DNA of 35,942 nt from a virus. The position numbers were made by a program, and so were the translations under genes. Under the pieces are notes generated by a model. It was not told where the DNA came from. It searched no databases and was given only the letters and a program-made list of their open reading frames with translations. Where the stretch lies: IMG/VR virus record IMGVR_UViG_3300033571_002446, positions 1 through 35,942 of that record; one strand, written 5' to 3'. Below, piece by piece: positions 1 through 35,942 of the stretch (positions within the stretch are counted from its first letter, which is position 1; each line of letters opens with the position of its first letter).

Positions 1-3
1 ATC

Positions 4-228
4 TTAATAATTAATTTGTTCTACTTCGTTAAACTTTACAACTAAATTTATTGGATACCTTTTCTTTAAGGCCTCAAAAATCATCTCGTTGTCGTACTCA
101 TCCTCTCCGTCACGCTCAGCGTTTACCATAGGCATGATAACCTCGTACAACTCATCGTCGTTTAGGTCTGTTAGCAATAAGAAGTCCTCCTCCTCATATG
201 CTGTTGTGTTTATATTAATTAATCTCAT
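4..228 (-). CDS. Small acidic phage protein, unknown function
   Basis: Predicted 74-aa protein, last visible gene of the leftward operon, complete (ATG at 228, TAA at 4-6). It is rich in Asp and Glu (a DLNDDELYE stretch near residues 20-28), with no membrane segment or cysteine motif. It follows the 112-aa gene after a 4-base gap, so the two are probably co-transcribed and translationally linked. I do not recognise a family. Small acidic early phage proteins sometimes bind host enzymes or mimic DNA, but nothing here shows that. Confidence 0.7.
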   Translation of the reverse strand: MRLININTTAYEEEDFLLLTDLNDDELYEVIMPMVNAERDGEDEYDNEMIFEALKKRYPINLVVKFNEVEQINY

Positions 229-232
229 AATA

Positions 233-571
233 TTATACTTTTAAGTTGATGAAAAACTCATCGTTAAATTTATACTTATCTCCCTTGTAGTTTGGATTGA
301 ATGCTAACACATCGCCTCCCTCTAATCGTAATGCTATGCTCTCCTGCTCTAGCAGGTCGCATATCAATTCAAATTCTACCAACGTGCTACCCTCAGATAC
401 AGAGTTTTCAAACACGGCAACAAATGTTTCCTCTTGCTTGCCTTCAAACCACCCGTACTGAAACGTGTAGGCTATTAATCTAAACCTCTTATGCTCTGCA
501 AAGAAGTCTACTAGTTGCTCTGTGCTTAGGGTATTGTTACCCATGCCTATGTTTACTTGAAATGTATTCAT
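233..571 (-). CDS. Hypothetical early protein, 112 aa
   Basis: Soluble 112-aa protein of unknown function in the leftward operon. It starts at ATG 571 a few bases after the 25-aa mini-gene and ends 4 bases before the next start. Composition is balanced, with a mixed alpha/beta look (alternating hydrophobic strands near residues 1-10, 47-55 and 100-112). No signal peptide, membrane helix or metal motif is visible. Tight spacing supports a real gene; no function can be given from sequence. Confidence 0.7.
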   Translation of the reverse strand: MNTFQVNIGMGNNTLSTEQLVDFFAEHKRFRLIAYTFQYGWFEGKQEETFVAVFENSVSEGSTLVEFELICDLLEQESIALRLEGGDVLAFNPNYKGDKYKFNDEFFINLKV

Positions 572-577
572 AATGTT

Positions 578-655
578 TTAGTTTCTTAATGCTAGTGCTG
601 AGTTCTTTGCACCCTCTATTAGTTCGTACTTAATTCTTTTTAATAATGCTATCAT
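578..655 (-). CDS. Possible 25-aa mini-protein
   Basis: A 26-codon frame beginning MIALLKRIKYELIEGAKNS and ending in TAA. Its ATG overlaps the TGA of the upstream 97-aa gene in the four-base ATGA arrangement typical of translational coupling, and it ends just before the 112-aa gene starts. The peptide could form one amphipathic helix. The overlap and exact fit into the gap argue for a translated frame, but at this length it could be chance. Confidence 0.45.
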   Translation of the reverse strand: MIALLKRIKYELIEGAKNSALALRN

Positions 656-945
656 AATGATTTGTATTTAGTGGTTAGTTCGTTTATCCACGATGAATAA
701 TTAATAATTTCCTGTCTTTTTTCTTTTGTCAATCTCTTGATTCCTTGAAATCTTTTCTGCTCTGCAATCTCTTTTTCTATTGCCATACTTACTACCTTCT
801 TCATTGAAGATTGAAACGGGTATACCTCCCACGTTCTGTTTATGTAGTGGCACTTTGCCTCACATACTAAGGCGTTGTTTCTGTATAACTTAGATACGTG
901 AGTGAATCCACTTCTTGTACTTTTGTACTCGTTTTTAATTTCCAT
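652..945 (-). CDS. Hypothetical early protein, 97 aa, basic
   Basis: Basic 97-aa protein, start ATG 945, two bases after the stop of the 70-aa gene. The N-terminal half looks like beta strands (a YINRTWEVYPFQSSM segment near 34-48); the C-terminal half is a Lys/Arg-rich helix. No recognised catalytic or zinc-binding motif. The charge could suit nucleic-acid binding, but that is only a guess. Its stop overlaps the start of the 25-aa mini-gene. Confidence 0.7.
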   Translation of the reverse strand: MEIKNEYKSTRSGFTHVSKLYRNNALVCEAKCHYINRTWEVYPFQSSMKKVVSMAIEKEIAEQKRFQGIKRLTKEKRQEIINYSSWINELTTKYKSL

Positions 946-947
946 AA

Positions 948-1160
948 TTATAATTTTGATAGTATTAATCTTAAAATTTCTTGCGTATCTCCCAACGCAT
1001 ATTGTAGTTCTGAATCATCCTCTAGTAAGTCATAAGACAATTCATTTTGCTCTAAAAGATACTCAATTCTTTCTTTAAGTTCTTCTCTTGTAACCTCTCC
1101 GTCTAGTTCATCTTGTATTAATGCTGACGCTATTCCTAAGTCTATTCTTGATATGTTCAT
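948..1160 (-). CDS. Hypothetical acidic helical protein, 70 aa
   Basis: Acidic 70-aa protein, probably all helical, with leucine-spaced segments (near ELKERIEYLLEQNEL). It lies between the 52-aa and 97-aa genes with 5-base and 2-base gaps, consistent with one operon. No membrane segment or metal ligands. I do not recognise the family; small helical dimers of this kind are common among early phage proteins. Confidence 0.65.
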   Translation of the reverse strand: MNISRIDLGIASALIQDELDGEVTREELKERIEYLLEQNELSYDLLEDDSELQYALGDTQEILRLILSKL

Positions 1161-1165
1161 AATTT

Positions 1166-1324
1166 CTAATTGTTTTCAATTGTTTTTAAAAATATTTCTG
1201 TGTTCTCTTCAAAAGTTAATAAATTTTGATAGTGTTCTTCAAAACACATCAATTCAAATTCTGAATAATCAGATGAATTAAGCATGTCGCTTACCCAATC
1301 TTCAAAGTAAAATATTTCTTCCAT
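1166..1324 (-). CDS. Hypothetical acidic protein, 52 aa
   Basis: Short frame starting MEEIFYFEDW at base 1324 and ending in TAG at 1166-1168, very rich in Glu and aromatic residues. It fits between the structured gap upstream (1325-1496) and the 70-aa gene, whose ATG follows 5 bases after this stop. Its composition resembles the acidic neighbours. The terminator-like hairpin just upstream suggests expression may depend on read-through or RNA processing. Function unknown. Confidence 0.6.
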   Translation of the reverse strand: MEEIFYFEDWVSDMLNSSDYSEFELMCFEEHYQNLLTFEENTEIFLKTIENN

Positions 1325-1345
1325 AATTTAAAAATTTTAATTGTT

Positions 1346-1372
1346 AAAAAAAATCAAGACTGGTTACCTTGA
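1346..1372 (-). terminator. Weak intrinsic terminator (leftward)
   Basis: Reading leftward, TCAAG and CTTGA (1368-1372 and 1354-1358 on the plus strand) can pair around a 9-base loop and are followed by eight T residues (A run at 1346-1353 on the plus strand). The stem is only 5-6 bp, so termination would be partial at best. It lies 22 bases upstream of the 52-aa gene and could act as an attenuator within the operon. Confidence 0.4.
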
Positions 1373-1496
1373 ATGTATCGTTTTGCAGGTTGAAGCACCT
1401 TTCTCCACACCAAGTCAGTGACTATACAGTGGCTGGTTGTTAACACAATATAAATGTGAAAGAATTTTCTCTACATTGTGTACTAGTATTTTTAAC
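1373..1496 (-). other. Intergenic stretch with pairing potential, function unassigned
   Basis: This gap between the 69-aa and 52-aa genes has no open frame worth calling. On the leftward transcript ACACAAT and ATTGTGT (7 bp) can close a hairpin at about 1441-1480. Further on, GACTTGGT can pair with ACCAGTC (one bulge) around an internal AGGT/ACCT hairpin. GC is higher here than around it. No CUGANGA core is present, so it is not a third hammerhead. A regulatory RNA or mRNA-processing element is possible. Confidence 0.35.
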
Positions 1497-1706
1497 CTAA
1501 TCTTTTCCGTTAGGGTTATCTTCATAAAACCCAACGACTGCGTCGTCGTTAGGCGTAATTTTTTCTTCGTTAATAAAATCCAGTATGTTTTGAATGTCCG
1601 CTGAATGTAACGTTTTGTTACCTATCTTACAACTAAACATTTGTTTTTTAAAATCCTTTACCGCTGTAGGTATGCTGTATACCTCTATTGTATATCTTTC
1701 TTCCAT
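1497..1706 (-). CDS. Hypothetical early protein, 69 aa
   Basis: Soluble 69-aa protein starting MEERYTIEVYSIPTAVKDF at base 1706, one base after the stop of the 23-aa membrane peptide. It looks like a small alpha/beta protein (strand 4-11, then an ADIQNILDFINEEK helix near 46-59). It is followed by the 170-base structured gap, so it may be the last gene of a processed sub-transcript. No recognised family. Confidence 0.65.
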   Translation of the reverse strand: MEERYTIEVYSIPTAVKDFKKQMFSCKIGNKTLHSADIQNILDFINEEKITPNDDAVVGFYEDNPNGKD

Positions 1707-1707
1707 G

Positions 1708-1779
1708 TTAGTCCATATAATTTATAATTAATATCATTGCCACTACTATTACTGCACCTGCTATAAAACCTACTACCAT
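1708..1779 (-). CDS. Tiny membrane peptide, 23 aa
   Basis: A 24-codon frame beginning MVVGFIAGAVIVVAMILII and ending NYMD: one hydrophobic helix with a short polar tail. Its ATG overlaps the end of the 27-aa peptide and its stop precedes the 69-aa start by one base. Precise packing with its neighbours and the uniform hydrophobicity make translation plausible. The role is unknown; such phage peptides can disturb host membrane proteins. Confidence 0.45.
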   Translation of the reverse strand: MVVGFIAGAVIVVAMILIINYMD

Positions 1780-1856
1780 ATCAATGCAAATAAAATAATT
1801 ACTACCCACCATATTGTCATTATAACGATGTCTGAAAATGTTACCTTTGTTTCCAT
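1773..1856 (-). CDS. Tiny membrane peptide, 27 aa
   Basis: A 28-codon frame with a short charged start (METKVTFSD) followed by one hydrophobic, Trp-rich helix. It overlaps the 49-aa gene by 16 bases at its start and the 23-aa gene by 7 bases at its end, both in different frames. Overlap on both sides suggests translational coupling of three small membrane proteins. Confidence 0.45.
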   Translation of the reverse strand: METKVTFSDIVIMTIWWVVIILFALIW

Positions 1857-1990
1857 GAATTTTGTTGTTTAATTAATAAAATAATAATTGAAGGTATCGC
1901 TATTAATTCTGCGACACCCAACACATAAATGTTTGTCGTTGCTATTGCTACAAATACTAATAGCAACGAAATTGATAATAATAATTTCAT
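1841..1990 (-). CDS. Small membrane protein, 49 aa
   Basis: A 49-aa frame starting MKLLLSISLLLVFVAIATTN, with a second hydrophobic segment at about residues 21-40 and a polar basic tail. Two membrane helices in a hairpin are likely, or a signal-like first helix. It is the first of three overlapping tiny membrane genes, 11 bases after the stop of the 80-aa gene. Function unknown; membrane insertion is the only supportable statement. Confidence 0.5.
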   Translation of the reverse strand: MKLLLSISLLLVFVAIATTNIYVLGVAELIAIPSIIILLIKQQNSWKQR

Positions 1991-2001
1991 AATAAATAAA
2001 T

Positions 2002-2244
2002 TTAGTCAATTAAACAAGTTCCGCTAAAGTCAACGTCTAAGTCTTTATATTTTTTATCTAAATACTTAAACAAACTATCTTTACTTCTGAATCTTTTCAC
2101 TTGCTCTCTATCAGACCATGCGTTTTGATACGTGTATTCTCTTAATATCGCAACGTAACCACCTTTGAAAAGTTTACCTTCACTTGCTACAGATAAAGTG
2201 TTGTCTGTTAACACGTTTTCTTTTAAAATAAATTGTAATGCCAT
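2002..2244 (-). CDS. Hypothetical early protein, 80 aa
   Basis: 80-aa basic protein starting MALQFILKENVLTDNTLSV at base 2244. It is the first gene after the type I hammerhead ribozyme: predicted self-cleavage would leave a 5'-hydroxyl leader of about 23 bases before its ATG. The protein looks alpha/beta with a charged middle (WSDREQVKRFRSKDSLFKYL). No catalytic motif or family is recognised. Confidence 0.7.
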   Translation of the reverse strand: MALQFILKENVLTDNTLSVASEGKLFKGGYVAILREYTYQNAWSDREQVKRFRSKDSLFKYLDKKYKDLDVDFSGTCLID

Positions 2245-2261
2245 AATAAATAAATTTAATT

Positions 2262-2312
2262 GGTTAAGACGGGCAATGCCCGTTTCGACTATCTAAGTCT
2301 CGTCAGTTAACC
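2262..2312 (-). ncRNA. Hammerhead ribozyme, type I
   Basis: Read leftward, every core element of a hammerhead ribozyme is present in order: stem I 5' strand GGTTAA (2307-2312), CTGACGA (2300-2306), stem II GACT/AGTC around TAGAT, GAAA (2283-2286), stem III CGGGC/GCCCG around ATT, cleavage triplet GTC (2268-2270), and stem I 3' strand TTAACC (2262-2267). All helices are perfect Watson-Crick (6, 4 and 5 bp), and A15.1-U16.1 adds one more pair. Predicted cut: between plus-strand positions 2268 and 2267. Stems II and III are closed, so this is the type I permutation. Stem I contains the TAA of the upstream 87-aa gene. Confidence 0.92.
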
Positions 2313-2570
2313 TATATGCTCGTTTCCGTCTTCATCGTAATACTCGTCTTCATCTTCAACATCCCATTCTGTGTAGTAGTACTCTTCTAAATCATAAGCC
2401 TCTTTTAATATAAAATCATCGGATAAATCTTTTGTTTTATCCACGTCTCTATCTCTTAGCCATTTTATTAATTGAGACTCTTCTGAGAAGTATAATTCTC
2501 CGTCATTAACGCAGTAACCTTCGTTCATTCCTTTGCCCGTTGCTGAACATTTTCTTGCAAATTTTTCCAT
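2307..2570 (-). CDS. Hypothetical protein with Cys-rich start and acidic tail, 87 aa
   Basis: 87-aa protein starting MEKFARKCSATGKGMNEGYC. Cysteines at positions 8 and 20 and a strongly acidic, Tyr-rich C-terminus (EEYYYTEWDVEDEDEYYDED region) stand out. I believe proteins with this FARKCSxTGxGMNEG opening recur as uncharacterised proteins in Bacteroidota and their phages, but this is from memory. Its ATG lies one base after the 51-aa gene. Its stop codon sits inside stem I of the type I ribozyme, so translation of its end could affect RNA folding. Confidence 0.75.
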   Translation of the reverse strand: MEKFARKCSATGKGMNEGYCVNDGELYFSEESQLIKWLRDRDVDKTKDLSDDFILKEAYDLEEYYYTEWDVEDEDEYYDEDGNEHIG

Positions 2571-2571
2571 G

Positions 2572-2727
2572 TTAATAGTTATTTAATATTTCCCAAAAAT
2601 TACCTAATTCTTCTCCATGCTCTTTTCTAATAGCAACGTATTCTAATTTTCTTTTTTCTAATTCTTCAGGTGTTCCAATCCAAGTATTAAACGCTAATAC
2701 TTCTGCTTGTTGCTCAATTGTTTTCAT
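2572..2727 (-). CDS. Hypothetical protein, 51 aa, first gene after leader ribozyme
   Basis: A 52-codon frame starting MKTIEQQAEVLAFNTWIGT at base 2727 and ending one base before the 87-aa gene. It is helical and charged with no membrane segment. It is the promoter-proximal gene of the leftward operon; predicted cleavage of the type III hammerhead would place the mRNA 5' end about 60 bases upstream of this ATG. Function unknown. Confidence 0.6.
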   Translation of the reverse strand: MKTIEQQAEVLAFNTWIGTPEELEKRKLEYVAIRKEHGEELGNFWEILNNY

Positions 2728-2740
2728 AATAAATATTTTT

Positions 2741-2793
2741 AACGTTTCGTCGTTCTGCGACTCATCAGCATGGATAACACATCCATGTACGTC
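2741..2793 (-). ncRNA. Hammerhead ribozyme, type III
   Basis: Read leftward: stem III 5' strand GACG ending in triplet GTA (2788-2790), stem I CATGGAT/ATCCATG (7 bp) around GTGTT, core CTGATGA (2762-2768), stem II GTCG/CGAC around CAGAA, GAAA (2745-2748), and stem III 3' strand CGTT (2741-2744). Stems I and II are closed, giving the type III permutation. Predicted cut: between plus-strand positions 2788 and 2787. Stem III is short (three Watson-Crick pairs plus G-U, besides A15.1-U16.1), which may slow the reaction. GTA fits the NUH rule. It lies in the leader, 14 bases before the 51-aa gene. Confidence 0.9.
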
Positions 2794-2967
2794 TTTTTCT
2801 TCCTAGCCCAATACTCACACATTGAAGACCAACAAGTAACGCTTTTAATCGCCTCGTTCCGCGCTACTAATCTATGTTGATTTTCACGGGTATAATTGCG
2901 GGACTCGACACCCTGACTGCTATACCTCAGCCCTTTTATAGTCTGTTTTTGACTTTGTTGTTATTTG
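2794..2967 (-). other. Untranslated leader of the leftward operon (would be cut off by the ribozyme)
   Basis: About 170 bases between the inferred leftward promoter and the type III hammerhead. GC is visibly higher than in the flanks. GGTATA and TATACC can pair around a GGG/CCC hairpin at 2888-2924. A frame without ATG stays open for 73 codons (2742-2960) and runs into the ribozyme; its only ATG, at 2822, would give a 27-aa Arg/Lys-rich peptide. Either a structured leader RNA or an unusual small gene. Confidence 0.4.
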
Positions 2968-2973
2968 ATGTCG

Positions 2974-3004
2974 CAAAGTAACGACGACTTTTTTTAATAT
3001 GCAA
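2974..3004 (-). promoter_or_regulatory. Leftward promoter of the small-gene operon
   Basis: On the minus strand TTG (3002-3004) is followed after 20 bases by TTACTTTG (2974-2981), one mismatch from the Bacteroidota -7 consensus TAnnTTTG. Spacing matches the known -33/-7 arrangement of these hosts. Placement fits transcription of the leader, ribozyme and small genes. Other promoters further upstream in the repeat region are not excluded. Confidence 0.5.
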
Positions 3005-3231
3005 AATTTTAACAAAACTTTAACACTTGCTATCTTCTCATCTTGTGTACCATACTGCTAAGCGTAACGTGTGACCAACTAATTTACAATACTCGGGTGC
3101 TTACTTCAATACATTCACTCATTATTGTTAGTGTATATGTATGTCTGTTATTTTGTTGTCATGATATTAAAGAACGTTGTTTCATTTTGACAGGACAAAC
3201 TTACAACATGTTTTTCAGTTACACAAATAAA

Positions 3232-3266
3232 ATCGATGAAATGCAAAAAAAATCGTTGAAATGCAA
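3232..3266 (+). repeat. Two 16-bp direct repeats
   Basis: AATCGATGAAATGCAA and AATCGTTGAAATGCAA occur 18 bases apart with a single mismatch, separated only by A residues. They open the repeat-rich non-coding region and could be protein-binding iterons. Confidence 0.6.
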
Positions 3267-3510
3267 CTTTACTTTAGTTGTACACTTGTGAATAGCAATG
3301 AAATAAGGGATTCTTAAAATCGATAAATATATCAAATGTATCGATAAACGATAAATAAGAGGGTTGTTATTCCTTGTCTCTTTGTTTATCGCAAAGATTT
3401 TTTAACCATATCGCATAGTTAACAGGGTTTTATCCCTTTGTCAACCCTTTTAAAATAAGGAATCTTAAAATCATTTCACCAATTATACACGTGTTACTTG
3501 GTAACGCATA

Positions 3511-3573
3511 CAATATAGATTCAGTATATCAATACAATATAGATTCAGTATATTAAGATTCAGTATATCAATA
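3511..3573 (+). repeat. Tandem imperfect repeats with core GATTCAGTATAT
   Basis: The core GATTCAGTATAT starts at 3518, 3542 and 3557. The first two copies share a longer 20-base unit beginning CAATATAGATTCAGTATAT; the third is truncated. AT-rich tandem units of this kind fit iterons or an unwinding element, though no protein partner is visible. Confidence 0.7.
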
Positions 3574-3627
3574 CTAGATTTGATATTTGGTATAACAAAG
3601 GCGTTCACTCGTGGAATAAATGTACCC

Positions 3628-3707
3628 GTGCGTGCGTGCGTGCGTGTATATATAAACCAACTGCATGCGTGTAACGTAATAGCCGTTTGTTGTCGTTTGT
3701 TGTCGGC
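3628..3707 (+). repeat. GTGC run, duplicated CGTTTGTTGT and flanking inverted arms
   Basis: A run of four to five GTGC units (3628-3646) is followed by two adjacent copies of CGTTTGTTGT (3684-3703), bounded by AGCCG and CGGCT that could pair. Tetranucleotide runs like this are prone to slippage. Function unknown. Confidence 0.6.
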
Positions 3708-3831
3708 TACAAAAACGCCAAAAATATGCAGCGAAATTTTGAAATCGATAACCCCCCCTGCAAAAAAAAATCGTTTTCTTTTTCGCATCCGTTTCGTCAA
3801 ACCATTATATAACCCCCAGATTACGCATATC

Positions 3832-3948
3832 TGTGTCGTTTTTTTAATTCTGTGTCGATCCCATGTCGTTTTTTAAAAAGTTTGTCATTGAATTTTCTCT
3901 TTATTTATAAGCCTTCCCAAGGTTTAGTGTCGATATGTCGTTTTTTTA
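3832..3948 (+). repeat. Iterated TGTCGTTTTTT motif
   Basis: TGTCG followed by six or seven T residues occurs at 3834, 3864 and 3936, with shorter TGTCGAT copies between them. The reverse form CGACA recurs at about 4026-4112. The iteration and AT-rich setting suggest binding sites; the binding protein is not known. Confidence 0.55.
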
Positions 3949-4118
3949 CCTACTATTTCAACAAAAAAAATATATAGTATATATATAATTATATATAGTA
4001 GTATATAGGGAAAATATTGACATTTCGACATTTTTAATAAACTTCTCTTTACTGACGTGGCCTAAGGGTATGACAAACTTATTTTTTTATCAGCATTGCC
4101 TCGACACAGCGACATTGT

Positions 4119-4148
4119 TTGAAAATTAAAAATAAATGTGTATATTTG
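4119..4148 (+). promoter_or_regulatory. Promoter of the chaperonin operon
   Basis: TTG (4119-4121), 19 bases, then TATATTTG (4141-4148): a full match to the Bacteroidota TTG/TAnnTTTG promoter. The first ATG of the 43-aa gene lies 20 bases downstream and groEL 162 bases downstream. Confidence 0.75.
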
Positions 4149-4168
4149 CTGAATCAAAATCAAATCAA

Positions 4169-4300
4169 ATGAAAATAGACTTAACATTCGACCCATACAC
4201 ATTGCTAATTGGAATGAACTACTACCCATCAGGTGATGGATACATTTATGACGAGTTCAACATCTTCTTGTTATTCTTTAGGATAAGCATTCAATACTAA
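4169..4300 (+). CDS. Small protein upstream of groEL, 43 aa
   Basis: A 44-codon frame starting MKIDLTFDPYTLLIGMNYY, first gene behind the 4141 promoter and ending 10 bases before groEL. The start (KIDLTFDP) and end (FRISIQY) look like edge strands, with a hydrophobic FLLFF stretch near residues 33-37. It is probably co-transcribed with groEL. I do not recognise a named family. Confidence 0.6.
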   Translation: MKIDLTFDPYTLLIGMNYYPSGDGYIYDEFNIFLLFFRISIQY

Positions 4301-4310
4301 AATCAAATAT

Positions 4311-5918
4311 ATGACAGACTTTAATTACAGCCCAAAGGAGCTGATCTTCGACCAGGAGGGAAGGGAGAAACTAATAAAAGGAATAAGCACGATCGCTAAG
4401 GCGGTTAAGAGCACGCTGGGCCCAAGGGGTAACACGGTCCTTATTGAATCACGAAGCCATACACATGGTATAACGGTTACAAAGGATGGGGTTACGGTTG
4501 CTAGGAGCATCGACCTGCTGGATCCTGTTGAGAACCTAGCGGTTCGTATGATGAAGGAGGCCGCTGATAGAACGGCATCGATGGCTGGTGATGGTACGAC
4601 CACTGCGATTGTCTTGACTGAGGCGATTGTTAAGAACGGCATGGACATGCTTAAGGACACGCACAACGTGAGCGAGGTGATTAGGCACATGAACAAAATC
4701 ACGGACGATGTGATTAAGCTGCTTGAGAAGAGGTCCAAAAAGGTGAGCGGTAAGACGCTGTCTGACGTGGCTACAATCTCTGCTAACAATGACAAGGAGA
4801 TTGGGAAGATTATTGCTGACGTTTATAATAAGGTCGGGAAGAACGGTATCGTTACAGCGAACAACTCACAGACGGCTGAGACGTACTACGAGTTCACAAA
4901 CGGGATCAAGATCGACAGGGGATACACATCGAACCTATTTATTAATGACTTCAAGAAGGACGAGTGCATCATGGAGGACGTTTATGTTCTGGTGAGTGAC
5001 CAGGAGATAAATAACATCCTGTCTATCGAGCGTGTGCTGAGACCAATCATTAACGAGGGTAAGAAGTTATTAATTATTGCCCCGTGTTCAGGTAACGTGA
5101 TAAACACCTTGGCGGCTAATGTGGTGCAGAACAAGGTGAAGATGTGCAACATATCTCCGCCTCAGTTCGGGTACAAGCAGAAGGAGCTGATGGGAGACAT
5201 TGCCCTGGCTGTTGGTGCGAAGTACTTCAGCGAGCAGACTGGTGATGACTTGAGCTTGATCGGCATGGAGCACTTGGGTAGAGCTGAGCGCATCATCATT
5301 GGAAGGGATAGCAGCGTTATTGTTAGATCGGAGGACGTGAGTCCAGAGATGCAGGAGCGAATTGATCAGCTGTGGCAGGCTCACGAGAACACATCTCGCA
5401 AGGCTGACAAGGACTTCATTAAGGAGAGGATCGCCTCATTAACTGGCGGTGTTGGTGTTATCTATGTTGGCGGATCGTCTGACATTGAGCAGAAGGAGAA
5501 GTACGACAGGGTTGACGATGCGATATGTGCGGTTAGGTCTGCGATTGAGGAAGGGATACTACCTGGAGGAGGGTTGGCGCTGTTCAATATCTCGGACGAG
5601 TTGTCATTCTTGGCGGATGAGAACATTGAGGATATGAGCAAGGAGCAGTTCGTGGCGTACCATATTATGTCAAGATCGATGCAGGCACCGCTGTGTCAGA
5701 TAATGGTCAACGCAGGACTGGACCCATGGGACATCATGAAAGATCCTACGACTGCCCACGCGTACGGGTACGACGTTAAGAACAACGTGTTCGGTGACAT
5801 GTACGCTATGGGCGTGATTGACCCACTGAAGGTGACAAAGAACGCGCTTAAGAATGCGGTGTCGGTGGCATCAACGATACTAAGTACAAATGCAATAATA
5901 ACAATAGCGAGAGCGTAA
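4311..5918 (+). CDS. groEL: Phage-encoded 60-kDa chaperonin GroEL
   Basis: A group I chaperonin (535 aa) would form the ATP-driven folding ring in the host cytoplasm, here presumably for virion proteins. The equatorial ATP site is intact: D59 in KDGVTVA, DGTTT at 94-98 and D403 in RVDDA, equivalent to E. coli D52, D87-T91 and D398, followed by the GGG loop near 419-421. The apical binding face is altered: E. coli Y203 corresponds to L209 and L234 to E240, V263/V264 align with Ala/Ala, and PGFGDRRK is replaced by PPQFGYKQK. The acidic/GGM tail is missing. It is GC-richer than most of the window. A GroES gene follows after an inserted homing endonuclease. Confidence 0.97.
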   Translation: MTDFNYSPKELIFDQEGREKLIKGISTIAKAVKSTLGPRGNTVLIESRSHTHGITVTKDGVTVARSIDLLDPVENLAVRMMKEAADRTASMAGDGTTTAIVLTEAIVKNGMDMLKDTHNVSEVIRHMNKITDDVIKLLEKRSKKVSGKTLSDVATISANNDKEIGKIIADVYNKVGKNGIVTANNSQTAETYYEFTNGIKIDRGYTSNLFINDFKKDECIMEDVYVLVSDQEINNILSIERVLRPIINEGKKLLIIAPCSGNVINTLAANVVQNKVKMCNISPPQFGYKQKELMGDIALAVGAKYFSEQTGDDLSLIGMEHLGRAERIIIGRDSSVIVRSEDVSPEMQERIDQLWQAHENTSRKADKDFIKERIASLTGGVGVIYVGGSSDIEQKEKYDRVDDAICAVRSAIEEGILPGGGLALFNISDELSFLADENIEDMSKEQFVAYHIMSRSMQAPLCQIMVNAGLDPWDIMKDPTTAHAYGYDVKNNVFGDMYAMGVIDPLKVTKNALKNAVSVASTILSTNAIITIARA

Positions 5919-5919
5919 A

Positions 5920-5940
5920 ATGAAAGCTGTAGGAAAATAA
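5920..5940 (+). pseudogene. Six-codon remnant of the groES start
   Basis: Two bases after the groEL stop a frame reads MKAVGK then TAA. The intact groES 0.7 kb downstream begins MRAIGK. The position is exactly where groES would start if the homing endonuclease were absent. Codons differ (AAA/CGC, GTA/ATC), so the copies come from diverged alleles. The likely explanation is that the endonuclease gene arrived with a partial copy of its target. Confidence 0.65.
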
Positions 5941-5952
5941 AAATAAAATCAC

Positions 5953-5960
5953 TATCTTTG
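5953..5960 (+). promoter_or_regulatory. -7 promoter box abutting the homing endonuclease start
   Basis: TATCTTTG, a full TAnnTTTG match, ends four bases before the ATG at 5965. Transcription would begin at or next to the start codon, giving a nearly leaderless mRNA. No clear -33 TTG is visible. Confidence 0.6.
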
Positions 5961-5964
5961 CAGA

Positions 5965-6639
5965 ATGGAAAGAAACAAAGTAGTTTACCTACATAGAAAG
6001 AAAACAGATAACTCTGTGTTCTATGTAGGTATGGGTGATTTAAAAAGAGCTTACTCAAAACAAAGAAGTAATTGGTGGAATGGAGTAGTTGATAAATATG
6101 GATATACAATAGAAATATATAAAGACAACTTAAATAAACAAGAGGCTTTTGATTTAGAAATAGAACTTATAAACAAATACGGAAGAATAGATTTAAAAAA
6201 CGGTCAACTTATTAATCAAACAAAAGGCGGAATTACAGTCAATGGATTATCAGATAAAGTTGTAAAAAGAAAAATAAAAGCTTTAAAATCCGTAAAAAGA
6301 ACTGATGAATGGAGAAATAAAATATCTTTATCTCATAAAGGAAAAATAAAATCAAAGGAACATAGAGAAAAAATATCTAAAACATTAAAAGGTAGGAAAA
6401 CACCAGAAAGCGTTAAAGAAAAAATGAGGTTGTCTAATAAATCAAATTTAATAAACGGTGTTCCAGTTTTTTGTTATGATTATATTACTTCTGAGCTTAT
6501 TTTTGAATTTAAATCTTTAAGTGACGCCTCTAGAGAATTAGGTTGTTTAGCAACATCAATATGCAATAATTTAAGCTTTAGATCTAAAAAAACAAAAAGT
6601 AAAACATTAAATAAATTAGTAACATTTAAATACAAATAA
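5965..6639 (+). CDS. GIY-YIG homing endonuclease
   Basis: Free-standing homing endonuclease (224 aa) that would cut an allele lacking it and be copied in by repair. The GIY-YIG nuclease domain covers about residues 5-90: strands VYLH (7-10) and FYVGMG (19-24), then R28, a conserved Glu in the helix near 60-67, and Asn in NQTKGG (84-89). NUMOD3-type DNA-binding motifs follow (HKGKIKSKEHREKIS and the GRKTPESVKEKM segment, about 124-157). A NUMOD1-like helix-turn-helix ends the protein (VFCYDY...SLSDASRELG). It is much more AT-rich than the flanking groEL and groES, in keeping with recent insertion. It has its own promoter. Confidence 0.9.
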   Translation: MERNKVVYLHRKKTDNSVFYVGMGDLKRAYSKQRSNWWNGVVDKYGYTIEIYKDNLNKQEAFDLEIELINKYGRIDLKNGQLINQTKGGITVNGLSDKVVKRKIKALKSVKRTDEWRNKISLSHKGKIKSKEHREKISKTLKGRKTPESVKEKMRLSNKSNLINGVPVFCYDYITSELIFEFKSLSDASRELGCLATSICNNLSFRSKKTKSKTLNKLVTFKYK

Positions 6640-6641
6640 AT

Positions 6642-6899
6642 ATGCGCGCTATCGGGAAAAATATTATAATTAAGCCAATTGAAGAACAGATCAAGACCGA
6701 CTTTGGTCTTGTTCTTTCTGGCGATGAGTCCGACAAGATAAGATACAAAAAAGCCACGGTTATAAACCCTGGCTCTGATGTTGTCTGTGTTAAGGAGGGT
6801 GACGAGATTTACTACGATAAGCGTGCTGGCTACACTATGATCCTAAATGGTGAGCAGCTTACACTTATCTCCGAGAGGGACGTTGTTATCGTGTATTAG
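6642..6899 (+). CDS. groES: Co-chaperonin GroES (10-kDa type, short)
   Basis: The 85-aa protein would form the lid of the GroEL ring. The opening IGKNIIIKPI matches the GroES N-terminal strand. A mobile loop at about 16-32 contains GLVL (22-25), equivalent to the IVL motif by which GroES binds GroEL. VKEGDEI (50-56) is the conserved GDxx strand. Between these, the roof beta-hairpin of E. coli GroES is missing, as in phage T4 gp31, which enlarges the folding chamber. It starts two bases after the homing endonuclease stop. Its last 14 bases overlap the convergent winged-helix gene. Confidence 0.92.
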   Translation: MRAIGKNIIIKPIEEQIKTDFGLVLSGDESDKIRYKKATVINPGSDVVCVKEGDEIYYDKRAGYTMILNGEQLTLISERDVVIVY

Positions 6900-7347
6900 G
6901 ATCGTTCATCTTCTCAATGATGCGTCTATACCTCTTATTGGTGTACGACGCATTTTTTGCGAACATTGGGTTGTTCTGGTAGTTATCAGATATGCGCTCC
7001 TCACCGTTAAGCTTTCTGTACACGGCACGGCAAAGGCTCTTCCCTTTGAACGATATCTCGTATAGCGTTGCCTCCTGATTCATTCTCTTGCGCCATATTA
7101 TAACCCAGCCATCAGTTAGCATCCTGTTAAATCGGTTGACATCCCAGCTCATTGTCATGGAGAACTCGTCGAATGACTTCCTTGTGAACAGCTTCTCAGA
7201 GTATAGGAACAGGATCATGTCTAGGTCGGCTGATGATATGTTGTGCTTTGTTTTGGCCCACTGACGAACCACACGCCAGTACTTCAGGTAGTCATTACTT
7301 GGCTCCCTTCTGTCGTATGCCTTTCTAATATTAGTCTTAATTTTCAT
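6886..7347 (-). CDS. Winged-helix DNA-binding protein (candidate regulator)
   Basis: 153-aa basic protein on the opposite strand to its neighbours. The middle reads like a MarR-type winged helix: helix ISSADLDMILFLYSEKLF (about 37-54), a second helix through FDEFSMTMSW, a recognition-like helix DVNRFNRMLTDGW, and a two-strand wing ending TLYEISFKGKSL. Both ends are basic. Its start faces the collagen-like fibre gene across a palindromic divergent promoter, which makes autoregulation and control of late genes plausible (inference). Its 3' end overlaps groES and contains that operon's terminator on the other strand. No family name is certain. Confidence 0.7.
   Translation of the reverse strand: MKIKTNIRKAYDRREPSNDYLKYWRVVRQWAKTKHNISSADLDMILFLYSEKLFTRKSFDEFSMTMSWDVNRFNRMLTDGWVIIWRKRMNQEATLYEISFKGKSLCRAVYRKLNGEERISDNYQNNPMFAKNASYTNKRYRRIIEKMNDPNTR
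6920..6958 (+). terminator. Strong intrinsic terminator of the chaperonin operon
   Basis: ATGCGTC and GACGCAT form a 7-bp outer stem, extended by TATACC/GGTGTA (6 bp with one G-U), with one bulged C and a 7-base loop. A run of six T residues follows. It lies 21 bases after the groES stop and entirely inside the coding part of the convergent winged-helix gene. Confidence 0.85.
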
Positions 7348-7360
7348 TTAATTTTAATTA

Positions 7361-7378
7361 TTATCTTTGCAAAGATAA
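7361..7378. promoter_or_regulatory. Palindromic bidirectional promoter/operator
   Basis: TTATCTTTGCAAAGATAA is a perfect 18-bp palindrome. It holds TATCTTTG in both orientations (plus 7362-7369, minus 7370-7377), so two -7 boxes sit back to back. Downstream ATGs lie 24 bases away (plus, 7393) and 23 bases away (minus, 7347). It could also be an operator for the adjacent winged-helix protein. Confidence 0.7.
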
Positions 7379-7392
7379 AACAAATAAACGAG

Positions 7393-8415
7393 ATGACTAA
7401 AATTTCATTGTATCCATTAGATACTAATATACAGGACGATGACCTTTTAATAGGAACGGACAAGGAAACACCTAGTAAATTTACCAAGAACTTTAGTATT
7501 GGTGATATAAAAACATTCATCAACGCATCTGCTGTTCCAGGACCAGTAGGACCAGCAGGACCTCAAGGGGTTCAGGGGCCTGTCGGACCAGCAGGACCTG
7601 TCGGACCAGTAGGACCAGCAGGGTTAGATTGGCAGGGTACTTGGGATTCAGGAACATCATACATTGAAGATGATGCTGTTGGTTATAATGGTGCATCTTA
7701 TTTCTGTATTTTAGCAATAACAGGAGCTATACCTCCATCGACTAACTTATATCCAGACGTTGACACAACGCACTGGGCATTGCTAGCTTCACAAGGAGCA
7801 GAGGGACCACAAGGACCGACAGGTGCACAGGGGCCACAGGGAGAACAAGGACCAGCTGGAACAAATATAAGCACAAGGGGTGTTGTAAATACTAGCGCTT
7901 CAGCTCCTTATAACGTTCTTGAGTATGACATAAACACAGTAACAGGAACTTCTAATAATACTGTTAGGCTTCCAGAGAACGCTTACACTGGAAAGGTAAT
8001 TATTGTCTCTTCTAACGGAGTAAATCCTGTAAATATAAATACTTATGACTCGTTATCAACAATATCAATTAACGATTCAAATAGTAATACTAATGCATAC
8101 AAATTATACGCTTACGATACAATAAAATTTATATCATTAGGCAATGGGTTTTGGCAAGCTGAAATTATTGGAGGTACAAACATTACATATAATGGGAAAA
8201 GAATAGGTGCTTCATTTGGTTACGTTGTGAATGACATAATTTTAAACACAACAACATCACCATATAACGCTGCGGCTTTAAATGCATTATATCCAAACTC
8301 ATTATACCCGTTAGGAACGAGGGTTTCATGTTCTAGCATAACAGGAGGTGGGCTGATGTATACTAAAGTAGGAGTAGCTACATGGGTTTCAAATCCTATA
8401 ACAGCAGTAGTATAG
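7393..8415 (+). CDS. Collagen-like tail fibre protein
   Basis: 340-aa fibre protein. Start taken at ATG 7393 because the frame upstream overlaps the promoter and reads as unrelated hydrophobic residues; the N-terminus then becomes [19 protein letters not shown], which looks like a virion-attachment segment. Two collagen-type Gly-X-Y blocks (about 50-77 and 135-157) flank a roughly 50-residue module rich in Trp/Tyr ([30 protein letters not shown]) resembling small carbohydrate-binding domains of the ChiC/CBM5_12 type. The C-terminal half is Asn/Thr-rich beta structure. Trimeric fibre that may contact host glycans (inference). Confidence 0.85.
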
Positions 8416-8416
8416 T

Positions 8417-8551
8417 ATGCCACTAAAAAAAGGAACATCGAGCAAGGTTATATCTTCGAATATAAGAACAGAGATTAAATCAGGAAAGCCTAGAGCGCAA
8501 GCTATAGCAATCGCATTAAGTAAAGCAGGCAAAAATAAAAAAAATAAATAA
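8417..8551 (+). CDS. Tiny basic protein, 44 aa
   Basis: Starts [19 protein letters not shown] and ends in a Lys/Asn tail; a [17 protein letters not shown] helix lies in the middle. Proteins of this pattern recur in many phages near virion genes, usually unnamed. It begins one base after the fibre gene stop and leads a run of small basic genes. Binding to nucleic acid is possible from charge alone. Confidence 0.75.
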
Positions 8552-8567
8552 CTTAAAAACAAGAAAC

Positions 8568-8690
8568 ATGAAAAACTCTAAAATGGCAGACAAAATGAAG
8601 ATGGCTGCAAAAATGAAAATGGCAGAAAAAAAACCAATGACTAGCAAATCGGTTACTAAAAAAGTAACGGTTAAGACTACTAAAAAATAG
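8568..8690 (+). CDS. Tiny Lys/Met-rich protein, 40 aa
   Basis: A 41-codon frame starting MKNSKMADKMKMAAKMKMA, almost entirely Lys, Met, Ala and Thr. It sits between two other basic genes, and the next gene starts inside its stop codon. Low complexity lowers confidence, but exact packing supports translation. Function unknown. Confidence 0.55.
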   Translation: MKNSKMADKMKMAAKMKMAEKKPMTSKSVTKKVTVKTTKK

Positions 8691-8962
8691 TGCTGGGAAG
8701 AACAGCAAAATATTACGCAAGCAATCCAGACGCTAAAAAAAAGCGTCTGGATTACCAGCGTGAGTACAACAAGCAGGACCGTGAGGTAAAGAAGCGTGTT
8801 GAGCTTAACAAGATTAACAGAACAAGAGGAACATACGGGAACGGAGATGGACTGGATGCTAGTCACACAAAAAGAGGCGTAGTAATGAAGAAGGCTTCTA
8901 TAAATAGAGGTTCAAAAACATCTATGCCAGGGGATAGAAGAGCAAGAGGAGGTAAGAAATAG
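8690..8962 (+). CDS. Small basic conserved phage protein, 90 aa, GTG start
   Basis: Strongly basic 90-aa protein reading MLGRTAKYYASNPDAKKKR at the start and ending NRGSKTSMPGDRRARGGKK-like. GTG at 8690 is chosen because it overlaps the previous TAG and related phage proteins, as I recall them, begin just before GRTxKYY. The middle (GTYGNGDGLDASHTKRG) resembles a shrunken HNH fold but lacks a full catalytic set. Possible nucleic-acid-binding virion or packaging factor. Confidence 0.7.
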   Translation: MLGRTAKYYASNPDAKKKRLDYQREYNKQDREVKKRVELNKINRTRGTYGNGDGLDASHTKRGVVMKKASINRGSKTSMPGDRRARGGKK

Positions 8963-8965
8963 ATT

Positions 8966-9256
8966 ATGGCTGATAAAAGTAAGATGAAATGCAATAGTCC
9001 AGTTGCTTCTGACAGAGCTGGAAAGAAGAAGATGGTAAAGGCTTGCTCAGGCGGTCAAGAAAAGCTACTTCATTTTGGAGCAAAGGGCTACGGTAATAAC
9101 TACTCAGCAGCTGCAAGAAAAAGCTTTAAGGCAAGACACAGCTGTTCTACAGCCACGAACAAATTAACACCTAGATACTGGGCGTGTAAAAACTTATGGG
9201 CTGGGCCAGGAGGATCAACAACTTCCAACCCATCTAATAGAAAAGGTAAGTACTAA
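8966..9256 (+). CDS. Small Cys/Lys-rich phage protein (DUF6321-like), 96 aa
   Basis: 96-aa basic protein. The segment HFGAKGYGNNYSAAARKSF, then KARHSCSTATNK and TPRYWACKNLWAG, matches my memory of DUF6321 proteins, found in many phages and of unknown function. Cysteines recur (C9, C31, C59, C73), so metal binding is possible. The next gene overlaps its stop as TAATG, indicating translational coupling. Confidence 0.7.
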   Translation: MADKSKMKCNSPVASDRAGKKKMVKACSGGQEKLLHFGAKGYGNNYSAAARKSFKARHSCSTATNKLTPRYWACKNLWAGPGGSTTSNPSNRKGKY

Positions 9257-9591
9257 TGAAGGACGCTTGTTATAAAAAAGTAAAGGCATCGTATAATGTT
9301 TTTCCTTCAGCTAGAGCATCTCAGGCTATTGCAAAATGCAGAAAGGGATCTGGAACTGTTAGAAAGACAGATGCAGGATCTTCTTTAAAGAGATGGGAGA
9401 AGGAGAAGTGGACAGACACAAGAACTGGAAAGGCTTGCGGATCTGGAGGAAGTAACGAGTACTGTAGACCAAAGGTAAGGGTTTCTTCTAAGACACCTAA
9501 AACAATATCTGAGATAAGCAAGTCAAAGCTAGCTGCTAAGAAATCAGAAAAAACTAAAGTAGGAATGGGTAAAAAAGTTTCTAAGATATGA
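9256..9591 (+). CDS. Small basic phage protein (DUF5872-like), 111 aa
   Basis: 111-aa basic protein. The opening MKDACYKKVKASYNVFPSA, the RWEKEKWTDTRTGKACG segment and CRPKVRVSSKTPKT match my recollection of DUF5872, a family seen in phages and giant viruses with unknown role. The C-terminal quarter is a Lys/Ser tail. Start and stop both overlap neighbouring genes (TAATG and ATATGA). Confidence 0.7.
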   Translation: MKDACYKKVKASYNVFPSARASQAIAKCRKGSGTVRKTDAGSSLKRWEKEKWTDTRTGKACGSGGSNEYCRPKVRVSSKTPKTISEISKSKLAAKKSEKTKVGMGKKVSKI

Positions 9592-9698
9592 AAAAAATTA
9601 TAAAAAAAGCAAAGGAGTACGAATCTAAGAAGTCATTAGATGGGAAGATGAAGTACTTAAAGGGTAACGTTGGTAAAATAAAAAAAGCGAAATGTTAG
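9588..9698 (+). CDS. Tiny basic protein, 36 aa
   Basis: A 37-codon frame starting MKKIIKKAKEYESKKSLDG and ending AKC, about 40% Lys. Its ATG overlaps the previous TGA and the next gene starts inside its last codons. Chain overlap on both sides supports translation. Function unknown; probably one amphipathic helix. Confidence 0.55.
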   Translation: MKKIIKKAKEYESKKSLDGKMKYLKGNVGKIKKAKC

Positions 9699-9856
9699 GA
9701 GACGATATAGAAAGAGTAACAAAGGCAACGGGTGTAAAAAAAGCTGTTGACTACTTAGCTAAAAAATCAGGAAAAGATTGCGGTTGCAGTAAAAGAAAGT
9801 CTGCGTTAAATAACCCAGGGCTATTAATAAATAAAATAATTTACAAAAAAAAATAA
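9692..9856 (+). CDS. Small conserved phage protein with CGC motif, 54 aa
   Basis: Starts MLGDDIERVTKATGVKKAV and carries a KDCGCSKRK motif near residues 28-36 followed by ALNNPGLL. I recognise this pattern (DCGCxKR after an acidic start) as recurrent in phages infecting Bacteroidota and in marine phages, without a known role. The paired cysteines could coordinate metal. It ends four bases before the next gene. Confidence 0.7.
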   Translation: MLGDDIERVTKATGVKKAVDYLAKKSGKDCGCSKRKSALNNPGLLINKIIYKKK

Positions 9857-9859
9857 ATC

Positions 9860-10126
9860 ATGGCGTATCAAAAATTACAAGCAGGAAGAGCAGCGGCTGT
9901 TTCACCAAGCAACACGGCTAACATACCAAACGTAGCTACAGAAGATGGATCAGGTAATAACGGATGCGTTTTATACGTGGGTACAAAAGGAAACCTTAAG
10001 GTTACTACTGTTGGTGGAGACGAGGTAACATTTGTAAACATTCAAGACGGTAGCTTTATTCCTGTCAATGTTTTAAAGGTATTCTCTACAGGAACGACTG
10101 CGTCTAATATTATAGCTCTTTGGTAG
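9860..10126 (+). CDS. Small structural protein, probable virion component, 88 aa
   Basis: 88-aa Ala/Ser-rich N-terminus, then beta strands GCVLYVGTKGNLKVTTVGGD and a FIPVNVLKVFSTGTTASNI ending. Proteins with the YVGTxGxLxVTTxGGDxVTFxN pattern occur beside fibre and head genes in many phages and are usually annotated as structural. No signal peptide. Likely decorates the head or anchors a fibre. Confidence 0.7.
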   Translation: MAYQKLQAGRAAAVSPSNTANIPNVATEDGSGNNGCVLYVGTKGNLKVTTVGGDEVTFVNIQDGSFIPVNVLKVFSTGTTASNIIALW

Positions 10127-10127
10127 T

Positions 10128-11189
10128 ATGATTATAGCTATAGCTAATCTTATAGGTAGGAGTGGTGGATTTAGGTCAGACGGATCTGCACCTGTTAACA
10201 CAGTTGCGCCTGTTATTAGTGGTACTGCTACAATAGGACAAACATTAAGTAGTACTACAGGTACTTGGACAAGTGATACAGGAGTAACAGGATATTTATA
10301 CCAATGGTATAGAGGTGCTACTTTAATTACAGGTGCTACTAATAATACTTATGTTTTAGCTTTAGCTGATGTAGGTTTTGATATTACTTGTAGAGTTGCT
10401 GCAACTGATACAGATGGTACGAGTGCTTATATTAGTAGTAATGCTATATTCTTATTTGATGCGGATTATCAAGCAGTTTTAAATAGAGCTGCTCCTTTAG
10501 GTGGATTTTATACTGCACCAACTTTAGCACAACAAAAATTACAAAATACTTTGTTAATGAATATGAAAACTAGTGGAGTTTGGAATAAATTAGATTTATT
10601 TCTTAACTTTGCTAATAATGGTAGTGCAGGTTTTGCTACTATTAATTGGAAAAATCCTAGTGGTAATTTGGCTATAATTGAAGGTGGTATGCCACTTCAG
10701 ACTAATGTAGGTTTTACAGGAGCATCGGGTTCTTATATAAATACAAATTTCTCAGGAGGTAATGGTACGCAGTATTCGCAAAACAATGCGAGCAGATATG
10801 TATATATGTATATGTATATGGCATCAGCTACTAACCTGATAGATGGTTTATTTGGAGCAAATGGTAATTCAATAAGAATAATGAATTCTAATTCTCAATT
10901 AATAAATCAAGGTACTACTAATTTAAATTCAACTTTTACATATAACACAACTCGAGGAATGAAATCTATTCATAGAACAAGTGCTACTGATGTACAACTT
11001 TTTAATGACACAACAGGAGAAAGCAGAACAGCTAATTCCGCTGCAAGATCAACCGCTAATCAACTTGTATTAAGAGCGGGCAGTATTGGTGGATTGCATA
11101 CCGCTTCTATGTATGCAATGGGTGCTTCTATGATATCTGAAAATGCAGCATTTGTAGCTGATTATAATACTTATATAAACGCATTATAA
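10128..11189 (+). CDS. Fibre or adhesin protein with Ig-like domain, 353 aa
   Basis: An Ig-like module follows a 20-residue start: APVNTVAPVISGTATIGQ, then YLYQWYRGATLITGA and VGFDITCRVAATDTDGTSA (to about residue 105), the classic layout of Ig-like repeats in phage virion proteins. The remaining 250 residues are Asn/Ser/Thr-rich beta structure resembling concanavalin-like phage fibre heads. Probably surface-exposed and involved in attachment. Starts two bases after the preceding structural gene. Confidence 0.75.
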   Translation: MIIAIANLIGRSGGFRSDGSAPVNTVAPVISGTATIGQTLSSTTGTWTSDTGVTGYLYQWYRGATLITGATNNTYVLALADVGFDITCRVAATDTDGTSAYISSNAIFLFDADYQAVLNRAAPLGGFYTAPTLAQQKLQNTLLMNMKTSGVWNKLDLFLNFANNGSAGFATINWKNPSGNLAIIEGGMPLQTNVGFTGASGSYINTNFSGGNGTQYSQNNASRYVYMYMYMASATNLIDGLFGANGNSIRIMNSNSQLINQGTTNLNSTFTYNTTRGMKSIHRTSATDVQLFNDTTGESRTANSAARSTANQLVLRAGSIGGLHTASMYAMGASMISENAAFVADYNTYINAL

Positions 11190-11190
11190 T

Positions 11191-11394
11191 ATGAAAGTAC
11201 TAAAAGCAAATGAAACTCAATATAAAGAGCTTAATGGATTTGAAAATTTACCATATAGATTGTCATTTATTAAAGATGCAGATGACAATTGGATTATTGA
11301 TGAAAATGTTTTATATCGTGAAGCATATAATGATATTTTAAATAAACTAAAAGAGTTAGAGGTTATTGATTACAACCCTAAAAAAGATGAGTAG
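11191..11394 (+). CDS. Small fibre-associated protein, 67 aa
   Basis: 67-aa protein directly after the fibre gene. The first half is strand-like and aromatic (LNGFENLPYRLSFI, DNWIIDENVLYREAY); the second half is a helix ending in PKKDE. Small proteins in this position often assist fibre folding or attach to its base, but no homologue is recognised. The next gene starts inside its last codons. Confidence 0.6.
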   Translation: MKVLKANETQYKELNGFENLPYRLSFIKDADDNWIIDENVLYREAYNDILNKLKELEVIDYNPKKDE

Positions 11395-11587
11395 AAAAGA
11401 AAAAATAGATTTATTACTTAGCAAGTGGGTAAGTAGAAAGTTAACAGTGTTTGTTATAGCGTCAGTTGGTTTATTCAGCGGATCTATAACCTCTACTGAT
11501 TGGGTAATTATTGGAACTTCTTATATTACTATTGAGGGAGTAACAAGTATTGTAGAACGTTTAATGAAAGCTAAAAATGTCGCATAA
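11387..11587 (+). CDS. Holin-like small membrane protein, 66 aa
   Basis: Start taken at ATG 11387 rather than the in-frame TTG upstream; it overlaps the previous gene by 8 bases. After a charged start (MSRKEKIDLLLSKWVSRK) there are two hydrophobic segments, about residues 20-34 and 40-57, then a basic tail. Size, two-helix topology and position two genes before the endolysin fit a holin, which opens the inner membrane to release or trigger lysin. Confidence 0.6.
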   Translation: MSRKEKIDLLLSKWVSRKLTVFVIASVGLFSGSITSTDWVIIGTSYITIEGVTSIVERLMKAKNVA

Positions 11588-11756
11588 CGATTTGAAATTA
11601 TACATGCTAAACAGCATAACAATGGCTTTAAGCTTTTCTAACTTGGAGAGCGCATTAAAGATAATACTACTTATCGTATCTATTTTTTACACCATGTTAA
11701 AGATGGTTGAAACATTAAGAAATAAAAAAAATGACAACAAAGGAGACAATATCTAA
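11577..11756 (+). CDS. Small membrane protein of lysis cassette, 59 aa
   Basis: A 60-codon frame beginning MSHNDLKLYMLNSITMALS with one strong hydrophobic helix (LKIILLIVSIFYTML, about 27-41) and a charged tail. It overlaps the holin-like gene by 11 bases and the endolysin by 26 bases, each in another frame. It could be a second holin, an antiholin or an accessory lysis protein. Confidence 0.6.
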   Translation: MSHNDLKLYMLNSITMALSFSNLESALKIILLIVSIFYTMLKMVETLRNKKNDNKGDNI

Positions 11757-12195
11757 GTACGGAAAACCTAACGTAACAGGTGAAGGCTATTTGGTAACTA
11801 TACTTTTACCTTATCCAATGCGTTTGGCCTGGGATACAGAAAGTGTAGTAAATAAGATGAGATGTCATAAGTTAGTTTCTGGAAGATTCTTAGCAGTGTT
11901 TAATGAGATATTAAGAGAATATGGTTATGCTAAAATACAAGAACTAGGTATTGACTTATTTGGAGGATGCTTCAACTTCAGAAAGATGAGAGGTGGTGAC
12001 GATTGGTCAAAGCACTCCTGGGGAATAGCGTTAGATCTTGATCCAGGAAGAAATCAACTAAAAGAAACAAGTAAAACAGCAAGATTTGCAAGGCCAGAGT
12101 ATAAGAAAATGATCGACATTTTTTACAAGCACGGTTTTATTTCTTTAGGAAGGGAAGAGAATCGGGATTGGATGCATTTTCAAATAAAAGAATAA
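11731..12195 (+). CDS. M15-family peptidase endolysin
   Basis: 154-aa zinc peptidase expected to cleave peptide cross-links of peptidoglycan at lysis. The M15 metal site is clear: H95 and D102 in KHSWGIALDLDP (H-x6-D) and the terminal W147-M148-H149 motif; an upstream Arg near 84 and the FGGC/NFRK strand complete the fold. No signal peptide, so export depends on a holin. It lies inside a holin / small membrane protein / lysin / spanin cluster. The final codons, including catalytic H149, are partly repeated at the end of the adjacent homing endonuclease. Confidence 0.88.
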   Translation: MTTKETISKYGKPNVTGEGYLVTILLPYPMRLAWDTESVVNKMRCHKLVSGRFLAVFNEILREYGYAKIQELGIDLFGGCFNFRKMRGGDDWSKHSWGIALDLDPGRNQLKETSKTARFARPEYKKMIDIFYKHGFISLGREENRDWMHFQIKE

Positions 12196-12246
12196 TTTAA
12201 TTATAAAAAATATCCTAAAAGCATTTATAAATATATTTTTATTTTG

Positions 12247-12254
12247 TATATTTG
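12247..12254 (+). promoter_or_regulatory. -7 box abutting the HNH endonuclease start
   Basis: TATATTTG, a full TAnnTTTG match, ends three bases before the ATG at 12258, so the transcript would be leaderless. The preceding 50 bases are nearly pure A/T. Confidence 0.55.
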
Positions 12255-12257
12255 CAT

Positions 12258-12764
12258 ATGGAAAAATTTATACAAACAAGTTATTTACCTACTGGATATT
12301 TAATTAATATTTATGGTAAAGTAAAAAGCCCAAAAGGAAAAATATTAAAAGACTCACTATCTAATAGTGGTTATTATTATGTAAACATAAAAAATAAAGG
12401 TTATTTTATACATAGAGCAATAGCCTTTGGTTTCATACCTATTATAGATGGTAAAAACTTTGTTAATCATAAAAATGGTATAAAAACAGATTTAAGTATA
12501 GACAACATAGAATGGTGTTCAAAGTCTGAAAATAATAAACACGCTTACGATTCAGGTCTTAAAAAATATAGACCATTACATTATAAAGGAAAATTCGGAT
12601 CAGAGCACAATAGAAGTAAAAAAGTTTTCTGTATTCAAAATAATACAGAATACGGATCAATGTCTGAAGCTGGAAGAAAACTAAGTATATCGCCAAGCTC
12701 TGTAAGTTGGTCTATAAAACATAAAAAACCCATATTTGGGATGCATTTTGAGATAAAGGAATAG
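12258..12764 (+). CDS. HNH homing endonuclease
   Basis: 168-aa homing endonuclease inserted between the endolysin and spanin genes. ATG 12258 is preferred over the TTG six bases upstream, which lies inside the promoter box. The HNH core runs from HRAIAFGF (52-59) through VNHKNG (69-74) and NIEWCS (83-88) to NNKHAYDSG (92-100). A NUMOD1-like helix-turn-helix follows (VFCIQNN, SMSEAGRKLSISPSSV). The protein ends GMHFEIKE, nearly the same as the endolysin end WMHFQIKE, with matching DNA. AT-rich; its own promoter. Confidence 0.88.
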   Translation: MEKFIQTSYLPTGYLINIYGKVKSPKGKILKDSLSNSGYYYVNIKNKGYFIHRAIAFGFIPIIDGKNFVNHKNGIKTDLSIDNIEWCSKSENNKHAYDSGLKKYRPLHYKGKFGSEHNRSKKVFCIQNNTEYGSMSEAGRKLSISPSSVSWSIKHKKPIFGMHFEIKE

Positions 12765-12766
12765 AT

Positions 12767-13126
12767 ATGCAAATAAATATACTAAACACAAGGAAGTACG
12801 TACCATATATTATTATAGTGGCGCTTTTTATTTTGTTGCTGACAAGGTCTGCTTCACTAGAATTAAAGAATGATTCTCTTTTAAGGGAAGCTGAAAAACA
12901 CGATTTAAGAGCTAAATATTTATTGTCTCAATACGATACATTAAAAAAACAAGATAGCGTCTTAAAGTTAAAATATGACAGCATAGAAAGAGTTAGAACG
13001 GTAATTAAAACACAGTACAATGAAAGAATTAAGGTTATTAATAAGTATTCTGTTTCTGATATGCAGCAGTACTTCGATGAACGCACAAAAGAAGGTAGTA
13101 ATACTAGACAGTATTCAGGCCAATAA
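12767..13126 (+). CDS. Rz-like inner-membrane spanin candidate, 119 aa
   Basis: One N-terminal membrane helix (about residues 13-28, YIIIVALFILLLT) followed by a long charged coiled coil (30-105), which is the i-spanin layout: anchored in the inner membrane with a periplasmic rod. The downstream partner gene starts inside it in another frame. Following an endolysin strengthens the assignment. It sits two bases after the homing endonuclease. Confidence 0.6.
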   Translation: MQINILNTRKYVPYIIIVALFILLLTRSASLELKNDSLLREAEKHDLRAKYLLSQYDTLKKQDSVLKLKYDSIERVRTVIKTQYNERIKVINKYSVSDMQQYFDERTKEGSNTRQYSGQ

Positions 13127-13406
13127 GATAATAACGGAGTTAGTTCAGAAGGACTTCTTAACTCTAGAATTAAAAACACTTATAAAGATGGATAGTGTTT
13201 CAAGATTAAGAATAGATACACTTATAAAGTCAAACGATAAGTTAATGCTTGCGTACAAAGAAAAGGAATTTCAGGTAAGCGACTTAAACCTTGTTATAAA
13301 AAATAAGGATAAGGTAATATCTAAAGAAAAATCAAAGAATAAATTATTAAAAGTTGTGTCAATAGCTTCGTTAGCGGTAACAGGATTTCTATTGATTACA
13401 AGGTAA
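13020..13406 (+). CDS. Exported partner protein, o-spanin-like, 128 aa
   Basis: 128-aa protein overlapping the preceding gene by 107 bases in another frame. It has a signal peptide (KELRLLISILFLICSSTSMNAQ region) with a Cys at about 15 that does not fit a perfect lipobox, a coiled-coil middle, and a second hydrophobic segment at the end (VVSIASLAVTGFLLI). The overlapping layout resembles Rz/Rz1 spanin pairs, but a C-terminal membrane helix is unusual for an o-spanin, so the role is provisional. Confidence 0.5.
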   Translation: MKELRLLISILFLICSSTSMNAQKKVVILDSIQANKIITELVQKDFLTLELKTLIKMDSVSRLRIDTLIKSNDKLMLAYKEKEFQVSDLNLVIKNKDKVISKEKSKNKLLKVVSIASLAVTGFLLITR

Positions 13407-13418
13407 TTTATTTTTTCG

Positions 13419-13426
13419 TATATTTG
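13419..13426 (+). promoter_or_regulatory. Promoter of the packaging operon
   Basis: TATATTTG, full -7 match, 17 bases before the ATG of the 84-aa gene at 13444. No TTG at ideal -33 spacing is seen. Confidence 0.6.
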
Positions 13427-13443
13427 TAAAAAAATTTAATCAA

Positions 13444-13698
13444 ATGAAAAATAAAATTTCAGAAATTCAGTTAGAAAAGCTTAAGGAGTTTAATCAGTTC
13501 ATGATTAACGCATCAGCTACTTTAGGAGACCTACAACTTCAGTACGAGTCAAAGAAAGCTCAGATAATCAACGACATTGGTGATAACCAAAAGAAATTCA
13601 ACGAGCTAAAGGGTGAGTTAGAAAAAGAATTTGGCAATGTAGAGATTAATTTAACTACAGGCGATATTATTGTTCCAGAAGAAAATGATGGACATTAG
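13444..13698 (+). CDS. Coiled-coil protein, 84 aa
   Basis: 84-aa protein, almost one continuous helix (about 5-70) with heptad-like Leu/Ile spacing, then a short strand-like tail (NLTTGDIIVPEENDGH). First gene behind its own promoter and upstream of the terminase block. No known family; it could be a packaging or assembly factor. The next gene overlaps its end. Confidence 0.65.
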   Translation: MKNKISEIQLEKLKEFNQFMINASATLGDLQLQYESKKAQIINDIGDNQKKFNELKGELEKEFGNVEINLTTGDIIVPEENDGH

Positions 13699-13912
13699 GA
13701 AGATATCAGTTGGGGCTGACTACAAGAACAATGCGATGCATTACCTTATAGGACAGCCTGTTCTTGATAAGACGTATCACATATGTCATATCAGGCTTGA
13801 GCAGGATGATTCCATAAGTATATACATTGAGAAAAACAATGAGCAGTACCTGTGGAAGGGATTCAATTCAAACATGCCAATATCAATCGAGTACAACATA
13901 AACTTCGAATGA
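13685..13912 (+). CDS. Conserved small phage protein, 75 aa
   Basis: Start at ATG 13685 (or 13688), inside the end of the previous gene; the TTG further upstream is disfavoured. It reads MMDIRKISVGADYKNNAMHY at the start, with strand-rich middle (SISIYIEKNNEQYLWKGF). I recall similar MDIRKISxGxDYK proteins in other phages close to terminase genes. Its stop overlaps the next ATG (ATGA). Confidence 0.65.
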   Translation: MMDIRKISVGADYKNNAMHYLIGQPVLDKTYHICHIRLEQDDSISIYIEKNNEQYLWKGFNSNMPISIEYNINFE

Positions 13913-14472
13913 GGTCACCATTTTCATTTATCGTAAAACCTTTAAAAGGAAGGCGTTACGATAACATCAAGTCAATAGGAGACATCAACTTCATAACAAG
14001 CACATCACAGGAGGACCACATGTCATCCAATAGGTTTGCTGAGGTTGTTGCCACACCAGTTGGATATGATGGGGAGATTAATGTTGGTGACTTACTTCTA
14101 GTTCACCATAACGTGTTTAAGTTCTACTACGACATGAGAGGTAGACAGCAGAGCAGTCATAACTTCTTTAAGGACGACATGTTCTTTGTTGAGGAGGATC
14201 AGTTCTTCATGTTCTTTAATGGTGATGAGTGGAAGTGCTACTCAAAGTACTGCTTCATAGAGCCAGTTGAAACGAAGGATTACTACCTAGTAAAGCCAGG
14301 TACTGAGGAGCCGCTTATCGGAAGGATAAAGTACATAAACCAGGAGCTAATTGACTTAGGTTTATCTATAGGTGATGAGGTTGCTTTTGAGCCAGATAGC
14401 GAGTACGAGTTTAAGATTAACGACCAGAAGCTGTACAGAATGTTTACCAGTAATATAAAAATTAAGCTATGA
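13909..14472 (+). CDS. Two-lobed GroES-like protein next to terminase, 187 aa
   Basis: ATG 13909 is preferred: it overlaps the previous TGA, and the upstream extension is a read-through of the neighbour. The first half follows the GroES strand pattern: FIVKPL (about 6-11), a long loop, FAEVVATPVG (41-50) and INVGDLLLVHHN (55-66). The second half has a similar arrangement (YYLVKPGTEEPLIGRI, LSIGDEVAFEPDSEYEF, KLYRMF). It may be a duplicated GroES-like fold. Whether it acts with GroEL or is a virion assembly factor cannot be told; assignment is by pattern only. Confidence 0.5.
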   Translation: MRSPFSFIVKPLKGRRYDNIKSIGDINFITSTSQEDHMSSNRFAEVVATPVGYDGEINVGDLLLVHHNVFKFYYDMRGRQQSSHNFFKDDMFFVEEDQFFMFFNGDEWKCYSKYCFIEPVETKDYYLVKPGTEEPLIGRIKYINQELIDLGLSIGDEVAFEPDSEYEFKINDQKLYRMFTSNIKIKL

Positions 14473-14747
14473 CAACAAACGATATTAAGCAGAGAATAAT
14501 TGAAGCTGGATATAAGGCTGTTGACGAACTTATTAAGGTGGCTGAGGATAAGATTATTACAGGTATGGAGGGCGACCTTTCTGCTGACAAGCTTAAGAAT
14601 GCTGCTGCTACAAAGCGTTTGGCAGTGGAAGATGCTTTTCTAATACTTGCAAGGATAGAGCAGGAGAGCGAAATGATAACAGGTGAAACTAAATCTACAT
14701 CAAAGAATGAAGACAAAGGAGGATTCGCAGAGAGAAGATCAAAATAA
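14469..14747 (+). CDS. Candidate small terminase subunit, 92 aa
   Basis: Small helical protein immediately before and overlapping the large terminase. Helices at about 5-30 and 38-66 (KLKNAAATKRLAVEDAFLIL) suit an oligomerising, DNA-recognising TerS. The tail is Lys/Glu-rich and disordered. Position and size support TerS; no sequence signature proves it. Confidence 0.55.
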   Translation: MTTNDIKQRIIEAGYKAVDELIKVAEDKIITGMEGDLSADKLKNAAATKRLAVEDAFLILARIEQESEMITGETKSTSKNEDKGGFAERRSK

Positions 14748-16971
14748 CCTATACGTTGTTGTTTCTAATTACATAGATAAAAACGTTGTTAATAATAGGA
14801 ATAAAAAAAAGGCCTGGGCATACGGTTACGATGAGAAGTATAACATAGTTATTATATCTCGTGACGGTACACTTGGTGAGGTTTACAATATAAACGGTCT
14901 TCACATAGGACTTCCAGCCGTCCCAGATTTAGTATATAAAAGGGACGGTAAAAAAGAAAAGCAATACTGGGAACCGTTCGAGTACCCAAAGGAACTACAA
15001 AGAATTAAGAGTATATTCCAGTGGCATACAATGCCTAAGGACTTCAAATCAAAATGGGTTGACTACATAGAGACCGAGTTTGATAGAAGGGAGGCTGGAT
15101 TCTGGTTCATGAATAATGGATTACCTACATACATTACAGGATCCAACTACATGTACCTTCAGTGGACTAAGATTGACGTTGGTCTGCCAGATTATCGTGA
15201 GGCTAATAGAGTTTTCTGGATATACTGGGAGGCCTGTAAGGCTGACTTTAGATGCTTTGGTATGATATACCTTAAGATTAGACGTTCTGGGTTCTCATTT
15301 ATGGGGTCCGCAGAGGGCGTTAATACTGGTTCGATTACAAAGAACGCAAGGATAGGTATTTTATCCAAGACTGGAGGGGATGCAAAGACGATGTTTACAG
15401 ATAAGGTCGTACCTATATCTAGTAACTACCCGTTTTTCTTCAAGCCTATTCAGGACGGTATGGACAAGCCTAAGACTGAGCTTGCTTACCGTATGCCTGC
15501 TTCTAAGATCACCAAGAAGAACATGTATGACGAGAATCAAGACGAAATAGAAGGCCTTGACACGTCTATTGACTGGAAGAATACTGGAGATAACTCGTAT
15601 GATGGGGAGAAGCTGAAGCTTCTTATTCATGACGAATCGGGCAAATGGCTTAAGCCTGATAATATTTTAAATAACTGGCGTGTAACTAAGACATGTCTTC
15701 GTTTGGGATCTAAAATTATCGGTAAGTGTATGATGGGTTCTACTTCGAATGCTTTAGAAAAGGGAGGTAAGAACTTCAAAACCCTTTACGAGGACTCTAA
15801 TGTTTCTACTAGAAACTCAAACGGACAAACAAGGTCTGGACTTTACAACCTATTCATTCCTATGGAGTGGAATTTTGAGGGTTATATAGATAGGTACGGT
15901 TTTCCTGTTTTTAGAACACCAGAAAAGCCAGTAATAGGTATAGATGGCATGATGATTAAGATAGGAGCTATTGACTTCTGGGAGAACGAGGTTGATTCAT
16001 TAAAAAGTCATCCAGATTCACTTAATGAGTTCTATAGACAGTTCCCTAGAACAGAGTCTCATGCGTTTAGGGACGAGAGTAAATCATCCTTGTTTAATCT
16101 TACTAAGATTTACCAGCAGATAGACTACAATGACTCATTAATAAAGGAACGTGTCCTTACAAGGGGATCGTTTCATTGGATGGACGGAGTTAGAAACACT
16201 AAAGTTGTTTGGACCCCAGATACTAGAGGTAGGTTCTTGGTTAGCTGGATACCTCCTAAGCATTTACAGAACAGGGTAGAGATACGAAACGGGGTAAAGT
16301 TCCCAGGTAACGAACATATAGGTGCCTTTGGATGTGACCCGTACGATATATCAGGAACAGTTGACGGCAGAGGATCTAACGGGTCTTTGCACGGAATGAC
16401 TAAGTTTCACATGGATCAAGCTCCTACAAATCAATTCTTCCTAGAGTACATATCAAGACCACAGACTGCTGAGATATTCTTTGACGACGTTCTCATGGCT
16501 TGTATATTCTACGGAATGCCAGTTCTTGTTGAGAACAACAAGCAAAGGCTGCTTTATCATATAAAGAATAATGGGTACAGGCAGTATTCAATGAACAGGC
16601 CAGACAAACACTATTCTAAGCTATCTAAGACAGAAAGAGAGCTAGGAGGGATGCCTAACTCGTCTGAAGACATAAAGCAGGCTCACGCATCCTCTATTGA
16701 GACGTATATAGAAAAGCACGTAGGATTAGATCTTGAGTCTACGTATAGAGATCCAGATGAAATGGGTTCAATGTACTTCACAAGAACTTTAGAGGATTGG
16801 GCTAAGTTTGATATAAATAACAGGACCAAGTTTGATGCCGCTATTAGTTCAGGTTTAGCTATTATGGCTACACAAAAACACATGTACACTCCAGTTAAAA
16901 AAGAATCAAAAATAAGTATTAACTTTGCAAGATACAAAAACGCAGGATTGTATAGTGAATTAATTAAGTAA
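14707..16971 (+). CDS. terL: Terminase large subunit
   Basis: DNA-packaging motor ATPase and nuclease, 754 aa. ATG 14707 is chosen over the in-frame GTG 24 bases upstream. A deviant Walker A, KIRRSGFSFM (190-199), lacks GKT but lines up with the phage lambda gpA motif in which the Lys comes first. Walker B with catalytic Glu is LLIHDESGKW (D309, E310); GSTSN (near 344-348) is the coupling motif. The RNase H-like nuclease has D544 in FGCDPYD, E608 in PVLVENNKQ and D710 in RTKFDAAISSG. It overlaps the small-subunit candidate by 41 bases, and the portal starts directly after its stop. Confidence 0.93.
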   Translation: MKTKEDSQREDQNNLYVVVSNYIDKNVVNNRNKKKAWAYGYDEKYNIVIISRDGTLGEVYNINGLHIGLPAVPDLVYKRDGKKEKQYWEPFEYPKELQRIKSIFQWHTMPKDFKSKWVDYIETEFDRREAGFWFMNNGLPTYITGSNYMYLQWTKIDVGLPDYREANRVFWIYWEACKADFRCFGMIYLKIRRSGFSFMGSAEGVNTGSITKNARIGILSKTGGDAKTMFTDKVVPISSNYPFFFKPIQDGMDKPKTELAYRMPASKITKKNMYDENQDEIEGLDTSIDWKNTGDNSYDGEKLKLLIHDESGKWLKPDNILNNWRVTKTCLRLGSKIIGKCMMGSTSNALEKGGKNFKTLYEDSNVSTRNSNGQTRSGLYNLFIPMEWNFEGYIDRYGFPVFRTPEKPVIGIDGMMIKIGAIDFWENEVDSLKSHPDSLNEFYRQFPRTESHAFRDESKSSLFNLTKIYQQIDYNDSLIKERVLTRGSFHWMDGVRNTKVVWTPDTRGRFLVSWIPPKHLQNRVEIRNGVKFPGNEHIGAFGCDPYDISGTVDGRGSNGSLHGMTKFHMDQAPTNQFFLEYISRPQTAEIFFDDVLMACIFYGMPVLVENNKQRLLYHIKNNGYRQYSMNRPDKHYSKLSKTERELGGMPNSSEDIKQAHASSIETYIEKHVGLDLESTYRDPDEMGSMYFTRTLEDWAKFDINNRTKFDAAISSGLAIMATQKHMYTPVKKESKISINFARYKNAGLYSELIK

Positions 16972-19407
16972 ATGAAAGACGTACAGATATCAATTAATCA
17001 AATAGGCTTCCCTAATCAGTTTGCAACGGATAAGGAGAAGGAATCCTATGAATACGGTTTAAAAATAGGGCAAAGTATACAATACGAATGGTTTCGTAAG
17101 GATGGAAGATCTTGTCGATTTTATAATCAGTGGTCTGATTACCATAGATTAAGACTATACGCAAGGGGAGAGCAGTCTATTCAGAAGTACAAGAATGAAA
17201 TATCTGTAGACGGTGACTTATCGCACTTAAATATTGACTGGACACCAGTTCCTATTATACCAAAATTCGTGGACATTGTTGTCAACGGAATGAATGACAG
17301 GTTGTTTGCTATTAAGGCATTTGCTCAGGACGCTATGTCTACAGAGAATAGATCTAAATTCCAGGAGTCTGTTCAGGCTGATATGGTGTCAAAGGATTTA
17401 TTGCTTCAGGTTAAGAACGACTTCGGTATTGATGCCTTTGAAACAAAGCCAGATGACTTACCAGAAACATCAGAGGAGCTTTCTTTATTCATGCAAATGA
17501 ACTACAAGCCAGCTATAGAGATAGCTGAGGAGGAGGCGATTAACACTATTTTAGAGCAGAACAGATACTACGACATTAGAAAGAGGGTAGACTACGATAT
17601 TGTTATACTAGGTATAGGTATTGCTAAGCACCAATTCCTTCCAGGAGCAGGCGTTAAGTTAGACTATGTTGACCCAGCGAATGTTGTTTACTCATACACA
17701 GAGGACCCTAAATTCAGGGACTGCTTCTACTGGGGAGAGATTAAAACAGTTCCAATTACTGAGCTTCCTAAGATAGACCCTACCTTAACAAACGAAGATT
17801 TAGAAGAAATTTCAAAGTACAGCAAGGCTTGGTATGATTACTACAACTCAGCTCAAATGTATGCCAATAGCTTGTTCTATCAAGACACAGCTACGTTAAT
17901 GTATTTCAACTACAAGTCAACAAAGAAGGTTGTATATAAAAAGAAAATAAAGGAAGACGGAACAGAAACGTTAATAGAAAAAGACGACACCTTCAATCCT
18001 ACAGAGGAGATGATGAAGGATAGAAACTTTGAAAAGGTTGAGAAAACAATTGATGTTTGGTATGATGGGGTTATGGTTATGGGTACTAAAATACTTTTAA
18101 AGTGGCAACTTTCTAAGAATATGGTTAGACCTAAATCAGCATCTCAGTATGCTATACCTAATTATGTTGCTGTTGCTCCAAAATTATACAAAGGAAAGAT
18201 AGAGTCATTACTTAGAAGAATGATACCATTTGCTGATTTAATTCAGATGACTCACTTAAAGCTACAACAGGTAATACAAAGAGTTGTTCCAGACGGGGTA
18301 TTTATTGATGCCGATGGTATTAATGAGGTAGACTTAGGTACTGGAGCCGCATACAACCCAGAGGACGCATTAAGATTGTACTTCCAAACGGGATCTGTTA
18401 TAGGTAGAAGCTACACTGGAGACGGTGAATTTAATAATGCTAGGGTTCCAATTCAGGAGCTAAACACAAACAGCGGGCAGGGTAAAATAAATAGCTTAAT
18501 TGGAAGTTACAACCATTACCTAAGCATGCTTAGAGATGTAACAGGTCTAAATGAAGCTAGAGATGGTTCTATGCCAGACCCTAATTCATTAGTAGGATTA
18601 CAAAAGCTTGCGTCAGCAAACTCAAACACAGCTACAAGACATATACTAGAAGGAAGTTTACATATAACAAAATCATTAGCAGAGGCTGTTTCTTACAGGG
18701 TTGCTGATATTTTAGAGTACTCAGACTTTAAGGATGAATTTATACTACAGATAGGTAAGTATAACGTAGGGATACTTGATGAAATTAAGGATCTATACAT
18801 TTACGACTTTGGTATATTTATTGAGGTAACTCCAGATCTTGAAGAGAAGGCTCAGTTAGAAGCGAATGTTCAGATGGCTTTATCTAAGGGAGATATAAAC
18901 CTTGAGGATGCTATTGACATTAGAGAGGTTAGAAATATAAAGCTAGCTAATCAAATACTTAAGCTTAAGAGAAAGAAGAAGCAGGAGCTTGACCAGAAGA
19001 ATCAGATGATGATGTCTCAGCAGCAGGCAGACATAAACTCTCAGTCTCAACAGATGGCAGCTCAGACCGCTATGATGAAGATACAGGCTGAGACTCAGTC
19101 TAAAATACAAATCAAGCAAGCTGAGGTAGCGTTTGAAATTGAAAAATTAAAGAACGAGGCGATGCTTAAGACTCAGTTAATGGATAAAGAGTTTAGCCTT
19201 AACATGCAGCTAAGAGGTGTAGACACTGAGCTACAGATGACTAAGGAAGACAAGAAGGAGGCTGCTAAAGATAAAAGAATAAGCATACAGAATACTCAGC
19301 AGTCTAAGCTTATAGAACAAAGAAAGAACAATCTGCCTCCAGTTAACTTTGAATCAAATGAAGATTCCTTGGATGCGTTTGATTTAGCTGAGTTTGAGCC
19401 TAGATAA
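16972..19407 (+). CDS. Portal protein
   Basis: 811-aa portal, the dodecameric ring at the packaging vertex through which DNA enters and leaves. Assigned by position directly after terL, length, and domain pattern: helical and strand-rich clip/stem region to about 650, with VDPANVVYSYTEDPKFRDC and a YNHYLSMLRDVTGLNEARDG segment typical of podoviral portals. A long Gln/Lys-rich coiled coil follows (about 660-790), forming a barrel in many podoviruses. The acidic tail ends DSLDAFDLAEFEPR. Confidence 0.9.
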   Translation: MKDVQISINQIGFPNQFATDKEKESYEYGLKIGQSIQYEWFRKDGRSCRFYNQWSDYHRLRLYARGEQSIQKYKNEISVDGDLSHLNIDWTPVPIIPKFVDIVVNGMNDRLFAIKAFAQDAMSTENRSKFQESVQADMVSKDLLLQVKNDFGIDAFETKPDDLPETSEELSLFMQMNYKPAIEIAEEEAINTILEQNRYYDIRKRVDYDIVILGIGIAKHQFLPGAGVKLDYVDPANVVYSYTEDPKFRDCFYWGEIKTVPITELPKIDPTLTNEDLEEISKYSKAWYDYYNSAQMYANSLFYQDTATLMYFNYKSTKKVVYKKKIKEDGTETLIEKDDTFNPTEEMMKDRNFEKVEKTIDVWYDGVMVMGTKILLKWQLSKNMVRPKSASQYAIPNYVAVAPKLYKGKIESLLRRMIPFADLIQMTHLKLQQVIQRVVPDGVFIDADGINEVDLGTGAAYNPEDALRLYFQTGSVIGRSYTGDGEFNNARVPIQELNTNSGQGKINSLIGSYNHYLSMLRDVTGLNEARDGSMPDPNSLVGLQKLASANSNTATRHILEGSLHITKSLAEAVSYRVADILEYSDFKDEFILQIGKYNVGILDEIKDLYIYDFGIFIEVTPDLEEKAQLEANVQMALSKGDINLEDAIDIREVRNIKLANQILKLKRKKKQELDQKNQMMMSQQQADINSQSQQMAAQTAMMKIQAETQSKIQIKQAEVAFEIEKLKNEAMLKTQLMDKEFSLNMQLRGVDTELQMTKEDKKEAAKDKRISIQNTQQSKLIEQRKNNLPPVNFESNEDSLDAFDLAEFEPR

Positions 19408-19434
19408 CGCTTAAAATACTATAAATTTTATTAA

Positions 19435-19442
19435 TAACTTTG
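19435..19442 (+). promoter_or_regulatory. Promoter of the scaffold-capsid unit
   Basis: TAACTTTG, full -7 match, 16 bases before the scaffold ATG (19459). It starts the only unit containing the capsid gene, which ends at the terminator near 22029-22065. Confidence 0.65.
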
Positions 19443-19458
19443 CAAAAAATTAAATCAA

Positions 19459-20568
19459 ATGGAAAATTTCACTGTAAAAGACTTAGGTGTAGCTGAACAA
19501 AAATCAGTTCAAGAGGTTGAAAACGAATTGCTTCAGAAGCACGAAGAAAAAATGAATGCTGTTCAGAATAACTCAGAGTTCAATGAAAATGAACACAAGG
19601 ATAATAATGAACAGAACGAAGGACAAGTTGATTCAGAGTTAAAAGACGAAGACGTTCTTTCATATATTAAGAATAGATATAATAAAGAGGTAAGCTCGTT
19701 AGAAGACTTGTTTGAACAAAGATCTAATAACGAAGAGTTACCAGAGGATGTTTCGGCATTCTTGAAATACAAAAAAGAAACTGGAAGAGGAATCGATGAC
19801 TTTATTAAATTAAATAAAGGGTACGATGATTCAGATCCAGAATCAGTATTAGCAGAGTACTACGCTCAGACAGAGGAAGACTTAGACGAAGATGATATCA
19901 AGTATATGATCGAGGATAAGTTTGGTTATGATGAGGATCTTGATGACGAAAGGGATATCAAGAAGAAGGAAATGGCTAAGAAAAAAGAGCTTGCTAAAGC
20001 TAAGAAGTATTTGGATTCTTTAAAGGAACAATACAAAACACCTCTTGAGTCAAGGGGAGGTTTAGTTTCTGACGAAGAAAAAGAAAGCTACGAGGCTTAC
20101 AAGAAATACGTTCAAGAAGTAAATGCTTCTCAGCAAGAAGGTCAAAAAAAATCTGAGTATTTTCAGAAAAAAACGGACGAGGTTTTCAGTAATGAGTTCA
20201 AAGGTTTTGAGTTCAACGTTGGTGATAAATCAATTACGTTTGCTCCTGGGGATGCAAATGAATTAAAATCAGCTCAATCTAATTTAGATGGATTTATTTC
20301 AAAATACATTGGAGAGGATGGTTTAATTAAAGACGCTGTTGGATGGCATAGATCTCTTTCTGTTGCTATGAACCCAGAGAAGATGGCTAAATTTTTCTAC
20401 GAACAAGGAAAGTCAGACGCTTTAAAAGGTACAGATATGAAGATGAAAAATATTGATATGCAGACTAGACAATCGCCTCAGTCTTATAGTAATAATGATT
20501 TTCAAATCAAAGCAATTAGTTCAGAGAGTACTTCAGGACTTAAAATTAGAAGTATAAAAAACAATTAA
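19459..20568 (+). CDS. Capsid scaffolding protein
   Basis: 369-aa, very acidic, almost fully helical protein between portal and major capsid, the standard place and composition of an internal scaffold. Rich in Glu, Asp, Lys and Gln; coiled coils at about 5-60 and 170-240; a short ordered segment (FKGFEFNVGDKSITFAPGD, near 245-265). No protease motif is seen, so it is probably not self-cleaving. The basic C-terminal end (LKIRSIKNN) could dock onto capsid protein. Confidence 0.8.
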   Translation: MENFTVKDLGVAEQKSVQEVENELLQKHEEKMNAVQNNSEFNENEHKDNNEQNEGQVDSELKDEDVLSYIKNRYNKEVSSLEDLFEQRSNNEELPEDVSAFLKYKKETGRGIDDFIKLNKGYDDSDPESVLAEYYAQTEEDLDEDDIKYMIEDKFGYDEDLDDERDIKKKEMAKKKELAKAKKYLDSLKEQYKTPLESRGGLVSDEEKESYEAYKKYVQEVNASQQEGQKKSEYFQKKTDEVFSNEFKGFEFNVGDKSITFAPGDANELKSAQSNLDGFISKYIGEDGLIKDAVGWHRSLSVAMNPEKMAKFFYEQGKSDALKGTDMKMKNIDMQTRQSPQSYSNNDFQIKAISSESTSGLKIRSIKNN

Positions 20569-20587
20569 AAACTAAAAACAACTAAAA

Positions 20588-22015
20588 ATGGCTGGTACAT
20601 TACAATCGGTTCCAGGGTTTGCCCTACAACCAAGTACAGAGAAAAAAACTCTATCATCAAATTACATCACAAACTTCGATTTCTTAAATCAGTACTTACC
20701 TGATACATACGAAAAAGAATTTGAAAGATATGGTAACAGAACAATTGCATCTTTCTTAAGAGCAGTTGGTGCTGAGATGCCATCTAACTCTGACCTTATC
20801 AAATGGGCAGAACAAGGACGTTTACATACTAAGTACATCAACTGTACAACTACTGCTGCTTTAGGTGACGACACAGCTACGTTCACGGTTAATGATACGT
20901 TAGTACCAGGAGCTACTACTACAAGTAGTGGACAAATCGCTTTCAGAATTGGTCAAACTGTTTTCATTTCTGATAACGCTTCTACTATTTCTAACAAAGC
21001 AATCATCACTGCTGTAAACTATGCTGCTGCTACTTTTACAGTTGCTTTCTACGAAGCTGGAGGTATTGGAGTTGCAGGTGCTGGTAAAGTATTTACATCT
21101 TTCGTTTACGGTTCTGAGTTCAAAAAAGGAACTGAAGGAATGGTTGAATCAGTTGAGCCATCAGATTTCATCTTCGAGAACTCTCCAATCATCATCAAAG
21201 ATAAGTATGCAGTTTCAGGTTCTGAAATGGCACAAATCGGATGGGTTGAGGTTACAACAGAAAATGGAGCTACTGGTTACTTATGGTACATCAAAGCTGA
21301 GCACGAAACTCGTTTACGTTTCGAAGACTACTTAGAAATGTCTATGATTGAAGCTGTTCCAGCTGAGACTAACTCAGGTGCTGCTGCTACATCAGGTTAC
21401 GTTGGTAATAAAGGTTCTGAAGGTTTATTCTACGTTGTAGGACAAAGAGGTAACGTTTATGCTGGTGGTAACCCAACTACTTTAGCTGATTTCGATTCAA
21501 TTATCCAAAGATTAGATAAGCAAGGTGCTATTCAAGAGAATGCATTATTTGTTAACCGTCAATTCTCTTTCGATATCGACGATATGTTAGCTGCACAAAA
21601 CTCTTACGGAGCAGGTGGTACTTCATACGGTTTATTCGATAACGATAAGGATATGGCATTAAACTTAGGATTTACAGGGTTCAGAAGAGGTTACGACTTC
21701 TACAAAACTGACTGGAAATACTTAAACGATGCTACTACTCGTGGTGGTATTACAGGTGGTGCTGTAAACGGAGTTTTAGTTCCAGCTGGTTCTACAACTG
21801 TTTACGATCAAGTATTAGGTAAAAACGCTAAGAGACCATTCTTACACGTAAGATACCGTGCTTCTGAAACTGAAGACAGACGTTACAAAACGTGGATCAC
21901 TGGATCTGCTGGAGGAGCTTCTACTTCAAGCTTAGATGCAATGGAAGTTCATTTCTTATCAGAAAGAGCTTTATGTACTTTAGGTGCTAACAATTTCGTG
22001 TTGTTCGAAAACTAG
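20588..22015 (+). CDS. Major capsid protein
   Basis: 475-aa shell protein, HK97-type fold inferred. Position after the scaffold and use of frequent codons fit a highly expressed protein. An N-arm (to about 60, NFDFLNQYLPDTYEKEFERYG) is followed by an inserted Thr/Ala-rich beta domain (about 85-175). A core follows with ATSGYVGNKGSEGLFYVV and a glycine-rich E-loop-like section, and the C-terminus ends in LSERALCTLGANNFVLFEN. A strong terminator follows 14 bases later. Confidence 0.88.
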   Translation: MAGTLQSVPGFALQPSTEKKTLSSNYITNFDFLNQYLPDTYEKEFERYGNRTIASFLRAVGAEMPSNSDLIKWAEQGRLHTKYINCTTTAALGDDTATFTVNDTLVPGATTTSSGQIAFRIGQTVFISDNASTISNKAIITAVNYAAATFTVAFYEAGGIGVAGAGKVFTSFVYGSEFKKGTEGMVESVEPSDFIFENSPIIIKDKYAVSGSEMAQIGWVEVTTENGATGYLWYIKAEHETRLRFEDYLEMSMIEAVPAETNSGAAATSGYVGNKGSEGLFYVVGQRGNVYAGGNPTTLADFDSIIQRLDKQGAIQENALFVNRQFSFDIDDMLAAQNSYGAGGTSYGLFDNDKDMALNLGFTGFRRGYDFYKTDWKYLNDATTRGGITGGAVNGVLVPAGSTTVYDQVLGKNAKRPFLHVRYRASETEDRRYKTWITGSAGGASTSSLDAMEVHFLSERALCTLGANNFVLFEN

Positions 22016-22028
22016 GATTAAATAAAAG

Positions 22029-22065
22029 ACTTGGGGTGGCAAATCGTCACCCTAAGTTATTTTTT
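22029..22065 (+). terminator. Strong intrinsic terminator after capsid gene
   Basis: ACTTGGGGTGGC and GTCACCCTAAGT arms pair over 12 bp (two G-U pairs) with an AAAT loop region, then TTATTTTTT. It limits read-through from the capsid gene into the 248-aa gene. Confidence 0.85.
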
Positions 22066-22092
22066 AAATTACAATAAATTAAATCAGATCAA

Positions 22093-22839
22093 ATGAAAAA
22101 CTCAGTAAAAGTTTCAGAAGACAAAATCTATGTCTTAAAAAGAAAGTTCAAGCCTTTGAGCTACATGTTACCGTCTAAAAACACAAGCAGATCAAATCTG
22201 TTTTATTTTGATGAAACAAAACAAACAAACAGAGCGTTAAGATACGCTAAAAATCAAAAAAGTCCTTTTGAAGACATGCAAGATGGTAATCTAATTTTAG
22301 AGCCTATTGTATTTGTTGATGGAGCATTAAGCGTTCCAAAAAACAATCCTGTTCTGCAAGAGTTCTTAAGTTACCATCCTGGTAATGGTACAATATTTGA
22401 AGAAGTAAACACTGAAAAGGATGCCTCTTCTGAAATTGAAAAATTAAACTACGAGTTAGATGCTCAGTTATCTGCAAGGGATTTAACTATTGAAAAGTTA
22501 GAAACTGTCGCTCGTGTTTTATTAGGTTCTAAAATTGACAAGATGTCTACAGCCGAGCTTAAGAGAGATGTTTTAATTTACGCTAAGAGAAGTCCTCAAG
22601 ATTTCTTAGAGGTCTTAAATGATCCAATGCTAGAATTACAAAATACTGCTGCTAAATTTTTAGATCAAAACTTGTTAACTCTTAGAAATAACAACAAGGA
22701 CATCTATTATAATTTACCTCAGAACAAGAAAAAATTATTGACAGTTCCTTTCGGTGAGGATCCATTATTTATTTTAACATCATTCCTACAATCAGATGAG
22801 GGTATTGAAGTGTTAAGATTACTGGAGAACAAGCTGTAA
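22093..22839 (+). CDS. Conserved virion-associated protein of unknown role, 248 aa
   Basis: 248-aa protein after the capsid gene, between two terminators and without a promoter box of its own, so its expression depends on read-through and should be lower than that of the capsid gene. The N-terminal half is mixed (KIYVLKRKFKPLSYMLPSKN, then LEPIVFVDGALSVPKNNPVL); the C-terminal half is helical with a coiled coil around 120-140. Possibly a head or connector accessory. No named family recognised. Confidence 0.65.
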   Translation: MKNSVKVSEDKIYVLKRKFKPLSYMLPSKNTSRSNLFYFDETKQTNRALRYAKNQKSPFEDMQDGNLILEPIVFVDGALSVPKNNPVLQEFLSYHPGNGTIFEEVNTEKDASSEIEKLNYELDAQLSARDLTIEKLETVARVLLGSKIDKMSTAELKRDVLIYAKRSPQDFLEVLNDPMLELQNTAAKFLDQNLLTLRNNNKDIYYNLPQNKKKLLTVPFGEDPLFILTSFLQSDEGIEVLRLLENKL

Positions 22840-22861
22840 GTTTTTATAGATTATTACAAAT

Positions 22862-22890
22862 AAGCACTCTATTTTAGGGTGCTTTTTTTT
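22862..22890 (+). terminator. Intrinsic terminator after the 248-aa gene
   Basis: Arms AAGCACTCTA and TAGGGTGCTT pair over 10 bp (one G-U) with a TTT loop and are followed by further T residues. Immediately followed by a promoter box. Confidence 0.85.
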
Positions 22891-22892
22891 AT

Positions 22893-22900
22893 TATCTTTG
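22893..22900 (+). promoter_or_regulatory. Promoter of the 96-aa gene
   Basis: TATCTTTG, full -7 match, only two bases after the preceding terminator T run and 31 bases before the ATG at 22932. Confidence 0.7.
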
Positions 22901-22931
22901 CAAAATATTATTAACGTTAAAAAATAAAAAA

Positions 22932-23222
22932 ATGGAAAAATTTTTAAGAATCCCTGTAACAAACGAACAAACTCAAATTCTTTCGGCTACAGGAATTGTG
23001 TTGATTGAGCAGGAATCAGCAACAACAGTACACGTTCACTACAAATCAAGTACAGCAACAGACGTTGTAACTATTACACATGCGTCAGCAGGATCTGGAA
23101 ACGAAGCTATGCGTGATGCAATTCAAAACGCAGTAATTGCTTCACTAGAAGAAGGGTGGACTAAGGTTGCTTACGACGTGGTAAACTTACCATTCGCTGT
23201 TTCAGGAATTACTATTGCGTAA
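22932..23222 (+). CDS. Small abundant virion protein candidate, 96 aa
   Basis: 96-aa protein expressed as a single-gene unit: terminator plus promoter in front, and the same cassette behind. It looks like beta strands (LRIPVTNEQTQILSA, GIVLIEQESATTVHVHYK) and one helix (NEAMRDAIQNAVIASLEEG). Isolation from neighbours suggests high or separately timed expression, as for a head decoration protein. No family recognised. Copies of the flanking cassette could let the gene be lost or exchanged by recombination. Confidence 0.7.
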   Translation: MEKFLRIPVTNEQTQILSATGIVLIEQESATTVHVHYKSSTATDVVTITHASAGSGNEAMRDAIQNAVIASLEEGWTKVAYDVVNLPFAVSGITIA

Positions 23223-23246
23223 CACCTTTTACACTATTACAAAAAT

Positions 23247-23276
23247 AAGCGCTCTATTTTAGGGTGCTTTTTTTTT
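23247..23276 (+). terminator. Intrinsic terminator after the 96-aa gene
   Basis: Arms AAGCGCTCTA and TAGGGTGCTT pair over 10 bp (two G-U) around a TTT loop, followed by more T residues. Confidence 0.85.
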
Positions 23277-23278
23277 AG

Positions 23279-23286
23279 TATCTTTG
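23279..23286 (+). promoter_or_regulatory. Promoter of the ring/tail operon
   Basis: TATCTTTG, full -7 match, 16 bases before ATG 23303. Likely drives the head-tail connector and tail genes. Confidence 0.7.
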
Positions 23287-23302
23287 TAAAAACTTTTTAA
23301 AT

Positions 23303-23998
23303 ATGATTAATTCAGTAAGAGCTACTGTAATGTCTGCTGCTAATAAGAATAACTTTGGTTACATTACACCAGAGGATTTTAATTTATTTGCAAAGCAGGC
23401 TCAGCTTTCTATTTTCGAGGACTACTTTTACCAGTATAATTTATGGATTATAAAGCAGAACGTTAGACAATCTGGTTCAGGTCTTTCTGATATTGTAAGA
23501 AACATTGAAAATGTAATAGATGGTTTGTCTGTTGTTAACGCATTAACACCTGTGCCTACAACTTCTAACTTTGCAATTCCTACAGACTGCTACTACATTA
23601 ATAGTTTAAGATATGCAAATAAAGAGATTGATAAGGTTACTGCTGATAAGATTTTATATCTTAATTCATCAAACCTTACTGCACCTAGTACACTATATCC
23701 TGCCTATGTTTTAAATGGTGCATTAGCTACTGTTTATCCAACAACTATAACGTCTGGTGTATCTCTTCAGTATATAAGATACCCAAGAGACCCTAAGTGG
23801 ACATACACAAACATAGTAGGAGGTGAGCCCTTGTTTGATCAGTCAGCTAATGACTACCAAGACTTTGAGCTTCCTTTAACTGATGAACCTTTATTGGTTT
23901 CTAAGATACTAGAGTTTGCTGGATTATCTATTAGAGAGATGGAGGTTAATACATTTGGTAATAACGAAGAATTAAAGAATCAACAAGTACAAGGATAA
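23303..23998 (+). CDS. Head-tail connector (ring) protein, 231 aa
   Basis: 231-aa protein whose pattern fits the first ring protein of podoviral connectors: N-terminal helices (YITPEDFNLFAKQAQLSIFEDYF), a middle strand region with TSNFAIPTDCYYINSLRYAN, and an LPLTDEPLLVSKILEFAGLSIRE segment near the C-terminus that is typical of connector/adaptor proteins in phages of Bacteroidota. It precedes the second ring protein and tail hub in the order seen in related podophages. Confidence 0.7.
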   Translation: MINSVRATVMSAANKNNFGYITPEDFNLFAKQAQLSIFEDYFYQYNLWIIKQNVRQSGSGLSDIVRNIENVIDGLSVVNALTPVPTTSNFAIPTDCYYINSLRYANKEIDKVTADKILYLNSSNLTAPSTLYPAYVLNGALATVYPTTITSGVSLQYIRYPRDPKWTYTNIVGGEPLFDQSANDYQDFELPLTDEPLLVSKILEFAGLSIREMEVNTFGNNEELKNQQVQG

Positions 23999-24001
23999 GA
24001 T

Positions 24002-24919
24002 ATGGCGTATTTAAACGGATACCAATACTACGAAAATTCTGGTGTATCACCTCAGGACCAAAACTGGGGTAACTACCAGTACACATCATTAGGAGATATT
24101 GTCAATAATTTTATGTTGATGTATGTCGGTAATGACAAACTTATAAATAACGTAAGTAAATATAACGTTTTATTTCATGCAAAAAGAGGTATTCAGGAGT
24201 TGAACTACGACGCAATGAAGGAAATTAAAGTCCTTGAGATGAGTGTAAGTGAAGACTTGAGATTTATTTTACCTCCAGACTACGTGAACTACGTTAGGAT
24301 TTCTATTTACAAAGACGGTGTACTAAGACCTTTATCTGAGAATATACAGGTGATGTCTAGTAACAGTTATCTTCAAGATAATGTCGGCAACGTCTTGTTT
24401 GATCATAATGGAGACATACTTGAGGGTACGTCTATATTAGATTATGACAGGATTACCAAGAAAAACAAAACAATTTATCTAGGTGGAGGGCCTTTTTACG
24501 GTAAGTACGGATGGTCTATTGATGGTAACTGGGTTTTTGATTACAAGGTTGGTGCTAGATTTGGATTGAACACAGAAACTGCAAACGCTAACCCTACATA
24601 TAATATTGACAAGGCTAACGGTGTTATAAATTTTAGCTCAGACATGGCTGACGAACTATGCGTTTTAGAATACATATCTGACGGTATGGAAGGAGGCGAC
24701 GATTCTAAAGTGAGTGTGAACAAACTTTTTGAGGATTACATATACGCATACGTTAAGTACGCTCTTTTAAATAACAAGACAGGAATTAATGAGTACGTGG
24801 TGAATAGAGCTAAGAAAGACAAAACAGCCCTTTTAAGAAACGCAAAAATAAGAATTAGTAATATGCACCCAGGAAGGTTATTAATGAACCTAAGAGGTCA
24901 AAACAAGTGGATAAAGTAG
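24002..24919 (+). CDS. Tail ring / tube protein, 305 aa
   Basis: 305-aa protein directly before the tail hub. It opens with GNYQYTSLGDIVNNFMLMYV, then HAKRGIQELNYDAMKEIKVLE and FILPPDYVNYVRISIYKDG, a pattern I associate with gp4-like tail tubular proteins and second ring proteins in podoviruses. It ends in a helical LLRNAKIRISNMHPGRLL segment. Starts 4 bases after the first ring gene and abuts the hub gene. Confidence 0.7.
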   Translation: MAYLNGYQYYENSGVSPQDQNWGNYQYTSLGDIVNNFMLMYVGNDKLINNVSKYNVLFHAKRGIQELNYDAMKEIKVLEMSVSEDLRFILPPDYVNYVRISIYKDGVLRPLSENIQVMSSNSYLQDNVGNVLFDHNGDILEGTSILDYDRITKKNKTIYLGGGPFYGKYGWSIDGNWVFDYKVGARFGLNTETANANPTYNIDKANGVINFSSDMADELCVLEYISDGMEGGDDSKVSVNKLFEDYIYAYVKYALLNNKTGINEYVVNRAKKDKTALLRNAKIRISNMHPGRLLMNLRGQNKWIK

Positions 24920-27900
24920 ATGGCAGGTTCAAATACAAACGAAGTCGTAACATTTATCGGTGGTAAAATGAACAAGTCTGTCGATGAGAGACTTTTACCA
25001 GATGGGGAATATATTGATGCATTAAACATAAGAATAGGCTCAACTGAATTAAGCAGTATGGGTGCTATTGAAAACGCTTTAGGTAACTCACAACTAACCT
25101 TTATCCCTGGTCTTACAGGAAACGCAGAATGCATAGGTGCCCTTGAGGACGGTGCAAATGAAACGATATACTGGTTCATTGCTGATCCAGGTGCCACTGA
25201 CATGATTGTATCTTACAATATTGGAACACAAACACTTAAGTACCACGTAAAGTCAGTTAGCGTTTTAAATTTCGATAAGAAGTACAGAATAAACGGAATA
25301 AACTTAATAGACGACTTATTGTTTTGGACGGACAACTTAAACCCTCCTAGAAAGATAAACGTAAAAAGAGCTTATCCATTTCCTAATCCTACTGATCAAA
25401 TAACAGAGGAGGATATTAATGTAATTGTAGCGCCTCCAACAGAAGCTCCTATCATTCAATTATTTAATGTTGCTGGAGAGGAAAACTATATAACGGATAA
25501 ATTTATTTCTTTCTCTTATAGGTATAAATACCTAGACGGAGAATACAGTGCTCTATCTAAGTTTACAGATATAGCATTCGAACCAGGTCCATTTAATATT
25601 GACTACTCTACATACACAAACACTGGTATGGAGAATCTACTTAACGCAGTTAGAGTTTCTTTTGACACTGGTGACGATAATGTTGTAGGTGTTGACGTTT
25701 GCTTTAAGTATTCAACATCTAGCATTGTTAATGTTATAGAAAAGTACGATAAAGAAGAGCAAGGATGGGCTAGTAATACCACTCAAGAGGTATTATTTAA
25801 TAACAAAAAGATATACACTGTTTTACCAGAAAGTGAACTATTAAGACTTTATGACAACGTACCTTTAGTATCTAAAGCCCAAACAACAATGGGTAATAGA
25901 ATTTTTTACGGTAACTATGTTGACGGTTACGATATTGATGTAAATCTAGATTATGATGTAAAAGGACTTAGTGAACCTATAAGTGTTGATAGATTTAATT
26001 TAACAGAAACAAGCGGAGCTCCTTATAGTATAGACCCTTCATTTGTAAGCACTATAGATAATTCTAAAATAAATATAGACCTGTCTAACGCTGAATTAAA
26101 AGAAGGTTATACATTGACTATAGACTTTAATTTAATACATAACAGGTTTAGCGGAAGTTCTTTATATCCTACTGGAGCCCCAATAAATATATTTCAAGAG
26201 ATATTTTACTACACATTCCCTAGGGATTATACAAGTGTTTTTGATTTAGGTACAGACCAAAGTTTTATAGATGCCTTATACACACATAAACCTATAGCTA
26301 ATTGCTCTGAAGGATTGTCTTTTACCGATTTATTTAACTGTTCTCTTATTACTAAACAAATATCAGGAGGTGTTCCAGCATGGACTAAAACTGGTAGTGG
26401 TATATCTAATAACGATGGAGGCTTTGAAATATCAGTGGCTAATGGATCAAATGTATTAGGTATTCAGGTTCCAGCTATGGAGTTCTCTGTAGAATATCCT
26501 ACTGGTACAATGAATTATGCTTACGAGTACTTTGAAAATGTTTCTACAGAGGCTTATATAACAAATCCTGGTAGCAAGAAAAGCTTGCATAGTAACAGGG
26601 ATTATGAGTTAGCTATGGTTTATATGGATGATTATGGAAGAAGAAGCACTGCTTTAACTGTAACAAATAACACGGTATTTTTTCCAGCATCTACATCAGA
26701 CTCTAGAAACTTCTTGCAGGTAAAGGTAAACAATGTCGCTCCATCTTGGGCTAAAAAATACGAGTTTGTATTAAAGCCTTCAAAAGCAGATTACGAAACT
26801 ATTTTTTGTAATATATTCTTCGTAGATGACGACGGTTATACTTGGTTTAAACTAGATGGAGACAACAGAAGTAAGGTAAGAAACGATCAAAGACTTATAG
26901 TAAAAAAAGACTCTTCTGGAGTTTTAAATAGTTTGGTAACAACAAAGGTTTTAGATATAGAGGCTAAATCTAGTGGTTTTATAGGTGGAGGTGCTTTAGA
27001 GCCAGCTGGCACCTATATGAAATTAAAGGCTTCTAATTTTCAGGCTACTTATTTTGAAAATTCTTTTATATCAAGACAAATTGTAAGTTTAGGAGAATCT
27101 TATACTATAGCTCAAATTCCTTTTTTTCAGGATAATCCAGAATACGATAACACGCTACCTGTAGATCCTGGTAATCAACCATACATGCCTATACCTATTC
27201 CAGCTGGATCTTTAATTACAATGAGAATCCAATTTAAAAGAAATGGTGCAGGAAGAAGATGTGGATCAAGGATTTATGATTACGATAAAAACTTTGTATC
27301 AAATCAGGATTATAATAGCCTTTATGACTTTATACAGGGACAACAAATAGACCTTACCAACGGGGTTAGTTCTGGAGACGACGACGTAGTTAACCTAAAT
27401 GTTCAGACATCTGTAATAGCTGATTATAAACCAGCTATACCTTTTGCTTATGTTGGATCTGTACCTGCGATAAACAGCGTTAATCAATATCAATTCGCAG
27501 AGGGTTATATTGGTAACAACACAGCAAACCCAAAAGACGGAAGGCTTTACCTTGTTTTAAGAAGTGGAACGCCTTACTGTAGTGGAAAGAGCTCCGATTT
27601 GTATGGATACATAAATATACAGCAAGCTACTTCTTCGTTTATTTTTGAAACAGAACCTGCCGAAGCTAATGGTGAAATATTTTATGAAAATGATCAGGTA
27701 TTTGATATTGTAAACGGATTACATCAGGGTAACGTTTCTAATCAACCGTCTGCTCTTGGTTCAGCTGTTTCTAATCTTGACTTCTTTAACTGCTTCTCTT
27801 TTGGAAATGGATGTGAGAGTTATAAGATTGGAGACTCTTTAGTGGGCGCTCCTTTTTATATAGGTAGTAGGGTTACTGCTGTTTCTCAGGAGGACTACAG

Positions 27901-29833
27901 GTCAGCTCATAGATATGCTTCAATAACGTACAGCGGTATATATAATCAAGACACAAACATAAATAAGTTAAATGAATACAACTTAGCTCTAGCTAACTAC
28001 AGAGACTTAGAAAAAGTATTTGGTAGTATAGAGATATTATACGGAAGAAAAACAGACCTTCTTGTTCTTCAGGAGGACAAGATTTCTTACGTGTTACAAG
28101 GAAAAAACTTACTATCTGACGCAGCTGGAGGTGGAGCAATAACTTCTATACCAGAGGTTTTAGGTACTCAGATATCAAGAATAGAGGAGAATGGAATAAG
28201 CAATAATCCAGATAGTTTTTCTGTTTATGGCCCAGAGATTTTCTTTACAGATGTAAAGAGATCTGCTGTATTAAACTTAAGAGGAGGTTCTTATAACTCT
28301 GATCAGCTAGCTTTTATATCTGATTTAGGTATGAAACACTGGTTTAGAGATGAATTTAAAAACTCATTAAATAACCTAAAAATAGGTGGATACGATCCTT
28401 ACATGAGTGAGTACGTTTTATCCTTGAAGGATGAGTTATTACCAGTTCCTGATGATGAAGTGCCTTGCGGTAGTGTTGTTTCAAAATACAACAGCAGTGA
28501 GGAGAGTACTTACTATGTAAATTTAGGTAAAACAATAGGGCAGGTAACATTCAATGTAGAGGTTACGGATGGTGACTTGAATTTACTTGTTGAGTATAAT
28601 GATGTAATTATTTTTAACGAAAAAATAGATGAAGATTCTGAGGTTGTGTTTGATAAAACATCATTTGAACCAGAGTTAGCAAGAATTACTGTAATACCTA
28701 ATAATGCTACATTTACAATATCTTCTCCATGTCCAGAGCTTGAGCCTTTGACTGTGGTTAAGGTTGTTCTTAATTCACCAGCATCTCAAGGTTTAACAAC
28801 TCATACAAAATATAGATGGTCTCTTGGAGCTGATTTAAGTCCTTACGACATTGAATTTATAAACCTAAGTTCTACTGGTGTTTCTCTTTATGAGTTAGTA
28901 AGCGGGCTTACTTCAGAAGGAACAATACCTGCAATAGGTAGTGATATAGCGTTAGTTTCTGTTAAAGAAGCTGGAGATACTTATGATTTTGATAATTCAA
29001 ACTCATTCAAGTATTTAGTTTCAAATACTCTTTACGATGTGCCTTCATTAATACCTTTACTAAATAATGTTGAACCTATAACAAATCCTTCAACAGGAAC
29101 GTATCAGGCAGTTATAAATGACTTTGATTATACTGGAGTTTACTTATACTTGGTATGGGATTTAAGGATATCTAATAGAGTTTCTCTTTGTTATAGCGAC
29201 GTGGATGAATACGATGTGTGCTGTAATTGTACAGAGCCTTTAGATTACTACATTAATTCTAGTACGTTTTCAGGAGCTACAGCTGTGTTCACTGATTCTA
29301 ATTTAACAGCACTTGCTGACGATGGATGGTATCAGTTAGGAGGTACTTACAGACAACAATTATCTGGTGTATTACTAGACCCTGTATCGTGCCCAGATTG
29401 TGCAGCATGTACAACTTGGTCTGGAGGTACATTTAAAGGGGCTGGAGATTTTGAAGCTTCATTTAGTTACTTAGATTGTGATAAAGAACGTCAAGAAATA
29501 CTTGTTCCTATACCCGCTAACGCAACACCTGAAATACCAATGGCTTACGAGGTAAACCTAGGAGAGGGAGTTTGTGTAATACCAGGAAGTATTGAGTTGC
29601 TTATACCTTCTGTAATTCCTGCTTTAACAATTGAGTATGGAGACGAATGCGATGTGCCTCCTATTGATTGCTTAGAATGGACCGCTAGCGCTGATGGATT
29701 CCCAGGAATGGTGTACTACACGGATTGCGCTGGAGATCCTCAAGAAATTTTTGTAGACACAACACTTACATTTTGCGCTATTAGTGCAACATCTGGAGGA
29801 CCAATACTAAGTATAAACGGAGATTGTATATAA
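24920..29833 (+). CDS. Giant tail hub (muzzle/stabilisation-type) protein, 1637 aa
   Basis: Largest complete gene in the window. The opening FIGGKMNKSVDERLLPDGEY and the following LFWTDNLNPPRKINVKRA segment, at the distal end of the connector genes, match tail stabilisation or muzzle proteins of Bacteroidota podophages, including crAss-like ones, as I know them. Mostly beta structure with propeller-like stretches to about 1230. The last 230 residues are Cys-rich modules (CCNCTEPLDYYINSS; SCPDCAACTTW; YLDCDKERQEI; YYTDCAGDPQEIFV), probably added domains at the tip. No frameshift. Confidence 0.8.
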   Translation: MAGSNTNEVVTFIGGKMNKSVDERLLPDGEYIDALNIRIGSTELSSMGAIENALGNSQLTFIPGLTGNAECIGALEDGANETIYWFIADPGATDMIVSYNIGTQTLKYHVKSVSVLNFDKKYRINGINLIDDLLFWTDNLNPPRKINVKRAYPFPNPTDQITEEDINVIVAPPTEAPIIQLFNVAGEENYITDKFISFSYRYKYLDGEYSALSKFTDIAFEPGPFNIDYSTYTNTGMENLLNAVRVSFDTGDDNVVGVDVCFKYSTSSIVNVIEKYDKEEQGWASNTTQEVLFNNKKIYTVLPESELLRLYDNVPLVSKAQTTMGNRIFYGNYVDGYDIDVNLDYDVKGLSEPISVDRFNLTETSGAPYSIDPSFVSTIDNSKINIDLSNAELKEGYTLTIDFNLIHNRFSGSSLYPTGAPINIFQEIFYYTFPRDYTSVFDLGTDQSFIDALYTHKPIANCSEGLSFTDLFNCSLITKQISGGVPAWTKTGSGISNNDGGFEISVANGSNVLGIQVPAMEFSVEYPTGTMNYAYEYFENVSTEAYITNPGSKKSLHSNRDYELAMVYMDDYGRRSTALTVTNNTVFFPASTSDSRNFLQVKVNNVAPSWAKKYEFVLKPSKADYETIFCNIFFVDDDGYTWFKLDGDNRSKVRNDQRLIVKKDSSGVLNSLVTTKVLDIEAKSSGFIGGGALEPAGTYMKLKASNFQATYFENSFISRQIVSLGESYTIAQIPFFQDNPEYDNTLPVDPGNQPYMPIPIPAGSLITMRIQFKRNGAGRRCGSRIYDYDKNFVSNQDYNSLYDFIQGQQIDLTNGVSSGDDDVVNLNVQTSVIADYKPAIPFAYVGSVPAINSVNQYQFAEGYIGNNTANPKDGRLYLVLRSGTPYCSGKSSDLYGYINIQQATSSFIFETEPAEANGEIFYENDQVFDIVNGLHQGNVSNQPSALGSAVSNLDFFNCFSFGNGCESYKIGDSLVGAPFYIGSRVTAVSQEDYRSAHRYASITYSGIYNQDTNINKLNEYNLALANYRDLEKVFGSIEILYGRKTDLLVLQEDKISYVLQGKNLLSDAAGGGAITSIPEVLGTQISRIEENGISNNPDSFSVYGPEIFFTDVKRSAVLNLRGGSYNSDQLAFISDLGMKHWFRDEFKNSLNNLKIGGYDPYMSEYVLSLKDELLPVPDDEVPCGSVVSKYNSSEESTYYVNLGKTIGQVTFNVEVTDGDLNLLVEYNDVIIFNEKIDEDSEVVFDKTSFEPELARITVIPNNATFTISSPCPELEPLTVVKVVLNSPASQGLTTHTKYRWSLGADLSPYDIEFINLSSTGVSLYELVSGLTSEGTIPAIGSDIALVSVKEAGDTYDFDNSNSFKYLVSNTLYDVPSLIPLLNNVEPITNPSTGTYQAVINDFDYTGVYLYLVWDLRISNRVSLCYSDVDEYDVCCNCTEPLDYYINSSTFSGATAVFTDSNLTALADDGWYQLGGTYRQQLSGVLLDPVSCPDCAACTTWSGGTFKGAGDFEASFSYLDCDKERQEILVPIPANATPEIPMAYEVNLGEGVCVIPGSIELLIPSVIPALTIEYGDECDVPPIDCLEWTASADGFPGMVYYTDCAGDPQEIFVDTTLTFCAISATSGGPILSINGDCI

Positions 29834-29834
29834 C

Positions 29835-30581
29835 ATGGCAAAAACACTAACATATAGTAACTTTACACAGGGGTGGACTTCGTTCTACTCCTTTATTCCT
29901 GAGAAGATTTTAGGAATGAACAGCTACCTCTATACTTTTAAAGGAGGTAACCTGTATCAGCATAATGCAAATATAGATAGGAATAAATTCTATGGAGTTG
30001 ATTACGATTCCACAGTAACATCTGCTTTTAACGATAGCACGCTTGACGTTAAAAACTACAAGACATTATGCTTAAATGGTAATAGTGCTTGGGATGCTGT
30101 TATAAACACAAACATAACAAGTGGATTTGTAGACAAGGATTGGTTTGATAACAAGGAAGGACTGTTTTATTCTTTTATAAGAAGAAACGGTAACGACTTA
30201 ACTATAAATATGAGGTCAGCTCAGGGTGTAGGATCTGTATTGAATGTAAATTCTGCTGTTCCTTCTGCGGTTGTTCTAACGTTTGGTTTTGCTGTTGGAA
30301 GTATAATGAGCGTAGGTGATTTGATGTACAAGAACAACACTGGATCTCCTTTATTGTTAGGCAAGATAACCTCTATTTCTGGAACAGATGTAACCATAGA
30401 CACTACAATTCCTTTTGGATCAATACCTAGTAATGGTAACTTCTTGTTGTTTATAAAGAACTCTATAGCTGAGTCTTATCCTCAGTTAGGGTACTACATG
30501 CAGTTTAAATTAACAGTAAGAAAACCAACAAGGGTAGAGCTTTTCTCTGTTCAGTCGGATCTATTTAAAAGTTATCCATAA
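29835..30581 (+). CDS. Tail structural protein, 248 aa
   Basis: 248-aa protein one base after the hub gene. The start LTYSNFTQGWTSFYSFIPEK and YTFKGGNLYQHN match a module I associate with the end of tail-hub proteins in crAss-like and related phages, here a separate gene. A beta-rich insert lies at about 125-200 (VGDLMYKNNTGSPLLLGK) and the C-terminus is strand-rich. Likely part of the distal tail. Confidence 0.7.
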   Translation: MAKTLTYSNFTQGWTSFYSFIPEKILGMNSYLYTFKGGNLYQHNANIDRNKFYGVDYDSTVTSAFNDSTLDVKNYKTLCLNGNSAWDAVINTNITSGFVDKDWFDNKEGLFYSFIRRNGNDLTINMRSAQGVGSVLNVNSAVPSAVVLTFGFAVGSIMSVGDLMYKNNTGSPLLLGKITSISGTDVTIDTTIPFGSIPSNGNFLLFIKNSIAESYPQLGYYMQFKLTVRKPTRVELFSVQSDLFKSYP

Positions 30582-30588
30582 TTTTTAG

Positions 30589-30596
30589 TATCTTTG
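30589..30596 (+). promoter_or_regulatory. -7 box abutting the 131-aa gene
   Basis: TATCTTTG ends four bases before ATG 30601, giving a leaderless transcript inside the structural operon. Confidence 0.6.
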
Positions 30597-30600
30597 TAAA

Positions 30601-30996
30601 ATGAAAAGTTACAAGGTATTAAACAAGGTAGATTTTTACGAAACCATAAAACAATGGTGGATTGACTGGGAATTTCCAGTCTTAAGTATAGATGCATTGC
30701 CTGAAAATATAGTTGTGGTTTATCATGAAAATCAAGAGGTTTATGCAATACCATTGTACTTGTCAGATTCAAATTTTTGTTGGATAGGATTTATTACTGG
30801 TAATAAAAAAGCATCAAAAAAAGAAAGAGAAGGCGCTTTAACTTTTGGCTTAGATTCAGTTTCTGAATTTTTACAGTACACAGGTTATAAACTTTTATTT
30901 ACAATAACTAGCAATAGCTTTATAGATAAATCGTTAATAGAGTCTAACTTCTTTATTACAAATAAAAACATTAAGGAATACATAAAAAATATATAA
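30601..30996 (+). CDS. Inserted accessory protein, possibly GNAT-like, 131 aa
   Basis: 131-aa protein with its own abutting promoter among co-directional virion genes. Strand-helix order (NIVVVYHENQEVYAIPLYL, FCWIGFITGNKKASKKERE, a helix, YKLLFTITSNSFIDKSLIE) resembles the core of GNAT acetyltransferases, but the acetyl-CoA loop (Q/RxxGxG/A) is not clear. It is AT-rich. Separate promoter and lack of an obvious structural role suggest a moron-like gene. Function uncertain. Confidence 0.5.
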   Translation: MKSYKVLNKVDFYETIKQWWIDWEFPVLSIDALPENIVVVYHENQEVYAIPLYLSDSNFCWIGFITGNKKASKKEREGALTFGLDSVSEFLQYTGYKLLFTITSNSFIDKSLIESNFFITNKNIKEYIKNI

Positions 30997-30998
30997 GT

Positions 30999-31739
30999 AT
31001 GGGAGCAGAAGCAGCATTAGCAGCTGGAGGAGCTGATAGCGTAAAATCGCTAGCAGGAGTTCCATTTCAAGTAGCTGGAGGAGTAATGAACTTATTAGAA
31101 GCTGGCAAGCAGGCAGCAGCAAAAAGAGAAGCTGATAGGGTGGCTCAAGAAGCTGTGGCTCGTGCTGAACGAGAGATAGAAAAAAATTTTTTAGGAGAGG
31201 TTCAGGTTCCTGTAAAGGCTTATAACGAAGCTCTAAAAGAAAATACAGCTCAACAAATGCAAGCATTAAGTGCTTTAACAGAGGCTGATTTAAGGGCGTT
31301 AGTTGGAGGTGTTGGTCGAGTAAACGAGGTAGCTAATGAACAGGCAAATACCGTTACAAACCAGTTAGCTGATAGGCTTTATAATTTAGATGTAGCTCAA
31401 GCAACCGAAAAAGGACAGACTGCCGATGCTATTGGTAGGCTTTACTTAGATAAAGCATCAGGAGCTCAAAAAGCGTCTATGGCTGCTCAGTTAGCTAAGA
31501 CGCAACTACAGCAAGGAGCTTTAAATAGCTTTAAAGGAGCTGTTACTGGAGCTGTAGATGCTTTTACACCTGCTTATCCTCAAGGTAAACAAGAAGCAAC
31601 TTCTTCAGTATCTAAAATGCAAGGTGTTATAATTCCAGAACCACAAGCTCCGATGATACAAGACCAACAGTTACAAGGTGTTGCTGGTCCAGATATGCAA
31701 AAAATGTTAGAGATGCTTTTTAAAAATTATAGAAGATAA
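30999..31739 (+). CDS. Internal virion protein candidate, 246 aa
   Basis: 246-aa, Ala/Gln-rich, largely helical protein with a glycine-rich hydrophobic N-terminus (about 1-35: AAGGADSVKSLAGVPFQVAGG), then coiled coils. This composition and position after the tail genes fit ejected internal proteins of T7-like podoviruses (gp14-like) or crAss-like cargo proteins. It overlaps the next gene as TAATG. Confidence 0.6.
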   Translation: MGAEAALAAGGADSVKSLAGVPFQVAGGVMNLLEAGKQAAAKREADRVAQEAVARAEREIEKNFLGEVQVPVKAYNEALKENTAQQMQALSALTEADLRALVGGVGRVNEVANEQANTVTNQLADRLYNLDVAQATEKGQTADAIGRLYLDKASGAQKASMAAQLAKTQLQQGALNSFKGAVTGAVDAFTPAYPQGKQEATSSVSKMQGVIIPEPQAPMIQDQQLQGVAGPDMQKMLEMLFKNYRR

Positions 31740-33265
31740 TGGCAGAGTACTACGGATTTAAAGACGCAGGTGAAGTAAAAGCTAATCCAACACTGGATTG
31801 GGCTACAGTTGCGAATACAGTAGCTACTGACTTAGATAAGATAAAGGCTGATAGACAACAAAAGAGAGCTGAAGATAGAAAGCTAACCGAGGATAACTTA
31901 GAGATACTTGGTAAGGCTGAATTAGGGGCTGACCAAACCATAAACAAGGAGTTGACTAACGCTATATTTGAAAGTAAAAGACTTCAGGGCGAGTACTACA
32001 AGCAGTTGACTAGTGGTAAAATGTCTAGACAGGACTATGCTTCTAAGACACAGGCGTTAAAAAATAACTGGGGAACACTTAATAGTGTTGTAAAAAACAG
32101 AGCTGCAAACGATAAGGTTTTGCTTGACGCTATACAAAGCAACAAGAAGGATGCCTTAACAGAATTTGCAGCAAAAAAAATAGGTACACTACAGAATTTA
32201 GATAATAAAAAAATATATATAGACCCTGCAACAGCGTCTATTGCTGTGGGTGATTACGATGAAAACGGGAAGATAATTGAGTCGTCTCTTATGTCTCCTT
32301 ACGCTATAAATACAGCTCAAATAAATGACGCAGATAGACTAAATGTTCCAGACGAGGTTAGTAAATTTTCTGGGGCTAAGGTAGCTAAGTTTATTACTGA
32401 TAATGGTATTACATCGCTAGAAGACGCAACTAGAACTGGATCTTATGCTGAAATTAAAAAAGCAACTCAGGATTATATTTTATCAAGCGATAGAAGAATA
32501 GCTGATGTTCTTGTTAATTCTACTGGTAAGGGATATTTTTTAACTGATGACCCAGAGGAGGCGAAGAAAAACCCTTTAGCTCTTCTAACAAAAGGTACAG
32601 GAGGTAGCTTCGAAGTAATTCTTGACCCAGAAAGAGATGCTAGTAAAATAGAGGACGCTAAGTTTATTGTTGGTAAGGCTTTAGATAACCAGATGCCTTT
32701 CGAGCAAGAGGTTACATTACCTACTCCTAGACAACCTAGAGAGGCAGCTGCTCCAAAAGAAGACAAGAATCCGCCTCCAACAATAACTCAGGTAAATCCT
32801 ATTAGAGTTCCAGGAAAACAGAATGGAGCTGTAGCTATTATTAACGACCCAGTTGGTTTAAAAACAAACTCAGGGTTTATAGAGAAGGTTGTAAATGCAG
32901 GTATTGATGAAGACGGAAGACACTTTGTTAAGGTTGTTAGGTATAATTCTAAGGAAGAGGTAGACGCAAAAGGAAACACAATTAGTTTATCAGCTAGTCA
33001 AACAACACCTAAAACATTTTATTACTATGGTGAACAGATAACTCCTAGGTTAGCAAAAGATAAAAACGACAAAAGACTATATAGCCCTACTAGTTACGCT
33101 AACTTTAGAAGTAGAGCTGGATTTGGTTCTGACGAAGAATTAAGAATGTATCTTGAAGAAAGTAGAGGTGTAAAGCTACCTGTATATGGGTCTGCTAAAA
33201 AAACAACAACTACAAAACCAAAAGATAAAACAAGTAAATCAGATCCTTTAGGATTAGGAATATAA
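31739..33265 (+). CDS. Internal virion / cargo protein candidate, 508 aa
   Basis: 508-aa protein, helical and charged through about 1-110, then strand-rich (KKIYIDPATASIAVGDYDENG, KGYFLTDDPEEAKKNPLALL), a Pro-rich linker near 325-345 (TLPTPRQPREAAAPKED), and a Lys/Thr-rich C-terminus. No enzymatic motif. Its place between the 246-aa and the giant last gene matches the ejected-protein block of podoviruses. Family not recognised. Confidence 0.6.
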   Translation: MAEYYGFKDAGEVKANPTLDWATVANTVATDLDKIKADRQQKRAEDRKLTEDNLEILGKAELGADQTINKELTNAIFESKRLQGEYYKQLTSGKMSRQDYASKTQALKNNWGTLNSVVKNRAANDKVLLDAIQSNKKDALTEFAAKKIGTLQNLDNKKIYIDPATASIAVGDYDENGKIIESSLMSPYAINTAQINDADRLNVPDEVSKFSGAKVAKFITDNGITSLEDATRTGSYAEIKKATQDYILSSDRRIADVLVNSTGKGYFLTDDPEEAKKNPLALLTKGTGGSFEVILDPERDASKIEDAKFIVGKALDNQMPFEQEVTLPTPRQPREAAAPKEDKNPPPTITQVNPIRVPGKQNGAVAIINDPVGLKTNSGFIEKVVNAGIDEDGRHFVKVVRYNSKEEVDAKGNTISLSASQTTPKTFYYYGEQITPRLAKDKNDKRLYSPTSYANFRSRAGFGSDEELRMYLEESRGVKLPVYGSAKKTTTTKPKDKTSKSDPLGLGI

Positions 33266-33268
33266 TTT

Positions 33269-35942
33269 ATGGAAGAAATTAATCAAGGACAAGTAACTCC
33301 TCAAGAGTTTTCTAAAAAAATAAAGTTAAAGTATCCCCAATATAAAGATGTGGATGACGTTGTTTTGGCTAAAAAAATGATTGAAAAATATCCAGAATAT
33401 GCCAATAAGGTTAATTTTGCAGTAAAAAAAAAAGGGTCTACAGATGGTACTCAAGCAAATCAAGCTTTGGGCTCGAAACCTGTTCAGCAACCTGTAAAAT
33501 CTTCATCGGGTACAGGAGCACAGGGACAAGCTCAGCCTTCGGCTTCTTCAAGTGGGGGTAAAATGCGATCGATTAACGACTTGTCTGAAGATGAGTTAAA
33601 AAATTTGACAAGCACATTACAGAAATCTCCAGAGGAGAAAATAATAGAAGAAAGAGCTTCTAAATTTAAAGAAGGGTTACAAAAAGGAAAAGAAAAAGGA
33701 GCTGTTTTAAAGAACGCAAATAAAAAAGCCCTAAAAACCGAAAGTATTTTTCAGGAATCTTACAAGCAAGAACCAGTAAAAGAAAATATAAATCCATTTT
33801 TAAATCCACAAACACAAATAGGTTTAGATGGAAAAGAACTTGTTCCGCAAAAAAGCTTACTTGAAACAATAGGTATTCCTTCTAAAGAAAAAATAGAACA
33901 GGACTATAAGGATTTAGACCTAGATAACCCTACTCCATACTTATCTGCATCTACCTATAACAGACAACCTGTAGACGGTATCGTTATAAACAAAGATAAC
34001 TTTGTAGATAGTTTATTCGGAGACGAAAAGCTACAGTCTATGGGTATAGATCCTGCTGATTTTGATGGTTACCTTAACTTATCTGGATTCAAGGACGAAT
34101 ATAACAGAAGAAATAAAAGAGGAGACTTTGATACGTCTGGCGACGAAGGAATAGGTCCTGAAAGAGCTCTTGCTAGAGATATATATAAAAACAGATTACT
34201 ATCAAACTACATATCTACTGTTAACGAAAGGGCTGTTTTAAAAAGCAAACTACAATCTGTAAAAGGTAGCTACGAAGGTAAAAAAATACCTGTAAATAAA
34301 AACGCTAGGGTATTTGATAATCAATTAATATCATCTTATATAGATGAAAATTTACCAGCTCTTTCTACTAAATTAAAAGAGCAAGACAAGTTAAACAAAG
34401 AAAAATACGAAGAACTAACAAAGGATAATACTGGTCTTAATTCATTTGGAATAGGTGCAAAAAACTTATTTAAGTCAGGTTATAATTCTTTTGTAGACGC
34501 AATGCAAGGCACATTTACAACTCTTGCTGATGAGTTAGGTGGAGATCAAGCTGCCGATGAGTTAAGGTATTTGAATGAACAAAGACAGCTAGAAAGACCT
34601 ACACAAAGACAGGTAGCTTATGCGGATGGTAAGGCAGTTTACTTAAATGGTAAGAAGTACCTTGTAGATGAAAAAGGAACTATATATGACAAGGATAATC
34701 AATTAATAGTAAACGATTTAATAGACCCATCTTCTGCGAATAAAATACTAGAAGACGCTAAAAAATCAAAAGAAGAGGACTGGTTTTTTAGCCCACAAGG
34801 TACAGCTGTTCAGGCAGGTTCTGTTGTTGGGGATATGGTTTGGCAAATTGCTTGGCAGGCTACTGTTGGTAGATTTACAAAGGGCTCTAACCTGTTAACT
34901 AAAGGGCTTACTAAACTATCTATACCGAAGGCTACCGCTAATGCAATTATAGCTCAGTCATCACTTGGATACACACAGGCTTACGAGCAAACTCTTAGAG
35001 AAGCTAAAGAAGCTGGATTAACAGAAAAGGAATCCGAACAAATAGCTGGAGATGCAGCTCAAAGAACAGCAGCATGGTATGGTGTTACATCTATTATATC
35101 TCCACAAACAAAGGCTGTAGAATCTTTATTTGGCTCAGCAGAAAAAAGTTTAATTAAAAAAGCAGTAAACGCATATAAAACAAACGGTAAGCAAGGATTT
35201 ATATCTACTCTTAACCAAGGATTTAAGGAATTACCTAAAAAAGCAGTTGCTTTTGGAGAAGAAGGAGGTAAGGAATTTGCTCAAGAAAATATACAGCAAG
35301 TAGGTGATACTTCTTGGATAAACGCACAAAAAAATATAGAGGCAGGAAAGGAAATATCAGACGAGACAATGTCTTATAGTGACTTTATAAATACTTCTAT
35401 ATTATCTTTTTTATCTGGAGGAACTGCTGCTAACTTAAAAATGCCTTCTTTTTCTGGAAATAAAAAAACACAGATACGAAATCTATACCAGTTATCTCAA
35501 AACATGGATGTATTAGATGCAAATCTAAACGAAATGGTAAGTAATAAAGTAATTACTCAAGAGGATGCTGATAATGTAAAAAAAGACGCTATAGCTGTTT
35601 CTAGAGGAGTAACAAGGATACCTAAGGATACGGATCCTAATATTCAGCTTGACGTAATGCGAAAGCTTAGTGATATTCAAGATTTAGAGGATAGTAAAAA
35701 AACTTTAGATAAGTCATTTCATCCTCAGATTGACGATCAAATACAGGAAAAAAGAAACGAAGTAGAAAATGTTTACAAGGAATCTTTAAAAACAAAGAAA
35801 AAAGAAGAGGTAGAAAATATTCAAGAAAATTCATTACCTTTGTTTGAGAGATTAAAGGCTACTGAAACAACAAAGCAAAAGAATAGATTACTTAGAAATA
35901 ATCCAACGGTAGCGTTTGTTAGTAAAAATTTAGATACAATAA
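33269..35942 (+). CDS. Giant internal virion protein, 5' part (runs off window)
   Basis: Open without stop from ATG 33269 to the window end (at least 891 codons). It begins with a short Asp/Lys-rich module (FSKKIKLKYPQYKDVDDVVL, then KMIEKYPEYA) that I associate with N-termini of large internal proteins in phages of Bacteroidota, followed by a disordered Gln/Ser/Gly linker and long charged helices. A hydrophobic stretch (AVQAGSVVGDMVWQIAWQAT) lies near residue 515-535 and could enter a membrane during DNA ejection. No lytic or protease motif is visible in this part. Confidence 0.75.
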   Translation, partial: MEEINQGQVTPQEFSKKIKLKYPQYKDVDDVVLAKKMIEKYPEYANKVNFAVKKKGSTDGTQANQALGSKPVQQPVKSSSGTGAQGQAQPSASSSGGKMRSINDLSEDELKNLTSTLQKSPEEKIIEERASKFKEGLQKGKEKGAVLKNANKKALKTESIFQESYKQEPVKENINPFLNPQTQIGLDGKELVPQKSLLETIGIPSKEKIEQDYKDLDLDNPTPYLSASTYNRQPVDGIVINKDNFVDSLFGDEKLQSMGIDPADFDGYLNLSGFKDEYNRRNKRGDFDTSGDEGIGPERALARDIYKNRLLSNYISTVNERAVLKSKLQSVKGSYEGKKIPVNKNARVFDNQLISSYIDENLPALSTKLKEQDKLNKEKYEELTKDNTGLNSFGIGAKNLFKSGYNSFVDAMQGTFTTLADELGGDQAADELRYLNEQRQLERPTQRQVAYADGKAVYLNGKKYLVDEKGTIYDKDNQLIVNDLIDPSSANKILEDAKKSKEEDWFFSPQGTAVQAGSVVGDMVWQIAWQATVGRFTKGSNLLTKGLTKLSIPKATANAIIAQSSLGYTQAYEQTLREAKEAGLTEKESEQIAGDAAQRTAAWYGVTSIISPQTKAVESLFGSAEKSLIKKAVNAYKTNGKQGFISTLNQGFKELPKKAVAFGEEGGKEFAQENIQQVGDTSWINAQKNIEAGKEISDETMSYSDFINTSILSFLSGGTAANLKMPSFSGNKKTQIRNLYQLSQNMDVLDANLNEMVSNKVITQEDADNVKKDAIAVSRGVTRIPKDTDPNIQLDVMRKLSDIQDLEDSKKTLDKSFHPQIDDQIQEKRNEVENVYKESLKTKKKEEVENIQENSLPLFERLKATETTKQKNRLLRNNPTVAFVSKNLDTI

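Follow-up and report, generated by a model that had tools for sequence, protein, structure and literature searches.

A type I hammerhead ribozyme at a small-gene junction of a virus related to Flavobacterium phages and its probable role as punctuation in a phage transcript

The viral DNA analysed here (IMG/VR record IMGVR_UViG_3300033571_002446, positions 1 to 35,942, in the following called the window) contains a real type I hammerhead ribozyme, which lies on the minus strand between two small genes of 87 and 80 aa (Table 1). Conserved and intact ribozymes are found at gene boundaries and in coding orientation in the related viruses as well. The reading we favour, with a probability of about 75%, is that the type I hammerhead is a working ribozyme that acts as punctuation and splits a small-gene phage transcript. 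Cleavage in the cell is very probable, and a benefit of the splitting, by way of protected ends and differential expression, is slightly favoured by the evidence described below.

Table 1. Positions of the hammerhead ribozymes, their parts and the neighbouring genes. Positions refer to the window unless a phage accession is given.
Feature	Position	Strand	Evidence or remark
Type I hammerhead ribozyme	2262..2312	-	sequence, Rfam, fold, covariation in 41 relatives, independent model
Type I stem I	2312-2307 with 2267-2262	-	6 bp
Type I core CTGACGA	2306-2300	-	sequence
Type I stem II	2299-2296 with 2290-2287	-	4 bp
Type I GAAA	2286-2283	-	sequence
Type I stem III	2282-2278 with 2274-2270	-	5 bp plus A15.1-U16.1
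Type I U16.1 and C17	2269 and 2268	-	predicted cut 2268/2267
TAA stop of 87-aa gene, in 5' arm of stem I	2307..2309	-	ORF 2307-2570; stop used alike in L006, L011, L028
Upstream 87-aa gene	2307..2570	-	without PHROG or Pfam family; 27 relatives in viral contigs
Predicted 23-nt leader of 80-aa gene (5'-OH once cut), TTAACCAATTAAATTTATTTATT	2245..2267	-	sequence; leaders of relatives 18-28 nt as a rule
Downstream 80-aa gene	2002..2244	-	without PHROG or Pfam family; 6 relatives
Type III hammerhead ribozyme, ahead of first gene of small-gene run	2741..2793	-	RF00008 22.6 bits; fold; covariation; same place in elemoC
Type III stem III	2793-2789 with 2745-2741	-	
Type III A17	2788	-	predicted cut 2788/2787
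Type III stem I hairpin	2787-2769	-	
Type III core CTGATGA	2768-2762	-	
Type III stem II hairpin	2761-2749	-	
Type III GAAA	2748-2745	-	
51-aa gene, first of run	2572..2727	-	ATG 13 nt past type III ribozyme
elemoC, L167 (MT497066.1), type I and type III hammerheads	16689-16750, 18502-18558	-	unannotated
elemoF, L169 (MT497071.1), type I junction of elemoC	near 8150-8210	-	

Read from 2312 to 2262, the element consists of GGTTAA, CTGACGA, the arms GACT and AGTC around TAGAT, GAAA, the arms CGGGC and GCCCG around ATT, and a T and a C, after which the predicted cut and TTAACC follow. The conserved core CUGANGA...GAAA...UH with the cut after H17 is thus present, as CTGACGA, GAAA and T C within 2306-2268. 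Stem I is open, loops close stems II and III as in the type I permutation, and the helices are backed by covariation. Both the MFE and the centroid fold of 2262-2312 are the hammerhead (-16.4 kcal/mol, shuffle z -2.6), and in a simple thermodynamic model, which excludes tertiary contacts, the complete fold is held by 16-26% of the molecules, varying with flank length. The first-pass annotation had proposed a search with the Rfam type I model. The RF00163 match was indeed found, with a score of 26.5 bits (E 0.019 across the whole library) that misses the gathering score of 34, a cut-off which is an annotation threshold and no structural feature. Unrelated control genomes also give weak RF00163 matches, and Rfam alone is therefore insufficient to settle the identity of the element. 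An independent covariance model trained without the window and without its protein-found relatives (family model R2, other loci only, A2) gives the window copy 63.7 bits (E 1.2e-12) as its sole match in the window. A permissive finder applied to 60 simulated sequences of 36 kb returned 10 matches with a stem total of at least 10 and two with at least 15, the window copy reaching 16. Identity and coordinates given in the first-pass annotation, for which the lack of a covariance-model hit was named as counter-evidence, are hence borne out by sequence, fold and the independent model.

Scans with the two flanking proteins led to 33 viral loci. With our own finder and the covariance model, 23 of the 35 records searched proved to contain type I copies, one to four in each and mostly grouped in one small-gene stretch; among the 50 type I matches listed one is a relic (L014). 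In an alignment of 41 copies 98.2% of the cells are paired, 12 of the 16 pairs are altered on both sides, and the covariation amounts to 0.603 in comparison to 0.149 for shuffles and at most 0.099 for slid controls. Since our finder requires the core, core conservation was judged on the model-found matches. All 40 of these have an intact catalytic core; in three of them an additional base separates A9 from stem II, and in one stem III contains a long insert. Most copies have GGTTAA/TTAACC as stem I. About three quarters of a larger set of 137 copies stem from a pattern scan which fixes most of stem I, and the stem I statistics were therefore drawn from the protein-found set, in which an A is found at -7 in 36 of 36, at +7 in 35 of 36 and at +8 in 34 of 36 copies. 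This conserved A-A mismatch beyond stem I and loop II, which begins with U in nearly all type I copies, form a candidate tertiary contact. The relic in L014 (1444-1469, AAGATTAACTGACAAGTATTAACCAA) seems to be what remains of a ribozyme after loss of stems II and III, with the stem I arms and the stop still present. Of the 10 stretches picked up in bacterial genomes by a pattern scan, the structural finder accepted only L159, L161 and L164.

The 137 type I copies share a layout of stop codon, ribozyme, leader and start codon. The upstream stop lies between -15 and +3 of the core in 111 copies and inside the ribozyme in about half, most commonly at -3 as the TAA of stem I (35 copies) or at +1 as the TGA of the CUGA core (24 copies), and also at -8 to -12. 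The distance from the cut to the ATG is 18-28 nt in most copies, with a median of 22. When ORFs of 40 aa or more are considered, 91 of the 137 copies have both stop and ATG placed in this way, compared with 0.6% of random positions; this control is lenient, since any element between genes would exceed it. Of the three frames, the one that lacks a built-in stop is used less often than the other two (15 versus 40 and 42, p 6e-5). Median gaps are 74 nt at ribozyme junctions and 12 nt at the other junctions of the same stretches, so that a ribozyme junction appears as an ordinary tight junction with the ribozyme placed between stop and leader. The leader AAATTTATTTATTATG recurs in the window at 2001-1990 ahead of a gene without ribozyme. 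Stop overlap alone is therefore no proof of translation coupling, and compact gene junctions account for it equally well. For the window itself, the TAA had been assigned to stem I and the leader of the 80-aa gene estimated at about 23 bases in the first-pass annotation. Both statements are right, with the TAA at 2309-2307 and exactly 23 nt from 2267 to the ATG at 2244.

The 87-aa gene ends inside a ribozyme in the window, L006, L011 and L028, and in L030 a ribozyme lies just upstream of it; most other relatives of that gene have no ribozyme directly adjacent. None of the six relatives of the 80-aa gene is directly preceded by a ribozyme, and no named phage carrying the 87-aa protein was found. 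Loss of the core in related phages with conserved flanking genes, which had been put forward as a sign against the element, is thus seen in part: most 87-aa relatives are without a ribozyme at the gene end, but there the downstream gene differs too, and the cores that exist are intact. In L031-L033 a promoter-like TATATTTG is situated about 35 nt ahead of the ATG of the 80-aa gene, and a terminator-like hairpin follows its stop. This suggests, as far as sequences can tell, that ribozyme-made ends are able to replace promoter and terminator. We also looked at the gap 1325-1496 as a candidate structured RNA and rejected it, as its fold is no better than that of shuffles (z -0.95).

A second hammerhead, of type III and absent from the first-pass annotation, precedes the first gene of the small-gene run. 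The RF00008 match comprises 2739-2785 on the minus strand, the full helices reach 2741-2793, and the fold agrees. Stem III is open and stems I and II are closed, as in the type III permutation, with covariation in 12 of 16 pairs (12 sequences). The score of 22.6 bits is below the gathering score of 48.5, and as the type I copy also falls short of its own (26.5 versus 34), Rfam annotation misses both. Neither a tRNA ahead of the type III element nor a TAnnTTTG promoter in the 260 nt ahead of it was found. The order of type III followed by type I is seen in the window, L023, L030, L058, L068, L115 and elemo. Type III elements of L103, L127 and L135 lie between larger genes, 33-58 nt past the upstream stop and several with a preceding hairpin, and possibly represent a second kind of arrangement. 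The region of the window from about 2800 to 4250 is a long AT-rich stretch without clear genes, which contains short repeats (tgatatactgaatct near 3510-3570 and CGCACG runs near 3630) and is a possible promoter or origin region.

If the minus strand is transcribed, the type III ribozyme before the first gene and the type I ribozyme between the 87-aa and 80-aa genes would fold and cut co-transcriptionally. The two cuts together would free a piece of about 520 nt (2787 to 2268) bearing the 51-aa and 87-aa genes. The message for the 80-aa gene and for what follows would begin with a 5'-OH just 23 nt from the ATG, and the upstream piece would retain its stop codon, with the ribozyme body and a 2',3'-cyclic phosphate at its 3' end. 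At -5.6 kcal/mol the stem I duplex by itself is weak, so that the cleavage products should separate. The likely benefit would be separate units with protected ends and with amounts that are free to differ, which would replace a promoter and a terminator between the genes. Most junctions in these phages are without a ribozyme and the same genes are found with and without one, so that no individual gene strictly needs the splitting.

Other readings of the same junctions have to be weighed against punctuation. The range from -15 to +3 is normally covered by a ribosome at termination, and a ribosome that terminates in or near stem I might keep the helix open, so that heavy upstream translation would delay the cut and both genes would stay joined. 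The position of the stop in 111 of 137 copies, its place inside the ribozyme for about half of the genes and the under-used frame without built-in stop (15 versus 40 and 42) all fit such ribosome-gated cutting; however, compact packing yields the same stop placement, as the median gap of 12 nt at other junctions indicates, and we consider this candidate unlikely. If it is true, translation decides how the mRNA of each small gene is separated and expressed. That the element is a chance look-alike or a dead remnant has a next to negligible probability: the RF00163 score under the cut-off, the relic in L014 with only its stem I arms left and the disrupted stem II in elemoF would agree with it, but the match to the independent model, the covariation and the core, intact in all 40 copies that the model found, speak against it.

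The conserved blocks GGTTAACTGA, GAAAC and TTAACCAA might also be retained as short homology for cassette exchange. In locus pairs such as L009/L010 and L006/L028 the sequences are identical up to a break within the ribozyme and unrelated beyond it, and many gene families reappear with changed partners across a ribozyme. Striking as these single cases are, ribozymes hold only 14 of the 119 junction breakpoints and are present at 36 of the 252 junctions, which is no enrichment over other gene junctions. A recombination hot spot was therefore rejected, and as an intact catalytic core would not be needed for such joints either, this explanation of the ribozymes is very unlikely. Formation of circular mRNAs is highly improbable. 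Similar stem I arms would let the piece between two type I ribozymes rebuild the active site and ligate its own ends, and the common GGTTAA/TTAACC stem and the several copies per record are in line with that; but the arms are unlike within some records (L004, L020), the window has a single type I copy, RtcB is absent from 18 related records, and circles were sought and not found for prophage hammerheads according to the main text of PMC3088659. The absence of RtcB from those 18 records also led us to reject phage-encoded RNA repair; the search for T4 RNA ligase 1 ran without a positive control and carries no weight.

The punctuation reading has a precedent. According to the main text of PMC3088659, published in 2011, clustered prophage hammerheads (Agrobacterium ardA, Clostridium scindens, Azorhizobium) are found on either side of single genes or short blocks of genes; the authors proposed that long phage transcripts are processed into mRNAs of one gene each, and cleavage was shown in vitro and in E. 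coli. The splitting of a small-gene operon, which the first-pass annotation had regarded as the new part, was thus already proposed there. Bacterial hammerheads are enriched close to phage genes and other self-cleaving ribozymes (PMC10085705). As in the main text of PMC3088659, the present hammerheads are clustered around phage genes, with two in the window and up to four of type I per related record. The earlier set belongs to prophages of other hosts, and the term 'stop codon' occurs 0 times in that main text. The present set differs by its near-uniform stem I, the stop fusion and the leader length, and it comes mostly from viral contigs related to Flavobacterium phages. With RF00163 (Hammerhead_1) and RF00008 (Hammerhead_3) the elements have the core, the three stems and the cleavage site in common. 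The type I permutation and several copies per genome are shared with the metazoan hammerheads of retrozymes and Penelope-like elements, which in contrast reside in repeats or retroelements and yield circular RNAs (PMC7761336), whereas the present ones lie between protein-coding genes of tailed phages. New, as set apart from the main text of PMC3088659, are the coherent stem I, the stop-codon fusion, the fixed leader and the order of type III followed by type I. No report of stop-codon-fused phage hammerheads was found in the open literature, outside of which most subscription journals lie.

A stretch of DNA connects the window to the Flavobacterium phage elemo, GroEL is encoded in both, and the host of the window virus is probably a Flavobacterium-like bacterium. 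In the window the GroEL gene (4311-5918, plus strand, phrog_5725) is next to a homing-endonuclease-like ORF (5965-6639, plus strand, phrog_314). Two near-identical terminator-like hairpins (22853-22889 and 23236-23274, plus strand, sub-threshold sau-6072 matches) surround a 96-aa ORF at 22932-23222. The type III element of elemoC sits ahead of the first minus-strand gene, the same place as in the window. The type I element has a diverged stem I (GGCAAA/TTTGTC) and an unchanged layout, in which the stop is a TAG at -8 and the leader measures about 26 nt; the annotated plus-strand gene 16676-16783, which covers it, is probably spurious. The same junction in elemoF shows four differences in 251 bases, two of which are adjacent and break two stem II pairs, so that elemoF possibly carries a natural weakened copy.

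The role of hammerheads in phages was left open by the 2011 survey, as far as its main text goes (PMC3088659). The ribozymes described here share a strict geometry, offer many natural replicates, and are present at a gene in some viruses and missing from the same gene in others. The cultured elemo phages have a known host, Flavobacterium sp. BAL314. Together with the pair of elemoC and elemoF this makes the effect of the ribozyme on gene expression directly testable.
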